A stretch of DNA of 64,000 bases from positions 62,001-126,000 of the forward strand of contig JHUT02000004.1 in assembly GCA_000690595.2 (NCBI GenBank). The letters are read 5' to 3'. The notes under the pieces were generated by a model that saw only the letters and a list, made by a program, of their open reading frames with translations, was not told where the DNA came from and did not search any database. Each line of letters begins with the position of its first letter. The first letter of the stretch is position 1. A program made the position numbers and the translations under genes. Shown here piece after piece: positions 1 to 64,000 of the stretch. Source of the stretch: Natrinema mahii. GTDB taxonomy: Archaea > Halobacteriota > Halobacteria > Halobacteriales > Natrialbaceae.

Positions 1-15
1 GTGGGCCGCTGGTGA
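1..15 (+). CDS. Tail of an upstream gene (partial, frame uncertain)
   Basis: Frame 1 ends in a TGA at 13-15, a few bases before the NrfD gene. Frame 2 stays open until a TAG at 20-22 that touches the GTG at 22. Either could be the end of an upstream cistron, plausibly the Fe-S subunit that usually precedes nrfD. Five codons cannot identify it. Confidence 0.3.
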   Translation: MGRW

Positions 16-21
16 GAGATA

Positions 22-1377
22 GTGTCGCACATGGGGACGAAAACGCCGAGCGAGGCCGACATTCTGCGGCCGATCGGGTCGACATCGACGACGTACTTCA
101 TCATGGTCGCCATCGCCGGGCTGGCGTTTCTCGCCTTTCTCGTCGGGTGGGCCTACCAGCTCCAGGAGGGGTTGGTCGTCACTGCCCTCGGTGACTGGGG
201 CAGCGGCGGCGGCGCCACGTGGGGAATCTACATCGGCGCGTTCATCTGGTGGGTCGGGATCGCCCACGGCGGGATCATCCTCTCGGCCGCCGTCCGCCTG
301 TTGGGGATGGATCGGTACATGCCGGTCGCCCGCCTCGCCGAACTGCTGACCATCGCCGGGCTCTCCGCGGCCGGCTTTTATATCATCGTCCACCTCGGTC
401 GGCCGGACCGGATGGTCACGAGCGTCATCGGCCACTACCATATCACGATCCACAACTCGCCGCTGGTGTGGGACGTGACCGTCATTACGGCCTACTTCGT
501 GTTGACGGCGACCTATCTCTCGCTGACGCTGCGGTACGACGTCAGTCGACTCCGTGACGACCTCCCGGATCGCCTGGATCCGATCTACCGGTTCATGACG
601 ATCGGCTACACCGAAAAAGAGGACGCGATCGTCGAGCGGATGGTCTGGTGGCTCGCGCTCGCGATCATCATCATGGCCCCGCTGCTCCTCCACGGCGGCG
701 TGATTCCGTGGCTGTTCGCCGTGTTGCCGAACTATCCGACCTGGTTCGGCGGCGTCCAGGGACCGCAGTTTCTCACCATCGCGCTCACGTCGGCCATCAG
801 CGGCGTCATCATCCTCGCCTATTCGTTCCGACGCGCCTACGACTGGGATCACATCATCACCGACGACATCTTCCGCGGACTGCTCCTCTGGCTCGGGTTC
901 TTCTGTCTGCTCTTCCTGTGGCTGCAACTCCAGCAGAACATTACCGGCCTGTTCAAAGCCCCCATCGACCTGACGATCGCGGCGTTCGCCAGAGCCACGA
1001 ACCCCATCTACATCACGTCGATGTCGCTGGTCTTTCTCACGCTGTCGTACATCTTCGCCCAAGCGATTCGCCCGACGCTGTTTACCAAGCGACGAGCCAT
1101 CATCTCCGGCCTCGCCGTCCTCACCGCGACGATCATGGAGAAGGTGCTGTTCGTCGTCGAGGGGTTCTTACACCCCACCTTCGACATCTACGAGGCCGTC
1201 CCGGGCGTCTACGTCCCGGGACTGATCGAGGTCCTGTCGATCCTCGGGACGATCGGCATGGTGGCGCTCATCTTCCTGACCGTCTCCAAGGTCTTCCCCG
1301 TCGTCGAACTCCACGCGATCGAGCACCTCCAGGACCATCACCATCGGGCCGACCACCACCGGGACGACCGCGAGTAA
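22..1377 (+). CDS. NrfD/PsrC-type membrane quinone-interacting subunit
   Basis: Integral membrane protein of 451 residues with about ten hydrophobic segments, matching the polysulfide reductase NrfD family. These proteins anchor a periplasm-facing molybdo- or Fe-S enzyme and exchange electrons with the quinone pool. Residues 60-95 carry the family-like GIYIGAFIWWVGIAHGG stretch, and the C-terminus (about 430-450) is very His/Asp rich. The start is GTG at 22 or ATG at 31, three codons later; a GGTGAG at 11-16 suits the GTG. The catalytic partners would lie upstream, outside the window. The exact complex (DMSO, polysulfide, ACIII-like) cannot be decided from this subunit. Confidence 0.85.
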   Translation: MSHMGTKTPSEADILRPIGSTSTTYFIMVAIAGLAFLAFLVGWAYQLQEGLVVTALGDWGSGGGATWGIYIGAFIWWVGIAHGGIILSAAVRLLGMDRYMPVARLAELLTIAGLSAAGFYIIVHLGRPDRMVTSVIGHYHITIHNSPLVWDVTVITAYFVLTATYLSLTLRYDVSRLRDDLPDRLDPIYRFMTIGYTEKEDAIVERMVWWLALAIIIMAPLLLHGGVIPWLFAVLPNYPTWFGGVQGPQFLTIALTSAISGVIILAYSFRRAYDWDHIITDDIFRGLLLWLGFFCLLFLWLQLQQNITGLFKAPIDLTIAAFARATNPIYITSMSLVFLTLSYIFAQAIRPTLFTKRRAIISGLAVLTATIMEKVLFVVEGFLHPTFDIYEAVPGVYVPGLIEVLSILGTIGMVALIFLTVSKVFPVVELHAIEHLQDHHHRADHHRDDRE

Positions 1378-1542
1378 CGACGACGCCGTCGCAACCGGGC
1401 CGACTCGACTCCGTTTTTCGCCCGCTCCGTTTTCGAATGCCACCGTGGCGTCCCGTTCCGCGGCCGTCACCCCACTCAGCGGCCGCCTCGAGCGCCCGTC
1501 GCGGGCCGACTGTCGCCACCAGCAGCTATTTACCTGATAGTG

Positions 1543-1558
1543 CTAAACCTAGGTTTAG
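1543..1558. promoter_or_regulatory. Perfect 16-bp palindrome, probable metalloregulator operator
   Basis: CTAAACCTAGGTTTAG is its own reverse complement. It lies about 15 bp after an AT-rich TATA-like ctatttac (1527-1534) and before the metal exporter gene, where bound protein would block initiation. The sequence resembles boxes bound by DtxR/MntR/SirR-type regulators. The regulator is an inference. Confidence 0.55.
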
Positions 1559-1560
1559 AG

Positions 1561-1611
1561 ATGTCTAATCTTTCGGCCGATCGGCCCAGTCGCAGGGGTG
1601 AGGTCTCGTGA
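1561..1611 (+). CDS. Possible 16-codon leader ORF overlapping the exporter start
   Basis: An ATG directly after the palindrome opens 16 codons whose TGA (1609-1611) overlaps the exporter GTG start in the GTGA arrangement used for translational coupling. It contains the GGTGAGG ribosome-binding site of the next gene. It may be a coupled leader peptide or chance. Confidence 0.25.
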   Translation: MSNLSADRPSRRGEVS

Positions 1612-2834
1612 ACGAGGTCCTGACGGTCCTCCTCGAGTCGTTGCGGGACGGCTACGTACAGGTGAGCGCGTTCGTCGCGGTCACGGTACTCGCGTTCGGA
1701 TTAGTCCAGTACTGGACCGACGGGGCCGTGATCGATGCTATCGAAGGTAACGAGCGACTGCAGGTCGCCTTCGGCGGGTTGCTCGGCCTGACGCCGGGCT
1801 GTGGCGGCGCGATCGTCGTGATGCCGCTGTACGTCCGCGGGACGGTCAGCTTCGGGACCGTCGTGGCGACGCTGGGCGCGACCGCGGGCGACTCGGCCTT
1901 TGTCATCCTCGCGCTCGCACCCGAAGCCGCGCTGTATTCCTATGCCATCGCGTTCGCCGCCTCGGTCGCGACCGGCTACCTCGTCGATTCGTACGGCCTC
2001 GGCGTCGCGCGGATCGACGCCGCGGTCGCCCGGCTCTCACCCGCCGCGACGCCGGACGGCGGCACCGTCGTCAACGGCGGCGTCGGTCCTAACCCGGCCC
2101 ACGACTACGGCGGTCCCGCCCCGACCCACGCCCACGAGAGCGGCCCCGATCGCCACTCTCGAGTCCTCACGCCGCTGTCCCATCTCGCACACGTCCTGTG
2201 GTGGATCGCCGCCGTCGCGGGGCTCGTGCTGGGCAGCCTCTACCTGCTTCGGGGCGGCCCCGAGGTCGCGCTCGTCGCTGGGCTCGGCTTCGACGGACTC
2301 TTTACCGTCACCGGGATCGCCGGCGCGGTCCTGTCGCTGTACCTCTACCTGATCGGCCGCCACTACGTCGGCGAGGGGGAGATCGCACGGGCTCGAGACT
2401 CCTTCAAGTCGGCCTACGACACGCTCACGCACGCGGCCATGGAGACGAGCTTCGTCACCGTCTGGGTACTGGTGGCCTTCCTGATCTACGAGTACGCCGT
2501 TCTCTTCACTGGGGTAAACGTCGCCACGGTCGCCGCGGCGGCGGGAGTACTCGCACCGATCGGCGGCGCGGCGGTCGGGCTGATCCCCGGCTGTGGCCCC
2601 CAGATCCTGCTGGCCAGCGTCTACGCCGAGGGTGGGCTCCCCTTCTCCGCGCTGACCGCCAACGCGATCGCTCAGGACGGCGATGCCCTGTTCCCGCTGC
2701 TGGCCGTCGACGCCAAAGCAGCCATCGTCGCCACGATATACAACTTCCTGCCGGCGGTCGTCGTCGGCGTCGCGCTCCACTTCCTGTGGGGGCCGGTCTT
2801 CGGCATGGCGGAGTTCGGATTCGGCGTGTTGTGA
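1608..2834 (+). CDS. Putative 10-TM heavy-metal/manganese exporter (ArsP_2 family)
   Basis: This 408-residue polytopic membrane protein has the two-fold pattern of the putative 10-TM heavy-metal exporter family (often called putative manganese transporter). The two halves carry related motifs: LTPGCGGAIVVMPLY near residue 60 and LIPGCGPQILLASVYAEGG near 325. A hydrophilic His-rich linker (about 150-185) separates them, as expected for metal handling. The start is GTG, chosen because GGTGAGG sits at 1597-1603. It follows the NrfD gene on the same strand but has its own promoter region with a palindromic operator, so it may be separately metal-regulated. Substrate is not proven. Confidence 0.8.
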   Translation: MNEVLTVLLESLRDGYVQVSAFVAVTVLAFGLVQYWTDGAVIDAIEGNERLQVAFGGLLGLTPGCGGAIVVMPLYVRGTVSFGTVVATLGATAGDSAFVILALAPEAALYSYAIAFAASVATGYLVDSYGLGVARIDAAVARLSPAATPDGGTVVNGGVGPNPAHDYGGPAPTHAHESGPDRHSRVLTPLSHLAHVLWWIAAVAGLVLGSLYLLRGGPEVALVAGLGFDGLFTVTGIAGAVLSLYLYLIGRHYVGEGEIARARDSFKSAYDTLTHAAMETSFVTVWVLVAFLIYEYAVLFTGVNVATVAAAAGVLAPIGGAAVGLIPGCGPQILLASVYAEGGLPFSALTANAIAQDGDALFPLLAVDAKAAIVATIYNFLPAVVVGVALHFLWGPVFGMAEFGFGVL

Positions 2835-2890
2835 GAAGTGTCGAGTACTACTCACAAAACGACTCTCTCATTTCGAACCGGAGTAACGAG

Positions 2891-3030
2891 GTGCGGTGGC
2901 GCGCGCTGCCGACCGGCCGAACGGCAGTGAGGACGGGCGGCAACATTGTGCGAGGGATGAGCGAGTGAGCGGAGCGAACGAGCGAATCGGCTGGGGAGGG
3001 CGTGGCCACTCCGTGGTGCCACGGTAGTGG
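2891..3030 (+). repeat. Dispersed haloarchaeal repeat, copy 1
   Basis: About 140 bp that recur in inverted orientation at 52501-52636. Shared landmarks in order are gcggtggcgcgcgc, gcaacattgtgcgaggga, tcgg(c/t)tggggagggcgtgg and ccgtg(g/t)tgccac. This copy ends in hairpins CCGTGG-TG-CCACGG (3011-3024) and GTGCCAC-GGTA-GTGGCAC. The landmarks are partly diverged between copies while order and spacing are kept. It fills most of the 340-bp gap between the exporter and the next gene; no ORF here looks coding. Confidence 0.75.
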
Positions 3031-3174
3031 CACGTTCTCTTCTTCGTTGCCTTCATTCTGTGCAAACGCCGACCCGACATCACCAATCGAATCATTGAAA
3101 CAACCGCCGGAACCTCTCGTTGTCCGGGCCGCCACAACGGACGAAAACGCCGGTATCGACGACGTACGCCGCCG

Positions 3175-3711
3175 TCATGCGATCGAGTCGGGATACTCCG
3201 TGACGACCGGCTCGAGCGCCTGCAGGACGATCTCGGCCTCCAGCGGCGAGCAACCGAGTTCCCGGGCCGCGATGCGGTGATTGACCGCCCCGTCGACGTA
3301 CTCGCGGGCGTAGTCGAGCGCGGCGGCGAGGCCGTCGAGACCGTGGCGGTCGATGTAGACGTCGATATCCTCGTCCGCCTCGCGTCGGGCGACGGCCGCG
3401 ATCAGCGCCGGCGTGATCGTCCGGGACTCGCCGTCCGTCGAGAGCGTGAGCGTGATCGGTTCGGCGTCGTACTCGTAGGGTCGCTCGTCGCCGAGTCGCT
3501 CGACGACGCCGGCTGCCTCGAGCCGCCGGACGTAGTCGTAGGCCGTTCCCTGTGGCACCTCGAGGTCGGCGACCACGTCGCCGACCGTCACGGGCCCCTC
3601 GAGCAGCACGTGGGCGTATATCCGGGCGAGCGCGGGCGTCTCGAGCAGGTCGGCGACCGTCCGGAGCTGCTGCAGCGGCGGCCGCCCCGACTCGGCGGGG
3701 GAGTGAGCCAT
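3175..3711 (-). CDS. Winged-helix transcriptional regulator (haloarchaeal)
   Basis: A 178-residue cytoplasmic protein. Residues 20-75 form a winged HTH with the pattern VTVGDVVADLEVPQGTAYDYVRRLEAAGVVERLG, like ArsR/TrmB-type DNA readers. The C-terminal half (about 90-178) is a helical region found in uncharacterised haloarchaeal regulators. Its ligand is unknown. The start fits a near-leaderless promoter: on the minus strand TTATTATG lies 25-32 bp upstream of the ATG. It is convergent with the exporter across a repeat, so it need not regulate it. Confidence 0.75.
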   Translation of the reverse strand: MAHSPAESGRPPLQQLRTVADLLETPALARIYAHVLLEGPVTVGDVVADLEVPQGTAYDYVRRLEAAGVVERLGDERPYEYDAEPITLTLSTDGESRTITPALIAAVARREADEDIDVYIDRHGLDGLAAALDYAREYVDGAVNHRIAARELGCSPLEAEIVLQALEPVVTEYPDSIA

Positions 3712-3735
3712 CTCGATTATGGATTACAGATAGCT

Positions 3736-3743
3736 CATAATAA
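3736..3743 (-). promoter_or_regulatory. TATA box of the winged-helix regulator
   Basis: The AT-rich octamer is centred about 29 bp before the ATG at 3711, the usual distance for leaderless haloarchaeal transcripts. Confidence 0.5.
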
Positions 3744-4048
3744 GACTTCGGCGGACTCGAACGCAGGCGGAGACGGAACGAGGCGCGTTCCGAATCGATT
3801 CCGCGACCGCACCCGTTCGACCGGAACCCAGCCGCGCTACTGGTCGAATTTCGCCGCTACTCGAGCCACTGCCATAATTCCTCCAAGGCTAGCAGTAGTT
3901 ATAAGTTATACTAAGACAACATTCAACCGGAAGCCCGTCTCCGAACGCCCGACCGGTTGGGGGCGGCCGTCGAAACGCCCCGGGTGCTGGAACCACCCGA
4001 GACTGGCTTCCAAGCGGTCAGCTTGAAGCCATGATTGCGTACATCCTA

Positions 4049-4068
4049 GCGGGATATAAACGTCCCGC
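4049..4068 (+). promoter_or_regulatory. TATA-like motif enclosed by a 6-bp inverted repeat
   Basis: GCGGGA (4049-4054) and TCCCGC (4063-4068) flank TATAAACG. If this is the TATA box of the small zinc protein at 4147, transcription would start near 4082 and give a leader of about 65 nt. A repressor on the arms would occlude TBP. Predicted only. Confidence 0.4.
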
Positions 4069-4146
4069 ACGACGGTGGAATCAACCCCGACGACTAGCGA
4101 CAGCGCCCGACGGCGGGGATCGGCCGCGCTCCCCGCGGAGGGACCG

Positions 4147-4335
4147 ATGAGCGACGACCCCGACTCGAGGCCGGTCCGCTCCGAACCGGCCGACGATCCG
4201 GACGACGAGTGGTCGGTCCCCGACTGCCCCCGCTGCGGTCGCCCCGTCTGGATCGTGACCGTCGCCGGCCCCGGCGTCGGCACCGCCTCTCCCTGTGGCT
4301 GTCCCGTGGTGCCTGGGAGTCTCAAGCGAGAGTAA
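4147..4335 (+). CDS. Small CPxCG zinc-ribbon protein
   Basis: A 62-residue protein with an acidic first half and one zinc-ribbon-like unit: CPRCG near residue 35 and SPCGC near 52, four cysteines that can bind one metal. Haloarchaea encode many such one-domain zinc-finger proteins of mostly unknown function. The ATG at 4147 was preferred to upstream in-frame starts because GGAGGG sits at 4137-4142, four bases before it, and because the extra 24 residues would be low-complexity. Confidence 0.7.
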   Translation: MSDDPDSRPVRSEPADDPDDEWSVPDCPRCGRPVWIVTVAGPGVGTASPCGCPVVPGSLKRE

Positions 4336-4445
4336 TCCGGCCGATTCACCGGTGTCACACGCCACCCGCTACAGAGGGCGGCGTTCTGCTTTTATCAGCC
4401 CGATCGACATCGAATAGCGAACCCGAAGACGGTCGGCGTGAACGA

Positions 4446-4988
4446 CTATTCGAGTAGCGTATCGCACATCGCTATCTTCCATTCGACGCGCCCTGAAAAG
4501 TCGATATCGTGGCGGTCGAAGTATTCGAGACCGTGTCGTTCGAAGAACCGCTTCATCGGAAGGAAAGCAGTATCGTACTCGGGGCTTGCCCCCCAGTAGA
4601 GTTGCGTATCGAAGTCGATACCCTCGAACGACTCTCGAGCAGTCCGATATTCGGTGAGCGCGGTCTCATCGCCGATCATCAGTAACGAATCGGCGGCCCA
4701 CTCGTGACCGAGACCTCGAACGGCGGGATCATTGCCATCGGCGGTCAGCGGCCGGATATTCGATTGGAGGTAGGCGACGGTTCGTCGGGCGCGATCGGCG
4801 TTCCCGCACCGTGTATCGAGTTCGATCGATCGGAGAAGCGTACCGATACCCTCGCGGTAGTACCGCCCGTTTTGGTACATCTCACCGGCGAGCGTGTACG
4901 CACCGAGCGTGAAAAACGCGGCCGCCGCTACGTCGTACTCCTCGTTCGCTTCGGCGTCGCGCGCGAAGGACGATAGCTTCTGTTTCAT
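4446..4988 (-). CDS. Helical protein, candidate immunity protein of toxin unit B
   Basis: A 180-residue soluble, predicted mostly alpha-helical protein of TPR-like composition (alanine and tyrosine spaced in repeats such as AAAAFFTLGAYTLAGEMYQNGRYY). I do not recognise the family. It starts five bases after the stop of a BECR-like toxin module. The protein after the second toxin (5722-6261) has nearly the same length (179 residues), helical character and N-terminal pattern, but low identity. Toxin-then-immunity order suggests it neutralises the preceding toxin. Function is inferred only from position. Confidence 0.6.
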   Translation of the reverse strand: MKQKLSSFARDAEANEEYDVAAAAFFTLGAYTLAGEMYQNGRYYREGIGTLLRSIELDTRCGNADRARRTVAYLQSNIRPLTADGNDPAVRGLGHEWAADSLLMIGDETALTEYRTARESFEGIDFDTQLYWGASPEYDTAFLPMKRFFERHGLEYFDRHDIDFSGRVEWKIAMCDTLLE

Positions 4989-4992
4989 GGAC

Positions 4993-5547
4993 CTAACTTG
5001 ACCATATCTTCACTAAATCATATACCTCTTTCAAATCCTCAATTTGTTTAGCTGTATCTTCGTATCCTGTTCGGATATGGATACCATCCAGGGGTATAGA
5101 TTCGCTTTCATCAAAGTTTTCTCCTCTAACGTAGTAAGTTACACCTCCGATAACTTTTTCCCAAACATATATTGTTTTCCCACGCTCATTGGTCCCTTGG
5201 TGTACATTATCTGGATTTTCCACGACCTCCCCAATTTGTTCCTTTGTCAAATGGTCGTCTTGGTGTTCTATGTGGTTATCGTAGTATTCTTCGTCCAGTA
5301 TTATTTCTTCTTCGTGAGCCGGCGAATCATACGTATCGAGGGAAATAGCCGAGACTACCAGCCCCTCGAGCACGCACAGAATAATCTGCCCGTCTCCGCC
5401 CGGATTATCGCCGATAATCAGATCGTAGCGACCGTCTTCCTCGACTACGATGCAGTTGCCGACCAGCTCTATGCCGGATCGCCGGTACAGCCACTCAGAA
5501 AGTGGGCTCGGCGCGACAAGATCGAGAAGCTCACCGCCTGCGATTTA
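4993..5547 (-). pseudogene. BECR-like nuclease toxin module, unit B (5'-truncated)
   Basis: The first usable start is a GTG at 5371-5373, giving 126 residues, but the frame stays open to a stop at 5545-5547 and homology to unit A begins upstream of that GTG. The domain reads NHIEHQDDHLTKEQIGEVVENPD, then a beta-rich part (YVWEKVIGGVTYYVRG) and IRTGYED. This is the shape of phage-Barnase-EndoU-ColicinE5/D-RelE-like RNase tips: a His-containing helix, VENPD turn and strand-rich core. Head and start appear lost, so it is either an orphan tip expressed from the GTG or a remnant. Its AT-richness contrasts with the flanking genes. Confidence 0.6.
5386..5444. repeat. 59-bp segment identical to 6660-6718
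   Basis: The two toxin units share this exact stretch, coding on the minus strand for EEDGRYDLIIGDNPGGDG and neighbours. Identity stops abruptly at 5444/6718, after which the sequences are unrelated, marking a recombination junction. Confidence 0.85.
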
Positions 5548-5649
5548 ATCGATTATGACGGGCCGACCCGTGATCGGTTGTACTGGGTGATCGACGAGGG
5601 TGTCGAGCCGAAAGTTGAGTTACTGACGGCAACGTGCATAAATAAATAG
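5445..5649 (+). pseudogene. 3' fragment of an unrecognised gene
   Basis: On the plus strand about 66 codons with good GC3 bias run into a TAG at 5647-5649, with a coherent acidic sequence such as LTACDLIDYDGPTRDRLYWV. No start codon or 5' part is present: upstream the plus-strand frame continues antisense through toxin unit B. The fragment therefore looks like the surviving tail of a gene cut by arrival of the toxin unit. Product not recognised. Confidence 0.45.
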
Positions 5650-5721
5650 TGGAGTTTTACAGATTATATAGCTATAGTACGGAAAGCGTTTTATGACATG
5701 TATCTGTGATTGGCGGAGTGG

Positions 5722-6261
5722 TTAGTCGTCCACCTCGTCTCTCTTTCGCTTGACTCGGGATTGGAAATCCAGAATCGGTAGCTCTTCATTGAAAGTCGAG
5801 TCCCGTTGGTCGAGGTATGATTGGACCGTCCAATAAATATAGTCGAATTCCTGTTCCATACTCCAGGAAAGGTACGACTCTATCGACGTTTGCTCGTACT
5901 GAGCTGCTGCCTTTCGATAGTACCGTTCTGCGTGTTCAGAATCGGTGAGGAGATATGCATCACCGATCCATTCGTAGTATAATCCCTTGAGAACAGGGTC
6001 AATGTCGGAATCAGCATTTATTGCGTGAGTGATTAATGCAGTTGCTATTTCGCGAACCGCGATCGATCGGTTTGTGTTCCCAGCACGAGCAGCAGCACTG
6101 ATAGCTTGAAGAAGTGTAGAAAGGGCGATCCGGTAGCCCGTACTGGGCTCGAAGTCGGTTTCGTTTAGTTTGGACAGCGCTGCAACAGTATACTGAACTG
6201 ATGCGGCCGCTAAATCGCCGCTTTCTTCGAGTTCTTGTGCTCGGTTATACGTCGAGTTCAT
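5722..6261 (-). CDS. Helical protein, candidate immunity protein of toxin unit A
   Basis: A 179-residue predicted all-helical protein with TPR-like spacing (QELEESGDLAAASVQYTVAA, then HAERYYRKAAAQYEQ near residue 130). Its ATG overlaps the toxin A stop as ATGA, indicating translational coupling, the usual arrangement for a toxin and its antidote. Together with the similar-sized protein after toxin B it forms a pair of paralogous or convergent immunity candidates. Charged C-terminal tail KRKRDEVDD. Biochemical role unknown. Confidence 0.6.
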   Translation of the reverse strand: MNSTYNRAQELEESGDLAAASVQYTVAALSKLNETDFEPSTGYRIALSTLLQAISAAARAGNTNRSIAVREIATALITHAINADSDIDPVLKGLYYEWIGDAYLLTDSEHAERYYRKAAAQYEQTSIESYLSWSMEQEFDYIYWTVQSYLDQRDSTFNEELPILDFQSRVKRKRDEVDD

Positions 6262-6745
6262 GGGAAGATCTGGTCTGCACCGTTCCCCTGGATCCAGTCC
6301 CGGACATACTCGTACCCTCTGTTCGGCCTGTAACTCGTTCCGATACGGACTTCGCCTAGCTTCTCAACGTATGCGCCCCTCACAATTATCTCTTCTCCAT
6401 CGATAACTTTGACCCACATGTACCACACAATCCCCTCTGCTTTCTCCGCTACCCACAGTTCATCCGGATTTTCGACCGTTTCTCGAATTTCCTCTTTCGT
6501 CATTTCCGGGTGATCGTTTTGGATGTGTTCCCATTGTTGATCTTTTAAAATGGTATCATCGTCGGCTCGTTCTTTAGCATGGTCGCCATACTCGGCGTCA
6601 GGATACGTTTCGGCAAAACTCGCACTGACAAGCATCCCTTCGAGTACGCGCAGAATTATCTGCCCGTCTCCGCCCGGATTATCGCCGATAATCAGATCGT
6701 AGCGACCGTCTTCCTCGATCGCGTTCGGCGCACGAACGATCTCAC
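6258..6745 (-). pseudogene. BECR-like nuclease toxin module, unit A (frameshifted from its head)
   Basis: About 160 residues: a linker with EEDGRYDLIIGDNPGGDG, then the toxin tip containing EHIQNDHPEMTKEEIRETVE, VWYMWVKVIDGEEIIVRG and VRIGTSYRP. It aligns end to end with unit B and resembles BECR-fold RNase toxin tips of polymorphic toxins. The open frame continues to 6887, but residues coded above about 6745 are Arg-rich and non-natural, whereas the natural-looking continuation is in another frame. So a frameshift near 6740-6752 separates the tip from its N-terminal part. Any translation of the tip now would need an internal start. Confidence 0.6.
6660..6718. repeat. 59-bp segment identical to 5386-5444
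   Basis: This is the second copy of the exact repeat shared by the two toxin units; weaker similarity extends on the lower-coordinate side into the toxin tips. Confidence 0.85.
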
Positions 6746-7054
6746 GGACATCTCCGGGTTGGCTGATTCCCGGAGTTCTTTGATCTGCTCCCAGCCGTGT
6801 TTGCGCTCGTGCCCGTCGTGAATTTCGTGTTCGTAGACGGCCCCGCTCGGGAGCGTAATCTCGAGACCGTCGACCTCCTCTTGCCATAGCGGTTCGGTGA
6901 CCGGAACGGACTGAACGTACGCTCTTTGGCTGACCTCGCCGGCTGCGGAGCCGGTCGTCTCAGCCCAAACGGCGTATCCGCCGATACCGGCGGCGACGGA
7001 ACCGCCAGCGATGACCGCGGTACTCGAGACACTAATCCCCTTTATCGTGGTCAG
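6745..7054 (-). pseudogene. Decayed N-terminal part of toxin A with a membrane segment
   Basis: In a frame with no ATG, GTG or TTG near its beginning, about 103 codons read naturally: TTIKGISVSSTAVIAGG, a Gly/Ala-rich membrane helix (GSVAAGIGGYAVW), then PVTEPLWQEEVDGLEITLPS and EHEIHDGHERKHGWEQIKEL. A CTG at 7052-7054 stands where an ATG is expected (before TTIKG), suggesting loss of the start codon. The frame ends near the shift into the toxin tip. The parent was probably one membrane-anchored protein with a C-terminal toxin. Confidence 0.5.
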
Positions 7055-7172
7055 GACTGTGTACTCTGGCGACGCGAGCGCGCCGTGACGACCGGAACCG
7101 ACTCGAGACCAATCAATCAGTACGATCCAGTAGAATCGGACAGTGACGGATCGCGAGTCGGGCAGTCGCCGC

Positions 7173-9230
7173 TCAGAACTCCTCGGTCGGCGGCGCGATC
7201 CCCTCGTCCTCGTCGCCCTCGAGGTCGAACTCCTCCCGAACTTCGCGGATCCGATCCCGGATGTCCGCGGCCAGTTCGAACTCGAGGTTGTTCGCGGCCT
7301 CCTGCATCTGGGTCTCGAGTTCGTCGAGATAGCGGGCGGCGTCGTCCTCGTCCTCGAGTTCCCGGCCGGAGACCTCCGTGGTGTCGGTCTTGGCCCCGGG
7401 GAGGTTGGTCTCGCCGATCTCCTTCTCGATCGTGGTCGGCTCGAGGCCGTGTTCCTCGTTGTACTCCTGCTGGATGCGGCGGCGCCGCTGGGTCTCCTCG
7501 ATGGCCGAATCCATGGCGTTGGAGGGCTCGTCGGCGTAGAGGACGACCTCGCCGTTGACGTTCCGGGCGGCCCGGCCCATCGTCTGGACCAGCGTGGTCT
7601 CGGAGCGCAGGAACCCCTCCTGATCGGCGTCCAGGATCGCCACCAGCGAGACCTCGGGGATGTCCAGCCCCTCCCGCAGGAGGTTGATGCCCACGAGGAC
7701 GTCGATCTCGCCCAGTCGGAGCGAGCGGATGATCTCGTGGCGCTCGAGGGTGTCCGTCTCGTCGTGCATGTAGGCGACGTCGACGCCGGCCTCCTCGAGG
7801 TACTCGGTCAGGTCCTCGGCCATGCGCTTGGTCAGCGTCGTCACGAGGGTCCGCTCGCCGCGCTCGATGCGGTCGTCGATGCGGTCCATCAGGTCGTCGA
7901 CCTGGCCCGTCGCGTCGGCGACCTCGATCGCGGGGTCCACGAGGTGGGTCGGCCGGACGATCTGTTCGACGATCTGTTCGCTCTCCTCGCGCTCGTAGTC
8001 GGCCGGGGTCGCGGAGACGTACAGCGTCTGATCCGTCTTCGCCTCGAACTCCTCGAAGGTCAGCGGGCGGTTGTCGTACGCGGTGGGCAATCGAAAGCCG
8101 TTCTCGACCAGCGAGTCCTTGCGGGACTTGTCGCCCTCGTACTGGCCGCGGATCTGGGGCAAGGTCTGGTGGGACTCGTCGACGACGGTGAGGAAGTCGT
8201 CGGGGAAGTAGTCAAGCAGGGTGTAGGGCGCTTCGCCCGACCGCCGGTCCGAGAGGTAGACCGAGTAGTTCTCGATCCCCGAACAGTAGCCCGTCTCTTC
8301 CATCATCTCGAGGTCGAAGGTCGTCCGCTCCTCGATGCGCTGGGCGGCGATCATGTCGCCTTGGCGCTCGAAGTAGGCGATCCGGTCGTCGAGATCGTCG
8401 CGGATCTCGTCCATCGCCCGCTCGAGTTTCGTCTCCGGGATGGAGTAGTGTTCCGCGGGGTGGACCAGCACCGCCTGCTGGTCGCCCTGGGTCGTCCCCT
8501 CGAGGGGATCGACCTTGACCATGCGGTCGATCTCGTCGCCCCACAGCTCGACCCGGACGGCGTACCGGCCGTACATCGGGTAGATCTCGATCGTGTCGCC
8601 CCGGACCCGGAAGGTGCCCTGCGTGAAGTCGACGTCGTTGCGCTCGTAGTTCAGGTCGACCAGTTGGGCGAGCAGCTCGTCGCGACCGATCTCCTGGCCC
8701 ACCTCGAGGCGCAGGGACATGTCGACGTAGTTGCGGGGGTCACCGAGGCCGTAGATCGCCGACACCGAGGCGACGACGATGACGTCCTCGCGGGTCAAAA
8801 GCGAGCGAGTCGCGGAGTGGCGCAGCCGGTCGATCTCGTCGTTGATCGAGGCGTCCTTGTCGATGTAGGTGTCGCTTTGCTCGACGTAGGCCTCGGGCTG
8901 GTAGTAGTCGTAGTAGGAGACGAAGTACTCGACGGCGTTCTCGGGAAAGAGGGCCCGGAACTCCTCGTAGAGCTGGGCCGCCAGCGTCTTGTTGTGGGCG
9001 ATCACCAGCGTGGGCTTCTGGATCTCCTCGACGACCCACGAGACCGTGTTGGTCTTCCCGGAGCCGGTCACCCCGAGCAGGGTCTGTTTGTCCATGCCCT
9101 CGCGAAAGCCCGTGGCCAACTGCTCGATCGCTTCGGGCTGGTCGCCCGCGGGATCGAACGGCGCGTCGACCGAGAACGGCCGGTCAACGTCGGGACGGTC
9201 CGGCTGGAGGGGTCCTTGCGCGTCGCTCAT
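7173..9230 (-). CDS. uvrB: Excinuclease ABC subunit B
   Basis: UvrB is the damage-verifying helicase-like subunit of UvrABC nucleotide excision repair; it loads with UvrA and recruits UvrC. Seen in the 685-residue product: Walker A GVTGSGKT near residue 55, the beta-hairpin region [10 protein letters not shown], helicase motifs ([25 protein letters not shown]) and a C-terminal UVR motif ([17 protein letters not shown]). The start at 9230 (MSDAQGPL) was chosen because the 30 residues above it do not resemble UvrB. The toxin remnants follow on the same strand. Confidence 0.96.
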
Positions 9231-9362
9231 TAGCGGCATCAGGGGCTCGAGCCACTTGACCCGCTCGCATGTCGCATCGGCTCCTGACGGCGGGTCATGA
9301 CGAACACTGTAGACCGTCACGCCGCCCGCGCCCCAGTCTCGCGTTCGGGCGTGTACCGACCG

Positions 9363-10133
9363 TCAGTGGTTACTGTCGGTGGAGCCGTCCCCCTTGTCGG
9401 CCATCGGCCCGTCAACCGTCGGCTCGACGGTGAACATCGGATCGGCCTCGGTCGGCGGCTCGAGGTAGCCGATCGCGTACGCGGTGTAGGCGGTCCCGCG
9501 CTCGAGGGTCACGTCGAACGAGGCCACGGCTTCCTCGCCGCCGGCCGGCCGGACCGAGACGGTGCGCGCCCCGGCCGGCACCGGGACGTAGTCGGTCGCG
9601 TCGGTAAACGCGATATCCTCGAAGACCGGCTCGTCGTCGGCGTAGACGTCGACGGCCGGCGCGTCCGGTGACGCGTGAACGAGCCGGACGAGCGCCGAAC
9701 CGGCGTCGACCAGGACCGCCGGCTGGAAGGTCTCGGCCTCGAGTTCGCCGATCGCGGCGACGGTGTAGAAGGCGGCGCCGAACGTCACGTCGCCCTCGAA
9801 CGCGACCGTCTCCGGATCGCCCGCGGCCGTGATCATCACCGCGTAGGTGCCGGGCTCGATCTCGAGGTACGGCGAGACGTCGCCGTAGGCGACATCCGCG
9901 AGGACGCGGTCGCCGGCCACGTAGACGTCGACGTTCGGTGCGTCCGGTGAGAAGTGCGCGACCCGAACCGCTGCACCCCCCATGTCTTTCGATTCCCCGT
10001 CGTCGGTCGTCTCGTCGTGCGCCGACCGCTCGTCGTCTTTGTATTCGCCGACGGCGAACGCGGTACCACTCGCTGCAGTCAGTCCGCCTGCGATGCCCAT
10101 CGTTTTCAGGGCGGTTCGTCGTGATACTGGCAT
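9363..10133 (-). CDS. Tat-exported DUF4397 protein
   Basis: The N-terminus (VSRRTALKTMGIAGGLTAASG) is a twin-arginine signal, so the protein is probably exported folded. The mature 220 residues contain two tandem DUF4397 beta-domains, each opening with the family signature: RVAHFSPDAPNVDVYV near 60 and RLVHASPDAPAVDVYA near 150. DUF4397 proteins are surface proteins of unknown function. A Ser/Asp/Asn tail follows. It is a single gene downstream of orc and upstream of uvrB on the same strand, with separate intergenic regions. Confidence 0.9.
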   Translation of the reverse strand: MPVSRRTALKTMGIAGGLTAASGTAFAVGEYKDDERSAHDETTDDGESKDMGGAAVRVAHFSPDAPNVDVYVAGDRVLADVAYGDVSPYLEIEPGTYAVMITAAGDPETVAFEGDVTFGAAFYTVAAIGELEAETFQPAVLVDAGSALVRLVHASPDAPAVDVYADDEPVFEDIAFTDATDYVPVPAGARTVSVRPAGGEEAVASFDVTLERGTAYTAYAIGYLEPPTEADPMFTVEPTVDGPMADKGDGSTDSNH

Positions 10134-10410
10134 ACTGCGACCGAATCGGAGGACTGCCTCGACAAAAGTCCGCCAGTTAGTATGGCGAATAGTCCCGACG
10201 TTTCCGCGGGTAGGGCACCTGTACTCGGTCCCTGTCGTCGGAAGGGGAGCCGTATCTCACGAGCGATCGGGAGGTAGCGACGGTCTACAGCCGCCGCGGC
10301 GCCACCCGGACGTCGGTCCCCATCGACCCGCCGATCGTCGCTACAGGACCGGCTCGAACGTGGCGATTGCTCGCCCAACCGTTAAGCCTCGAGTCGCCGT
10401 CGACCCGTCC

Positions 10411-10680
10411 ATGACGGAGCGACTCCAGCAGGCAAGAGACGACCTCGAGGCGGCCGCGAAGTCGGCCGACAGTGACGACGTCCGCGCGGACATCCGCGAG
10501 ACGACCGACGCGTTCGCCGACTACGTGGCGAGCGAGACGAAACCAGACCACGCCGTCCTCGACGAGCGGCTCAACGCCCTCCGGCAGGCCCACGAGCGAG
10601 CCGACGGCGACACGGAGGCGAAACTCGAGTCGGCCATCGAGGCCGCCGAGGAGTACCGCAAAACGATCGATCAGGTCTGA
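10411..10680 (+). CDS. Small helical haloarchaeal protein (DUF7553-like)
   Basis: An 89-residue acidic protein predicted to be helical bundle or coiled coil (ARDDLEAAAKSADSDDVR, ALRQAHERADGDTEAKLE). It resembles a conserved haloarchaeal family without assigned function. An AT-rich gttaagc about 30 bp before the ATG fits a leaderless start. It is convergent with the orc gene, 25 bp away. Confidence 0.7.
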   Translation: MTERLQQARDDLEAAAKSADSDDVRADIRETTDAFADYVASETKPDHAVLDERLNALRQAHERADGDTEAKLESAIEAAEEYRKTIDQV

Positions 10681-10705
10681 GTACGCGGCGTCGAGAGGGC
10701 AGACG

Positions 10706-11845
10706 CTACTCGAGGCGCTCCAAAACGGCGTCTTTCTCGTAGGACAGCGAGAGCGACCGGGAGCGCCCCCGGCCCTCGACATCGGCGTAGTCGGCGTCGA
10801 TCAGCCCCAACTGGTCGAGCTTGTTGACGATCTCGGAGTAGCGCGTATAGCCGAGGTCGGTCCGCTCGTGGAAGGCCTCGTAGACCGCGCCGGCCTGCTC
10901 GCCGTCGTTGTGGGCGATCACCTCGAGCAGCGCCTGCTCGGTGTCGGTCAGCCCCGACAGCGACCGCGAGAGGTTGATGTACTTCGACTTCTCGTAGGCC
11001 GTCTCGACGTCCTCGCGCTCGACGGTGCGGCTGGCCCGCATCTCGGCGTTGAGTCCGGCCCGGCGCAGCAGGTCGATCCCGACCCGCAGGTCGCCGCTCT
11101 CGGCCGTGAGTTCCGCGACGTACTCGAGGGTGTCGCGGTCGATGACGCCCTCGTGGAAACCACGTGTGACACGCTCCGCGAGGATGTCGACGATCTCGGG
11201 CTGGTCGTAGACCGGGAAGTAGACGTCCTCCGGGCGGAAGACGCTCTGGACTCTCGAGTCGAGTTCGTCGATCACGTCGAGTGCGGGATCGGAGGAGACG
11301 ACGACGACGCCGATCTTCGCGCCGGGATACTCCTCGTGGGCGCGCAACAGCGAGTAGAGCGTATCGCTCGCTTCGTTCTCGTAGAAGAGGTAGTTGACGT
11401 CGTCCAGAGCGACCACGAGGACCTTGTCCTCCTCGACGAGTTTCTCGGCGATCTGACCGAACAGCTTCTTAAAGGAGATGCCCGAGGAGGGCGGCTCGTA
11501 GTCGAAGGTGCCCTCGAAGAGCCGCGAGAACACGGAGTAGCGGGTCGCGTTGACCTGACAGTTGACCCGGATCGTCCGCACGTCGCTCGTCTGGGCCCCG
11601 ACCTCGTCGAATAGCTTCTGGATCGCCGTCGTCTTGCCCGTCCCGGGCGGGCCGCGGACGACGACGTTCAACGGTCGCGACCCCCGCACCGCCGGGCGCA
11701 AGGCGTAGGTCAGGCTCTCGGTCTGGCCCTCGCGGTGCTTGAACGTCTCGGGGACGTAGTCGATCTCGAAGACGTGTTCGTCCCTGAACACGGATTCGTC
11801 CCACGACAACATCCCCTCCTCGGGGTCGTCTCCCATCACTTTCAC
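10706..11845 (-). CDS. orc: Orc1/Cdc6-type replication initiator AAA+ ATPase
   Basis: A 379-residue Orc1/Cdc6 family protein that binds origin repeats and loads MCM. Visible: AAA+ Walker A GPPGTGKTT near residue 65, Walker B-like VVALDDVNYLF near 145, SRVQSVF sensor region near 210 and a C-terminal winged helix (about 310-379). The second acidic Walker B residue is Asp rather than the usual Glu. Haloarchaea carry several orc paralogues and only some mark origins. I found no obvious origin-recognition repeat in the 121-bp upstream gap, so an adjacent origin is not supported. The start may be 11845 or the ATG at 11836. Confidence 0.92.
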   Translation of the reverse strand: MKVMGDDPEEGMLSWDESVFRDEHVFEIDYVPETFKHREGQTESLTYALRPAVRGSRPLNVVVRGPPGTGKTTAIQKLFDEVGAQTSDVRTIRVNCQVNATRYSVFSRLFEGTFDYEPPSSGISFKKLFGQIAEKLVEEDKVLVVALDDVNYLFYENEASDTLYSLLRAHEEYPGAKIGVVVVSSDPALDVIDELDSRVQSVFRPEDVYFPVYDQPEIVDILAERVTRGFHEGVIDRDTLEYVAELTAESGDLRVGIDLLRRAGLNAEMRASRTVEREDVETAYEKSKYINLSRSLSGLTDTEQALLEVIAHNDGEQAGAVYEAFHERTDLGYTRYSEIVNKLDQLGLIDADYADVEGRGRSRSLSLSYEKDAVLERLE

Positions 11846-11918
11846 CCTGCTTCCGCAGCGTCTTAAGGATTGGTGACCGGCTCACACGCTCGATCGATAT
11901 CGTCCCCTGTCGCCATGT

Positions 11919-11935
11919 AACAATACACAATTGTT
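11919..11935. promoter_or_regulatory. Inverted repeat AACAAT-N5-ATTGTT
   Basis: The 6-bp arms lie in the AT-rich divergent promoter region between orc and the 110-residue gene, about 32 bp before the latter's start. It could be an operator. No regulator is suggested by context. Confidence 0.35.
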
Positions 11936-11966
11936 AATATTCCTCATATAGATAGGGAGTATAGAG

Positions 11967-12299
11967 ATGATCGGACCGGAGCAACCAGAGGCGATCCCCG
12001 ACTTCCTGTTCGAGCAGTTCGCGGACTGCTCGCCCGAGACCCTACGGGGAATCGGCGAGTACGCCCGCTCGGAGACGTACATCGCGCCCGACGGGATGCC
12101 CGACTCGGTGAAGGAGGCGTTCGCACTCCAGGACGACGAGACGCTCGCTGCCGTCGCCGCCTACGTCGACGACCTCGCCGAGTTCCTCGAGATGAACGAC
12201 GCCGACTCGCTCGCTGCACTGACCGACGACGGCGACGAGGACGAGAAGTGGGGCCACCAGAAGATCCTCGAGTGGCACGGCGGGAGCCCACAGAAGTAG
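11967..12299 (+). CDS. Haloarchaeal conserved hypothetical protein
   Basis: An acidic 110-residue protein with no signal or membrane segment. Predicted helices (PDFLFEQFADCSPETLRGIG; ETLAAVAAYVDDLAEFLEM) are followed by an acidic stretch and the tail HQKILEWHGGSPQK. I do not recognise a catalytic motif. A GGGAG at 11955-11959 precedes the ATG by seven bases. Divergent from orc and convergent with the MutS-like gene. Confidence 0.65.
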   Translation: MIGPEQPEAIPDFLFEQFADCSPETLRGIGEYARSETYIAPDGMPDSVKEAFALQDDETLAAVAAYVDDLAEFLEMNDADSLAALTDDGDEDEKWGHQKILEWHGGSPQK

Positions 12300-12344
12300 G
12301 GTGAGTCGGGTGACCGACTGCTCACGTCGCCGTTTCTCCGCTGG

Positions 12345-14384
12345 CTAGTCGAACTTCTCGAGCAACCGATCGTAGAAGACGGGTTCCGGCTCGCCGTCGT
12401 CCGGGACGCCGCCGTTCGCCGCGACCGCCTCGTCCCGGGCCTCGTCGGCCAATTTCTCGACGATCAACTCCGGCGTCGACCGCGCCAGGTGGTCCTTGAC
12501 CGGCGAGCGCTCGACCTCGAGTTTCCCGTCGACGAGGCCCACCGCCTCGATCCCGTCGACGGTCACGTCGAAGCCGGCCATCTCGCGTATCTCGCCCGCC
12601 AGATGGGAGACAAACACCGCGGTCGCGCCGTTCTCCGACAGCGCCTCGAGGATGCCCGCGATGATCTTCGCCGAGGCCCCGGGCTCGGTGATGCTCTCGA
12701 GTTCGTCGACCAGCACCAGCGACCCCTCGCCGCCCTGTGCGAGATCGGCGAACTCCCGCACCGTCGACTCGAAGGCCCCCGCGTCCAGCGTCCCCTGCGT
12801 CTTGGCGTGGTAGTGGACGTCGTCGAACCGCCGCAGGCGCACGGTCTCGGCGGGCACCGGCAGCCCCATGTGGGCCAGTACGACGACACTGGCGACCAGA
12901 TCCAGCGTCGAGGTCTTCCCGCCGCTGTTGACGCCCGACAGCAGCGCCACGCCCGAGACCGCGTAGTCGACGGGGTCGATCGCCTCGAGCGGTTCGTCCA
13001 GCAGCGGCGACCGCCCGCCCTCGATCGCGAAGCCGGTCGTCTCCTCGTCCGCCCACACGAACTCGGGCATGGTACACCCGAAGTCCCGCGCGAAGCGGGC
13101 GATCGCCAGCTCGACGTCCAGCTCGAGGGCGTCCCGAACCAGCCGGCGGGCACCCTCGCGCCGGTCGGCGAGGTCGGCCGCTAACTCGCGTTTGAGGCGG
13201 CCGGCGCGGCGTTCCTTTGCCGCGGTCAGTTCCTCGCGCAGCCGGCCGATCGCGTCCTCGTCGCGCTCGACCGGAAACGTGGGCTCGTCGCCGAACGCTC
13301 GGCGGGCGATCTCGCGCTCGCCCTGGTCGAGGTCGAGCGCGTCGATCAGGTGTTCGCGGGCGGCCTCGACGGCCGCGGCGTACTCGTCGGCCAGCTCCCG
13401 CGAGAGCAGGGAGTCGACGCCGGCCCCGCGCTCGACCAGCGACAGCAGGTCCGAGCCCTCGATGGTGACGTCCCGTTCGCGGATCGCCTCCCGCAGACGG
13501 TCGTTGGCGACGCTCTCGGCCGCGCTCGCCGCGGCATCCAGATCGTCGACGGCCGTCGTCAGCCGGTCGAGTTCGTCGTCGCCCGCGACCGTGCCGTCCT
13601 CGGCCAGTCGCGAGAGACCGTTCTCCAGCGCTTCAAGGTCACAGGCCGCGTCCATGTCGGCGGCCCGGTGGACCGCGACGGCGGCCGCCAACCGATCGCG
13701 GTTCCGTGCGAAAAAGGCCAGCGGGCGCTCGGGGACGACTTCGGCCGGGTTCTCGAGGGCGGCGGGCCGGACCTGCACGTCGCCCTCGACGGTGACCCCG
13801 GCAAAAGACTCGTCTAAGGCGATCACCGTCGAGTACCCCCGGGCGAGTTCGGCCAGCCCCTGTGCGTCCTCGACGACCTCGACGGAGAGTTCCGGGATCG
13901 CCTCGCGGGCCGCCGAGTAGCGCTCGGCGTCGGTCGTCGCCAGACACCGCTCGCGGACCCGCACGTCGCCCGGCTCCCGGAGCGGCTCGAGCCCCTCGAG
14001 GGCCTCGAGGACGGCGGGATCGGGCTCGCGCTCGATCGCGTCGGTCGCGAACGCCCGCACCTCCTCGATGCGCGAGCGCGTCGGACTCGGGTAGATCGTC
14101 TCGAGTCGCTGGGCGGCGTAGTCGGTGACGGTGCGCTCCTCGAGCAGGGCGAGGACCTCGCGGTAGACCTCCCGGGCGCGGTCGGTCGCGAGGAACCCGC
14201 CGGGGTCGTCGTGATCGCGGCGGATCGCCCCCCGCGCGATGCGGGCGGCCCGTCCCTGTGAAATCCCCGGCGCGGCCGCGATCGCGGCCACGTCACCGGC
14301 TCGCAGCGCGCGCTCGGGATCGTCGAGTTCGGCCAGCGCGCGGGCCGTCTTCTCGCCGACGCCCGGAATCGACTCGAGGTCCAT
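12345..14384 (-). CDS. MutS-family ATPase with N-terminal helix-hairpin-helix
   Basis: A 679-residue protein. Residues 1-55 hold two helix-hairpin-helix motifs (SIPGVGEKTARAL, AAPGISQGRAARI). The long middle is a MutS-type core/lever, and residues 500-650 form the MutS ATPase with Walker A SGVNSGGKTST and Walker B LVLVDELESI. It lacks the mismatch-recognition N-terminal domain, so it resembles archaeal MutS2/MutS5-like proteins, proposed to act on branched DNA or recombination. No Smr nuclease domain is visible. The start was set at the MDLESIPGVGEK methionine; upstream in-frame residues are non-natural. Confidence 0.88.
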   Translation of the reverse strand: MDLESIPGVGEKTARALAELDDPERALRAGDVAAIAAAPGISQGRAARIARGAIRRDHDDPGGFLATDRAREVYREVLALLEERTVTDYAAQRLETIYPSPTRSRIEEVRAFATDAIEREPDPAVLEALEGLEPLREPGDVRVRERCLATTDAERYSAAREAIPELSVEVVEDAQGLAELARGYSTVIALDESFAGVTVEGDVQVRPAALENPAEVVPERPLAFFARNRDRLAAAVAVHRAADMDAACDLEALENGLSRLAEDGTVAGDDELDRLTTAVDDLDAAASAAESVANDRLREAIRERDVTIEGSDLLSLVERGAGVDSLLSRELADEYAAAVEAAREHLIDALDLDQGEREIARRAFGDEPTFPVERDEDAIGRLREELTAAKERRAGRLKRELAADLADRREGARRLVRDALELDVELAIARFARDFGCTMPEFVWADEETTGFAIEGGRSPLLDEPLEAIDPVDYAVSGVALLSGVNSGGKTSTLDLVASVVVLAHMGLPVPAETVRLRRFDDVHYHAKTQGTLDAGAFESTVREFADLAQGGEGSLVLVDELESITEPGASAKIIAGILEALSENGATAVFVSHLAGEIREMAGFDVTVDGIEAVGLVDGKLEVERSPVKDHLARSTPELIVEKLADEARDEAVAANGGVPDDGEPEPVFYDRLLEKFD

Positions 14385-14593
14385 GTCTCGACCGGCGTCT
14401 CGAACCGGAGCGAGAAAAAGTTCCCGCCCACGGCGGCGGGGACACGATCCGACTCGCGGATCAGTCCGGCGACACACGAGCTGACAGCGTTGTCGACCAT
14501 TTATACGAGTGGGCGGGAACCTACCGGACATGCAGTCGAACCGGCGATCGCGACCGACCCCCTCCGCAGGACCGGGACAAGGGAACCGAACCC

Positions 14594-15553
14594 ATGGAGT
14601 ATGACCGAGCCGAGGCCGTCGGCGACCGCCTCGAGTTGCTCCGGACCTACGGCTACGGGCTCTGTATGGGGACCGCCGACGCCCTGCCGGGCGTCTCGGG
14701 CGGCACCGTCGCGCTCCTGCTGGGCTTTTACGGCCGGCTGATCGCCGCCGTCACCGCCTTCACCCCGGGCCGAGCCATCGCCGTCCTGCGGGGCTATCGC
14801 CCCGATCGCCGGGATCGGGCGCGGGAGGCCCTGCTCGAGCTGGACCTCGGGTTCCTGCTCCCGCTGGGCGTCGGAATGGTCACCGCCGTCGTCCTCATCG
14901 CCGACCTCGTCTCGTCGCTGGCCGAGTCCCATCCGATCGCGATCTTCGGCTTCTTCACCGGGCTGATCGCCGCCTCGGCGCTCACGCTCGGGCGCAGCCT
15001 CGAGTTCGCCTCGCCAACCCACGTCGCCGCCGGGATCGCGGGGACGACGCTGGCCCTGCTGGTCGCCGCCGACGTCGTGCAACTGCCCGGGAGCGGTCCC
15101 GCGGTGATCCTCGTCGCCGGCGCGGTCGCGATCAGCGCGATGATCCTCCCCGGCGTCTCCGGTTCGCTCATCCTGATCCTGCTCGGTCAGTACGTCTTCC
15201 TCTCGAGCGAACTGAGCGCGTTCGTCCGCGCCGCGCTGGACCTGCTCGGCGGCGGCTCGCTCTCGGCCGTCGTCGATCCGGGGACGACCGTCGCGCTGTT
15301 CGTCGCCGGCGGGCTCGTCGGCCTCGTGACGATCGCCCGCGTCGTCCGCGCCGCGCTGACGCGCAATCGCGGGGTGACGCTGCTGTTCCTGGTCGGTCTC
15401 ATCGCCGGCTCCGTCCCCGCACCCCTGCACAACATCAGTGAAACCCACGCCTGGACGGCCGAGACGACGGCGGTGACCGCCGCGTGGGCCGCCGTCGGCG
15501 CGATCGCCCTGTTCGCGCTCGAGCGGCTCGTCGGCGGCTTCGATCCGGAGTGA
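14594..15553 (+). CDS. DUF368 membrane protein, candidate polyprenyl-phosphate translocase
   Basis: A 319-residue polytopic protein with about nine membrane helices. The two DUF368 signatures are present: GTADALPGVSGGTVALLLGFY near residue 25 and AMILPGVSGSLILILLGQY near 180, the inverted-repeat motifs of the family. Bacterial DUF368 (PopT) proteins have been identified as undecaprenyl-phosphate translocases. In an archaeon the likely substrate is dolichyl-type phosphate used in glycosylation, which is inference. ATG chosen because MEYDRAEAVGDRL starts the conserved part. Confidence 0.85.
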   Translation: MEYDRAEAVGDRLELLRTYGYGLCMGTADALPGVSGGTVALLLGFYGRLIAAVTAFTPGRAIAVLRGYRPDRRDRAREALLELDLGFLLPLGVGMVTAVVLIADLVSSLAESHPIAIFGFFTGLIAASALTLGRSLEFASPTHVAAGIAGTTLALLVAADVVQLPGSGPAVILVAGAVAISAMILPGVSGSLILILLGQYVFLSSELSAFVRAALDLLGGGSLSAVVDPGTTVALFVAGGLVGLVTIARVVRAALTRNRGVTLLFLVGLIAGSVPAPLHNISETHAWTAETTAVTAAWAAVGAIALFALERLVGGFDPE

Positions 15554-15723
15554 CCGACGACCGCGCCGACGTATCGCGTTCCGCGTCTCGCGTCGAGGCC
15601 GACGGCGGCGTCGCGACGAGACAGCGGAGTCGGGGAAACGCGTTCGTTCAGATCCCGCTGATCGTCACGACGGTGGAGACGAAACGGAGGGCGGCCACCG
15701 AAGCCGCGTGATCGGGGCCGCGG

Positions 15724-16293
15724 TCAATTGCCGTCGTCGTACTCGTACTCCCGGTCGGGATCCTCGACGCCTTCGGTCCGGGAACCGACCCAGGCCCCCA
15801 GCGAGAGCCCGTAGACGAGGTGACCGGCGTGGAACAGGGCGAGTTCGTCGGCCTCGAGGCGGACGTCGAGCAGTGTCTCCAGCATGACCTGCGCGCCGAA
15901 CGCCGACAGGACCATGCCGTAGACCGAACCCCAGACGAGGCCGCGCTGTTCGGGTTCGATGGACCGCCCGGCGGTGTACAGGGAAAACAGCCCGCCGAAG
16001 ATCGCGCCCGAACTGACCCCGTAGAGCAGATGCAAGACGAGGCCGGCCAGCGGCTGCTCGTCCGGATCGCCGCCGGCGACGTACTGGGACCAGAAGTTCG
16101 CCGACGGCGGCAGCGATCGCAAGAGTGGGAGTCTGAAGGCGGTCATAAGCAGCGTCGCGACGAACCCACCCTGGATCCCGCGAGCCACCGCGTCGGCGAG
16201 GTGTGCCTCGCGGGAGTGGGCGTCGACGTCGCTGGTGTGGCCCTCCGTATCGGTGATCGATCGCAACCGTCGCAGGTGATCTGAGACAGCCAT
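15724..16293 (-). CDS. Haloarchaeal four-helix membrane protein (DUF6789-like)
   Basis: A 189-residue protein with a soluble N-terminus (about 1-38) and four hydrophobic segments, beginning GIQGGFVATLLMTAFRLPLL and including VLHLLYGVSSGAIFGGLFSLY and HAGHLVYGLSLGAWVGS. The His-Leu-(L/V)-Tyr-Gly motif occurs twice, indicating an internal two-helix duplication. Such proteins are widespread in haloarchaea without known role. Single gene, convergent with DUF368. Confidence 0.7.
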   Translation of the reverse strand: MAVSDHLRRLRSITDTEGHTSDVDAHSREAHLADAVARGIQGGFVATLLMTAFRLPLLRSLPPSANFWSQYVAGGDPDEQPLAGLVLHLLYGVSSGAIFGGLFSLYTAGRSIEPEQRGLVWGSVYGMVLSAFGAQVMLETLLDVRLEADELALFHAGHLVYGLSLGAWVGSRTEGVEDPDREYEYDDGN

Positions 16294-16374
16294 GATAGTC
16301 TGAACACGCGCCCTACCACCGACGGCGTCTTAACGGCTCGGCGCGCGGATTACGGCCGCCGAACCGACGACAAC

Positions 16375-16572
16375 GTGCTTTTGGCCCGCATCGAGGTCGC
16401 GCCCGACGAACTCGAGCGGGCACGGGAACGCGAGTTCGTCGAGACGGTTCGCGCGGAGCTCTCGGAACGCGGGGTCGACCACGTCACGCTCGATCTGCAT
16501 GGGTATCGGTCCGGCAGCGTCAGCCCCGAGGAGACGGCCGGCGGCGAAACGACCGCCACGCGGAACGACTGA
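16375..16572 (+). pseudogene. LarE-like C-terminal fragment
   Basis: A 65-codon frame from a GTG encodes LARIEVAPDELERARERE then VDHVTLDLHGYRSGS. This matches the end of the LarE/ExsB-like sulfur transferase family, where RIEV...LDLxGYRxGS is characteristic. The PP-loop ATPase part is absent: the in-frame sequence upstream (ending at the divergent gene's start) is only about 25 codons and not family-like. It is either a decayed larE tail or a free-standing mini-protein. No neighbouring lar genes are seen. Confidence 0.5.
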
Positions 16573-16756
16573 CTGACCCCGACTGCCCGGACGGATTCAC
16601 GGATCGTCCGGATAGGATAGCGATACGCACACGAACGGTCGAAATACAACCCAATTCCAGGCAGGAAACCCACTATTTCTCGAATATCTGGGCTAGCGTC
16701 CGGTAATATTGCGTATTGCGATACGAACGTGGCACTCCGGCCGGAATCAGTGACCG

Positions 16757-17113
16757 ATGGAAGCCGACGTGCCGCTCGAGTGGACCACCGAAGAGTCTCG
16801 GACGTATACCCCGGCCGATACGGACCGAGAGAGGCAGTATCGGACGTATCTCCACGAATCGGGAGATCTGCGGCTGAAGGTCGCGCCCGCCTCGCTGGAG
16901 GGCGAGGACCACCCCGGCTACGCGCTGACGGCCACGAGCTATCCCGGACTCGACCTCTCGGAGACGATCCGGGTCAGGACGGTGCTGACGTTCGAACGGT
17001 GTAACCGGATCGCCGGCGATTTCATGGACCTGTTTTCGGCCAGCTACGACGGCCCCGGCTCGCTCGAGGACGCGCTGGACTACGCCCACGAGCGAACGCG
17101 CGAACACCGCTGA
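16757..17113 (+). CDS. Haloarchaeal conserved hypothetical protein
   Basis: A 118-residue soluble protein of mixed alpha/beta prediction: beta-rich centre (GDLRLKVAPASLEGEDHPGY) and a helical C-terminus (GSLEDALDYAHERTREHR). No known motif is recognised. The ATG start is supported by good codon use from that point; a second frame over the same DNA (16729-17004) is Arg-rich and rejected. A stand-alone gene convergent with the amphi-Trp gene. Confidence 0.65.
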   Translation: MEADVPLEWTTEESRTYTPADTDRERQYRTYLHESGDLRLKVAPASLEGEDHPGYALTATSYPGLDLSETIRVRTVLTFERCNRIAGDFMDLFSASYDGPGSLEDALDYAHERTREHR

Positions 17114-17177
17114 CGGCGCGGTTCGGGGCGGAATGCGGGCTGATCGCCCCTTCAGACGACCGGTCTGGCGGGCACGC

Positions 17178-17462
17178 TCACTCGATCTTCAGTTCCCCGC
17201 TCCCGCCGTCCTCGCCGCCGTCTTCGTCCCACTCGAGTTCGAACTCGACGCTCAGTTCGCCCGGGCCGTCGGCCGGTCCCTCGCGCTCGGCCTTGACCTC
17301 GAAGGTGGGCCGGGCGGGCGGCTCCAGCGTCACGGAGTCGGCACCGGCCGTGAGCGTGATCGAGTCGCCGGCGTCCAGGTTGTCGGCGACGCGACGCAGC
17401 AGCGACGCGATATCCGCTCGGCTCTGCTCGGTTTCCGATTTGAAGAGTACGTCTTCGGGCAT
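17178..17462 (-). CDS. Amphi-Trp domain protein
   Basis: A 94-residue protein beginning MPEDVLFKSETEQSRADIA, the usual opening of the amphi-Trp family. It then has a short helix for lipid- or surface-facing packing, a beta sheet (SITLTAGADSVTLEPP), the core FEVKAEREG and an acidic Glu/Gly C-terminal tail. Biochemical function is unknown. It lies 108 bp downstream of nasA on the same strand. The later methionine was chosen since the 11 residues above it are not conserved-like. Confidence 0.8.
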   Translation of the reverse strand: MPEDVLFKSETEQSRADIASLLRRVADNLDAGDSITLTAGADSVTLEPPARPTFEVKAEREGPADGPGELSVEFELEWDEDGGEDGGSGELKIE

Positions 17463-17570
17463 GAGTGACAGTACGTTCCGCGAACTGATAAACACACGCT
17501 CGAGCGATCGGCGCGGACTCCCGCGGCTTTCGGGCCCGTCGTCCGCCGCCGATTGCGTCGCCGTCGGTGC

Positions 17571-19718
17571 TCAAGCACTCGCGTCCGCGACCGCCTCGAC
17601 GTCTCGCTCCCGCGGGGGCTCGAGACGCACGGCACACTGCTTGACGTTCGGTTCGTTCGAGCGAGGGTCGACGGCGGGCAGCGTGAGTTCGTTGACGGCA
17701 GGGTGATGGATCGGCAGCCAGACGACGCCGTCGGGGATCGCTTCGTCGGTCTCGACGCGGGCGGTCACCGACGCTCGCCGGGAGACGACGCGGGCGTACC
17801 GCGCGTCGCTCTCGTCGGCGGTCTCGACCGGCCCCGCGAACTCGTCCGCGAACGCGGCCGCGGTCGCCGGGCTGACCCGGGCCGTCGGCAGTTCGTCCTC
17901 GCGGGTCCGGACGCCGGTGTTGTACGCGTCCGGCCGCCGAGCGGTCGTCAGCGTGAACGGGTAGGACTCGTCGGTCGGCTCCGGCAGCGGGCGGGCCTCG
18001 CCGGTCGAGAACGCGGCGCGGCCCGAGGGCGTGTAGAACGACCAGAACTCGTCGGCGTCGTCGGCTGCCTCGTCCCGCTCGTCGGCGGCCGGCCCCTCGT
18101 AGTATCGGTAGCCCCCCGAGACGTCCGGCGCCGGTGCCGGCCAGCGGACCGCGGTTTCCTCCTCGAGACGGTCGTAGCTGATCCCCGAGAGATCCGCCGG
18201 AGTCCCCTCGGTGAGCGCGGCGAGTTCGTCGAACACCGCGGCGGGCTCGAGCGGCTCGTCGAACAGGTCGGGCGCGAGTCGATCCGCGAGCGCGCCGATC
18301 AGCTCGAGGTCGGTCTTGACTCCCGGCGGCGTCTCGGTCGCGGCCCGCACGCGGGAGACGGTCCGTTCCATGTTGGTCGTCGTTCCCTCGGACTCGCCCC
18401 ACGTCGCCGCCGGCAAAACGACATCGGCGTACGCGACGGTCTCGCTGTGGAACGCGTCCTGGACGACCAGAAACGCGTCCTCGAGTTGCTCGCGAACGCG
18501 CGTGGCGTCGGGCATCCCCGCGACGGGGTTGGTCGCGACCGCGTAGACGGCATCGACGTCGTCGCCGACGGCGTCGACGATGCCGACCGGTCCCGGCCCG
18601 GGATCGTCGGGAAGCCGCGAGACGGGGACGCCCCACGTCTCGGCGACCTCGCGGCGGTGGTTCGGATCGGCGAACGGCCGGTGGCCGGGCCAGGACCCTT
18701 TCGAGGAGCAGACGCGGGCCCCCATCGAGTTGGCCTGCCCGGTCAGCGAGAACGGGCCGGAGCCGGGTCGGAGGTTGCCAGTCGCCAGACACAGATCGAT
18801 CAGCGCGCCCGCGGCCGCGGTGCCGTTGACGCTCTGGTTGATCCCCATCCCCCAGTACAACAGCGTCGGATCGTCGAGCGCCCCGGCGAGGCGGTCGACG
18901 TCTGCCATCGAGACGCCGGCCGTCTCGGCGGCCGCCGCCGCGTCGGGCAGTTCGTCGCGGAGCGCCTCGAACCCGACGGTGGCCTCGGCGACGAACGCCT
19001 CGTCGAGCCGGCCGGTTTCGACGACTCGAGCGAGGACGGCTCGAGCCAGCGCGAGGTCCGCGCCCGGCTCGAGCGGGACGTGGTGGTCGGCGACCGCGGC
19101 GGTCTCGCTGTAGACGGGGTCGACGACGATCAGTTCGGCGTCGTCCGCGTCGGCGGACTGGCGGATCCAGCGGAACATGACCGGGTGGGCGGCGGCCGGG
19201 TTCGCTCCCCAGACGACGTGGCTCTCGGCCGCCGGAATGTCGTCGTAGGTCGGCGGCGGCGCGTCGCTGCCGAAGGCGTCGTAGTACGCGGTGACGGCCG
19301 ACGCCATACACAGCGTCGTGTTGGCGTCGTAGTGGGCCGTCCCGAAGCCGCCGCGGGCGAGTTTGCCCAGCGCGTAGGCGGCCTCGTTGGTCTGTTGCCC
19401 ACTGCCCAGTACCGCGACGCCATCGGTACCGCCGTCCGCGAGCGCGGCGTCGAGTCCCGCCACCGCACGCTCTATGGCCGACTCCCACGTCGTCGGCACG
19501 AGGTCGCCGTTCTCGCGGACGAGCGGCCGGGTCAGCCACTCGCCGTCCGGATCGGCGGTCTCGCTGAGACCGCGCTGACACGCCAGCCCCTGCGTGACCG
19601 GGTGGCCGGCGTCGCCCCGGACGGTGTCGAGGCCGTACCCGCGGTCGGGGGCCTGCTGGACGTGTCCACAGCCGACCGCACACCGCATGCACGTCGTCCG
19701 GATGGGATCAGTCACGGA
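17571..19718 (-). CDS. nasA: Assimilatory nitrate reductase, molybdopterin subunit
   Basis: A 715-residue member of the molybdopterin oxidoreductase family, reducing nitrate to nitrite for nitrogen assimilation in the cytoplasm. The N-terminus has the 4Fe-4S ligands CMRCAVGC plus a downstream Cys (GLACQRG). The body shows family segments GSGQQTNEAAYALGKLARGG, MGINQSVNGTAAAGALIDL and GQANSMGARVC. The C-terminal molybdopterin-dinucleotide-binding domain starts near 560 (FTLTTARRPDAYNTGVRTR). No Tat signal, consistent with the assimilatory type. The GTG at 19718 was chosen since MTDPIRTTCMRC matches the family start; a GTG 16 codons earlier is possible. Nitrite reductase and transporter are not in the window. 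Confidence 0.9.
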   Translation of the reverse strand, partial: SVTDPIRTTCMRCAVGCGHVQQAPDRGYGLDTVRGDAGHPVTQGLACQRGLSETADPDGEWLTRPLVRENGDLVPTTWESAIERAVAGLDAALADGGTDGVAVLGSGQQTNEAAYALGKLARGGFGTAHYDANTTLCMASAVTAYYDAFGSDAPPPTYDDIPAAESHVVWGANPAAAHPVMFRWIRQSADADDAELIVVDPVYSETAAVADHHVPLEPGADLALARAVLARVVETGRLDEAFVAEATVGFEALRDELPDAAAAAETAGVSMADVDRLAGALDDPTLLYWGMGINQSVNGTAAAGALIDLCLATGNLRPGSGPFSLTGQANSMGARVCSSKGSWPGHRPFADPNHRREVAETWGVPVSRLPDDPGPGPVGIVDAVGDDVDAVYAVATNPVAGMPDATRVREQLEDAFLVVQDAFHSETVAYADVVLPAATWGESEGTTTNMERTVSRVRAATETPPGVKTDLELIGALADRLAPDLFDEPLEPAAVFDELAALTEGTPADLSGISYDRLEEETAVRWPAPAPDVSGGYRYYEGPAADERDEAADDADEFWSFYTPSGRAAFSTGEARPLPEPTDESYPFTLTTARRPDAYNTGVRTREDELPTARVSPATAAAFADEFAGPVETADESDARYARVVSRRASVTARVETDEAIPDGVVWLPIHHPAVNELTLPAVDPRSNEPNVKQCAVRLEPPRERDVEAVADASA

Positions 19719-19834
19719 CCCACCACCGTGGGCCGGCGCGAATCGCGGCGTGTGATTTACAATCACACCCTCCGCGAGAGTATTTGCTCGAGATCAGGGG
19801 GCTGTTCACGGGTCAGGGAAACGTTTGCACCCAC

Positions 19835-19851
19835 TAAACGCTGATCGTTTA
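19835..19851. promoter_or_regulatory. Inverted repeat TAAACG-N5-CGTTTA upstream of nasA
   Basis: Perfect 6-bp arms about 120 bp upstream of the nasA start; a nearby AAACGTTT at 19819-19826 shares the half-site. Possibly a nitrogen-control operator; inferred from position. Confidence 0.35.
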
Positions 19852-19916
19852 CGCACTATTGCTTTTCTCTCGAGAGAGGGGCTGGCTCCGACAGTATGCG
19901 AACGGATGGGAGGTGT

Positions 19917-19950
19917 TTGACATCCGCCCCGCCCTGACGGGCGGGGTTTT
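19917..19950. mobile_element. Solo end of an IS200/IS605-type element
   Basis: TTTGACATCCG followed by a perfect 8-bp stem (CCCCGCCC-TGAC-GGGCGGGG, 19927-19946) and TTTT matches the well-known TTGACATCC-hairpin ends of IS200/IS605 elements. No tnpA or tnpB coding sequence follows on either side, so this is a fossil end. It could also act as a hairpin terminator. Confidence 0.5.
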
Positions 19951-20087
19951 AGCCTCGCATCTTCCATACGGACATTATCCGTCGAGTATCGCCGGATCGA
20001 TGTGGCCGCTCGGTCACGAAACTCGAGTCCGCTGGACCGATTGGGGGCCGAACAGCGACGGCGGCGAACGGAAGTGACGCGGGACGG

Positions 20088-21038
20088 CTACTCCGTCCCG
20101 ACCCACTTGAGGACGAGCAGCGTCCCCTCGAACAGCAGGATCATCGTGACCGCGACCAGGATGGGAGCCATCCCCGTCGGGTCGAGGGTGAACATGAACG
20201 ACAGGCCCGCAAAGGCCGCCCAGAAGTACAGCCGTTTCTGGGCCAGCCACCGGCGGGTCGTCACGCCCATCATAATCGCCAACATGATGAATAGTGGAAT
20301 CTGGAAGACGATCGCCAGAAAGCCCGTCAGCGTGATGATCAGGTTGAACGTATCGCCCAGTGCGTAGGCGACGTCGGCGCTACCCTCGGCGTAGTAGGTG
20401 AAGTATCGAAAGAGGATCGGCAACACCAGCACGTACGAGAACAGCATCCCGAGCGCGCCGAGGACGACGCTCGTCGGCACGGCCGCGAGGTAATACTTCC
20501 GTTCGTGGGGGTACAGCCCCGGTCGCATGAACAGGTAACACTCGTAGACGAAGGCCGGCAGCGCGACCATGATCCCCAGCAGCGAGGAGATCTTGATCCG
20601 GGTCAGCCACAGCTCGAGCGGGTTGTAGAGATGCGGCGGCGGCACCTCTCCCTCGGCGTAGGGGAAGACGTTGAACCAGACGTACTGGATCGCGTCGGAG
20701 GCCCACAGCAGGCCGATCGCCGTCCCGCCGGCGCCAAACAGCAACACGACCGCCAGCCGGAGGACCATCTCCTCGATGTGGTCGGCCAGCGGCATCTCCT
20801 CGTCGTCCGGCGGCGTCTCGATCCCGCCGATCTCCTCGTCGGCGTCGGGATAGGTCGGCGTCGGATCGTGTCGATCGCCGACGACGCCCTCGCCGTCCGT
20901 CTCGAGGTCGGGCCGCTCCGCGTCGGGGTCGGCGGCCGGCCCGTCGAGTTCGGATTCGGCCGGCGATTCCGAGGGAGCATCTTCCCGCGGCTCTTCGGGG
21001 CCCTCGGCGTCCCGTCCGTCCACCGGCTCGTCCGACAT
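20088..21038 (-). CDS. tatC: Twin-arginine translocase subunit TatC
   Basis: A 316-residue protein. A long acidic cytoplasmic extension (1-85), typical of halophile TatC, precedes six membrane helices. The conserved entry motif LADHIEEMVLRL (about 83-94) and the Glu in PAFVYECYLFMRPGLYPHERK (near 170-190) correspond to the signal-peptide receptor region. TatC recognises RR signal peptides and recruits TatA; haloarchaea use Tat for most exported proteins, including the DUF4397 and subtilase products here. Divergent from tatCt across 130 bp. Confidence 0.92.
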   Translation of the reverse strand: MSDEPVDGRDAEGPEEPREDAPSESPAESELDGPAADPDAERPDLETDGEGVVGDRHDPTPTYPDADEEIGGIETPPDDEEMPLADHIEEMVLRLAVVLLFGAGGTAIGLLWASDAIQYVWFNVFPYAEGEVPPPHLYNPLELWLTRIKISSLLGIMVALPAFVYECYLFMRPGLYPHERKYYLAAVPTSVVLGALGMLFSYVLVLPILFRYFTYYAEGSADVAYALGDTFNLIITLTGFLAIVFQIPLFIMLAIMMGVTTRRWLAQKRLYFWAAFAGLSFMFTLDPTGMAPILVAVTMILLFEGTLLVLKWVGTE

Positions 21039-21168
21039 CTACGGGATATTGATAGGCCACCGGTTATAGGCCTTTTTCTTACGGTGACCCTGCGCGAGTG
21101 AGAAGCCCGCTGACTCGCCCGTACCCACACGAAAGGTTGATAACTGGATGTCAGTTACCACCTACCCA

Positions 21169-23493
21169 ATGAGTTCTGCCGTCGACGAGGACACCGCCCG
21201 GGCCATAAACTCCGGCCGGGAGACGATCGGCGCACTCCTCTCGGGCGCCCAGCAACACCTCAAGAAGGTGTTTGTCGTCTTCCTGCTCGGGTTCCTCGGC
21301 TCCTTCTACGCGCTTCGGATGGTCGTCTGGGACTTCCTCGAGGCGACCGCCAAAGCGCAGATGAGCGCGGAGGTCGCCGGCTCGACCGACATCATCACCC
21401 GGACGCCGTTCGAGGTGATCCTGTTACAGGCCAAGATCGGGATGATAACCGGGATCGTCGTCGCGATCCCCGCGCTCCTCTTCTTCTCGCGGAAGGCGCT
21501 TCGCCGTCGAGGCTATACCAGCGCCGTCCCGATCTCGAAGGGGTATATCGCCGGGTTCGTCCTGCTGGCACTGTCGCTGTTCGTGACCGGCGTCGTCTAC
21601 GCCTACACCGTCTTCTTTCCCTACGCGTTCGGCTTCCTCGCCAAAAACGCCGTCAGCGCCGGCGTCAAACCGAGTTACGGGATTACCGAGTTTACCGAGT
21701 TCATGGCGCTGCTGACGCTTTCCTTCGGGCTCGCTGCCCAGCTCCCGCTGTTGATGGGAGCGCTGTCGTACACCGAGATCATCCCCTACGAGACCTTCCG
21801 TGACAAGTGGCGGTTCGCCGTCGTCGGAATCGTGATCTTCGGCGCCCTGTTCTCGCCGCCGGACCCGTTCACGCAGGTCATGTGGGCGATGCCGATGGTC
21901 GTCCTCTACGTCTTCAGCCTCGGGCTGGCCAAGGTCCTCACGAACGTCCGGCGACGCGGCGCGGCGAAATCGGCGGGGACGGGGACCGGCCACGTGAAAG
22001 GGCGCCTCCTCCAGTTTGGCGGGGTCCTCGCGGTCGTCGCGGTCGCGGCCGCCGCCGCCGTCAATCAGGGCGCGTTCGGCTACCTCCACGAGTCGGTGTA
22101 CCCCGCGTTCCCCTCGGTAATCCGTCCCAGCGGAACGGGGCCCCTCGAGACGATGGCGACGGCCAACGGGCTCGCCGGCGAGGCGGCGGTCGGGGTCGTC
22201 GTCGCCGCCGGCGTCGGCTTCCTCGTCCTGCTTGGCTATACCATCTACGTGTTGCAACAGCCGGTCTATCCGCGGCCGGACGACATCCGGCGGGCCGACA
22301 GCCACGAGGACGTCGACTTCGAGACGCTCTCGACCGAGGACATCGCGGACGTGTCGGCACAGGTCTTCCGGACGATGAGCGAGGACCAGGCCCTGGAGTA
22401 CTCCCGGCAGGCGATGTACGACGACGACCGGGAGAAAGCCCAGGCGATCCTCGATCGCTTCGATGCAATCCAGGAGTCGGCGGACGCCGGAGACGGGGCC
22501 GCCGCGGGCGGTGCAGCGGCGGGGGCGGCCGGTACCGGCGAGGGCGACGACGAGGGGCTCGTCGCGAGTACCGCCGCCGGCATGCTCGATCCGTTCACGG
22601 AGGACGAGACCACCGAGGACGACATCGGCGGCTACGCCTACGACATCGCGTTCATTTTCAACAGCCTCACCTCGAAGATGTTCCGCATCGTCGGCCTCTT
22701 CATGGTCGTCATGGGGGGGACCTTCTTCTGGCTCTACTCCGGCGGGCTCGGCGACGTGTTGCGGCTCTTCCTCGACCGCGTGCCACAGCACGTCCTCGAC
22801 GAGGTCGCGGCCCGCAACGACATCGACCCCAGCCAGATGACCCTCGACGAACTCATCGAAGCGATGGACATCGTCGTCGCGCTCCATCCCGTCGAGGTCC
22901 TCATCTTCGAGGCCAAAGTGAGCGCGCTCGCCGGCTTCGTCGCCGTCCTCCCGCTGATCCTGTTTTACGCCTGGCCGGCCGCCAAGGAGCGCGGACTGGT
23001 CTACGGCGACCGCCGCACGTTCCTCGTCTGGGGCGGCGGCCTACTGGCCGGTTTCGCCCTCGGGACCTACCTCGGGTTCTTCTGGGTCGCGCCGTCGGTC
23101 ATCTCGTATCTGGTGTCCGACGCGCTCGCCAACCGGATGGTCGTCTCCTACCGGATTAAGAGCTTCTTCTGGCTCGTGATCTTCACCACCGTCGGCATCG
23201 GCTTCCTGCTGAACATCATCGTCACGATGGCGCTGTTCCACGTCGGCGGGGTCGTCACGTACCGCTCGATGCTCGAGCGCTGGCGGCCGGTCGTCGTCGG
23301 CATCTTCGTCCTCGCGGCCTTCTTCAGCCCGAAGGGCGTGTTGATGATGCTCATGTTCTCGATCCCGATCGCGCTCACCTACCTGCTCGGGCTGGGCATC
23401 CTCTATCTCCTGACCGGCGGCGGCCGGCTGTTCGGCGGTGGCGGTGGCGGCTCGACGACCGATCCCGACGAGACCGGCGCGACTCCGGAGTAA
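21169..23493 (+). CDS. tatCt: Fused double TatC translocase (TatCt)
   Basis: A 774-residue protein in which two TatC units are joined, a form restricted to haloarchaea. First unit: about residues 20-280, with membrane helices starting HLKKVFVVFLLGFLGSF. A linker (about 330-480) is rich in Asp, Ala and Gly. Second unit: about 490-760, with EVLIFEAKVSALAGFVAVLP. The start could be the ATG at 21148 (7 residues longer); the later ATG begins a conserved-looking MSSAVDEDTARAI. Paired with tatC this gives the two haloarchaeal TatC types; TatA subunits are not in the window. Confidence 0.92.
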   Translation: MSSAVDEDTARAINSGRETIGALLSGAQQHLKKVFVVFLLGFLGSFYALRMVVWDFLEATAKAQMSAEVAGSTDIITRTPFEVILLQAKIGMITGIVVAIPALLFFSRKALRRRGYTSAVPISKGYIAGFVLLALSLFVTGVVYAYTVFFPYAFGFLAKNAVSAGVKPSYGITEFTEFMALLTLSFGLAAQLPLLMGALSYTEIIPYETFRDKWRFAVVGIVIFGALFSPPDPFTQVMWAMPMVVLYVFSLGLAKVLTNVRRRGAAKSAGTGTGHVKGRLLQFGGVLAVVAVAAAAAVNQGAFGYLHESVYPAFPSVIRPSGTGPLETMATANGLAGEAAVGVVVAAGVGFLVLLGYTIYVLQQPVYPRPDDIRRADSHEDVDFETLSTEDIADVSAQVFRTMSEDQALEYSRQAMYDDDREKAQAILDRFDAIQESADAGDGAAAGGAAAGAAGTGEGDDEGLVASTAAGMLDPFTEDETTEDDIGGYAYDIAFIFNSLTSKMFRIVGLFMVVMGGTFFWLYSGGLGDVLRLFLDRVPQHVLDEVAARNDIDPSQMTLDELIEAMDIVVALHPVEVLIFEAKVSALAGFVAVLPLILFYAWPAAKERGLVYGDRRTFLVWGGGLLAGFALGTYLGFFWVAPSVISYLVSDALANRMVVSYRIKSFFWLVIFTTVGIGFLLNIIVTMALFHVGGVVTYRSMLERWRPVVVGIFVLAAFFSPKGVLMMLMFSIPIALTYLLGLGILYLLTGGGRLFGGGGGGSTTDPDETGATPE

Positions 23494-23654
23494 GGGATTC
23501 GACCGACAGGGCGACGCAGTTTCGAACTACGCTCCGTTGCCACGATAGCGGACCGCTGCTCGAGCGATCGAGCGCCGCAGTCTTCCCTCGAGCGAGACGA
23601 ACGTCGCCGACCAGCTACGCTTAAGGCCGCGACTTGTGAACGATCGACCCACTG

Positions 23655-23834
23655 ATGCCAAAGATCAGCGTCGAAATCCCGCAGGAACTCCTCGACGATC
23701 TCGACGATCACGTCGGCGACGACGGCAAGTTCGTCAACCGCAGCGACGCGATTCGGTCCTCTATCCGCAAGAATCTGGACATTTTGGACGAGATCGACGA
23801 ACGCCACGACCGCCTCGAGTCCGACGACGAGTGA
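23655..23834 (+). CDS. Ribbon-helix-helix DNA-binding protein
   Basis: A 59-residue CopG/RHH protein: a beta strand (MPKISVEIPQELLDDLDDHV) followed by two helices (NRSDAIRSSIRKNLDILDEI) and an acidic tail. Such dimers bind operator DNA. No toxin or metal gene sits beside it that would reveal a target. The stop lies one base from the end of rlmE, so the two convergent transcripts nearly touch. Confidence 0.85.
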   Translation: MPKISVEIPQELLDDLDDHVGDDGKFVNRSDAIRSSIRKNLDILDEIDERHDRLESDDE

Positions 23835-23835
23835 C

Positions 23836-24609
23836 CTACGCCCGGTCGAGGCGCTGGGCGAACCCGAACGTCGGTTTGACGTCCTCGACGCGGACCGCGA
23901 CCGTCTCCCCCTCGTCGGCGCCCGAGACGAACAGCCGGTACCCCTCGAGCGAGGCGATACCGTCGCCCTCGCTGCCGACGTCGGTGATCTCGACCTCGAG
24001 TTCGTCGCCGGGCCGCACGGGTGCGGTGAGCCGGCCCTTCCCGATGAAGTAGACCTCGGAGGACTCGTCGCGGCTCGCGTCGGGCGAGGTCGCGCGGACG
24101 TACTGGAACTCCTCCTCGACGTCGGCCCGGAAGTCGTCGACGTCCGGGCCTTCGAAGACCTTCACGACGAAGTCGCCGTCGGCCTCGAGCAGTTCGAGCG
24201 CAGTCTCGAAGGCCTGGCGCGCGAGATGCAGCGAGCGGGCCTGATCCAGCGAGTACTCGCCGGACATGTTGGGTGCCATGTCCGAGATGACCGCATCGAC
24301 GGTGCCGTCGGCAGCGTCGACGACCCGTTTGCGGGTCTTGTCCTCGGTCATGTCCCCGCGAAGGGTCTCGACGTTGTCGTGGTCCTCGAAGTCGTCGATC
24401 CGCTGGAAGTCGACGCCGATGACCTGCCCCTCCGGGCCGACCTCCTCGGCGGCGACCTCGAGCCAGCCGCCGGGCGCGGCTCCGAGGTCGACGACCGTAT
24501 CGCCGCGGTCGATGACGTCCTCGAGTCGATCGAGCTGTTTGAGCTTGTAGGCCGCCCGGGAGCGATAGCCCTCCTGTTTGGCCTTGTTGTAGTAGTGGTC
24601 GCGAGCCAT
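23836..24609 (-). CDS. rlmE: 23S rRNA 2'-O-ribose methyltransferase with TRAM domain
   Basis: A 257-residue FtsJ/RlmE protein, using SAM to methylate the ribose of a uridine in the 23S rRNA A-loop. Visible: the N-terminal KAKQEGYRSRAAYKL, SAM motif VVDLGAAPGGW near 42, catalytic K-D-K-E elements (K in SRAAYKL, D in ISDMAPNMSG, K in VVKVFEG) and a C-terminal TRAM RNA-binding domain (about 200-257) seen in haloarchaeal versions. Divergent from pcn. Confidence 0.94.
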   Translation of the reverse strand: MARDHYYNKAKQEGYRSRAAYKLKQLDRLEDVIDRGDTVVDLGAAPGGWLEVAAEEVGPEGQVIGVDFQRIDDFEDHDNVETLRGDMTEDKTRKRVVDAADGTVDAVISDMAPNMSGEYSLDQARSLHLARQAFETALELLEADGDFVVKVFEGPDVDDFRADVEEEFQYVRATSPDASRDESSEVYFIGKGRLTAPVRPGDELEVEITDVGSEGDGIASLEGYRLFVSGADEGETVAVRVEDVKPTFGFAQRLDRA

Positions 24610-24778
24610 GTATCGTTCTTAGACGGGCTAGACGGCCGGGACGGATAGGTGTGGCGAGAACGGGTCGCGCGGCGACCGACTCGCTCGAGCCGGCACGGAT
24701 CTCGGGACCCGCTCGAGCGGACGACCGGAGCCCCGTCGACACTGGCAGGCGCGGTCCCGCCCGCGCGTAAAGGGTGCC

Positions 24779-24785
24779 TTTTTAT
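24779..24785 (+). promoter_or_regulatory. TATA box of pcn
   Basis: TTTTTAT centred 29 bp before the pcn ATG at 24811 predicts a leaderless transcript. Confidence 0.6.
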
Positions 24786-24810
24786 GCCGACCGTCCGTAC
24801 GCCGATCTAT

Positions 24811-25554
24811 ATGTTCAAGGCCATCGTGAGCGCCGAAACGCTCACCAGCGCGCTCGATTCGATCAGCGTGCTGGTCGACGAGTGCAAGATCCACCTCGAG
24901 GAAGACGGGCTGGAGATCCGGGCCGTCGATCCGGCCAACGTCGGGATGGTCGACCTCTCGCTCGATGCGTCTGCGTTCGAGTCCTACGAGGCCGACGGCG
25001 GACTGATCGGTGTCGATCTCTCGCGGCTCGAAGACATCGCGGGCATGGCCGACGCCGGCCAGCTCATCCAGCTCGAACTCGACGAGGAGACCCGGAAGCT
25101 CCACATCCAGATCGACGGACTCGAGTACACGCTCGCGCTCATCGACCCCGACTCCATCCGACAGGAGCCCGACATCCCGGATCTCGATCTCCCCGCCGAG
25201 GTCGTCCTCGAGGGGAAAGACGTCAACCGCTCGGTGACCGCCGCCGACATGGTCTCCGACCACATCGCCCTGGGCGTCGACGAGGGCGAGGAGTACTTCT
25301 ACGTCGACGCAGCGGGCGACACCGACGACGTCCACCTCGAGTTGACTCAGGAAGATCTCATCGACCTCCAGCTCGGCCCAGCCCACTCGCTGTTCTCGCT
25401 GGACTATCTCAAGGACATGAACAAGGCGATCCCCGGCGACACCGAGGTCACGCTGGCGCTGGGCGAGGAGTTCCCCGTCAAGATCTACTTCGGCTTCGCC
25501 GAGGGACAGGGCCAGGTCACCTACATGCTCGCGCCGCGCATCCAGAGCGACTGA
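24811..25554 (+). CDS. pcn: DNA polymerase sliding clamp PCNA
   Basis: A 247-residue PCNA, exactly the usual haloarchaeal length, that forms a homotrimer around DNA and tethers polymerases, Fen1 and ligase. Residues 1-247 read continuously as the two-domain clamp: [17 protein letters not shown] start, interdomain connector near [18 protein letters not shown] and C-terminal [13 protein letters not shown]. Extreme surface acidity is typical of halophiles. The ATG at 24811 is fixed by homology and by the TATA box 29 bp upstream. It sits between rlmE and priL. Confidence 0.97.
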
Positions 25555-25636
25555 CCGACGCGACCGTTCTCACAATCACTTAAACGTTCGATATGCGAAG
25601 GGGAGTTGCTACCCGACCGCCCGCCGACGATCGGGT

Positions 25637-25948
25637 ATGCCCTCCACCAACGATACGACCGCCGACCCGGAACTGGACGATCTCGAGTTCGTGACGACGT
25701 TCGATCCCGACAGCGAGCCGGCGAGCGAAGCCGTCGTCACCGCCGTCGCCGCGGTCCGGGACTCGCAGCCGGCCGCGCTCGAGCCGCTGCACGCGGTCGT
25801 CGATCCGGACGCGCTCGACTCGCTGGTCGACCACGCCGACCGGGTCGACACCGCGGGCAGCCATCAGGTCTGGTTCACCTACGAGGGGCTCGACGTCGGC
25901 GTTCGTACCGACGGCGAGATCCGGCTCCGGGACGCGACGAGCGACTGA
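25637..25948 (+). CDS. HalOD1 output-domain protein
   Basis: A 103-residue acidic protein matching the HalOD1 output domain: AVVTAVAAVRDSQPAALEPLHAVVDPDAL, then an FTYEGLDVGVRTDGEIRL strand end. HalOD1 domains are haloarchaeal signalling outputs, alone or after receivers. The same family occurs at 37768-38025. The target is unknown. It separates pcn from the convergent hydrolase gene. Confidence 0.85.
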   Translation: MPSTNDTTADPELDDLEFVTTFDPDSEPASEAVVTAVAAVRDSQPAALEPLHAVVDPDALDSLVDHADRVDTAGSHQVWFTYEGLDVGVRTDGEIRLRDATSD

Positions 25949-25964
25949 CGGGCGCTCGATCGAG

Positions 25965-26834
25965 TCAGTCCTGCTCGTCCAGAAACGAACGCAGCAAGTC
26001 GTTGACAGCGTCGGCCTCTTCGATGAAGAACAGATGCGAACCGCCCTCGACGAGCTCGAGTCGGCTGTCCCGGATCTGCTCCTCGAGCAGTCGCGCGTTC
26101 GTGACCGGAACCACCTCGTCGTCCGTCCCGTGACAGACCAGCGTCGGCACCCGAAGTCGCTCGAGGCGGTCGCTGACGTCGAAGCCCTGGACCGCGGCGG
26201 CCTGGGCCTCGCGTGCGGGGTCGTCGGCGTCCTGTTCGAGCCGCCACTCGAGGATCCGATCGATGAGATGCGGGTTGCGGTTGGTGAACCGCTCGTTGAA
26301 CGCGGGCCGCATCCGATGACGCAGCACCTGTCGTTCGGTCGCGCCGTCGGGCGTATCGAACATGTGTGCCTGGGTCTCGTCGGGGACCGGCGCGGCGTCG
26401 GGACCGCCGTGGCTCGTACAGAACAGTGTCAGCGACTTCGCACGGGAGTACTCGAGGGCGTAGCGCTGGGCGATCATCCCGCCCATGCTCGCCCCGACGA
26501 TGTGGGCGTCGTAGACCCCCGCGTCGTCGAGGACGGCCTCGAGGTCGGCCGCCAGCCCGCCGATCGAGTAGCCGGCGAGTTTGAGCAACACGAGCCCCCG
26601 AAGCGTGCCGGGCAGCCGCGCGACGAGCGGCGGGAGGCCGACGTCGGAACGCCCCGTCCCCCGGTTGTCGGGGGCGATCACGTCGTACTCGTCGGCGACG
26701 GCCTCCCGCTGCCAGCGCCACATCCACCGTCCGAACCCGAGCCCCTGGAGGAAGACGACGGGCGACCGACCGTCGCCGTCGCTTCGCTCGTACTCGTAAT
26801 AGATCGACACGCCGTCTCTCGTCGCCTGTGGCAT
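25965..26834 (-). CDS. Alpha/beta hydrolase
   Basis: A 289-residue alpha/beta-hydrolase fold enzyme. Visible elements: HGxG-equivalent FLQGLGFGRWMW near 30, nucleophile elbow GASMGG near 115, acid in CHGTDDEVVP near 245 and catalytic His in GGSHLFFIEEA near 275. The order fits the Ser-Asp-His triad. Similarity is to 3-oxoadipate enol-lactonase/esterase-type proteins, but substrate cannot be assigned. The start (MPQATRDG) was chosen since 60 residues upstream are non-natural. Confidence 0.85.
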   Translation of the reverse strand: MPQATRDGVSIYYEYERSDGDGRSPVVFLQGLGFGRWMWRWQREAVADEYDVIAPDNRGTGRSDVGLPPLVARLPGTLRGLVLLKLAGYSIGGLAADLEAVLDDAGVYDAHIVGASMGGMIAQRYALEYSRAKSLTLFCTSHGGPDAAPVPDETQAHMFDTPDGATERQVLRHRMRPAFNERFTNRNPHLIDRILEWRLEQDADDPAREAQAAAVQGFDVSDRLERLRVPTLVCHGTDDEVVPVTNARLLEEQIRDSRLELVEGGSHLFFIEEADAVNDLLRSFLDEQD

Positions 26835-27088
26835 GGCCGAACCGACGTGTCGAACGCCCTTGAAATCGATCCTCGAGGCGGAACGGGACGACGGCCGCCG
26901 GCCGGGATCGATCGCCAATCGGCAGACGGCGACGCGTAATATCTGATTATCGCCGCCGTGAGGCCGGGCGGGAGCGATATCGATGGCGGCCGATCGCCCG
27001 TCACGGGTCAGCATAGCGGACTACCGCATATAAAAGACGATCCGCGTAATCAGGGCGTTTATCCCGCCGGAGTAAAACATGATTACCG

Positions 27089-28180
27089 ATGCAGCGACTC
27101 CACGCCCGGTATCCGTTCCTCGAGGCTGCCCGCGAGACCGTCGCCACGGAAGCGGTCGATCTGGCGACCGTCGTCGAGGGGGACGAAGCGGTCGTCGACC
27201 GGGCGCGCCAACGGGTTAGTACCGCGATCGAGTCGGGGGAGACGGGGGAGCCACACCGCGATACGCGGATCGAGTTGCTCTCGTATCCGGTCGCGCGGGT
27301 GCTGGTCTCGATGGTCGACGAGCGCGTCCTCGTGCGCAAGTACGCCCGCGCCGAGGCCGCGACGGCCTACGACCGGTTCACCGAGGACATGGCCGATACG
27401 ACCGAACTGAAAAGCGTCGAGTCGACGGGACTCGACCTCGGGGCCCTGCTCGCGGAGTTCGACCTGCGGGACGCGGTCCGGGCGGCCTCCGACGGGGGGT
27501 ACCGGATCGACGTCGGGACCTACCTGCCGCTGGCCGAGGACCTCCGGGACGACGGCTGGCGGCTCGTCAACCGGCCCCTCGAGGCCGGCGAGGTCCCCGT
27601 CGGCGAGGACGAACTCCTGACGCTGGTCCGCGAGGCGATCCGGGGCCGGATCGACGACGGGCTCCCCTTCGAGGTGCCCGAGTCCATCGCGACCGCCCTC
27701 GCGGACGAGGCCGACGAGATCCGTGAGGTGCTCGCGGAGCTGGACCTGACACAGGACATCGATACCGTCGTCCCCGACCTCTTCCCGCCGTGTATGAAGG
27801 CGCTGCTCGACCAGATCCAGAAGGGCGAGCATCTTCCCCACCATTCTCGCTTTGCGATCACGGCTTTTCTGACGAGCATCGGGATGGATACCGACGAGAT
27901 CGTCGACCTCTACCGGGTCAACTCGTCGTTCGGCGAGGAGATGACTCGCTACCAGACCGACCACATCCGCGGGGACACCTCGCCGACGGAGTACTCGCCG
28001 CCCTCGTGTGCGACCATGCAGTCCTACGGCGACTGCGTGAACAAGGACGACCTCTGCGAGCGGATCCCCCACCCGATGGCCTACTACGAACGGCGGATCG
28101 ACGACGCCGACGACGAGGAGTTAGAGGACTGGCGAGAATCGGACGACGGGAGCGACGGGAGTGCCGCGAGCGGCGACTGA
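27089..28180 (+). CDS. priL: DNA primase large subunit
   Basis: A 363-residue PriL that pairs with PriS to make RNA/DNA primers. The four cysteines of the 4Fe-4S cluster are visible at residues 235 (FPPCMKAL), 307 (SPPSCATM), 316 (YGDCVNK) and 323 (DDLCERI). The acidic tail (DDADDEELEDW onward) is a halophile extension. Its closeness to pcn is consistent with replication-gene clustering. A TATA-like tttat lies about 30 bp upstream of the ATG. Confidence 0.94.
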   Translation: MQRLHARYPFLEAARETVATEAVDLATVVEGDEAVVDRARQRVSTAIESGETGEPHRDTRIELLSYPVARVLVSMVDERVLVRKYARAEAATAYDRFTEDMADTTELKSVESTGLDLGALLAEFDLRDAVRAASDGGYRIDVGTYLPLAEDLRDDGWRLVNRPLEAGEVPVGEDELLTLVREAIRGRIDDGLPFEVPESIATALADEADEIREVLAELDLTQDIDTVVPDLFPPCMKALLDQIQKGEHLPHHSRFAITAFLTSIGMDTDEIVDLYRVNSSFGEEMTRYQTDHIRGDTSPTEYSPPSCATMQSYGDCVNKDDLCERIPHPMAYYERRIDDADDEELEDWRESDDGSDGSAASGD

Positions 28181-28271
28181 CGGCGGTCGCTCGCGCGAAA
28201 TCGGGTCACCGGACCGGTCGATTCGCTAGCGGTGTCACCACCGTCCGAACGGAAAATAACGACGGACTACT

Positions 28272-28535
28272 TCAGAACGTTCCGTTCGTCTCCGCATCGT
28301 CGTCGGCCTCGAGACCGTCGCCGCCGTCGTTCAGGGTGTAGGCCAGTCCGATGCCGACCGCGGTCAGCAGGAGGATAAAGCCGATTATGGCCGCAACGAG
28401 CAGCTGTGCCCCCTCGGGGGTGAGGCTCCCGTTGTCGGCAGTGTGAGAAGAGCCGATTGCGATCATCGTCGCAAGCACGAGGAGGACCGCACCGACCGCG
28501 GAAACGATTTCGATGAGCTGCTCGCGATTTGGCAT
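28272..28535 (-). CDS. Small two-helix membrane protein
   Basis: An 87-residue protein with membrane helices at about 10-29 (IVSAVGAVLLVLATMIAIG) and 44-67 (LLVAAIIGFILLLTAVGIGLAY) and an acidic C-terminus. It resembles an uncharacterised haloarchaeal family (DUF7472-like). It is convergent with priL; no partner is suggested. Confidence 0.7.
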   Translation of the reverse strand: MPNREQLIEIVSAVGAVLLVLATMIAIGSSHTADNGSLTPEGAQLLVAAIIGFILLLTAVGIGLAYTLNDGGDGLEADDDAETNGTF

Positions 28536-28672
28536 TGTCGGATCGATTTCGTCGGCCCGGTGAAAAGCGCTTCGAAGGGGGCTTCGGCGACGGTCGAGCG
28601 GTGACCGTCTCGCCGGCGCTTGTAAACGCAGCCCCTGCGAACGCAGGCGGACACGTTATACTGATCGGGGCC

Positions 28673-28758
28673 CTATAGTAGCCACTGAAAGTCATTGCAC
28701 ACCTGATCGCACGACAGCGTTGTGATCAGTGTGTGAATCGTTTCAGTGGCTACTATAG
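28673..28758. mobile_element. 86-bp MITE-like palindromic element
   Basis: Perfect 18-bp terminal inverted repeats (CTATAGTAGCCACTGAAA and its complement, 28673-28690 and 28741-28758) enclose a centre that is itself partly palindromic (ctgatcgc...gtgatcag). This is the design of a non-coding miniature element or IS-derived remnant. No clear target-site duplication is visible at its edges. It sits upstream of the SWIM gene. Confidence 0.7.
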
Positions 28759-28807
28759 AGCGGTCGAATAGCCAGCCGACCACCGAGTTCACCCCCCTGA
28801 CGCACCC

Positions 28808-29446
28808 ATGAAAACAACAGCGTCACCGAAAGCGCCGCTTCCCGTCCCGTCCGCGGACCACCTCGCCGAGCGGTCGCGCCGCGCCCGCACCGAACCGATG
28901 TCGGTGCTGGCGCTGGGCGACGGTCTCTACGAGGTCGAGTCCGCGAGCGACCACACCTACCTCGTCGATCTCGAGGCCGGCAGGTGTACCTGCCCGGATC
29001 ACGTCTTCCGCGAGGCACGCTGTAAGCACGTCCGCCGGGTCGCGATCGAGATCACGGAGGGCCGGACCCCGCCGCCGGGCGAGATCGCCGTCGCGTGTCG
29101 CGACTGCGGCGAGACGTGTTTCGTCGCCGAGGACGCCGCCGCGCCGTTTTACTGCGACGACCACGCGCTCTCGCCGGGCGACGCCGTCGTCGACCGCGAG
29201 ACCGGCGACCAGCTCACCGTCGTCGACGTCTCCGAGTTGCGGGCCGACGCCGTCGAGATCGGACCGGCCGACCGCACCGTCGCCGAGTACGAGACCAACG
29301 AGGACTACGACCCCGACGTCCCGGTCGTCGGCGCGGTCTACCCCCACGCGACCGTCGCCGCGAACGGCGTCGTTCCCTCGTCGCTGAAAGTGTATACCTT
29401 CCCGCGGACTCGCCTCGAGCGAGCGACGCCGGGAGCGAGCGACTGA
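28808..29446 (+). CDS. SWIM zinc-finger protein
   Basis: A 212-residue protein. The SWIM motif CxCxnCxH is complete near residues 59-76 (RCTCPDHVFREARCKHVRR), following YEVESASDHTYLVDL. A second cysteine-bearing segment (VACRDCGETCFV near 98-109) may be another zinc site. The C-terminal half is a soluble acidic domain with DPDVPVVGAVYPH. SWIM fingers bind DNA or proteins; haloarchaeal copies are uncharacterised. The MITE-like palindrome lies about 50 bp upstream. Confidence 0.88.
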   Translation: MKTTASPKAPLPVPSADHLAERSRRARTEPMSVLALGDGLYEVESASDHTYLVDLEAGRCTCPDHVFREARCKHVRRVAIEITEGRTPPPGEIAVACRDCGETCFVAEDAAAPFYCDDHALSPGDAVVDRETGDQLTVVDVSELRADAVEIGPADRTVAEYETNEDYDPDVPVVGAVYPHATVAANGVVPSSLKVYTFPRTRLERATPGASD

Positions 29447-29541
29447 GATCGCCGTTCCCTCCAGTCGGGAGACAACGGCTTGCAACGCGCGTGTCGTTGC
29501 TATCGTCCCGTTTCTTGTGACCCGGTATCGAATGGCGACCC

Positions 29542-31377
29542 ATGGGAACTGGTATCGAGTACGGCGCGTTCGACGAGGGACGGCACGTGAACTACTGGGA
29601 ACTCGATCGCACGCTCCAGCGGGAACTACGGCGGGTGTACGACGCCGACGAGTTCGAGTGGGCCGAGCCCCGACTCGCCGAGTTCGGCGAACTGATCGGC
29701 CACAGCGTCGCCGACAACGCCGATTACGTCGACGACCACGGGCCGGAACTCGAGACCTACGACAAGTACGGTGACGTACACAACGCCGTCCGCTATCCGG
29801 CCGAACAGCTCGAGAACGACGAACTGGCCTACGGAGCCGGTATCGTGGCCGACGCCTTCGAGGCCCCGCCGGGCCGCGACGAGCCGATGGCGATCAGTCA
29901 CTTCCTTGGGATGTTGCAGCTGCTGTGTTACGCCGACGCCGGGTTCGGCTGTCCAGTCGCGATGACCGCCGGGTCGGCGCTGGTCCTCGAGCGCTTCGAC
30001 GACGGCGACCTCGAGCCCTACTACCGGGCGCTGACCAGCCGCGACTACGACGACCTGATCGAGGGCGCGATGTTCCTCACGGAAGAGCAAGGCGGCAGCG
30101 ACGTCGGAGCCAACGAGACGACGGCGCGATACGACGACGAGGCGGACTGCTGGCGGCTCACCGGAGAGAAGTGGTTCTGCTCGAACATCGACGCCGAGGG
30201 GACGCTCGCGCTCGCCCGGACCGAGGACGCCCCGTCGGGGACCGACGGCCTCTCGATGTTTCTCGTGCCCCACGGCGATCCCGACGAGGGGGTCCTGACG
30301 AAGGGCGACCGCCGCGAGTTCGAGGGCCCGCCGCCGGGCGACGCGCTCAACGACCAGCTGTACCGCCGCCTGAAGGACAAACTCGGAACCACCGCCGTTC
30401 CGACCGGCGAAGTCGAGTTCGACGACACGAAGGCATATCTCGTCGGCGAGGAGGAAGCCGGCTTCGAACAGATGACCGAGATGCTGAACCTCGAGCGGCT
30501 CGCGAACGCCGCGGCCTCCTGCGGACTGATGGGGCGGGCTCTGCTCGAGAGCAAGGTGCAGGCGGCCACTCGCGAGGCCTTCGGGACGACGATCGACGAG
30601 TTCCCGCTGATGCGCGAGGACCTCGTCGACATGACCGTCGACTACGAGGCTGCGACGGCGTACGTCCACGAGGTCGGGCGGCTGTTCTCGGCGCGCGAAC
30701 GGGCGCGACGCAGCGACGCGGCGACTGCAGACGAGGACGCCTACCGGCTGCTGCGATTGCTGATCCCGATCGCCAAGCTCCGGACGGGTCGGATGGCCGT
30801 CGACACCGCCTCCTACGCCATGGAGATCCAGGGCGGGAACGGCTACGTCGACGACTTCGTCACCAACCGCCTGCTCCGGGACGCGCAGGTGCTGCCGATC
30901 TGGGAGGGAACCGAGAACGTCCTCTCGCTCGACGTCGTCCGCGCCCTCGAGCGCGAGGAGGCCCACGAGCCGTTCATGGAGACGGTCGAGCGACGCCTCG
31001 AAGCCGCCACCCATCCCGCGCTCGCCGACGCGGCCGAGACGGTCGCCGCGGAGTACGAGGACCTGACCGGCGCGCTCCTGACGCTGGCCGACGAGGATTC
31101 GGAGTACGCCCAGCTGTCGGCCAAGCGGCTGGCACACTACCTCTTCGAGGTGTTCACGGCCGCGCTGTTGCTCGAAGAGGCACAGGCCGACCTCGAGGAC
31201 GGCGACGGGCGGACGGCGATGGTCGCGCGGCGGTTCGTCACGAACGAACTCGAAGCCGAGGAGGCGCGGGGGATCACCGACGGCGACCGATTCGTCCTCG
31301 AGGCGTTCGAGTCGATCGTCCACCACGCGCCGGTCGATCCCGAGACGGTCGCGGAGGCGATGCCGGCCGACGACTGA
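29542..31377 (+). CDS. Acyl-CoA dehydrogenase family flavoenzyme (AidB-like)
   Basis: A 611-residue FAD enzyme, longer than the usual 380. Core: FLTEEQGGSDVGANET near 180 (substrate/FAD region), WRLTGEKWFCSN, then the helical domain. The motif LPIWEGTENVLSLDVVRALERE near 450 matches the AidB/large ACAD group, which have an extra C-terminal helical domain (here about 470-605). It likely oxidises an acyl-CoA in beta-oxidation or a related route; the specific substrate is unknown. Stand-alone gene, convergent with hjc. Confidence 0.9.
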   Translation: MGTGIEYGAFDEGRHVNYWELDRTLQRELRRVYDADEFEWAEPRLAEFGELIGHSVADNADYVDDHGPELETYDKYGDVHNAVRYPAEQLENDELAYGAGIVADAFEAPPGRDEPMAISHFLGMLQLLCYADAGFGCPVAMTAGSALVLERFDDGDLEPYYRALTSRDYDDLIEGAMFLTEEQGGSDVGANETTARYDDEADCWRLTGEKWFCSNIDAEGTLALARTEDAPSGTDGLSMFLVPHGDPDEGVLTKGDRREFEGPPPGDALNDQLYRRLKDKLGTTAVPTGEVEFDDTKAYLVGEEEAGFEQMTEMLNLERLANAAASCGLMGRALLESKVQAATREAFGTTIDEFPLMREDLVDMTVDYEAATAYVHEVGRLFSARERARRSDAATADEDAYRLLRLLIPIAKLRTGRMAVDTASYAMEIQGGNGYVDDFVTNRLLRDAQVLPIWEGTENVLSLDVVRALEREEAHEPFMETVERRLEAATHPALADAAETVAAEYEDLTGALLTLADEDSEYAQLSAKRLAHYLFEVFTAALLLEEAQADLEDGDGRTAMVARRFVTNELEAEEARGITDGDRFVLEAFESIVHHAPVDPETVAEAMPADD

Positions 31378-31457
31378 GACGGTCTGCTGTCCCGATGTCC
31401 AGGCGCATCCGCCGCCTGGGTCGTGGGTGCGCCGGCAATGACTGACAGCAAACCGTC
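31378..31457. terminator. Structured intergenic element between convergent genes
   Basis: Arms at 31378-31391 and 31444-31457 pair over 14 bp with one mismatch and enclose a second perfect stem CCAGGCG/CGCCTGG. It lies directly after the acyl-CoA dehydrogenase stop and just before the hjc stop, so it may be a bidirectional terminator or 3'-end stabiliser. Confidence 0.5.
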
Positions 31458-31465
31458 TGCAGCGG

Positions 31466-31987
31466 CTATTCGAGGGCGTCGGCGGCCTCGTCGACGTCCA
31501 TCACGCCCTGTTCGACGGCGTTGAGGACGCGCCGCAGGTCCTCGTCGGTGTCGTCGCCGCCCCCGTCGGCGGCCTCCTCGAGGGTGACCTTCTCCGATCG
31601 GCCGGTGAACTCGGGGAAGTCGGTGCCCTCCGCCAGCGCCGTTTCCTTCTTGACGCGGTAGTTGCCACCGTCGGTGACATAGAGGTCGCCGGGGTGGAAG
31701 AAGTACCAGTCCTCGCGGTCGAAGCGGACGCCGATCCGGGGTTTCGCGCCGAAGTTCCGCGCGAAGAACGTCAGCGCTTCGACCTCTTCACCGGTGAGAT
31801 AGATCGGGTCGCCGGAACTCGATTTGGCCTCGATCGCGTAGAAGCGCTCGCCGTCGCCGGCCAGCACGTCGGGGAGTTCCCGCTCGGTCGCGGAGCCGCT
31901 GGCGGGCGCTCGCATCACCGCGAAGCCGGCCTCGTCGAGCGCGTTGACGAGTTCCCGCTCGCGGCGGTCGCCCTTCGCCTGAGACAT
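31466..31987 (-). CDS. hjc: Holliday junction resolvase Hjc
   Basis: A 173-residue archaeal resolvase that cuts four-way junctions. The PD-(D/E)XK-type core is visible: [41 protein letters not shown] (catalytic Asp, Glu-x-Lys) and [21 protein letters not shown]-terminal helical acidic extension (about 130-173) is added in haloarchaea. The start was set at [13 protein letters not shown]. Confidence 0.94.
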
Positions 31988-32070
31988 GGACGATTCTCTT
32001 CCGCGGGCGGTAATAAAGGACCGGACGGCGGCGGATGGCGCAGTGAAAGTGGTCTCCGATGCAGCAGGCG

Positions 32071-32886
32071 TTACAGCGGGATCGACGTGACGACCGCGAG
32101 AATCGCCTCGCCGGCCGGCGCCGCCTCCTCGAGGTCGTACTCGAGGGCGAGATACAGCAGGCCAAACTGGATGCCGTTGAACGTGGCGTGGGCGGCAATC
32201 GGGACGAGGAGGTTCTCGCTTTTCGCGTAGAGCGTCCCGAAGATGAGTGCGCCGCCAAAGACGGTCACGATCGGTACCGCGGTCGCGAGTAACGACGGCG
32301 AGCTGACGGCGTAGGAGACGAAGTGGATCAACGCGAAGATCGCGCTCGCGATGACGATCGCCTGTGGCCGACTGAACCCGTCGTAGAGGCGTTTCTGGAC
32401 GATGTTCCGGAAGAGGAACTCTTCGGCCGGCGCGTTGAAGAAGAAGACGATACCGATCATGATCAGGACCATCGTCTGGTCGTTTTCGATGTACTGCATC
32501 ACCTCGTTCTCCGCGGACGGCAGCGAGAGGGCAGTGACGACGATATTCACGAGGAGGTAGAACCCGATCATGCCGACGATCCCTGCGCCGACGTACGCCC
32601 ACCCTCGCTTCGACGGCGGTCGGAGATCGACGTACGACCAGCCGCGATCGGTGACGACGAGATACAGGACCCCGGCCAGCGCCATTCCAACGAAATTCAG
32701 GCTCAACAGCGCCGTTCGGCCGGCGATCGACGGCTCCGCCGACGGATCGAGCAGCGCCGGATCGAGAAAGAACGCGGGCAGTGTCGTGACGTTCGGCGCG
32801 ACGACGACGCCGAAGATCGTCAATCCGATGGCGACGAGCGTCGAGCGCAGCGGCCCGTCGGTCCGGCGGCGGGAAGATGTTGCCAT
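32071..32886 (-). CDS. CPBP-family intramembrane metalloprotease
   Basis: A 271-residue polytopic protein of the CPBP (Rce1-like/ABI) family. The motifs that bind the catalytic metal and water are present in the second half: [16 protein letters not shown] near 150 (EExxxR), ALIHFVSY near 190, and [13 protein letters not shown] near 235. Family members cleave membrane-near peptides or prenyl-proteins; target unknown here. The ATG at 32886 was preferred over one 6 codons earlier. Confidence 0.88.
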
Positions 32887-32991
32887 GGCCGACCGTACGG
32901 CCACCGGACCCTTGGGCGTTTCACTCCCGGCATGAAGACGGTCGCTCGAGTCGGCTCGAGCGAGGACGGCGAGGAAGGGCGTCGCGGTCGC

Positions 32992-35900
32992 TCAGCTCGG
33001 GGCGACCGGGACCTGATCCTCGAACAGTTGTGCCAGCAGCCGGCCCTGCGCGAGCCGCAGGTGACGGTTGACCGTCGGCTGTGTCACCGCGAGCATCTCG
33101 GCGATCTCCTCGCCGGTGCTCTCGCGGGGCCACTCGAAGAAGCCGGCGAAGTAGGCGGTCCGAAGGACCTCGAGCTGTCGGTCGGTCAGGGCGTCGAACA
33201 GCGACGTCACGAGTTCGCTGCGCGTCCCCATCGAGCGCTCGACGTGGCGACGTGCCCGTAGCTCGACGGCACCGCGTCCCTCGCCGAGCGTCTCGACGAA
33301 CTCGCGGACGTCGGTCCCGGTCGGGACGTCGACGACGACCTCGAGCCCCTCGCCGTCGGCCCGTATCGAGCGCGGACTGCCGCCGTGACGAACCAGGCGG
33401 GCGGCCAGGGAATCGCCGGAGACGGTCGCCTCGAACCGACACGTCCCGTCGGTCTCGCTGATCAGTCGGGCGTCGGTGACCGACACGAGGTCCGCGAGCG
33501 CCGATCGAACGTCGTCGGGCGCGACGCCGTCGGTCTCGACGAACAGCAGCGTCTCGTCGCTCGCGTGCGATCCCAGTCCCGCGTACTCGATACTGGCTCC
33601 CGTCTTCGCCGCGAGCCGCGAGAGGAGGGCCTCGTCGTCGTCGATCCCCAGCGTCAACTCGAGCAGCCGTTCGGCGTGAAGCGCCTCCCGGGTCTTCATC
33701 GCGGTGATCGCGTTGGCGATCCCCTCGCCCAGTTCCGTCAGGACCGTCCGCTCGAGGTCGCCGAAGGCGTCGGGCTCGTCGGCGTAGATCGTCAGGACGC
33801 CGTAGGAGTACTCCGCGTGGGACAGCGGGACGCTGATGACCGACTGGAACCCCCGGTCGACCGCCCGCCGCCGCCAGGAGTCGTCCTGCAGCCCCTCGAC
33901 CACGTTGGAGACGACCGTCGGCGTCCCGCCGGCGGCGGTCCGGACGGCCGGCTCGGCGGCGTCGTCCGCGAGCGACACGTCGTCGAGATACGCCTCCCCG
34001 TCGCCGGCCCAGGCGCGGGGCTCGAGGCGGGTCCCGCTCGGGTCGCGGTCGCCGACCCAGGCGAAGGCGACCGAGTCGGCCTCGAGCAGTCGCTCGGGGA
34101 CGGTCCGCTCGATCTCGCCGCGGCTCTCGGCTCCGATGAGGACCTGATCGATCCGCCTGATCAGCTCCGTCGTCTCGATCTGTCGGTTGAGGCGCTCGTT
34201 CCGCCGCTCGAGTTGCGCCTCGCGTTCGCGGAGGCTGGCCTCGCTCTCGAGGCGGTCGAACGCGGCCTCGGTCGTTGCCACGAGCGTCTCGATCAGCCGA
34301 CGGGACTCGGCGTCGATCGGCTCCGCGTCGGTCGCGACCGCGAAGACGCCGTAGTCGCCGATCGGGACGACGACCCCGCTCTCGACGGCCGGGTCGAAGA
34401 CCTGCGACCGATCGACCGACGACGGATCGTCGACGACGGTCCCCGTCCCGCTCACGTAGGTGCTCCAGAGGGCGGACTCGCCGTCGCCGATGGCGACCGA
34501 GGGAGCCCCGTTACAGAGGCGGTCGAAGGCCTCGGTCGAGGCGACTGGGACGAGTCGGTTGACCGCCGGATCGAGTCGGTAGACGGCCGCGCCCGACGCC
34601 TCGAGGACCTCGGAAGCGGTCTCGACGACCAGCGCCGAGACCTCCGCTTCGGTGTCGGTCCCGAGCAGGTCCCTGGCCGCGTCGTGCAACGACTCGAGGG
34701 CCAGTTCGCGCTCCTTGCGGTCGGTGATGTCCTGGATCGTCCCGCGGACGCCGACGACGTCGGCCGCTCGGGCGTCGCCGTCGTCGGCCCCGTCCGCGCG
34801 GACCGGCTCGCCGGTCGAGCGGACCCATCGTTCGTCCCCCGACGAGGTCCGCATTCGGTGTTCGATCTCGTAGCCCTCGCCCGTTTCGATGGTGCGGTCG
34901 ACGATCGCGAGGACGCGTTCTCGGTCCTCGGGATGGGGGAACGAGGTCGCCAGTTCCGAGTCGACCGTCGCGTCCGGCGGGAGGTCGTAGAGACGACGCA
35001 ATCCGTCGGTAAAGGTCACGTCCCGCGTCTCGCCGCTGACGTCGAGTTCCCAGCCGCCGATGCCGGCGAGGCGCTCGGCCTGTTTGAGGAGTTCGGTCGT
35101 CCGCTCGAGGTCGCGTTCGCGCTCCTTGCGGTCGGTGATGTCGCGGACGACCCCCGCCGTCCCGACGAACTCGCCGTCGTCGCTCGGCAACAGCGCGATG
35201 TGGTTCTCGACGTCGATCGTCTCGCCGTCGGCGGTCTCGAGGACGATCTCGACCGTCCGGGAGGGGGCGTCCGACCGGAGGAGTTCGCGGATCCGATCCT
35301 GTGCCCGCTCGACGTCCGGCGAGGGGATCACCGTCGCCGCGGGTTCGCCGAGCAGTTCCGCGGGCTCGTAGCCCAGGATGGGCTTGGCGGCGTCGTTCAG
35401 ATAGGTGAACCGCCCCTCCTCGTCGAGCGTGTAGACCAGTTCGTCCAGCGCCTGGACGATCGCCTCGAACCGCTCGAGATCGCGTTCGCGCTCCTTGCGC
35501 TCGGTGATATCGCGAATGACCCCCGCGGTCCCGGCGAACTCCCCGTCCTCGCTCGGCAACAGCGCCATATGGTTTTCCGCGTCGATCACGTCGCCGTCGA
35601 CGGTCTCGAGGTCCATCTCGAAGGTTCGGGTAGGCTCGCCGGCGCTGCGGAGGTCACGGATCCGGTCGCGGGCCGTCTCGAGGTCGGCTTCGTCCATCAC
35701 CGTCGAGACGGTCTCGCCGATCAGGTCGTCGGCCTCGTGGCCGGTGATCCCCTCGATGGCGTCGTTCAAGAAGGTAAACTCCCCGTCCGCGTCGATCGTG
35801 TAGACCAGTTCGTCCAGCGCCTGCAGGATCGTCTCGGTGCGCTCGAGATCGCGTTCGCGCTCCTTGCGCTCCGTGACGTCCTGGAACGAGCCACGGAGCG

Positions 35901-37515
35901 TCACGATCTCGCCGTCCTCGCGGACCGGTTCGCCAATCGTCCGCACCCACCGCAGGTCGCCGTCGGCCGTCCGGGCTCGAAGCTCCAGATCGTAGGGCTC
36001 CCCGTCGGCGATCGCGCGCTCGACCGCCTCGCGGATTCGCGGCCGGTCCTCGGGGTGGTAGAATTCGATCGATGCCTCGAGATCGATCGGCTCGTCCGGT
36101 GGGACACCGAGAATGCGACGGATCTCGGCGGTCCACTGGAGGTCGTACGGCTCCGCGGAGACGTCAAGTTCCCACGCGCCGATGTCGGCCAGGCGCTGGG
36201 ACTGCTCGAGCAGGGACGTCGTCCGCTCGAGGCGGCGCTCGCGTTCCTTCCGGTCGCTGATGTCGCGGCCGATCCCGACCTCGACCGGGTTCCCATTTGG
36301 ATCCTCGAGACCCGACGCGATGAACTCGTAGGGGATCCGCTCGCCGGATTTCGTCCGCAGTTCGGCCTCGACGAGGGTCTCGCCGGTCTCGAACGCCTCC
36401 CGCATCGACTCCCGGATCGGTCCCTCGTCCTCGGCGTCGAAGAAGTCGACGGCGTTCATCTCCGCGATCTCCGCGTCCGAATAGCCCGTCACGTCGACCA
36501 GCGTCTCGTTCCACCGCCTGAGACCGCCGTCCTCCTCGAGCAGGTAGACGACGTCGTCGACGGCGTCTAGCATGTCGTCGGTAAACGCTTGTGTCCGCTC
36601 GAGGCGGCGCTCTCGCTCCTCGATGGCCGCGACGTACTCGCGGCGTTCGAACGCCCCGCTGACCCACCGGGCGAGCAGATCGACGAACGATCGCTCCGCC
36701 GGGGAGAACGGCCGGTCCCGCGGTTCGCCGCTCACGAAACAGACCGTGCCGTAGAGGTCCCCGTCGACGCGTATCTTCCCGCCGATATAACAGCTGACGA
36801 CGGATTCGACGGCCGTCCCCGCGTCGGCGTCGGCCGCCGGCGTCTCCGAGATCCCGACCACGTCGTCCGACGTAACGGTGTTCCGGCAGTGGGTCTCCGA
36901 GAGGTCCAGCACCGCCCCCTCGAGGTCGGCCTCGGCCCCGACGGCCGTCTCGATCTCGTACCGGTCGGCCGGGTCGTCGATGTGCGAGACGAGTCCCGTC
37001 TCGAGGTCGAGTCGCTCACAGCCCAGTTCGAGCAGCCGGCGGATCTTCGTCTCGGTCCCCGACTCCGGATCGGACGTGATCCGGGCGAGTTCCCGCCGGA
37101 AGCGCTCGCTCTCGGCCCGTCGCCGTTCGCGGTCCCGGACCGCCGTCGCCAGCTCGTCGACGGCCGCGGAGAGCCGGCCGATCTCGTCGTCCCGGTCGCG
37201 CCCGCACTCGGCCAGATCCGGCTCGGCAGGGAGGGAGCCGTCGTCGGCGGTCGGATCGGCGTCCTCGAGGCGCGAGACGAATCCCCGGAGTTCGTCGGTG
37301 AGTCGTTCGATGTCGGTCGGTCGGTCGGAGCCCCGGCGGGCGGCGAGCCCGAACACGACGAGCCCGGGGAACGGCACGGACGGGAGCGAGACGGCCGGCG
37401 TCGTCCCGAGTGCGAGCGCGATGAGAGCGCCGAGCGTCGCGACGACGACCGTGAGCCGTCCCCGCCGTTGCGCGAGCGACTCGAGCGGAGCCGCGGCAGC
37501 GATCATACCACCCAT
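32992..37515 (-). CDS. Giant multi-PAS/GAF bacterio-opsin activator-type regulator
   Basis: A 1,507-residue regulator. Order: two membrane helices (about 20-62), linker/coil (65-140), GAF (about 150-290), five PAS units (about 310-430, 440-555, 565-685, 690-810, 815-930), GAF (about 940-1085), GAF (about 1110-1245), a BAT N-domain (about 1255-1410) and a C-terminal HTH_10 DNA-binding domain (TDRQLEVLRTAYFAGFFEWPRESTGEEIA). There is no histidine kinase domain, so sensing is coupled directly to DNA binding. PAS units 3 and 4 are recent duplicates. A start at 37506 is equally possible. Ligands are unknown. Confidence 0.9.
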   Translation of the reverse strand: MGGMIAAAAPLESLAQRRGRLTVVVATLGALIALALGTTPAVSLPSVPFPGLVVFGLAARRGSDRPTDIERLTDELRGFVSRLEDADPTADDGSLPAEPDLAECGRDRDDEIGRLSAAVDELATAVRDRERRRAESERFRRELARITSDPESGTETKIRRLLELGCERLDLETGLVSHIDDPADRYEIETAVGAEADLEGAVLDLSETHCRNTVTSDDVVGISETPAADADAGTAVESVVSCYIGGKIRVDGDLYGTVCFVSGEPRDRPFSPAERSFVDLLARWVSGAFERREYVAAIEERERRLERTQAFTDDMLDAVDDVVYLLEEDGGLRRWNETLVDVTGYSDAEIAEMNAVDFFDAEDEGPIRESMREAFETGETLVEAELRTKSGERIPYEFIASGLEDPNGNPVEVGIGRDISDRKERERRLERTTSLLEQSQRLADIGAWELDVSAEPYDLQWTAEIRRILGVPPDEPIDLEASIEFYHPEDRPRIREAVERAIADGEPYDLELRARTADGDLRWVRTIGEPVREDGEIVTLRGSFQDVTERKERERDLERTETILQALDELVYTIDADGEFTFLNDAIEGITGHEADDLIGETVSTVMDEADLETARDRIRDLRSAGEPTRTFEMDLETVDGDVIDAENHMALLPSEDGEFAGTAGVIRDITERKERERDLERFEAIVQALDELVYTLDEEGRFTYLNDAAKPILGYEPAELLGEPAATVIPSPDVERAQDRIRELLRSDAPSRTVEIVLETADGETIDVENHIALLPSDDGEFVGTAGVVRDITDRKERERDLERTTELLKQAERLAGIGGWELDVSGETRDVTFTDGLRRLYDLPPDATVDSELATSFPHPEDRERVLAIVDRTIETGEGYEIEHRMRTSSGDERWVRSTGEPVRADGADDGDARAADVVGVRGTIQDITDRKERELALESLHDAARDLLGTDTEAEVSALVVETASEVLEASGAAVYRLDPAVNRLVPVASTEAFDRLCNGAPSVAIGDGESALWSTYVSGTGTVVDDPSSVDRSQVFDPAVESGVVVPIGDYGVFAVATDAEPIDAESRRLIETLVATTEAAFDRLESEASLREREAQLERRNERLNRQIETTELIRRIDQVLIGAESRGEIERTVPERLLEADSVAFAWVGDRDPSGTRLEPRAWAGDGEAYLDDVSLADDAAEPAVRTAAGGTPTVVSNVVEGLQDDSWRRRAVDRGFQSVISVPLSHAEYSYGVLTIYADEPDAFGDLERTVLTELGEGIANAITAMKTREALHAERLLELTLGIDDDEALLSRLAAKTGASIEYAGLGSHASDETLLFVETDGVAPDDVRSALADLVSVTDARLISETDGTCRFEATVSGDSLAARLVRHGGSPRSIRADGEGLEVVVDVPTGTDVREFVETLGEGRGAVELRARRHVERSMGTRSELVTSLFDALTDRQLEVLRTAYFAGFFEWPRESTGEEIAEMLAVTQPTVNRHLRLAQGRLLAQLFEDQVPVAPS
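35102..35839 (-). repeat. Tandem 369-bp duplication of a PAS-PAC unit
   Basis: Units 35102-35470 and 35471-35839 repeat in phase. Both end in LQ/VQALDELVYT and DITERKERERDLER-type linkers. DNA identity is highest over the PAC/linker part (cgctcgag-tcgcgttcgcgctcc). Each unit is 123 codons. Confidence 0.8.
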
Positions 37516-37767
37516 ACGAAATCACCCGCAATGATACGAGCGGTTATTTTCACTCTCTGTTCGACAGCCGGATAGTACCGTCGCGAAATCCGAGTGGTCG
37601 ACGGCTCGAGCGGCGATTCCGGAGACGGCGGACCGATGTCGGTCCGTCCGGTCGGCCACCGACCGCCAGTCGTCGCGGCGACGCTATACACATAGTGTCG
37701 GGGTCGCGGCGGAATTACGTGTATAACGGCCAGCCCGATACCACCGGGACGCGTTTGTCAGGCTACG

Positions 37768-38025
37768 ATGACCAGCGCCACTCTCGACTACCACACCGAC
37801 TCCATCAGTCTGCGAGTAATCGACGCGCTCGCGGACGCGACGAACACCGACGCCAGGGAACTCGAGCCGCTGTACGACGTGGTCGATCCCGAGGCGCTCG
37901 ACCAGCTCGTTCAGTCGGGCTCGGGGGCGGACGTCCGCGTCGAGTTCGAGTATCACGGCATGCTCGTCGAAGTCCGGGGCGACGGGACCGTCACCGTCGA
38001 CGGGACGGTCCATGGGAGTCGGTAG
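37768..38025 (+). CDS. HalOD1 output-domain protein
   Basis: An 85-residue protein with the HalOD1 signature: SLRVIDALADATNTDARELEPLYDVVDPEALD, then VEFEYHGMLVEVRGDGTVTV. It is divergent from the giant PAS regulator and 63 bp before a PAS-domain gene on the same strand, so all three may belong to one sensory unit. It is a paralogue of the protein at 25637. Confidence 0.85.
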   Translation: MTSATLDYHTDSISLRVIDALADATNTDARELEPLYDVVDPEALDQLVQSGSGADVRVEFEYHGMLVEVRGDGTVTVDGTVHGSR

Positions 38026-38088
38026 TCCGGGACGGCCCGAATACACCGGAACTGACTGCCGACCGCAATTCGACGCCGGTGATCGACG

Positions 38089-38859
38089 ATGCTGAGCCTG
38101 CTCGCCGAAGCGGCCGACGCCGGGCTTCGGGTGCGACCGAACGAGCTACGCTTCCTCATTGTCGGCGACGACCTCCGCGAGGCGGTCGCCACTGCCCTCG
38201 GCGAGACCGACGAGGACGCCCTCGAGACGGTCCCGTCGCTCGCGGCCGCGCGGGACGACGGCGGCGACGGCGACTGTCTCGTCGTTCCGGCGGCGGCGCT
38301 CGGCGACGACGAACGTGCGGCCGCGGACACCGACTCACGCGGGCCGGACGGAACGGTCGCGGCCGACGAACCGATGATCGTCGTCGCCGACGGCACCGAT
38401 ACCGGTTCGGATCACCGTTACGAGCGCCGACTGACCGCCGTCCTCGATCGGGACGCCCTCGAGCGACTGCCGGCGCGGGCGCGGGACCTCGTCGAGCGGC
38501 GGCGACTGGCCGCGCTGTCGCGGCGCTCGCTGGCGAGTCTGGAGTTCGCCGGCGAAGCGATCGCGATCGTCACCCCCGGCGGCGAGATCCAGTTCGCGAG
38601 CCGCTCGCTCGCGGTGCGGTTCGGCTACGACTACGAGACGCTCCCGGGGACCGACTGGCGGGCGCTGTTTCCCGACGCGACCGTCGACCGCCTCGAGTCG
38701 ACGGCGATCCCGACCGTCGCCGACGGCTGGCGGTGGACCGGCAGCTGTACGGCGAGGCGGCGGGACGGAGAAACGTTCCCCGTCCAGTTGCGACTGGGCG
38801 GGCTCGAGGACGGGAGCCTGGTGTTCGTCGTCGAAAGCGGCGACGACGCGGAGAACTGA
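38089..38859 (+). CDS. PAS-domain signalling protein
   Basis: A 256-residue protein. The N-terminal half (about 15-110) looks like a degenerate receiver domain (FLIVGDDLREAVATAL) without the typical phospho-acceptor context, then a helix (RRLAALSRRSLASLEFAG). Residues 155-250 form a PAS fold (AIAIVTPGGEIQFASRSLAVRFGY; VQLRLGGLEDGSLVFVVE). No kinase or DNA-binding domain is present, so it would act through partners. It is convergent with ahcY, leaving only three bases between stops. Confidence 0.75.
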   Translation: MLSLLAEAADAGLRVRPNELRFLIVGDDLREAVATALGETDEDALETVPSLAAARDDGGDGDCLVVPAAALGDDERAAADTDSRGPDGTVAADEPMIVVADGTDTGSDHRYERRLTAVLDRDALERLPARARDLVERRRLAALSRRSLASLEFAGEAIAIVTPGGEIQFASRSLAVRFGYDYETLPGTDWRALFPDATVDRLESTAIPTVADGWRWTGSCTARRRDGETFPVQLRLGGLEDGSLVFVVESGDDAEN

Positions 38860-38862
38860 CCG

Positions 38863-40152
38863 CTATGTGCCGTGGTCCCAGCTGTCCATGTACTCGCGCT
38901 GGGTGTCGGTCAGCGAGTCGAAGTCGACGCCCTCGGCCTCGAGTTTGATCTCGGCGATCTCCTTGTCGAGTTCGTCGGGGACGTCGTGGACGCCGGCGTC
39001 GTAGGCGTCGCCGTTCTCGAGCATCTCTCGCACGCAGACGGCCTGAATCCCGAAGGACTGGTCCATGACCTCGACGGGGTGGCCCAGCGAGACGGGCGCG
39101 GCGAGGTTGACCAGCCGGCCCTCGGCGATGACGTTCAGTTTGCGGCCGTCCGCGAGTTCGTAGGCCTCGACGCCGTCGCGGGCCTCGTAGCGGTCGACCG
39201 CGAGGTCGTCCAAGGCCTCGAGGTCGATCTCGATGTCGAAGTGGCCCGCGTTCGCGAGCAAGACGCCGTCTTGCATCTTCTCGAGGTGTTCCTCGACGAT
39301 GACGTCGCGGTTGCCCGTCGTCGTCAGGAAGACGTCGCCGACTTCCGCGGCTTCCGCCATCGGCATCACGTCGTAGCCCTCCATGTGGGCCTCGAGGGCG
39401 CGGCGGGGCTCGACCTCGGTGACGATGACGTTGGCGTTCTGGCCCGCGGCCTTCTGGGCGACGCCTTTCCCGCAGTAGCCGTAGCCAGCGACGACGACGT
39501 TCTTGCCGGCCCACGAGAGGTTCGTGGTCATGGCGATGGAGGCCAGCGAGGACTCGCCGGTGCCGTGGACGTTGTCGAAGAGGCGTTTCATCGGCGTGTC
39601 GTTGACGGCGAAGACGGGGTACTCGAGCGCGCCGTCGTCGTCCATCGCGCGCAGGCGGTGAACGCCGGTGGTCGTCTCCTCTGCCCCGCCGACGATGCCG
39701 TCGATCAGTTCGGGGTAGTCCTCGTGGATCGCGGCGACCAGGTCCATCCCGTCGTCGACCGTGATCGTCGGCTCGTGGGCGATGACTGCCTCGATCGCGG
39801 CGTAATACTCGTCGTCGTCGACGCCGCGTTTGGCGTAGCTGGTGATGTTCTCGTGGGTATCGAGCGCCGCCGAGACGTCGTCGTGGGTCGAGAGCGGATT
39901 ACAGCCCGTGACGGCCACCTCCGCGCCGCCCTCCGCGAGCGTCTCGACGAGGATCGCCGTCTTGGCCTCGACGTGCATCGCCATCCCGATGCGCTCGCCT
40001 TCGAAGGGCTGGTCGGCGACGAACTCCTCGCGGACGCGCTCGCAGATCGGCATGTGTTGGGCGGCCCAGTCCATCTTCCGACGGCCCTCCTCGCGAGCGG
40101 ACTCGAGGTCGTCGAGTTGCTCGCTGATCGGGGGGTACTCGGTGTCGGTCAT
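38863..40152 (-). CDS. ahcY: Adenosylhomocysteinase
   Basis: A 429-residue NAD-dependent enzyme that splits S-adenosylhomocysteine to adenosine and homocysteine, relieving product inhibition of methyltransferases. Visible: substrate part ([18 protein letters not shown]), [17 protein letters not shown], Rossmann motif [14 protein letters not shown] near 215 and C-terminal [20 protein letters not shown]. The start methionine (MTDTEYPPI) begins the conserved part. A SAH/MTA deaminase gene at 41366 offers a parallel route for the same metabolite. Confidence 0.96.
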
Positions 40153-40400
40153 GGCTCGACAGAGTGGGACCGTGGCCAAAACGCTACCGAACCCGGTTCG
40201 GCTCCGGACGGCGTTCGGGACTCGAAGCGGCCGCGTACTGACTCGGTGTAAAAAACGCGCAACGAAAGTGGTGGGTGGATCGACCGCACTACGTGCCCGC
40301 TCGATCGCGACGATCCGGAGACGGCCGCGATCGGAGCCCGACACCGGTGACGCCGATCCGCTCGGTCGTCGCCCGGCGTCGGGTATCGGCTTCGAGGGCG

Positions 40401-41216
40401 CTACTGTTCGCTGTCGGTAGACTCAGCGTCCGAATCGTCGGTGTCGTCTTCGTCGTCTTCGTCGTCCTCGTCGTCCTCGTCGTCCTCGTCGTCCTTGTCG
40501 TCGCCGTCAGCCGGCGGACCGGCGTGTTCCGGCGGACCGCGTTCGTCGCCATCGTCGTCGACCTGCTCGTCGTCGCCTTCGTCTTCGTCGTCGCCGTCAG
40601 CCGGCGGACCGGCGTGTTCCGGCGGACCGCGTTCGTCGTCATCGTCTTCGTCCTCGTCGTCGTCATCCGCGTCCGGCGGACCGGCGTGGCTCGGCGGACC
40701 GGCGTGGCTCGGCGCGTTGCCGGGGTTGTTCGCGACCACGAAGCTCGCGACGGCGATCCCGGTCGACTCGTTGGACTCGTTCTGTTGGGTCTCGACGAAG
40801 TCGGAGACGAGCGACCCGAAACTCGTCTCGTTGGCCGACTCGTTGTCGGTCTCGTTACCGTCCACGGTTTCGTTGCTCGCTGCGGTCAGCGTCGCCGTGG
40901 TCGAGGCCGTCCGGTTGTCGGCCGTCGCGGTCACCGAGACGGTGACGTTCTCGACGGGATCGGGCAGTTCGACCGCGCCGGCGTCGCCGGTCGTGTACGT
41001 CCCGGTCCCCTCGTAGGTCGCGTTCTCGTCGGTGGTCGATACGTCGACGGTCGCGTTCGCGACCGCGGTGTCGTTTGCCGTGACGCCGACGACGTTCTCG
41101 CCGTCGACGGACACGTCGAGGTCACCGTCGGTCTCTGCCGCGACCGTGCCCGCCGAGGCGAACACGGACGTGACCATAACGGCGACCAGTGTCATCGTGA
41201 GCAGCTTATGCTTCAT
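40401..41216 (-). CDS. Secreted acidic low-complexity protein
   Basis: A 271-residue protein with a Sec-type signal ([23 protein letters not shown]) and a mature beta-rich domain (about 30-110: [21 protein letters not shown]) with many N-glycosylation-like NxT/NxS sites. The C-terminal third consists of repeats of [18 protein letters not shown] and long Asp/Glu runs. The tail has no PGF-CTERM motif or membrane helix. It is probably a cell-surface or exported acidic protein; no enzyme motif. Followed downstream by ahcY. Confidence 0.7.
40436..40640. repeat. Tandem repeats in an acidic tail
   Basis: Runs of GTCGTCCTC (about 40451-40500) and a longer unit containing agccggcggaccggcgtgtt appear twice (about 40507 and 40598), coding for Asp/Glu-rich and GPPEHAGPP repeats. 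Likely prone to length change by slippage. Confidence 0.7.
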
Positions 41217-41365
41217 CCGCTCGTGACTTTCCCGGATTATTAGATAAACCCCGACGGCAGTTCTCGGCGTTTGCTCCGGGTTAAAACGACTCCACAATCA
41301 ATGTAAGCGTTTATCGAGCGTTTTGAGTGTTTATCTCGAGTCGGGCCGACAGGCGCTCTCCCGGC

Positions 41366-42664
41366 TCACTCGCCGGCACGGGCCACCAACGACTCGGCAG
41401 CCTCGAGCGACCGATCCCGGACCGCCGCCTCGTCGAGGGTCAGGACCTCGCGGTCGCGCATGAGGACCCGGCCGTCACAGACGGTGTGGCGCACGTCGGC
41501 CGCCGCGGCCGCGTACGCGAGGTGGCTCACGAGGTCGTGTCGGGGCGTCAAGTGCGGCGTCTCCAGGTCGATGACGGCCAGGTCGGCCGGCGCGCCCGCC
41601 TCGAGCCGGCCCGACTCGAGGCCGACCGCGTCCGCGCTGCCGTGCGTCGCCATCTCGACGACCGCTTCGGCGGGCACCGCGCTCGCGTCGTCGGCCGCGA
41701 GCTTGCCCAGCATGGCCGCGTCGCGGGCCTCGTCGAGCATCGAGAGGTCGTTGTTCGAGGCCGCGCCGTCGGTGCCGAGGCCGACGGTGACGCCGGCTTC
41801 GCGCAGCCGCTGGACGGGTGCCATCCCGCTGGCCAGTTTCATGTTCGAGGCCGGGCAGTGGATCACGCCGGTCCCGGCCTCGGCCAGCAGTTCGATCTCC
41901 CGATCGTCGACGTGGACGCCGTGGGCGATGAAGTCCTCGGGCTCGAGCATCCCCAGTTCCGCGGCGTACTCGAGGGGCCGCTTGCCGTGTTCGTCGACGA
42001 TCGGCGCGACCTCGTCTTCGGTCTCGTTGGCGTGGTAGTGGATCGGGACGCCGAGGTCGCGGGCCCGCGGCACGAACTCCGACAGGTACTCGCCGTCGAC
42101 GGTCGTCAGCGAGTGGGGCATAAAGGCCGACGAGATCCGGCCGTCGCCCAGCCCGTCGACTTCCTCGGCGACCGCGAGCCCCTCGCGGGCGTCCTCGCGG
42201 GCAGCCTCGTCGTCCTTGCCCACCGAGATCACGCCGTGGCCGAGCCGGGCGCGCAGGCCGGCGTCGGCGACCGTCTCGGCGATCGTCGGCACGAAGAAGT
42301 ACATGTCCGCGAAGGCGGTGACGCCGGACTTGATCATCTCGAGGACGCCGAGTTCGGTCCCCGCGCGGACGGTCTCGGCGGTCAGTTCGGCCTCGGCCGG
42401 CCAGATGTCCTCCTGGAGCCAGGCATCGAGGGGTTTGTCGTCGGCGTACCCCCGCAGCAGCGTCATCGCGACGTGGCAGTGGCCGTTGACGAACCCGGGG
42501 GTGACCAGCGATCCCGTCGCGTCGAGGGTCTCGTCGGCCGCGCCGCCGAGGTCGGGACCGACCTCGAGAACCTCGCCGGCGTCCCCATCGATCAGTACGT
42601 CCGCGGTCGTCACCGTCAGGTCGGGCCGGAGGACCCGCCCGCCGGTGATCGCAAGCGCCGTCAT
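41366..42664 (-). CDS. Amidohydrolase, probable SAH/MTA deaminase
   Basis: A 432-residue cytosolic metal-dependent amidohydrolase. Visible: the metal-binding NGHCHVAMTLLRG near residue 60, HYHANETEDEV near 205 and GLGTDGAASNNDLSM near 295. This set is typical of S-adenosylhomocysteine/5'-methylthioadenosine deaminases, which convert these to inosyl forms. The nearby ahcY makes this assignment reasonable, although related chlorohydrolases share motifs. The start is at MTALAITGGRVL; residues upstream are non-natural. Confidence 0.85.
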   Translation of the reverse strand: MTALAITGGRVLRPDLTVTTADVLIDGDAGEVLEVGPDLGGAADETLDATGSLVTPGFVNGHCHVAMTLLRGYADDKPLDAWLQEDIWPAEAELTAETVRAGTELGVLEMIKSGVTAFADMYFFVPTIAETVADAGLRARLGHGVISVGKDDEAAREDAREGLAVAEEVDGLGDGRISSAFMPHSLTTVDGEYLSEFVPRARDLGVPIHYHANETEDEVAPIVDEHGKRPLEYAAELGMLEPEDFIAHGVHVDDREIELLAEAGTGVIHCPASNMKLASGMAPVQRLREAGVTVGLGTDGAASNNDLSMLDEARDAAMLGKLAADDASAVPAEAVVEMATHGSADAVGLESGRLEAGAPADLAVIDLETPHLTPRHDLVSHLAYAAAAADVRHTVCDGRVLMRDREVLTLDEAAVRDRSLEAAESLVARAGE

Positions 42665-42774
42665 TGCCCGTGGGTTCTCGCCGGGCGGCCTTATACTGTC
42701 GATCCGTCGATGACGGGTCTCGAGCCGGCCGGACCAGTCGGCGGATTTAACAGTTCGGTGACGGAACGTCCGGT

Positions 42775-43452
42775 ATGGACGACCCACCCCGTCAGACCGG
42801 ACGCCGCGCGTTCGTCGCCGACTACCCACCTCGAGCGGCGCTGGCCGACGCCTGGGACGAACACAGCCGGTTCGTCGGCTTCGCGGCCGGACTGTTCGCC
42901 GTCGGCGTCGTCGTCGGCGCCCTCCTGCTGGCGGCCGGCTACAACCTCCTCGAAATCATCGCGGATCTACTCGGTCAGGGGCTGTTCCCCGAGGAGATTG
43001 CCGACTTCTCCGGGCTCGAGTTGGCGCGGTTCCTGCTCGTGAACAACACGCAGGCGTTCCTGCTCTCGATCGTCGGCGCGCTGTCGCTGGGACTCCTGAC
43101 CGCCTGGGCGATGGTGTTCAACGGGATCATCGTCGGCAACGTCGGTGCCGCCATCGCCGGCGAGGTCGGCCTCGGCTTCATTATCGTCGGTCTGCTCCCC
43201 CACGGGATCTTCGAGTTGCCCGCGCTGTTTATCGCCGCCGGCGTCGGCTTCCGCCTGCTGTACCGGGTCGGACAACGGCTCCGGGGCAGCCGCGACGCGA
43301 TCTTCACGAAGCGGTACCTCTACCGGACCGGCCTCCTCGTCCTCGCCGGCTGGCTCCTGCTGGTCGTCGCCGCGTTCGTCGAGGCGTTCGTCACGCCCGC
43401 CCTGCTCGAGGCGCTGTTCGCCGAGCGGCTCGGTGGGACGGGGACGCCCTAG
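42775..43452 (+). CDS. SpoIIM-family membrane protein
   Basis: A 225-residue polytopic protein with about six helices of the SpoIIM family. The signature FNGIIVGNVGAAIAGEVG and LLPHGIFELPALFIA (about 140-150) is complete. In sporulating bacteria SpoIIM aids peptidoglycan hydrolysis; archaeal members have no such role and are uncharacterised, perhaps membrane remodelling. Divergent from the deaminase. Confidence 0.85.
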   Translation: MDDPPRQTGRRAFVADYPPRAALADAWDEHSRFVGFAAGLFAVGVVVGALLLAAGYNLLEIIADLLGQGLFPEEIADFSGLELARFLLVNNTQAFLLSIVGALSLGLLTAWAMVFNGIIVGNVGAAIAGEVGLGFIIVGLLPHGIFELPALFIAAGVGFRLLYRVGQRLRGSRDAIFTKRYLYRTGLLVLAGWLLLVVAAFVEAFVTPALLEALFAERLGGTGTP

Positions 43453-43535
43453 GACGCGACCCGACGGTTTCGGCCAGTTCAGTCCGGATGAACGGTCCTG
43501 AACGGACCCAAGCGTCGCGCCCCTTTTTACCGAAT

Positions 43536-43550
43536 CACTGACTGTCAGTG
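43536..43550. promoter_or_regulatory. Palindrome CACTGAC-T-GTCAGTG before the DUF4382 gene
   Basis: Perfect 7-bp arms between a TATA-like cctttttac (43521-43529) and the ATG at 43554. TATA spacing places the transcript start at about 43550, so a bound protein would block initiation. Confidence 0.45.
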
Positions 43551-43553
43551 GCT

Positions 43554-44462
43554 ATGGACGGACGCACGATCCAACTGGTAGTCGTCGTGGCCCTCGTGGC
43601 CGTCGCCGGCTGTGCCGGCGGCATGGGCGGACAACCGGCGACCGACTCGGCGGACGACGGTCCCTCGAGCGCGGACGACTCGAGCGACGGCGGCATGGGA
43701 ACGGCCGCCTTCTACGTCAGCGACGAACCGAACGTGATCGACGACTTCGAACACCTCAACGTGACGATCACGAAGGTCGGCTTCAAGAAGGCCGGCGGGT
43801 CGTCCGGCGCGGACGACGGAAACGAGAGCGGTGACGCGGACGAGGGGAACGAAACCGACGACGGCGCGGCCAACGAGACCGACGCCGACTGGGCAGAGCA
43901 GACGGAAGACGGCGAGGAGAACGACGGGAACGAGACTGACACCGACGATGGAGACGCCGACGAGAAAGACGAGGAGGGAGACGGCGAGACGGACGATGAG
44001 GAAACCGACGGCGGTGACGACTGGGTCGAGTACGACGTCGACGAACGGACGGTCGACCTCACCGAACTGAAGGGTGCGAACGCGTCCATGATCGACGAGT
44101 TCGACCTCCCTGCCGGCGACTACGAGACGGTCTTCATCTACGTCAGCGACACCGAGGGCGTCCTGACCGACGGGAGTACGACGCGGGTGAAACTCCCGAG
44201 CAACAAACTCCAGCTGAACAAGAAGTTTACCATCGGCAACAACGAATCGGTCGACTTCGTCTACGACATCGCGCCACACAAGGCCGGCAAGAGCGGGAAG
44301 TACATCCTCAAGCCGGTGATCAGTCAGAGCGGCACGGGCGACGAGGTCGAGATCCGCGATATCGACACGGACGACGAGAAAGAAGACGAGGAGAACCGCG
44401 GCAACGGCGGCGGCAACGGCGGGAACGGAAACGGTGCGCCCGAAGCGAACGCCGACGACTGA
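43554..44462 (+). CDS. DUF4382 lipoprotein
   Basis: A 302-residue protein with a lipobox signal (VVALVAVAGCAGG, Cys at about 20), giving a membrane-anchored extracellular protein. Residues 45-70 and 155-255 form a DUF4382 beta-domain (TAAFYVSDEPNVIDDFEHLNVTITKV; VDLTELKGANASMIDEFDLPAGDYETVFIYV) interrupted by an Asp/Glu/Asn acidic insert of about 80 residues. The tail is Gly/Asn rich. Function is unknown. GTG at 43548 is an alternative start two codons earlier. Confidence 0.85.
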   Translation: MDGRTIQLVVVVALVAVAGCAGGMGGQPATDSADDGPSSADDSSDGGMGTAAFYVSDEPNVIDDFEHLNVTITKVGFKKAGGSSGADDGNESGDADEGNETDDGAANETDADWAEQTEDGEENDGNETDTDDGDADEKDEEGDGETDDEETDGGDDWVEYDVDERTVDLTELKGANASMIDEFDLPAGDYETVFIYVSDTEGVLTDGSTTRVKLPSNKLQLNKKFTIGNNESVDFVYDIAPHKAGKSGKYILKPVISQSGTGDEVEIRDIDTDDEKEDEENRGNGGGNGGNGNGAPEANADD

Positions 44463-44484
44463 TCGGTCGACCGCATCGTAGACC

Positions 44485-44507
44485 CCTCGAGCGCGGCACG
44501 CTCGAGG
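44485..44507. terminator. Hairpin between convergent genes
   Basis: CCTCGAGCG and CGCTCGAGG form a perfect 9-bp stem with a 5-nt loop, 23 bases after the DUF4382 stop and 51 bases before the copA stop. It could end both transcripts; the T-rich tract expected of a typical terminator is absent. Confidence 0.35.
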
Positions 44508-44557
44508 AGCGACCGGCGGATTCTTCGAAACCGGATCGGCGGTCGCTCGAGCGCCGA

Positions 44558-47158
44558 TCAGCGCCGGAGTCGGCCGAGCAGTTCGTAGTCCCGGTCCGGC
44601 GTGTACCGGCGGAACAGCAGGCTGTTCGAGAGGACCGACACCGACGACAGCGCCATCGCGCCGGCCGCGAGGACGGGCTGGAGCAGCCCGAGCGAGGCCA
44701 GCGGGATCATCGCGGTGTTGTACCCCAGCGCCCAGACGAGGTTCTGTTTGATCTTCGCCAGCGTGGCCTCGGAGATCCGGATCGCCTTCACCACGTCGAG
44801 CGGGTCGTCGCGCATCAGGGTCACGTCCGCGGCCTCGATGGCCACGTCCGTCCCGGAGCCGATGGCCGTGCCGACGTGAGCGACCGCAAGCGCGGGCGCG
44901 TCGTTGACCCCGTCGCCGACCATCATCGCCTTGCGGCCCGTCGACTGGATGTCCTCGACGGCGTCGGCCTTGTCCTCCGGCAGGACGCCGGCGCGGACGT
45001 TGTCGGGGTCGATCCCCACCCGTTCGGCGACGGCGCGGGCCGTCCGCTCGTTGTCGCCGGTGATCAGGGCGACGTCGAGGTCGCGCTCGCGCAGGGCCGC
45101 GACCGCGTCGGCCGAACTCTCCTTGACGGTGTCGGCGTCCGCGACCACGCCCGCGACCGCGCCGTCGACCGCGACCAGCATCGCCGTCTTCCCCTCGCGC
45201 TCTAACCGTTCCATCTCCTCGGCGGCGGGCGCGGGATCGACGCCCTCGCCCTCGAGCAGCCGCCGGTTGCCGACCAGCACCTCGCGGCCCTCGACGGTCG
45301 TCCGGACGCCCTGTCCGGGGATGTTCTCGAACGCCTCGGGATCGGCTAGCTCGAGGCCCCGTTCTTCGGCGCCCTCGACGATGGCCTGCGCGAGCGGGTG
45401 TTCGCTGTCGCGCTCGGCGCTGGCAGCGAGGCGGAGGACCTCGCTCTCGTCGAGCGACTCGCGGGTCACTACCGCCCCGCCGTCGGTCGCCGTCTCGCCG
45501 CCGTCCGCTGCAGTCGCCTCCCCGTCGAGCGCGACCACGTCGGTCAGCGTCATCTCGCCGGTGGTCAGCGTCCCGGTCTTGTCGAAGACGACGGTGTCGA
45601 CGTCTCGAGCGCGCTCTAAGATGTCGCCGCCCTTGAACAGGACGCCGTTCTGTGCGCCCAGCGTGGAGCCGACCATCGTCGCGGCCGGCGTCGCCAGCCC
45701 GAGCGCGCAGGGACAGGCGATCAGCACCGCGGAGGCGAAGACGACGATCGCGAACTCGAACGTCGAGAGGGTCGCCGGACCGCCGCCGACCAGCCCCCAC
45801 AGCGGCAGCGACCCGACGGCGCCGGCCAGCGCCTCGGGGAAGAGAAACCAGATCAGGCCCCAAAACGTCGCGTTCAGGATGACCGCGGGGACGAAGTACG
45901 CCGAGATCCGATCCGCGAGGTTCTGAATCTCCGGCTGGCGCGACTGGGCCTCCTTGACCGTCTGGACGATCCCCTGCAGGGCCGTGTCCTCGCCGACCTT
46001 CGTCGCCTCGACGACCAGCACGCCGTTCTCGTTGATCGTCGAGCCGATCACCTCGTCGCCCGCTTCCTTCTCGACGGGGACCGATTCGCCGGTCACCATC
46101 GACTCGTCGACCGCCGACTGGCCGTCGACGACGACGCCGTCGGTCGGCACCTTCTCGCCCGGCCGGACCTTCATCCGGTCGCCGACCGCGACGTCCTCGA
46201 GCGGGACTTCCTCCTCGGTGCCCTCGTCGTCGACCAGCGTGGCCGTCTCGGCCTCCATCTCGAGGAGCTTTCGCAGGGCCTCGCCGGCCTGACCCTTCGA
46301 GCGGGCCTCGAGGTAGTTGCCCAGCGTGATGAACACGAGGATCATCGCGGCGGTGTCGAAGTAGAGGTTGCCCGCCAGCAGGCCGAGCAGGACGACGAGG
46401 CTGTAGAAATACGCCGTCGAGGAGCCAAGCGCGATCAGCACGTCCATGTTGGCGGTGCGATTGCGCACGAGCGCCGTGTAGGAGTTGACGAGGAACTCCC
46501 GCCCCAGCAGGACGTAGACCGGCGTCGCGAGCAGGAACTCGACCCAGCCGAACGAGACCCCGAAGACCGTCTCCGGGACGTAGGTCCCGCCGAGCAGGAA
46601 CTTGTTGGCGAGGAAGAACAGGAACGGGGCGGAAAGCACCGCGCCGAGAATCGTCAGCCGAAGCTGTTTACGGACCTCCGCCTGACGGGCCGCGTCGCGG
46701 CGGTCCTGATCGGATTCCGCGCCGTCCTCGCTGCCCTCGTCTCGAACGGGCGTGTAGCCGGCCGACTCGACAGCCTCGTAGAGGGACTCGGTCGAGACGT
46801 CCGCCGGGTTATACGCGACGGTCGCCTCGTCGGTCGCGTAGTTGACCTCCGCGTCGATGACGCCGGGAACGGACTCGAGGGCCGTCTCGTTGGTCTCGGC
46901 GCAGTTCGCACAGCTCATGTCGGTGATCCCGATCGAGCGGCTCGCGCGATCGGCCTCGTAGCCGGCCTCGTCGATCGTCTCGTAGATCTCGGCCAGCGTG
47001 ATCGCCTCGGGATCGTACTCGACGGTGCCGTCGTCGGTCGCGAAGTTGACGGTCGCCTCGCTCACGCCGTCTCGGGACTCCAGGGCATCGCTGATCGTCT
47101 GCGAGCAGTTCGCACAGCTCATGCCCCGGATGTCAAGGTGTGCAGTCCGGGTACTCAT
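44558..47158 (-). CDS. copA: Copper-transporting P1B-type ATPase
   Basis: An 866-residue heavy-metal P-type ATPase, probably exporting Cu(I). Two N-terminal HMA domains each carry MSCANC (about 14-19 and 83-88). The membrane part has the ion-binding CPC in [14 protein letters not shown], then phosphorylation motif [12 protein letters not shown], the HP loop [11 protein letters not shown] and [16 protein letters not shown]. The CPC and HMA pair favour Cu+ or Ag+. It lies upstream-to-downstream next to a TRASH regulator and opposite a CopZ-like chaperone, giving a complete copper set. Confidence 0.94.
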
Positions 47159-47242
47159 TGATGGATTCTAGGGGCCCACGCCTTACCCCCTTTACTGGTC
47201 GGAATCCAAAGTTCAGCGCGGGGCGTAGCTTCGGATCGAAAG

Positions 47243-47833
47243 TCAGGCCTCCGCGTCGAATCGGTCGTACCGGGCCTCGAACCGGCCCTGACAGGACGAA
47301 CAACAGAAGTGGTAGACGTCGCCGTCGATCCGGCTCGATTCCCCCTCGCTGTCGACGGTGTTGCCACACTCCGCGCAGGTCAGGGCGAACTCCGTCCCCT
47401 CGAGCGAGGGCGTCCACTCGGCGTCGTCGACGAGCGTTACGTCGTACGCGAGGCCGTCCGCGTCGGGCAACAGCCCCTCGAGCCACTCGCGGACCCGCCG
47501 GACCTGCGCGCGGGCGTAGAACCAGATCCCGCCGTCGGCGGTGACGAACACGTGTTCGACGGCGTCGGCCTCGGCGGCCGCCGTCCGGCAGTCCTCGACC
47601 GCGCCCGGGGGTGCCGTGACCCGCACGAACACCGGCACCCCGGCCCGGAGCTGTGACTGGTCCACATCGATCGTAAAGCGGTTGATGATCCCGGCCGCCT
47701 CGAGGCGGTCGACGCGGTCGGAGACCGCGGGGCCGGAGAGGTCGACTTCGTCGGCGATTTCGCTGAACGGCCGCCGGGCGTCGTCGCCCAGCAGCCGCAG
47801 GATCGTCATGTCGGTTTCGTCGAGATCGCGCAT
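47243..47833 (-). CDS. Lrp/AsnC-type regulator with TRASH metal domain
   Basis: A 196-residue regulator. The N-terminal Lrp-like HTH (residues 1-60: LDETDMTILRLLGDDARRPF) is followed by a middle ligand-type domain and a C-terminal TRASH domain with cysteine pairs CAECGN near 155 and FCCSSCQ near 177, the metal-sensing treble clef of CopR/CopT-like regulators. It sits 84 bp upstream of copA on the same strand and divergent from the chaperone, as expected for a copper-responsive switch. Confidence 0.9.
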   Translation of the reverse strand: MRDLDETDMTILRLLGDDARRPFSEIADEVDLSGPAVSDRVDRLEAAGIINRFTIDVDQSQLRAGVPVFVRVTAPPGAVEDCRTAAAEADAVEHVFVTADGGIWFYARAQVRRVREWLEGLLPDADGLAYDVTLVDDAEWTPSLEGTEFALTCAECGNTVDSEGESSRIDGDVYHFCCSSCQGRFEARYDRFDAEA

Positions 47834-47854
47834 ACCGTTCGTTCGCCATCCTTA

Positions 47855-47905
47855 CCAAAGAAAGTAGCGACAGTAGCTTTGGAATTCGAAGTCAGGTTTG
47901 CAAAC
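47855..47905. promoter_or_regulatory. Palindromes in the copper-gene divergent promoter
   Basis: CCAAAG (47855-47860) pairs with CTTTGG (47877-47882), and GTTTGCAAAC (47896-47905) is a perfect palindrome. Both lie in the 126-bp gap between the TRASH regulator and the CopZ-like gene, so they are candidate binding sites for that regulator. Confidence 0.45.
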
Positions 47906-47959
47906 GCGTTCGCATCGAAAGCAGTAACGCACAAAGAAGAGCCGTCCCTACACTCTCGT

Positions 47960-48157
47960 ATGAGTCTGACGATCACCGTCGAAGGAATGTCGTGTGAACA
48001 CTGCGAACGGACCGTCGAGGACGCCCTCGAGGGCATCGACGGCGTCGAATCGGTAGCCGTCGACCGGGAGGCCGAACGGGTTACCATCGAGGGGGATGCG
48101 GACCCGCAGACGCTCGTCAGCGCAGTCGACGAGGCCGGCTACGAGGCGTCCGCGTAA
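47960..48157 (+). CDS. copZ: CopZ-like HMA-domain metallochaperone
   Basis: A 65-residue single HMA domain with metal site GMSCEHCERTV near residue 10 and the ferredoxin-like fold pattern VESVAVDREAERVTIEG. It would carry Cu+ to the adjacent P1B-ATPase. The ATG at 47960 begins MSLTITVEGMSCEHC, matching the family. The 28 codons upstream in frame lack protein character and were rejected. Confidence 0.93.
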   Translation: MSLTITVEGMSCEHCERTVEDALEGIDGVESVAVDREAERVTIEGDADPQTLVSAVDEAGYEASA

Positions 48158-48492
48158 CCCGACCTCGAGTCCCAGTTGCCATCGCCGTCGAAACGCCGGG
48201 CGGCGGTGAGTCCCGCACCGCGACGGCGACGAATCGCGGTTCGGTCGCGCCAGTGGCCGGCAACAGAGCCGAGACTGCCGGGAAAACGACGTGACTGGCG
48301 GCGGCTTCGCTGCGGTCGGACCAGTAGCGGGGCCGCGAATTCGCGGCCGGCGTCGGGTCGATTCCCGTCCGACACCGTGAGGAGAGCACGGCGAGTCGGT
48401 ATCGAAACGTTGGATTCCAAGGGAGAACCGCATTGAGTGACGAACCCGTATCCGCAACTGGAGACGGACCGCACCGTCACCGGTGAGACTGC
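48158..48492. other. 335-bp intergenic region with an 18-bp palindrome
   Basis: GGCCGCGAATTCGCGGCC at 48331-48348 is a perfect palindrome. The region otherwise shows no gene; the SHOCT gene's promoter should be in its right end. Confidence 0.5.
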
Positions 48493-48861
48493 ATGGCAAC
48501 CGACACACGCGACACGCGACTCGCCACGATCGTCCTCGTCGCCATCGCCGTCCTCGTAGTGCTGCCGATGGCGTTTATGGGGTTCGGACTGATGGGATTC
48601 GGTCCGATGATGGGCGGCACGTGGGGCCACGGCATGTGGAACGGCGGAACGGCCCCCGGCTGGCTGCCGCTCGTCGCCGTCCTGATGCAGCTCCTGTTCG
48701 TCGCCGCCGTCGTCGGCGGCGGCTACCTCCTCTACCGGGCGATCGCCGGCGGAGACGACACCGATCGGGCGCTCGAGGAACTGCGGCTGGCGTACGCTCG
48801 GGGCGATCTGAGCGACGAGGAGTACGAACAGCGCCGAGACGCGCTCGAGCGGAACGAGTGA
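48493..48861 (+). CDS. SHOCT-domain membrane protein, Met/His-rich
   Basis: A 122-residue protein with two membrane helices (about 8-38 and 58-80). Between them lies MGGTWGHGMWNGGTAPGW, rich in Met, His and Trp, suggestive of metal binding. The C-terminal SHOCT helix pair ends LRLAYARGDLSDEEYEQRRDALERN. SHOCT is often an oligomerisation tail. Proximity to copZ and copA suggests involvement in copper, but this is inferred. Confidence 0.85.
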   Translation: MATDTRDTRLATIVLVAIAVLVVLPMAFMGFGLMGFGPMMGGTWGHGMWNGGTAPGWLPLVAVLMQLLFVAAVVGGGYLLYRAIAGGDDTDRALEELRLAYARGDLSDEEYEQRRDALERNE

Positions 48862-48941
48862 GCGGGCGGACTGACCGGCGAGCCCTCGAGCGACCGCTCG
48901 GATGAAAAGACAGTTGCCCACCGCCGTCCAAGGACGGGCAT

Positions 48942-49799
48942 ATGCGAATCGCCGTTCCCAACAAGGGCCGCCTGCACGAGCCGACGATCGACCTCCTAGA
49001 GCGGGCGGGACTGCACCTCGAGAACGGAGCGGACCGAAAGCTCTACGCCGATACCGTCGACTCCGACGTGACCGTGCTGTTCGCCCGCGCCGCGGACATC
49101 CCGGAGTACGTCGCCGACGGCGCGGCCGATCTGGGCATTACGGGCTTCGACCAAGTGCAGGAAGCACGCGTCGACAACGTCTCGGAACTGCTCGATCTGG
49201 AGTTCGGGCGCTGCCGGCTCGTGCTGGCGGCCCCCGAGGACGGCGAGATCGACAGCGTCGAGGATCTGGCGGGCAAGACCGTCGCGACCGAGTTCCCCAA
49301 CATCACGGCGGACTTCTTCGCCGACGCCGGCGTCGATCCCGACGTCGTCGAGGTGTCGGGCGCGACCGAACTCACCCCCCACGTCGAGATGGCCGACGCC
49401 ATCGTCGACATCACGAGTACCGGGACCACGCTGAAGATGAACCGGCTGGCGGTCGTCGAGGAGGTCCTGTCCAGTTCAGTCCGGCTGTTCGGCCGCGATG
49501 ACGTCCTCGAGGAGCCGAAAGTCGACGAGGTCCGGACCGCCCTCGCCTCCGTGAAGCAGGCCGAAGGCAAGCGCTACCTGATGATGAACGTGCCACAGGA
49601 CCGACTCGAGGCGGTCCGTGACGTCATTCCGGGACTCGGCGGCCCGACGATCATGGACATCGCCGACGACGAAGACGGCGAGAAGGTGGCCGTTCACGCG
49701 GTCGTCGACGAGAGCGACGTCTTCGAGACGATCACGGCGGTCAAGGAGGCCGGCGCGAGCGATATTTTGGTCACGGAGATCGAGCGACTCGTCGAGTAG
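48942..49799 (+). CDS. hisG: ATP phosphoribosyltransferase (HisG, long form)
   Basis: A 285-residue enzyme catalysing the first step of histidine biosynthesis from ATP and PRPP. Visible: [21 protein letters not shown] at the start, the PRPP-binding [18 protein letters not shown] near 155, and a C-terminal regulatory ACT-like domain (about 210-285: [22 protein letters not shown]). The regulatory domain classes it as the long, histidine-inhibited HisG. No other his genes are in the window, in line with the scattered his genes of haloarchaea. Confidence 0.95.
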
Positions 49800-49815
49800 C
49801 CGCGGGCGATACGAC

Positions 49816-50235
49816 TCACTCCAGGCGAGCGGAAATCGGCCGCTCGAGCGAGTCGGTCTCGAGGACGGATTCGAACGCCCCGCAGTTGGCCGCCGGCCCG
49901 ACGAGGCTGCGGACGCGATCCCAGGCGACGATGTCGTGCTCCGCCAGCAGCGGTAGGTGGGTCCGACACAGCGAGGTGTGGATCCGCTGGCGCAGGCGGT
50001 GGATCGTCGTCCCGACGGTCGGGTCGTGTTCGGCGTCGGCGAGGCGGCCGACCAGCGTCCGCAGCGGGACGGGGCCGTCGGCAGCGAGGACACAGCGGAT
50101 GACCTCTCGCCGCCGGTCGCTGTCGACGGCCTGACGGATCGTCTCCCGCGATGGGGGTCGGCGACCGATCCCGCCGTCGTTGCTGAGCCGCGACAGGTCC
50201 GAAACGACCGTCGAGCGGTCTGGGTGGATCGTCAT
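49816..50235 (-). CDS. Haloarchaeal winged-helix protein
   Basis: A 139-residue protein with a winged-helix (about 30-105: RREVIRCVLAADGPVPLRTLVGRL then HDPTVGTTIHRLRQRIHTSLCRTHLPLLAEHDIVAWD), typical of haloarchaeal regulators of the DUF7344 type. Target unknown. Convergent with hisG, 16 bp apart. The start could be 50241 (two residues longer). Confidence 0.75.
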   Translation of the reverse strand: MTIHPDRSTVVSDLSRLSNDGGIGRRPPSRETIRQAVDSDRRREVIRCVLAADGPVPLRTLVGRLADAEHDPTVGTTIHRLRQRIHTSLCRTHLPLLAEHDIVAWDRVRSLVGPAANCGAFESVLETDSLERPISARLE

Positions 50236-50595
50236 GGGCACGTGAGAGTCAGGGACGGAGACCCGGATAAACGCGAGCGGTCGTTTCGACGAATCCGACT
50301 CGATTCAAGCCAGTCGGCCGCGCTGGGCGGGAATTGAACGGTCGATAATTCGGTGCAAGCGATGAACTGACGGCCGGCCCTCGAGGTGACCGAGCCGGGC
50401 CGAACGGAACGAGCGACACCGAAAGCGGGTAAGACGATATTACCGGCGCGGCGGAGATCGGTCTCGCCGCTACGATCGAGTCACTGAGAGGAACGATCGG
50501 CAACGCCGTCGAACACGCCGGCCGATGCCGACGTGTCCGCGACTGACGGGGTGGTAGCGTCGGCCGCGGGTCACGCGGCGCGAAAACGGACGCCG
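50236..50595. other. 360-bp intergenic region
   Basis: It contains the wHTH gene's upstream DNA and the 3' side of tbp. No promoter motif, repeat or small gene stands out. Confidence 0.4.
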
Positions 50596-51156
50596 TTACT
50601 CGAGCAGGCCGAGGTCCTCGAGCCGGGAGACGATCTTGTCGACGGCGTGTTCGGCGTCCTCGGGCTTTTTGCCGCCGGTGATGACGAGCTTGCCCGAGCC
50701 AAACAGCAGTGCGACGACCTCGGGGTCGTCGAGTCGATAGACGAGTCCGGGGAACTGCTCGGGCTCGTACTCGATGTTCTCCAGCCCCAGCCCGATCGCG
50801 ATCGCGTTCAGGTTGAGGTTCCGACCGAGGTCGGCGCTGGTGACGATGTTCTGGACGACGATCTCGGGGTCCTCGTTGACCTGAATCTGGAGTTCACGGA
50901 GCTTGTCGAAGACGATGCGCAGGCTCTCGTGGACGTCGTCGGTGCTTTTCGCGCCGGTACAGACGATCTTCCCCGACCGGAAGATCAGTGCGGCGGACTT
51001 GGGATTCTGGGTGCGGTAGACGAGACCGGGGAACTGCTCGGGATCGTAGTCGGCCCCCTCGAGGTCCATCGCGACGCTCTGGAGGTCGAGTTCCTGTCCG
51101 ATGCCGGTCGACGCCACCACGTTTTCGATGTTGATGGTGTCCTTCGGATCCGTCAT
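50596..51156 (-). CDS. tbp: TATA-box-binding protein
   Basis: A 186-residue TBP, the general factor that recruits TFB and RNA polymerase. Two 90-residue direct repeats are evident: INIENVVASTGIGQELDLQS with PEQFPGLVYRTQNPKSAALIF, then VVQNIVTSADLGRNLNLNA with PEQFPGLVYRLDDPEVVALLF. Halophile acidity is marked. Haloarchaea may carry several tbp genes; this looks like the main type by completeness. Confidence 0.96.
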   Translation of the reverse strand: MTDPKDTINIENVVASTGIGQELDLQSVAMDLEGADYDPEQFPGLVYRTQNPKSAALIFRSGKIVCTGAKSTDDVHESLRIVFDKLRELQIQVNEDPEIVVQNIVTSADLGRNLNLNAIAIGLGLENIEYEPEQFPGLVYRLDDPEVVALLFGSGKLVITGGKKPEDAEHAVDKIVSRLEDLGLLE

Positions 51157-51183
51157 TAGTCGCTTAAAAAGACGTATTTAAGG

Positions 51184-51191
51184 TTTATAAA
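51184..51191 (-). promoter_or_regulatory. TATA box of tbp
   Basis: TTTATAAA lies about 31 bp before the tbp ATG (51156), predicting a transcript with almost no leader. TBP thus may bind its own promoter. Confidence 0.6.
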
Positions 51192-51326
51192 GGTTGGTAC
51201 CGCCACCTGATATGTCCGGTATATACCCGTCGCGCCGACGCGGCCGAGACGCCGATTCCGGGCTGCTTGCGGTTTCAGGCTGTGGTATTCGATCACAGGA
51301 TTCGGTTCGGGAAAAGCGGTAGGCTC

Positions 51327-52448
51327 ATGGCCGCGCCGCCGCGACCATCGGGCGTGTATCTGCTCGAATTGGGCGGCGAAGACGACGTGTTTGCGGCCCG
51401 CGAGGCGGCAAGCGCCGCGGTCGGCGTCGACCGGATCGCGCCCGGGCTGGCCGTCGCAGACGCGATCGTCCCCGAGCGGGTCCGCGGCCTCGCCTACACC
51501 CACCGCGCCAGCGAACTGGTCGGGCGGGGCGAGGCCGATCTCGCGAGTGCGCGTGCGGTCCTCGAGGCCGCCGCGATCGACCGCGAGGGATCCGTTGCGG
51601 TCCGGGCGACGGATGTCCACGGCTCGACGGGCGTGAGTACCGAGCGGGCCGAACGCGAGCTGGGTGCGGTGTTGGTCGACCGGGGGTTTTCGGTCGACCT
51701 CGAGGACCCCGATCACTGCCTGCGGGTCGTCTTCGCCGAGGGAGCCCTCGGGGGCGGCGGTGACGTCCTCGAGCCGGCCGGCGACGAGACGGGAACCGCT
51801 CCCGACACCGACGGCGACCCGGCCTCGGTCTGTGCGCTTGGCTGGCTCGCGGCCGAGAGCGTCCGCGACTTCGGCACGCGCGCGCCGACGGACAAACCGT
51901 TCTTCCAACCGGGCAGCATGGACCCCCTGCTCGCGCGGGCCGTCGCGAACCTCGCCGGCGCGCGGAGCGGGGCAACGATCCTCGATCCGATGTGTGGCAC
52001 CGGCGGCGGCCTCGTCGAGGCCGGCCTCGTCGGCGCGGACGTGATCGGCACCGACGCGCAGGCGAAGATGGTCCGGGGCGCGCGCGAGAACCTGACCCAC
52101 TTCCTCGAGCGCGAGGAGCCGTCCCCGACCGGCGTCGATCGCGGGGCCTGGCACGTCGCCCGCAGCGACGGGACCCGCCTTCCGCTCGCCGACGACGCGG
52201 TCGACGGCGTCGTCTTCGACGCGCCCTACGGCCGCCAGTCGAAGATCGACACCCACCGGCTCGAGGACCTCGTCGCGGGCGCGCTCGCGGAGGCCCACCG
52301 GGTCGCACCGCGAGCGGTCATGATCGCCGATCGCTCGTGGGCCGCCGAAGCGCGGGCCGCGGGCTGGGCGATCGAGTCGGCCTTCGAGCGCCGGGTCCAT
52401 CGGTCGCTGACGCGGTACGTGCTGGTCCTCGAGCGAGAATCTTCGTAA
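51327..52448 (+). CDS. trmG10: tRNA (guanine10-N2)-methyltransferase, Trm-G10 type
   Basis: A 373-residue THUMP-containing SAM methyltransferase that modifies G10 of tRNA. Visible: an N-terminal THUMP-like part (about 1-160), SAM motif ILDPMCGTGGGLVEAGLVGADVIG near 215, and the catalytic motif VVFDAPYGRQSKI near 300, a variant of DPPY. KPFFQPGSMDPLLARAVANLA precedes motif I, as in Trm-G10 proteins. The ATG at 51327 starts at MAAPPRPSGVYLLEL. Confidence 0.9.
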   Translation: MAAPPRPSGVYLLELGGEDDVFAAREAASAAVGVDRIAPGLAVADAIVPERVRGLAYTHRASELVGRGEADLASARAVLEAAAIDREGSVAVRATDVHGSTGVSTERAERELGAVLVDRGFSVDLEDPDHCLRVVFAEGALGGGGDVLEPAGDETGTAPDTDGDPASVCALGWLAAESVRDFGTRAPTDKPFFQPGSMDPLLARAVANLAGARSGATILDPMCGTGGGLVEAGLVGADVIGTDAQAKMVRGARENLTHFLEREEPSPTGVDRGAWHVARSDGTRLPLADDAVDGVVFDAPYGRQSKIDTHRLEDLVAGALAEAHRVAPRAVMIADRSWAAEARAAGWAIESAFERRVHRSLTRYVLVLERESS

Positions 52449-52500
52449 CGTCTGTCGATCGTTTGGACTAACGGATACAGAGCGACTGAGTAGTCGCTGC

Positions 52501-52636
52501 TATCGTGGCAACACGGAGTAGCCACGCCCTCCCCAACCGATTCACTCACTCCCGCCGGTCGTTCGTTCATCCCTCGCACGATGTTGCGTCGCGGGTCGTC
52601 GGTGACGAACCGCGCCCCGGCGCGCGCCACCGCAGA
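52501..52636 (-). repeat. Dispersed haloarchaeal repeat, copy 2
   Basis: This is the inverse of the repeat at 2891-3030. Landmarks on the minus strand: gcggtggcgcgcgcc, gcaacatcgtgcgaggga, tcggttggggagggcgtgg and tgttgccac. Identity is broken in the central GC-rich section but order and spacing agree. Confidence 0.75.
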
Positions 52637-52651
52637 AATCACAATGGGCGT

Positions 52652-53089
52652 TCAGCCCTCAATTTCGTGGACGCGGTCCCGAAGCCGTTCCCCTTTCTCG
52701 GTCTCGACCGAGAGGTCGGGGACGGGGACCGTCTCGCCGTTCTCGTCGATCGCGACGAAGGTAAACGTCGACTCGGTGGTCTTCTCGGTCTCGCCGCTGC
52801 GGGGTTCCTCGCGCCAGGCGCGTAAGGCGACGTGGACGCTCGTTCGGCCCGCGTCGTAGACGTACGCCTCGACCAGCGCCGTGTCGCCGATTCGGATCGG
52901 CCGCTCGAAGTCGAGCTCGTTCACGCGGGCGGTGACGCAGGTCTCGCCGGCAAAGCGCATCGCCGACATCGCGCTCACCTCGTCGAGCCACTTCATGAGG
53001 TTGCCGCCGTGGAGCGTGTCGTTGTTGTTCGCATGGTTGGGCTGGACGCGAAAGCGGTTCCGAATGTGGGTCTCGAGAAGCGTCGGCAT
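52652..53089 (-). CDS. Acyl-CoA thioesterase (hotdog fold)
   Basis: A 145-residue hotdog thioesterase of the YciA/BFIT type. Typical motifs: NHANNNDTLHGGNLMKWLDEVSAM near 17-40 with the catalytic Asp/Asn region, then GETCVTARVNELDFERPIRIGD and STFTFVAIDENGE. It would hydrolyse acyl-CoAs in the cytoplasm. The start was set at MPTLLETHIRNRF. Confidence 0.88.
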   Translation of the reverse strand: MPTLLETHIRNRFRVQPNHANNNDTLHGGNLMKWLDEVSAMSAMRFAGETCVTARVNELDFERPIRIGDTALVEAYVYDAGRTSVHVALRAWREEPRSGETEKTTESTFTFVAIDENGETVPVPDLSVETEKGERLRDRVHEIEG

Positions 53090-53178
53090 ACGGAGCCGTT
53101 CGCACGACGATCTGAAGAAAACGACCCCCACGTGTGAGATAAGAGACGTTTTTCCGTACCGAACTCGGAGGAAATCCC

Positions 53179-53742
53179 ATGAGTCGAGAGACTCCAGCCC
53201 GCGAGCCGCCGCGGTGGGCCCGCCTCCTCGGGCTCGGACTCATCGCTATGATCGTCGTCGGACTCACGTATCGGACCCTCGAGGATGCGGCGTCAGTACA
53301 GGACGCGGTCCGGGGGCTCGTCGGTATCGGGCTGTTCTGTCTGTGGCTCGGGTATAGCTACGTCTCGCGGACACGCTGGCGCGATCGCAACGCCCGGGCC
53401 GGGCTGGCATTGCTCGGTTGTCTGGCGATTACCGGCGCAGTGCTTTCCCTGCTGACGGCCGCCGATGGGCAGTGGCTGGACCGCGAGTTAGCGATCACCG
53501 TCGGCGCGGCAGTCCTGTTCTCGCTCGCGTTGGTTCTCTCGCGGTACGTCTCCCTCTCGAGTCGCGCGTTCGGCGTCCTCGTCTCGGCTGCGGGCATCGG
53601 CATCGTCGGCATCGGGCTGACCGCCCACGGAACCGAGCGATCGCTCGATGCGATTAGCACCGGCGGAATCTGCCTCGTGATCGGCTGCCTGTACGTCTGG
53701 AAACCGAACGCGATGGAACGACTCGAGAACGGGACCGACTGA
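53179..53742 (+). CDS. Six-helix membrane protein, unknown function
   Basis: A 187-residue hydrophobic protein with six predicted helices (starting at LLGLGLIAMIVVGLTY, GLVGIGLFCLWLGYSYV, LALLGCLAITGAVLSLL). No known family motif is recognised. The short soluble ends are charged. It diverges from the thioesterase and converges with rfc. Confidence 0.65.
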   Translation: MSRETPAREPPRWARLLGLGLIAMIVVGLTYRTLEDAASVQDAVRGLVGIGLFCLWLGYSYVSRTRWRDRNARAGLALLGCLAITGAVLSLLTAADGQWLDRELAITVGAAVLFSLALVLSRYVSLSSRAFGVLVSAAGIGIVGIGLTAHGTERSLDAISTGGICLVIGCLYVWKPNAMERLENGTD

Positions 53743-53779
53743 TCGGGAATGAGTCACAGTCTCCCAGAAGCGTCGTCAG

Positions 53780-54784
53780 TCAGGCCTCTCGGCCCAGTTC
53801 GGCCAACAGCCCCGAGACGTGAAGCCGATCGCTGGTCCCCTCGTGCATCTCGAAGTCGACGTCGGCCGCCAGCCGGTGGATCTCGGCGAGTTGCTCGCCC
53901 TGGTACCGCTTGCGCGCGACCGCCAGGATCGCCTCGAGGACCTCGTTGCCGTCCAACCCCTCGTCGACGAGCAGGTCGTCCAGCGTCGACCGGGCGTCGG
54001 TAAAGTCGCCGGCCTCGGCGTCGTCGAGCATGGACTCGATCTCGTCCTCGAGGCCGACCTCGCCGAGGGTCTCGTAGGCCGCGCTCATCGTGAGTTCGTC
54101 CGCGTCCTCGACGGTCGTCTGCGCTGCGAGAATTGCCTGTCGGAGGTTGCCGTCGGCGTAGCCCGCGACGAACTCGAGGCCGTCCGCGTCGTAGTCGACC
54201 CCCTCGCGCTCGACGATGCGCTCGAGAACGGTGACGATCTCCTCGCTGGTCGGCGAGGGGAAGGAGACGGGGAAACACCGCGAGCGAATCGGCGGGATGA
54301 GTTTGGTGGGCTGGCGGGTGGCGACGATGAACTGGGTCGTCCGGTGGTGTTGTTCCATGATCCGGCGCAGGGCCTGCTGGAAGTCCTCGCGGACGTCCTC
54401 GGCGTTGTCCAGCAGGATCGTCGTGTAGCCGCCCGAGACGGGCGCGTAGCTCGCGGACTCCTTGAGAACGTGGTTGATCATGTCCCGTTTCGACATCGAC
54501 GAGCGGCCGACGAGGAAGTGTTCGAACCGCGGATCGTTCGTGATCTCGGTCTTGGTCCGGCCGAAGAAGTCGGCGACGTTGATCTCGACGAAGTCGTTAT
54601 CGGGATCCTCGTGAGCCTCACGGGCGAGTGCGCGCGCCGCTGCCGTCTTCCCGCTCCCGGGCGGGCCCTGCAGGAGGAGGTTGATCGGCTCCTCGACGGC
54701 CCGCTCTAAGTACTCGCGGGCGTCGTCCTGTGGCAACTCGGCCAGCTCCGGGGCGTGGGTTTCGGTCCACAGCGGCGCGTCCAT
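53780..54784 (-). CDS. rfcC: Replication factor C small-subunit paralogue
   Basis: A 334-residue clamp-loader AAA+ protein. Walker A is intact (LLLQGPPGSGKTAAARAL near 35), the RFC segment FGRTKTEITNDPRFEHF is present, and SRC-type IRSRCFPVSF follows near 165. The Walker B reads TTILLDNAED where active subunits have a D-E-A-D; the catalytic Glu is Asn. It therefore resembles the third haloarchaeal RFC subunit, likely a structural or regulatory member that loads PCNA (pcn, 24811) with other RFC proteins encoded elsewhere. Confidence 0.88.
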   Translation of the reverse strand: MDAPLWTETHAPELAELPQDDAREYLERAVEEPINLLLQGPPGSGKTAAARALAREAHEDPDNDFVEINVADFFGRTKTEITNDPRFEHFLVGRSSMSKRDMINHVLKESASYAPVSGGYTTILLDNAEDVREDFQQALRRIMEQHHRTTQFIVATRQPTKLIPPIRSRCFPVSFPSPTSEEIVTVLERIVEREGVDYDADGLEFVAGYADGNLRQAILAAQTTVEDADELTMSAAYETLGEVGLEDEIESMLDDAEAGDFTDARSTLDDLLVDEGLDGNEVLEAILAVARKRYQGEQLAEIHRLAADVDFEMHEGTSDRLHVSGLLAELGREA

Positions 54785-54848
54785 CGCCAGCCGATAGGGG
54801 ACAGGCGGGTAAGAATCGGTCGGTTAGGCGGCGGCCGGGCCGGGTCGG

Positions 54849-55967
54849 CTACCCGCCGTCGGACTCGTTTCCGCCGCCGTCGTCGGCACCGTCCCCCGCG
54901 TCCGCGATCGTGAACGTCGTTTCGACCGGCTCGCCGTCGAACTCGATCGGCGATGCCGCGTCGGTATCGCCCGACGAGCCCGCGTAGAGGGCGGCCGTCA
55001 GTTCGTCGTCCTCGTCGATCGACGCGTCGTCGGCGAGATCGACCGTCACGTTCTCGTGTTCGCCGGGCTCGAGTTCGTCACTGGTCCCGAGAACCGTCCC
55101 GTTGCCCTCGACGGCGACGAATCCGGTCTCGGGGGTCGCCGCCGAGACCGTCACGCGCTCGTCGCTTGCGTTCTCGACCGCGACGCTCGGGTCCGTATGG
55201 AACTCGAGGTCGATCGTCGAGACCGCGCCGTCGGCGTCGGTGTAGATCCCGATCGTCCGCTCGCCCGGCGGCGCGCCGCTCGTATCGGTCTCGAAGGTGA
55301 CGGTTCGGGACTCGCCACCCTCGAGTTCCAGGATCTGCCGTTCGAAGACCGCGCCGTCGATGCGGACTTCGACCGGCTGTTGGGTCTGGAACTCGGTCGG
55401 GTTACGGATCGTCGCGTTCACCCGGATCGTCTCGTTGGTCGTCGCGGTCGCGGGGGCGTCGATCGACTCGACGGCGAACGAATCGTCCAGCGCATCCGCC
55501 TCGCCGGTCGTCACCGTCGCGGTGTCGCTGACCGGGAACCCGGCCTCGAGGTAGGGGCGGTCCTCCTCGCCGTCGGTCTCGTCGTAGGCGTAGCCCTCCT
55601 GGTCCGCGGTGTCTCGGTGGACCGTCGCCGTCAGCTGGCCGACGAGTTCGCGGGTCGCGTCGTCGGCGCGTTCGACGGAGACATCCTCGTGAGTGCCGGC
55701 CTCGAGCCGATCCGAGACCGCGAGCGGCTCGTCGCCGCCGTCGGTGACGACGACGTAGCCGCCCTCCGAGAGCGAGACCTCCTGGATCGTGACCGCGGTG
55801 CCGTTGCCCTGTTGATCCTCGAACGTGATCGACGCCTCGGGGTCCTCTTCGACGCCGAAGATAGCGGGGGCCTGCCCGACCACGATCCCGGCGGCGAGGA
55901 CGATCGCGATCGCGAGCAAGATTGCGCCGATCCGCTTTACCGTGCCGAACGTCAGTTGCGGGCTCAT
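54849..55967 (-). CDS. Membrane-anchored surface protein with DUF7282-like domains
   Basis: A 372-residue protein with an uncleaved signal-anchor (about 10-32: IGAILLAIAIVLAAGIVVG) and a long extracellular beta-rich part. Two similar blocks occur (about 43-130: ASITFEDQQGNGTAVTIQEVSLSEGGYVVV; about 255-345: VAVENASDERVTVSAATPETGFVAVEGNGTVLG) with EAGTHEDVSVERADD and EPGEHENVTVDLADD, the DUF7282 pattern. A CARDB-like unit (about 160-250) lies between. It is probably a cell-envelope protein; no enzymatic motif. Confidence 0.7.
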   Translation of the reverse strand: MSPQLTFGTVKRIGAILLAIAIVLAAGIVVGQAPAIFGVEEDPEASITFEDQQGNGTAVTIQEVSLSEGGYVVVTDGGDEPLAVSDRLEAGTHEDVSVERADDATRELVGQLTATVHRDTADQEGYAYDETDGEEDRPYLEAGFPVSDTATVTTGEADALDDSFAVESIDAPATATTNETIRVNATIRNPTEFQTQQPVEVRIDGAVFERQILELEGGESRTVTFETDTSGAPPGERTIGIYTDADGAVSTIDLEFHTDPSVAVENASDERVTVSAATPETGFVAVEGNGTVLGTSDELEPGEHENVTVDLADDASIDEDDELTAALYAGSSGDTDAASPIEFDGEPVETTFTIADAGDGADDGGGNESDGG

Positions 55968-56246
55968 CTGGGGGTCGTCGTCTCCCCTTTGGGGCCGACG
56001 GTGGTAAAACGCGTCGTCCGTTCGCAGGACGGCGAACCGGTTCGAATCGGTTTCTCCGAATAGTCACTGCTTACCACAGTTCGTGAGGCCCGTCGGCGAC
56101 GCGTCCGTTCCGGCGGCGACTCGAGGCTCGACCGGCACGCGCCCCGGCCACGGTGTTTGTCACCGCTTACCACTTCCCGGTGTGGTCGAACGCTGCCCTC
56201 GAGCGATCCGAAGGCGGTTTAGTCGCGGCCCGCGGAGCCTTGGGCG

Positions 56247-57185
56247 ATGCCACTGCGCGTGACGTTTCTGGGGACGGCCGGGGCGATCCCGACGACCGAC
56301 CGGAATCCGAGCAGCGTCTTCGTCGCCCGCGAGGGCGAGGAGCTGCTGTTCGACGCCGGCGAGGGGACACAGCGCCAGATGATGCGCTTCGGTACGGGGT
56401 TTTCCGTCTCGCAGCTGTTCGTCACGCACTGTCACGGCGATCACGTCCTCGGGATTCCGGGGCTGCTCCAGACGATGGCGTTCAACGACCGTGAGGAGCC
56501 GCTGGCGATCCACACCCCCCACGGGACGCGCCGGCAGATCAAGGGCCTGATCAACGCCCTCGGAAACCGCCCCTCGTTTCCCGTGCGGATCAACGAAGTC
56601 GGGGACGGCGACGTCGCCTACCGCGGCGAGGAGTACGAGGTCCGGGCGTTCGAGACCGACCACGACACCCGGTCGGTCGGCTACGCGCTCGTCGAGGACG
56701 ACCGCAAGGGCCGGTTCGACCGCGAGCGCGCCGAGGAACTCGGCGTCCCCGTCGGCCCGAAGTTCTCACGACTCCACGAGGGCGAGTCGGTCGAACTCGA
56801 GGACGGCACCGTCGTCGATCCCGAACAGGTCGTCGGTGACTCCCGCCCCGGTCGGTCGATCGTCTACACCGGCGACACCCGCCCGACCGAGGCGACGATC
56901 GGCGTCGCCGCGGATCCCGATCTGCTGATCCACGACGCCACCTTCGCCGACGACCGGGCCGACCGCGCCGCCAGCACTGCTCACTCGACGGCCCGACAGG
57001 CAGCCGAAATCGCGAACCGGGCCGGGGCCGACCGCCTGGCGCTCTTGCACCTGTCCTCGCGCTATGCCGGCCACACCGACGACCACGAGGGGCAGGCCCG
57101 CGAGGTCTTCGCCGGCGATCCCGACGCCGTGTTCGTCCCCGACGACGGCGATTCCCTCGAGATTACGTATCCCGACAGCGAGTGA
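56247..57185 (+). CDS. rnz: Ribonuclease Z (tRNA 3' endonuclease)
   Basis: A 312-residue tRNase Z that trims tRNA 3' ends before CCA. The metal site is clear: FVTHCHGDHVLGIPGLLQTM near 62, GSxxP-like GTAGAIPTTDRNPSS near 10, YTGDTRPTEATI near 210, and H in LLHLSSRYAG near 275. The length fits the short RNase Z form. The ATG at 56247 begins MPLRVTFLGTAGAI, the standard family start. Confidence 0.95.
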   Translation: MPLRVTFLGTAGAIPTTDRNPSSVFVAREGEELLFDAGEGTQRQMMRFGTGFSVSQLFVTHCHGDHVLGIPGLLQTMAFNDREEPLAIHTPHGTRRQIKGLINALGNRPSFPVRINEVGDGDVAYRGEEYEVRAFETDHDTRSVGYALVEDDRKGRFDRERAEELGVPVGPKFSRLHEGESVELEDGTVVDPEQVVGDSRPGRSIVYTGDTRPTEATIGVAADPDLLIHDATFADDRADRAASTAHSTARQAAEIANRAGADRLALLHLSSRYAGHTDDHEGQAREVFAGDPDAVFVPDDGDSLEITYPDSE

Positions 57186-57242
57186 GACGACGTCCTGCGA
57201 ACCCGCGTCGGATTTATAGCCGCCTCGTCCCTACGACCCCCT

Positions 57243-59219
57243 GTGAGTACCCGAACGAGTGCGCTCGATGCAGTCGTCTTCGGTGTCGACATCCAGAGCG
57301 GTGACGTACGCGGCGACGCGCCATCGTACGCACTGGCCGTCTACGACGGTGACGACGTCAGCCGGGACGTCGTCACCCACCGGAAACTCCGGCGACTGAT
57401 CGACGACGAGGAGCCGGCGATCGTCGCGACCGACAACATGTACGAGCTGGCTGCCGACAAGGACCAGCTCATCCACTTCCTGGGCTCGCTACCGGCCGAC
57501 ACCATGCTCGTTCAGGTGACGGGTGCCGAGCAACCCGAACCCCTCTCGAGGGTCGCGAAACGCCACGGCGTCCCCTACGGGAAAGACCCCATGCAAGAGG
57601 CCGAGGCCGCGGCCCGACTGGCCGCCCACAACGTCGGCCACGAGGTGTCCGCCTTCACCGATACGACGGAGGTCAAGGTCGCTCGGGGCCGCTCGACCGG
57701 CAGCGGCGGCTGGAGCGAGGACCGCTACACCCGCCGCATCCACGGCTCGGTCAGGAAGCGGGCCCGCGAGGTCGAGGCCGACCTCGAGGACGCGACCCTC
57801 GCCTACGAGCGCGAGGTCCGGGAGGCCTACGGGGGCTTCGCCAACGCCATCTTCACCGTCGAAGCGCGACCGCAGGACATCCCCGTCTCGCGCAACCGCT
57901 CGGGCGACGTCCGCGTCGAGATCGAACGGGAACGACGGGACGGCATCGAATTCCGCCCGCTCGCGAAACGGCGCGATCACGTCGTCGTGGGGATCGACCC
58001 CGGGACGACGACCGCCGTCGCCATCGTCTCCCTCGAGGGCGAGGTGTTGGACGTCTGGAGTTCCCGCACCAGCGACACCGCCGACGTGATCGAGTGGATC
58101 GTCGAGCGCGGCCGACCGATCATCGTCGCCGCGGACGTGACCCCGATACCCGAGACCGTCGAGAAGTTCCGCCGGAGCTTCGACGCCGCCGGCTGGACGC
58201 CCGACAGCGATCTGCCGATCGACGAGAAACAGCACCGCACGCGCGACCACCCCTACGACGACGACCACCAGCGCGACGCGATGGCCGCCGCCCTCTACGC
58301 CATCGACGACCACGCGGATCAGTTTGACCGGATCGCCGACAAGCTCCCGCCGGGGATCGACCGCGGGAAGGTCACCGCCCGCGTCGTCGCCGGCGAGGAG
58401 AGCGTCGAGGCCGTCCTGACGGACCTGCGTGACGACGACGGCGGCGAGGACGACGAGGCCACCGAACACGAACCCCGCGAACTCACCGCGGAAGAACAGC
58501 GGATCAAGGACCTCGAGCGACAGGTCGACCGGCTGCAGTCACACGTCGAGACCCTCGAGGGCCGCATCGAGGATCGGGACGACCGCATCGACGAACTCGA
58601 GTCCGAACTCTCGCTGGCCCGGCGCGAGGAACGCACGCAGGTCCGCAAGGACCGCGAGGTGAACCGTCTGGAACGGAAGGCGAACCGTCTGGAACGCGAG
58701 CGCGACGAGGCCCGGGAGACGGTCGAGGACCTCGAGGGAAAAGTCGAGCGCATGAAGGCCCTCTGGAAGCTCGACCACTCGAACTTCAGCGACGTCTCCG
58801 CGGAGAAGGAGGGGCTGGTCCCGGTCAAGGTCGTCGAGAAGTTCACCAAGGGCGCGATCCGCGAGGCCGACGAGCAGTACGGGATCGCCAGCGGCGACGT
58901 GGTGTACATCCGGGACGCGAGCGGCGCGGGTCGCTCGACGGCCCAGCTCATGGCGGAGTTCGACCCCCGCGTGATCCTCAAAGAGGGCGGCCTCTCGGAA
59001 ATCGCCGACGAGATCCTCTTCGAGGCCGAGGTTCCGGTCGGCCCCGCCGACGACGTGGCGATGCAGGAAGTCGACGAACTCGCCGTCGCCCGCGAGGACG
59101 ACGTCGAGGCCGTCATCGACGACTGGCACGACCGGGCCCGCGAGCGACGGAAACAGCGCAAGGCCTCGATGGTCGACCAACTCATCAGCGAACACCGGGC
59201 CGGCGACAACGAGGTCTGA
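57243..59219 (+). CDS. DUF460 protein (RNase H-like fold plus coiled coil)
   Basis: A 658-residue archaeal DUF460 family protein. The N-terminal domain (1-110) reads VVFGVDIQSGDVRGDAPSYALAVYDGD. A second RuvC/YqgF-like domain starts at VVVGIDPGTTTAVAIVSLEG near 245 and ends with the acidic D-H-x-R-D-A-M-A block (HQRDAMAAALYAIDD near 345). Residues 415-510 form a long coiled coil (QVDRLQSHVETLEGRIEDRDDR). The C-terminal domain (about 520-658) is novel. The family is almost confined to archaea and has unproven nucleic-acid function. GTG start. It follows rnz by 57 bp on the same strand. Confidence 0.85.
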   Translation: MSTRTSALDAVVFGVDIQSGDVRGDAPSYALAVYDGDDVSRDVVTHRKLRRLIDDEEPAIVATDNMYELAADKDQLIHFLGSLPADTMLVQVTGAEQPEPLSRVAKRHGVPYGKDPMQEAEAAARLAAHNVGHEVSAFTDTTEVKVARGRSTGSGGWSEDRYTRRIHGSVRKRAREVEADLEDATLAYEREVREAYGGFANAIFTVEARPQDIPVSRNRSGDVRVEIERERRDGIEFRPLAKRRDHVVVGIDPGTTTAVAIVSLEGEVLDVWSSRTSDTADVIEWIVERGRPIIVAADVTPIPETVEKFRRSFDAAGWTPDSDLPIDEKQHRTRDHPYDDDHQRDAMAAALYAIDDHADQFDRIADKLPPGIDRGKVTARVVAGEESVEAVLTDLRDDDGGEDDEATEHEPRELTAEEQRIKDLERQVDRLQSHVETLEGRIEDRDDRIDELESELSLARREERTQVRKDREVNRLERKANRLERERDEARETVEDLEGKVERMKALWKLDHSNFSDVSAEKEGLVPVKVVEKFTKGAIREADEQYGIASGDVVYIRDASGAGRSTAQLMAEFDPRVILKEGGLSEIADEILFEAEVPVGPADDVAMQEVDELAVAREDDVEAVIDDWHDRARERRKQRKASMVDQLISEHRAGDNEV

Positions 59220-59225
59220 TCGAGA

Positions 59226-59480
59226 TCAGTCGGCCGATTCGGTCGGCGACAGCACCTGCGGCACCTCCTCGAGGTCGACCTCCTCGCCGAGGTCGTCGGT
59301 GTCGTCGATCGGGCCGTTGACAAACAGCGCGTGCCCGATGAAGGCGATCGCGACGATCCCGAGGCCGAGGATCGCCAGCGGTGCGGGCACCGGCGTCGCG
59401 TAGCCGACGACGGCACCGGTCCCGAGACTCGCCGCGATGGCGATCAACACGAGGTCGTAGTAGTGAAGCGTCGGTCCCAT
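59226..59480 (-). CDS. Two-helix membrane protein
   Basis: An 84-residue protein with membrane segments at about 7-27 (YYDLVLIAIAASLGTGAVVGY) and 32-54 (PLAILGLGIVAIAFIGHALFV) followed by an acidic tail. Unknown function, conserved style in haloarchaea. Convergent with the DUF460 gene. Confidence 0.65.
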   Translation of the reverse strand: MGPTLHYYDLVLIAIAASLGTGAVVGYATPVPAPLAILGLGIVAIAFIGHALFVNGPIDDTDDLGEEVDLEEVPQVLSPTESAD

Positions 59481-59537
59481 ACCGGAACCGACGGGACGCA
59501 GACGCAAAACGCTTGAGCCGATCCGGGGGCGCTGCCG

Positions 59538-59717
59538 TCAGAACATGCCGAAGTTCTGGAGCATGCCGGAGATCAGGGATTTGACGACGAGTCCGAGTCC
59601 GGCCAGTACCAGCGCCATCCCGACGGCGACGATCCAGTTCGCGTACGCGATGAGGCCGATCCCCGCGAGCAAGAGGACGATACCGACGAGACCGAGCGCG
59701 CCGAGATTACGGAGCAT
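59538..59717 (-). CDS. Two-helix membrane protein (DUF7470-like)
   Basis: A 59-residue protein with two transmembrane helices (GALGLVGIVLLLAGIGLIAY and IVAVGMALVLAGLGLVVKS) and a short amphipathic end LISGMLQNFGMF. Start MLRNLGALG. Function unknown. Same strand as the preceding small membrane gene, 57 bp apart, so they may be cotranscribed. Confidence 0.65.
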   Translation of the reverse strand: MLRNLGALGLVGIVLLLAGIGLIAYANWIVAVGMALVLAGLGLVVKSLISGMLQNFGMF

Positions 59718-59852
59718 ACGCTGGGTTGCAGAGCCGAGCGAAATAAGCGGCGTGGTTTCGGGGACCGGTCGATCGGGCGCGACCGCGACGGCTAGCGATT
59801 CCGTTCGCGCAATCAGTAAAGGGTTAAACCCCTCGACCGCCAACCTGCGGCC

Positions 59853-60143
59853 ATGAGCGACGACGGCGAGGGCGGTCGGAAGAACCTCCGGATGCCCGAG
59901 GACGACGAGGTCTTCGCGACCGTCACGAACATGCTCGGGGCGAATCGAGTCAAGGTACGCTGTGCCGACGGCACCGAACGCACCGCACGGATTCCCGGGA
60001 AGATGCAAAAGCGCATCTGGATCCGCGAGGACGACGTCGTGCTGGTCGAACCCTGGGACTGGCAGGACGAGAAGGCCGACATCACCTGGCGCTACGAGAA
60101 GAGCGAGGCCGACCAGCTCCGCGAGGAAGGCCATATTCAGTAA
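59853..60143 (+). CDS. eif1A: Translation initiation factor aIF1A
   Basis: A 96-residue OB-fold factor that helps scan and select the start codon with aIF1 and aIF2. The core is standard: [30 protein letters not shown] and [25 protein letters not shown] ttaaac in a GGGTT-A-AACCC palindrome 30 bp upstream serves as TATA. It is followed by a structured repeat. Confidence 0.95.
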
Positions 60144-60151
60144 GAACGAAG

Positions 60152-60190
60152 TTTTGCGCTGCGGGCCGCCTTCGGCGGCCCTCGGCAAAA
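60152..60190 (+). repeat. Covarying nested-hairpin repeat, copy A
   Basis: Outer arms TTTTGC (60152-60157) and GCAAAA (60185-60190) enclose an inner stem GGGCCGCC-TTC-GGCGGCCC. The same layout occurs at 61949-61986 with different inner bases that still pair perfectly, i.e. compensatory change. Similarity continues another 25 bp (AAAAGC(A/G)CTCCTC). Directly downstream of eif1A, so it could also end its transcript. Confidence 0.7.
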
Positions 60191-60477
60191 ATTCGATTAA
60201 AAGCGCTCCTCCTTCCTCTCCGTTCGCGCTGCTCACTCCGAGTCAGTCGTCGGCCCGCGAGCGCCTTCGGCGTTCGCGGTGAACGGCGTCGCTCGGGTTC
60301 TTCGAACCGCTCGCTCGCCGACGATACGCGTGAGATAGGTCAACCATCCGAAACCAGTCTGTTCTCCGGTTTTCAGTGGTGGTGTTCTAAAATCTTCCAG
60401 TCGCAGCATCGCTCGCGCCGATACCGTTCGAGGCTGCGACCCATCACAAGTCCTGACTATCATCGGACACAGAAGAC

Positions 60478-60486
60478 TTATTTTAC
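60478..60486 (+). promoter_or_regulatory. TATA box of the subtilase gene
   Basis: CTTATTTTA is centred 25 bp before the ATG at 60507, predicting a leaderless mRNA. Confidence 0.5.
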
Positions 60487-60506
60487 CGTTGTACATCGAC
60501 CCGCGC

Positions 60507-61850
60507 ATGCAATGCAGCCGGCGGCAGGTACTCGGCGGTATCGGTGCCGGCGCTGCGGCCGGGTTGCTCGGCGTCCCCGCGTCGGCCGCGGAGTCCGAAC
60601 CCGACACCGAGCGGGTGTTCGTCCACCCCAAAACGGGACTGCTCGACGGGCTCGGCGACTTCTTTGGGCTCATCGAGGCCGTCGGCGGGACGACGCTGCT
60701 CGAGTACGACAACTTCGAGTTCGTGGTCGCGAGGGTTCCCACGACCGGGCTAGACGAACTGCGTGGCGACGACCGCGTGGCGTTCGTCGAAGACGACGAC
60801 GAGACCGGGATTCCCGGGGACTGGTCGCCGACCCTGCCGGACCTGCTGGACCCGCCGGACGGCGCCGACTGTGCCACCCATCCCGACCAGCGACCGTCCT
60901 GGGGGCTGGAACGCATCGGTGCCGACGGCGTCGAGCAGAACGGAGCGGGCGTCGACGTCGGGATCCTCGATACGGGGATCCAGTCGGCCCACTGTAGTCT
61001 GTCGGTCGCCGACGGGCGGAACGTCACCGGCGACGGACCGCCCGGCGACTACGAGGACCGCCACGGCCACGGGACCCACGTCGCCGGGATCGTCGGCGCG
61101 CTGGACAACGGCCGCGGCGTCGTCGGCGTCGCCCCCGACGTGAACCTGCACGCGGTGAAGGTACTCGACGACGACGGTGCCGGCCGCTACAGCCAACTGA
61201 TCGCCGGAATCGACTGGTGTCTGTCGAACGACGTCGAACTGATCTCGATGAGCCTCGGCGGCGACGCCGAGAGCGCCTCGCTGAGTCGGGCCATCGACAA
61301 AGCGCACTCGGCGGGACACCTCCTGCTCTGTGCGGCCGGCAACGAGGGCACCGACGGGGGCGACTCCTGTGACGCGGCGACGATGACCTATCCGGCGACC
61401 CACGAGAACGTCGTCGCGGTCACCGCGATGAACGAGGACGAGACGTTGGCGTCCTACAGCAGCGTCGGGTCGGCCGTCGACCTGCTGGCCCCGGGAACGG
61501 AGATCAACTCGACGACCGTCGACAACCGGTACGCGCAGGCGAGCGGGACGAGTATGGCCTGCCCGTTCGTCACCGGCGTCGCGGCGCTCGTCTGGGAGAG
61601 ACGCGATGAAAACGGGCCGGGACCGAACGATCCAGTCCGGGAGATCCTCGGCGGGACGGCCGAGACGGTCCTCGGAACGTGTGCGGAAGGCGACGGGCTC
61701 GTCAACGCCCGGGCGGCGGTCGGCGACGAACGCGCGACCGAGGGTGCCACCTGGAACGACGGCGTCGTCGCCGGACTGCGGTCGCTTCTCGAGCGGGTCG
61801 TCGATCTGATCGCCGACTTCTTCGAGTGGCTCCGGGGACTGTTCTCGTAG
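60507..61850 (+). CDS. Tat-exported subtilisin-like serine protease
   Basis: A 447-residue S8 peptidase (halolysin-like). A twin-arginine signal (CSRRQVLGGIGAGAAAG) implies folded export. A propeptide-like segment (about 32-110) precedes the catalytic domain: Asp in VDVGILDTGIQ near 153, His in DRHGHGTHVAGIVG near 190, oxyanion Asn in LLCAAGNEG near 277 and Ser in SGTSMACPFVTGVAAL near 350, in subtilase order. A short helical tail (residues 415-447) ends in WLRGLFS. The shorter ATG was chosen because it gives a clean RR signal. Confidence 0.93.
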   Translation: MQCSRRQVLGGIGAGAAAGLLGVPASAAESEPDTERVFVHPKTGLLDGLGDFFGLIEAVGGTTLLEYDNFEFVVARVPTTGLDELRGDDRVAFVEDDDETGIPGDWSPTLPDLLDPPDGADCATHPDQRPSWGLERIGADGVEQNGAGVDVGILDTGIQSAHCSLSVADGRNVTGDGPPGDYEDRHGHGTHVAGIVGALDNGRGVVGVAPDVNLHAVKVLDDDGAGRYSQLIAGIDWCLSNDVELISMSLGGDAESASLSRAIDKAHSAGHLLLCAAGNEGTDGGDSCDAATMTYPATHENVVAVTAMNEDETLASYSSVGSAVDLLAPGTEINSTTVDNRYAQASGTSMACPFVTGVAALVWERRDENGPGPNDPVREILGGTAETVLGTCAEGDGLVNARAAVGDERATEGATWNDGVVAGLRSLLERVVDLIADFFEWLRGLFS

Positions 61851-61869
61851 CCGCGGCGACGACCGACCC

Positions 61870-61938
61870 TAGAGCCCGGCGACGTCCTCGATCGCGTCGG
61901 TCAGCTCTTTGATCGACTCGAGGTCGTGTTCGCCCACG
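61870..61938 (-). pseudogene. Duplicated 3' end of the aminotransferase gene
   Basis: 61873-61936 is an exact 64-bp copy of 62180-62243. It encodes the last 22 codons of the neighbouring aminotransferase (GEHDLESIKELTDAIEDVAGL) in the same frame, with its own stop TAG at 61870-61872. Beyond 61937 the match ends. It is a stranded gene tail, not an expressed gene. Confidence 0.85.
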
Positions 61939-61948
61939 GAGACCCACC

Positions 61949-61986
61949 TTTTGCGCTACGGGCTGGCATAGCCAGCCTCGGCAAAA
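61949..61986 (+). repeat. Covarying nested-hairpin repeat, copy B
   Basis: Arms TTTTGC (61949-61954) and GCAAAA (61981-61986) enclose GGCTGGC-ATA-GCCAGCC. Relative to copy A every changed stem base is matched on the other side. The 190 bp that follow are rich in further short hairpins (gcggcttcgccgc; ggcgcgttgcgcc). Confidence 0.7.
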
Positions 61987-62175
61987 GCTGGACCAAAAGC
62001 ACTCCTCACTCCCTCAGCTCGCGGCTTCGCCGCTCGCCATGTCGTGGCGCGTTGCGCCACGCTCCGGTCGTTCGTCGGCCCGCTCGCTCACTGGCTCACG
62101 GCTATCGCCGTTCGCCTATTCGCGGCGCGTCGCGCCGCGAAACCGTTCGTTCGCGGTGACTCCCTATGGGGCCCC

Positions 62176-63288
62176 TCACAGCCCGGCGACGTCCTCGATC
62201 GCGTCGGTCAGCTCTTTGATCGACTCGAGGTCGTGTTCGCCCATGTGGCCGATGCGGAAGGTCTTCTCGCCGAGTTGCGAGCCGTAGCCGTTCGAGAAGA
62301 CGAAGTCGTACTCCTCGGAGACGGCCTCGATGGTCTCGGCAACGTCGATGCCCTGCGTGTTCTCGATGCAGCTGACCGTCTGGGACTCGTAGCCCTCCTC
62401 GGGGAACATGTCTAAGTGGTCACGCGCCCACTCGCGGGTGTACTCGGCCATCTCGCGGTGGCGCTCGTCCCGGGCGTCGTGGCCCTCGGAGAGCATGTGT
62501 TTCATCTGCTTGCGATACGCGAGCATGATCGGGATCGCCGGCGTGGAGTGAGTCTGGCCCTTCCGCTCGTAGTAGTCGATCGTCCGCTGGAAGCCGCCGT
62601 ACCACGACGCGGAGTCTTTCTCGAGTTCGCGCTCGTAGGCGTCGTCGCTGACGACACAGACTGCGAGTCCGGGGGGCATCGCGAACGCCTTCTGGGTCGA
62701 GGCGAAGATGACGTCGATATTGTGTTCGTCGATATCGACGTAGTCCCCGCCCAGCGAGGAGACGGCGTCGACGACGAAGTAGGTGTCCGGATACTCGGCG
62801 ACGACGTCGCCGATCTCCTCGATCGGGTTGCGCACGCCCGTCGAGGACTCGTTCATGACGGTCGCGACGACATCGTAGTGTTTGTCGCTTTCCTCGAGCG
62901 TCTCGCGGATGTCCTCGGGTTTGATCGCCTGCCCCCACTCGTACTCGAGGCGATCGACGTTCTTCCCGAGCCGCTCGGCGACGTTGGCGTGGCGCTCGCT
63001 GAAGCTGCCACAGGTCGGCACGAGGATGTTCTCGTCGACGAGATTGAGCGTCGAGGCCTCCCAGAACTCCGTGCCCGATCCGGTCAGGATGACGACCTCG
63101 TTGTCGGTGCCGAGGAACTCCTTGGTGTCCTCGACGATGGTCGTATAGAGGTCGGTCATCCGGTCCATCCGGTGGCCGAACATCGGCTCGCACATCGACT
63201 CGATGACGTCCTCGCGCACCTCGGTCGGGCCCGGAATATACAGCGTCTTGTCGGGGTAGTCGCCCGTGTATTCGCGTTTTTCGGTCAC
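62176..63288 (-). CDS. PLP-dependent aminotransferase (alanine-glyoxylate type)
   Basis: A 370-residue class V aminotransferase of the alanine-glyoxylate/serine-pyruvate group. Visible: the start TEKREYTGDYPDKTLYIPGPTEV, GTGTEFWEASTLNLVDE-like phosphate-site glycines (LTGSGTEFWEAS), cofactor Asp in FVVDAVSSLGGDYVDI, and the PLP-binding Lys in FASTQKAFAMPPG near 190. The GTG at 63288 was chosen for the upstream GGTGAT ribosome site at about 63295-63300 on the minus strand and family match. Specific substrate is uncertain. Confidence 0.9.
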   Translation of the reverse strand: MTEKREYTGDYPDKTLYIPGPTEVREDVIESMCEPMFGHRMDRMTDLYTTIVEDTKEFLGTDNEVVILTGSGTEFWEASTLNLVDENILVPTCGSFSERHANVAERLGKNVDRLEYEWGQAIKPEDIRETLEESDKHYDVVATVMNESSTGVRNPIEEIGDVVAEYPDTYFVVDAVSSLGGDYVDIDEHNIDVIFASTQKAFAMPPGLAVCVVSDDAYERELEKDSASWYGGFQRTIDYYERKGQTHSTPAIPIMLAYRKQMKHMLSEGHDARDERHREMAEYTREWARDHLDMFPEEGYESQTVSCIENTQGIDVAETIEAVSEEYDFVFSNGYGSQLGEKTFRIGHMGEHDLESIKELTDAIEDVAGL

Positions 63289-63430
63289 GGATATCACCTG
63301 ATACGGGCTACTGCGAAGCGAGGCGGTATGGTACTTTTGATGCCATCCTGAGAGCGCGGCGCACCGGCGAGAAGGCACCCCTCCGCGAGCAGGCGGGGCG
63401 ACTCGATCGGGGACGCGACCGCCGCTCGAG

Positions 63431-64000
63431 CTACTCGCCGCTTCGGACTCGGATAGTCCCCTGCATGATGGTGTAATGCGGGTGGCAGACGTACGTGGCC
63501 ATCTCCTCGCTGGCGGTGACCGTCAGCCGCTGGCCCTCGTCGGGCTCGGCGACCAGTTCGGTCTCGAGACCGTCGACGACGTCCTCGTTTTCGTCCCAGA
63601 TCTCGATGTTGTGTAGGGCGCCGTCTCCCTCGGTCCAGCCGATCGTGTACTCCGCGCCCGCCTCGAGAACGAGCGTCGGGTTCGCGACCCCCTCGATCGC
63701 GGACGGCTCGAGGCCGACCCATTCGGCGGTCTCCCCGCTGAACAGGATCTCCGTTCCGGGTTCGATCTCGTACTCGCGATCGGTCTCGGTCGGTTCGGTC
63801 CCCTCGTCCTCGGGGTCGGTCTCCGAATCGTCGTCGTCGGCGGTATCGGCACCGTCCGACGCCGCGTCACCGTCGGCCCCGTCCGCTCCCGACCCGTCGC
63901 CTCCATCGGTCTCGTCCCCGGTCTTGGGTTCGTCGCCATCGCTGTCATCGGTCGAACCGCCGGGATCGTCGTCGGTCGTACTTTCGTCCAGACACCCCGC
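63431..64000 (-). CDS. Blue-copper (halocyanin-like) lipoprotein, partial
   Basis: The frame runs off the window end and lacks its start; 190 codons are present. The N-terminal AGCLDE is a lipobox, so only a signal peptide is missing. A long Asp/Thr-rich linker (about 5-85) follows. The cupredoxin domain has the copper ligands His (ALHNIEIW) and Cys-His-Met (VCHPHYTIM) near the end, after YTIGWTEGDG. It would be an electron carrier at the outer membrane face. Confidence 0.9.
   Translation of the reverse strand, partial: AGCLDESTTDDDPGGSTDDSDGDEPKTGDETDGGDGSGADGADGDAASDGADTADDDDSETDPEDEGTEPTETDREYEIEPGTEILFSGETAEWVGLEPSAIEGVANPTLVLEAGAEYTIGWTEGDGALHNIEIWDENEDVVDGLETELVAEPDEGQRLTVTASEEMATYVCHPHYTIMQGTIRVRSGE

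Follow-up and report, generated by a model that had tools for sequence, protein, structure and literature searches.

Covariation that looks at least partly mutational in a palindromic repeat family at haloarchaeal gene ends

Short intergenic palindromes are known from bacteria as REP and BIME repeats with their RAYT (TnpA-REP) transposases, while haloarchaea carry small mobile repeats such as the PATEs of Haloquadratum walsbyi, which resemble the ends of IS605-type elements and cause no target duplication (PMC3119063). In Haloferax, transcripts are terminated efficiently by T-stretches, the main terminator in this organism, and 503 termination sites have a hairpin upstream, one tested hairpin having terminated 59% of transcripts (PMC7237163). 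A further relevant process is template switching, which in yeast homogenises the arms of inverted repeats and inverts 3-bp spacers (TCC to GGA, TTC to GAA) (PMC8604942) and is able to create compensatory changes in RNA genes (PMC8794818). Covariation is the usual gold standard for selected RNA structure, and the original prediction for two hairpins in the window (the whole 64,000-nucleotide stretch of the Natrinema genome analysed here) was that their compensatory base changes support selection on structure.

Two hairpins and the repeat family they represent

Direct reading of the window confirmed both nested hairpins, at 60152-60190 and 61949-61986, with inner stems that differ in their bases and are nevertheless perfectly paired, over 8 bp in copy 1 (60163-60181) and 7 bp in copy 2 (61961-61977). 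Pairing runs further out than had been predicted, through outer arms of the types CTAAA/TTTAG, CGAAG/ATTCG and CCAAC/CTTGG. The hairpin with these arms is here called H1, and the features of the locus are as follows.

59853-60143, + strand: gene for the translation initiation factor aIF1A (NCBIfam NF003083, 9e-56), whose 3' end carries copy 1
60147-60195, + strand: copy 1 of H1 with its outer arms (CGAAG ... ATTCG), from the sequence, starting 3 nt past the aIF1A stop
60152-60190, + strand: copy 1 core, TTTTGC-GCTGC-GGGCCGCC-TTC-GGCGGCCC-TCG-GCAAAA
60196-60326 (right end approximate), + strand: copy 1 tail with the linkers AAAAGCGCTCCTCC and GTCGTCGGCCCG and hairpins at about 60255-60280 and 60292-60312
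60489-61850, + strand: subtilisin-like serine protease gene between the two copies (best match TIGR03921, below cut-off)
61873-61936, - strand: distal copy of the aminotransferase 3' end in a 64-bp duplication, 100% identical to 62180-62243
61944-61991, + strand: copy 2 of H1 with its outer arms (CCACC ... GCTGG)
61949-61986, + strand: copy 2 core, TTTTGC-GCTAC-GGGCTGGC-ATA-GCCAGCC-TCG-GCAAAA
61992-62160, + strand: copy 2 tail with AAAAGCACTCCTC, the linker CGTCGGCCCGCTCG and perfect hairpins at 62043-62061 and 62119-62141, ending near CGCGGTGA
62176-63378, - strand: class-V aminotransferase-like gene (NCBIfam aminotransferase matches, below cut-offs), its 3' end duplicated around copy 2
62180-62243, - strand: proximal copy of the 64-bp duplication, the real aminotransferase 3' end

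Across its copies H1 follows the consensus CNAAN-TTTTRC-KCTRC-[stem]-GNA/TNC-[stem]-TCG-GYAAAA-NTTNG-AT(N)AAAAGCACTCCTC, in which the linkers CNAAN-TTTTRC, KCTRC, CTCGGYAAAA and GATNAAAAGCACTCCTC are fixed and in the internal loop the bases KCTRC and TCG are near-invariant, while the stem is hypervariable: 208 parsed unique cores yielded 201 distinct stem-loop sequences. The stem is nearly always self-complementary, with a C-G closing pair and a triloop that is mostly GNA or TNC (93 of 126, all closed by C-G, against a background of 10%). Four T residues precede the hairpin and four A residues follow it, so that T4 is found on each strand. H1 heads a longer composite repeat, about 200 bp in length, whose tail consists of further hairpins set between fixed linkers (AAAAGCACTCCTC, GTCGTCGGCCCGCTCG) that in the Natrinema genome occur mostly together with H1. 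The bases before TTTT, after AAAA and after GAT co-vary (A,T,C / G,A,T / C,C,G), which points to subfamilies, and in six loci (L111, L116, L120, L128, L189 and L204) the GCAAAA arm carries an additional inserted hairpin directly behind it (TCTTCAAAAGAGCGC...GCGCTCTTTTGGAC or TCTCGAGAGAGC...GCTCTCTCGGAC), which is a second nested repeat.

A pattern leaving the stem free found 10 copies in the whole Natrinema genome and none when reversed. The covariance model built from these 10 gave 45 matches at E<=1, including reverse-strand matches of the same palindromes, with a best value of 5.8e-18; by this model the genome holds roughly 25 copies in total, about 13 of them strong and the remaining dozen or so weaker, and the search with it found copies in all 24 congeners and in 6 of its 17 genera. 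The pattern scan of 391 Halobacteria genomes matched 140 of them, in 44 of 86 genera, with zero matches to the reversed control throughout. Named records carry the motif in many haloarchaeal genera beyond Natrinema, Haloferax and Halobacterium among them. Because the stem-free patterns match so widely, the reversed controls are empty and the covariance-model E value is so low, the hairpins are not a product of chance. No match above the gathering score was obtained from Rfam 15 in positions 50000-64000, and a literature search on the motif strings and on haloarchaeal palindromic repeats, in which subscription papers were mostly out of reach and an earlier mention is possible, found no description. 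The family is real and widespread, apparently undescribed in the literature searched, and we read it as a REP/MITE-like, dispersed and composite palindromic repeat of haloarchaea placed at gene ends.

Gene ends and the histories of the two copies

A same-strand upstream gene was found for 88 of 106 copies examined, and in 76 of these 88 H1 starts 4-11 nt past its stop; on the downstream side 39 of the 88 have a convergent gene, 27 a co-oriented one and 22 none that was called, all gene calls in this census being approximate since they were made by codon-position G+C. H1 usually lies on the coding strand, and the same housekeeping genes commonly carry it in different species. Recurring orthologous hosts, identified by NCBIfam, include the thermosome (29 copies), aIF1A (15), uL16/L10e (12), the DNA polymerase D large subunit (7), TFS (6) and the proteasome-activating nucleotidase (5). 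That H1 persists at the same genes in different genera is suggestive of purifying selection, and this counts against a purely mutational account, which has no need of such selection.

Copy 1 lies beyond the aIF1A stop codon (60141-60143), the first T of its TTTT being 8 nt past the stop. When aIF1A was located in 29 Natrinema genomes and the 330 nt past the stop codon were read by eye, the element was recognisable in about 23 of the 29, with stems that differ between species, and relatives keep the copy 1 tail 3' of aIF1A as well, G004 matching it at 84.8% identity over 191 nt. G006 and G042 show a core pair flipped to TTTTCC/GGAAAA, the element is decayed in G008, G012 and G013, and it is missing from the 3' flank in G002, G011, G016, G018, G019 and G024, although five of these six (all except G018) still keep TTTTGC near the stop. 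Copy 1 is accordingly inherited for the most part vertically, with turnover of its stem, and is no fresh insertion; it has long resided behind aIF1A and is dispensable. At the aIF1A 3' ends L271 and L272 (genomes G044 and G014) the H1 start is partly duplicated upstream of a second H1 start, and these are apparent template-switch or slippage intermediates.

The history of copy 2 is different. It is flanked by the two exact 64-bp duplicates of the aminotransferase 3' end, and in the close relative G004 the protease adjoins the aminotransferase and copy 2 is absent, as it is there in others. In another genus (G203, L324) the order protease, duplicate, element, aminotransferase is kept with diverged duplicates, so that either the event is of old date, with loss from most Natrinema, or the arrangement was acquired by transfer. 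Its arms, CCACC/GCTGG, are similar to those of Haloferax copies. Transposition from another copy in the same genome was considered and rejected, the only other match there being partial (79%) and the best match, likewise arranged, being found in another genus. Copy 2 arrived separately, and the two window copies differ because they belong to separate lineages of the family. Flanking direct repeats of at least 24 nt were absent from the 11 other own copies tested, the 64 bp around copy 2 being the sole duplication.

Inverted pairs of H1, 286-444 bp apart, were also observed, at L159:2935-3284 and in G045, G051, G068, G098 and G265; the pair in L159 has the same stem at both ends, sits between divergent genes and resembles a two-ended element.

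Covariation and template switching

The covariation test over the genome and its relatives which had been proposed with the original prediction was carried out, and pairing was kept far beyond shuffled expectation. Among the 10 own copies 98.3% of cells pair, five pairs are changed on both sides, one outer position shows three pair types (G-C, T-A, C-G), and the covariation score is 0.208 as against 0.057 +/- 0.016 for shuffles. Across 59 distinct relatives both sides are changed in 67 cells and one side alone (G-U) in 5, compared with 15.0 +/- 2.7 double-changed cells in shuffles, none of 500 of which reached the observed value. The covariation itself therefore stands, but it is no secure basis for concluding that (RNA) structure is selected: G-U pairs show no excess over A-C, loops flip and arms are rewritten, and copies with broken stems, which had been named beforehand as evidence against the prediction, were found at aIF1A in at least three species.

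Selection on an RNA hairpin would be expected to tolerate G-U but not A-C. The ratio of G-U to A-C in H1 cores was 27:19 in the inner stems and 29:28 with the outer pair included, and in the alignment of relatives it was 5:11, as opposed to 46:21 in the control, RNase P RNA from 30 sequences of the same class. When double changes were set against all non-Watson-Crick cells, the difference between H1 and RNase P was not significant (p 0.23), and the wobble test is suggestive evidence against selection on RNA structure, short of decisive.

Signatures of template switching were found in loops and arms alike. In eight cases triloops on identical arms, at the same gene in different species, are exact reverse complements (GAA/TTC six times, AAA/TTT and GGA/TCC); these cases account for 8 of the 19 loop pairs in which every position differs, with p 1.9e-7 against an expectation of 1/27, a null which ignores the skewed loop composition. 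The 5' arm has been rewritten into a perfect complement of the 3' arm in G014 (TTTTACCGAGAGCGCGGC/GCCGCGCTCTCGGTAAAA) and G007 (GCCGAGGGCCGCC/GGCGGCCCTCGGC). A further such signature is the flip of the paired core in G006 and G042 to TTTTCC/GGAAAA. The sequence GCGAAGC forms an extraordinarily stable DNA mini-hairpin, and together with the C-G-closed GNA/TNC triloops this fits folding as DNA on either strand. The covariation of H1 thus looks like a product, at least in part, of a quirk of DNA copying. Its structure may still be under selection, of which covariation alone is no proof.

Competing readings and comparison with known systems

We consider it fairly probable that H1 is a REP/MITE-like gene-end repeat whose stems are kept paired partly through template switching and which is retained as a 3' boundary mark. 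During DNA copying, template switching would rewrite one arm from the other and flip the loop, and since arms would be rewritten in this way, changes would arise in pairs and the stems would, at least partly, stay paired. Less certainly, H1 would be retained as a mark of the 3' boundary of the gene, the T-tract beside the stop codon might end the transcript, and the palindromes might act as a barrier at the level of DNA or RNA. The role of H1 would most likely be that of a 3'-boundary element of housekeeping genes.

Among the alternatives, a bidirectional site of transcription termination or insulation between converging genes is a real possibility, albeit one we hold at less than even. Such a site would be served by T4 on both strands, by the predominance of T-stretch termination in Haloferax (PMC7237163) and by the persistence of TTTTGC close to the aIF1A stop in the five genomes without the element, and 39 of the 66 copies that have both a same-strand gene upstream and a called gene downstream do lie between convergent genes; however, 27 of the 66 precede a co-oriented gene, the L159 inverted pair sits between divergent genes, the T-run has only 4 T, and the implied 3' UTR of about 12 nt is short of the Haloferax median of 97 nt (PMC7237163).

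Rather doubtful is a reading at the level of DNA, in which a haloarchaea-wide hairpin or cruciform, one strand of it bearing a GNA triloop closed by C-G, serves as punctuation at the ends of housekeeping genes and its stems are continually renewed by template switching, covariation then arising without selection at the RNA level.

We regard it as unlikely that H1 is a functional 3' UTR RNA hairpin, an mRNA stabiliser or part of a terminator, with covariation reflecting classical selection on RNA structure. Its usual place on the coding strand just past the stop of housekeeping genes, the strong covariation (the 67 double-changed cells in 59 relatives) and the hairpins upstream of Haloferax termination sites (PMC7237163) are what such a hairpin would lead one to expect, but the missing excess of G-U over A-C, the free flipping of loops to their reverse complements, the 5' T-tract and 3' A-tract, the breakage or loss of the aIF1A copy in several species and the lack of an Rfam match all speak against it.

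Equally improbable to us is that H1 is mobile DNA of MITE, PATE or REP type moved by a transposase, with sites behind stop codons being merely tolerated places of insertion. The copies are dispersed and modular, and owing to the inverted pairs and to the 64-bp exact duplication at copy 2, a site empty in G004 and others, this reading keeps a small probability. It is weakened by the fixed distance to the stop codon, a spacing too precise for tolerated insertion, and by the missing Y1 (IS200/RAYT) transposase (PF01797), with no match in the Natrinema genome (G000) under a search whose positive control was detected in Haloferax volcanii; the recurrence of the same genes across genera and the other own copies without flanking repeats also stand against it. 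An origin from RAYT/IS200 elements is rejected for the lack of Y1 in the genome, and a bacterial-type intrinsic terminator, which needs a G+C hairpin followed by a T-tract, is dismissed because in H1 the T-tract precedes the hairpin and A4 follows it; a scan for sigma-70 promoters and intrinsic terminators listed neither window hairpin, its counts being at shuffle level.

H1 is a widespread, apparently undescribed 3'-flanking element of haloarchaeal housekeeping genes, present also in Haloferax species, in which genetics is possible. It offers a large natural set, with hundreds of copies in many species and at several orthologous sites, and its covariation is extreme yet bears the marks of a mutational mechanism, which makes it a good test case for separating selection from mutation.

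When compared with known systems, H1 is, as REP elements are, an extragenic palindrome, some 20-40 nt long and dispersed in multiple copies, and it resembles REP/BIME repeats with RAYT in being short and intergenic, in its location at gene ends and in its composite arrangement. It differs from them in that it is archaeal, has a hypervariable stem between fixed flanks, lacks an invariant GTAG/CGTC end tag, its conserved ends being CNAAN-TTTTRC and GYAAAA, and resides in a genome without Y1. With regard to the terminal inverted repeats of MITEs, most own copies show a single H1 and inverted pairs are limited to some genomes; where MITEs have a short target-site duplication, the one duplication seen here measures 64 bp. 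Like the PATEs and small mobile repeats of H. walsbyi, H1 is a haloarchaeal non-coding repeat with palindromes, but unlike them it is tied in position to the stop codon, has a 64-bp duplication at one copy, but none at the 11 others tested, and occurs where Y1 is lacking (PMC3119063). It shares with haloarchaeal T-stretch terminators a T-tract downstream of genes, T4 being no more than about 12 nt from the stop codon, and the proximity of hairpins to some termination sites, whereas its T4 is 5' of the hairpin and its unit is a sequence-conserved repeat family (PMC7237163). Finally, perfect arms, paired changes and inversion of a 3-nt spacer (TTC to GAA) are common to H1 and to inverted repeats homogenised by template switching; those cases are mutation events in yeast genes and RNA genes, whereas H1 is a dispersed archaeal repeat family (PMC8604942, PMC8794818).
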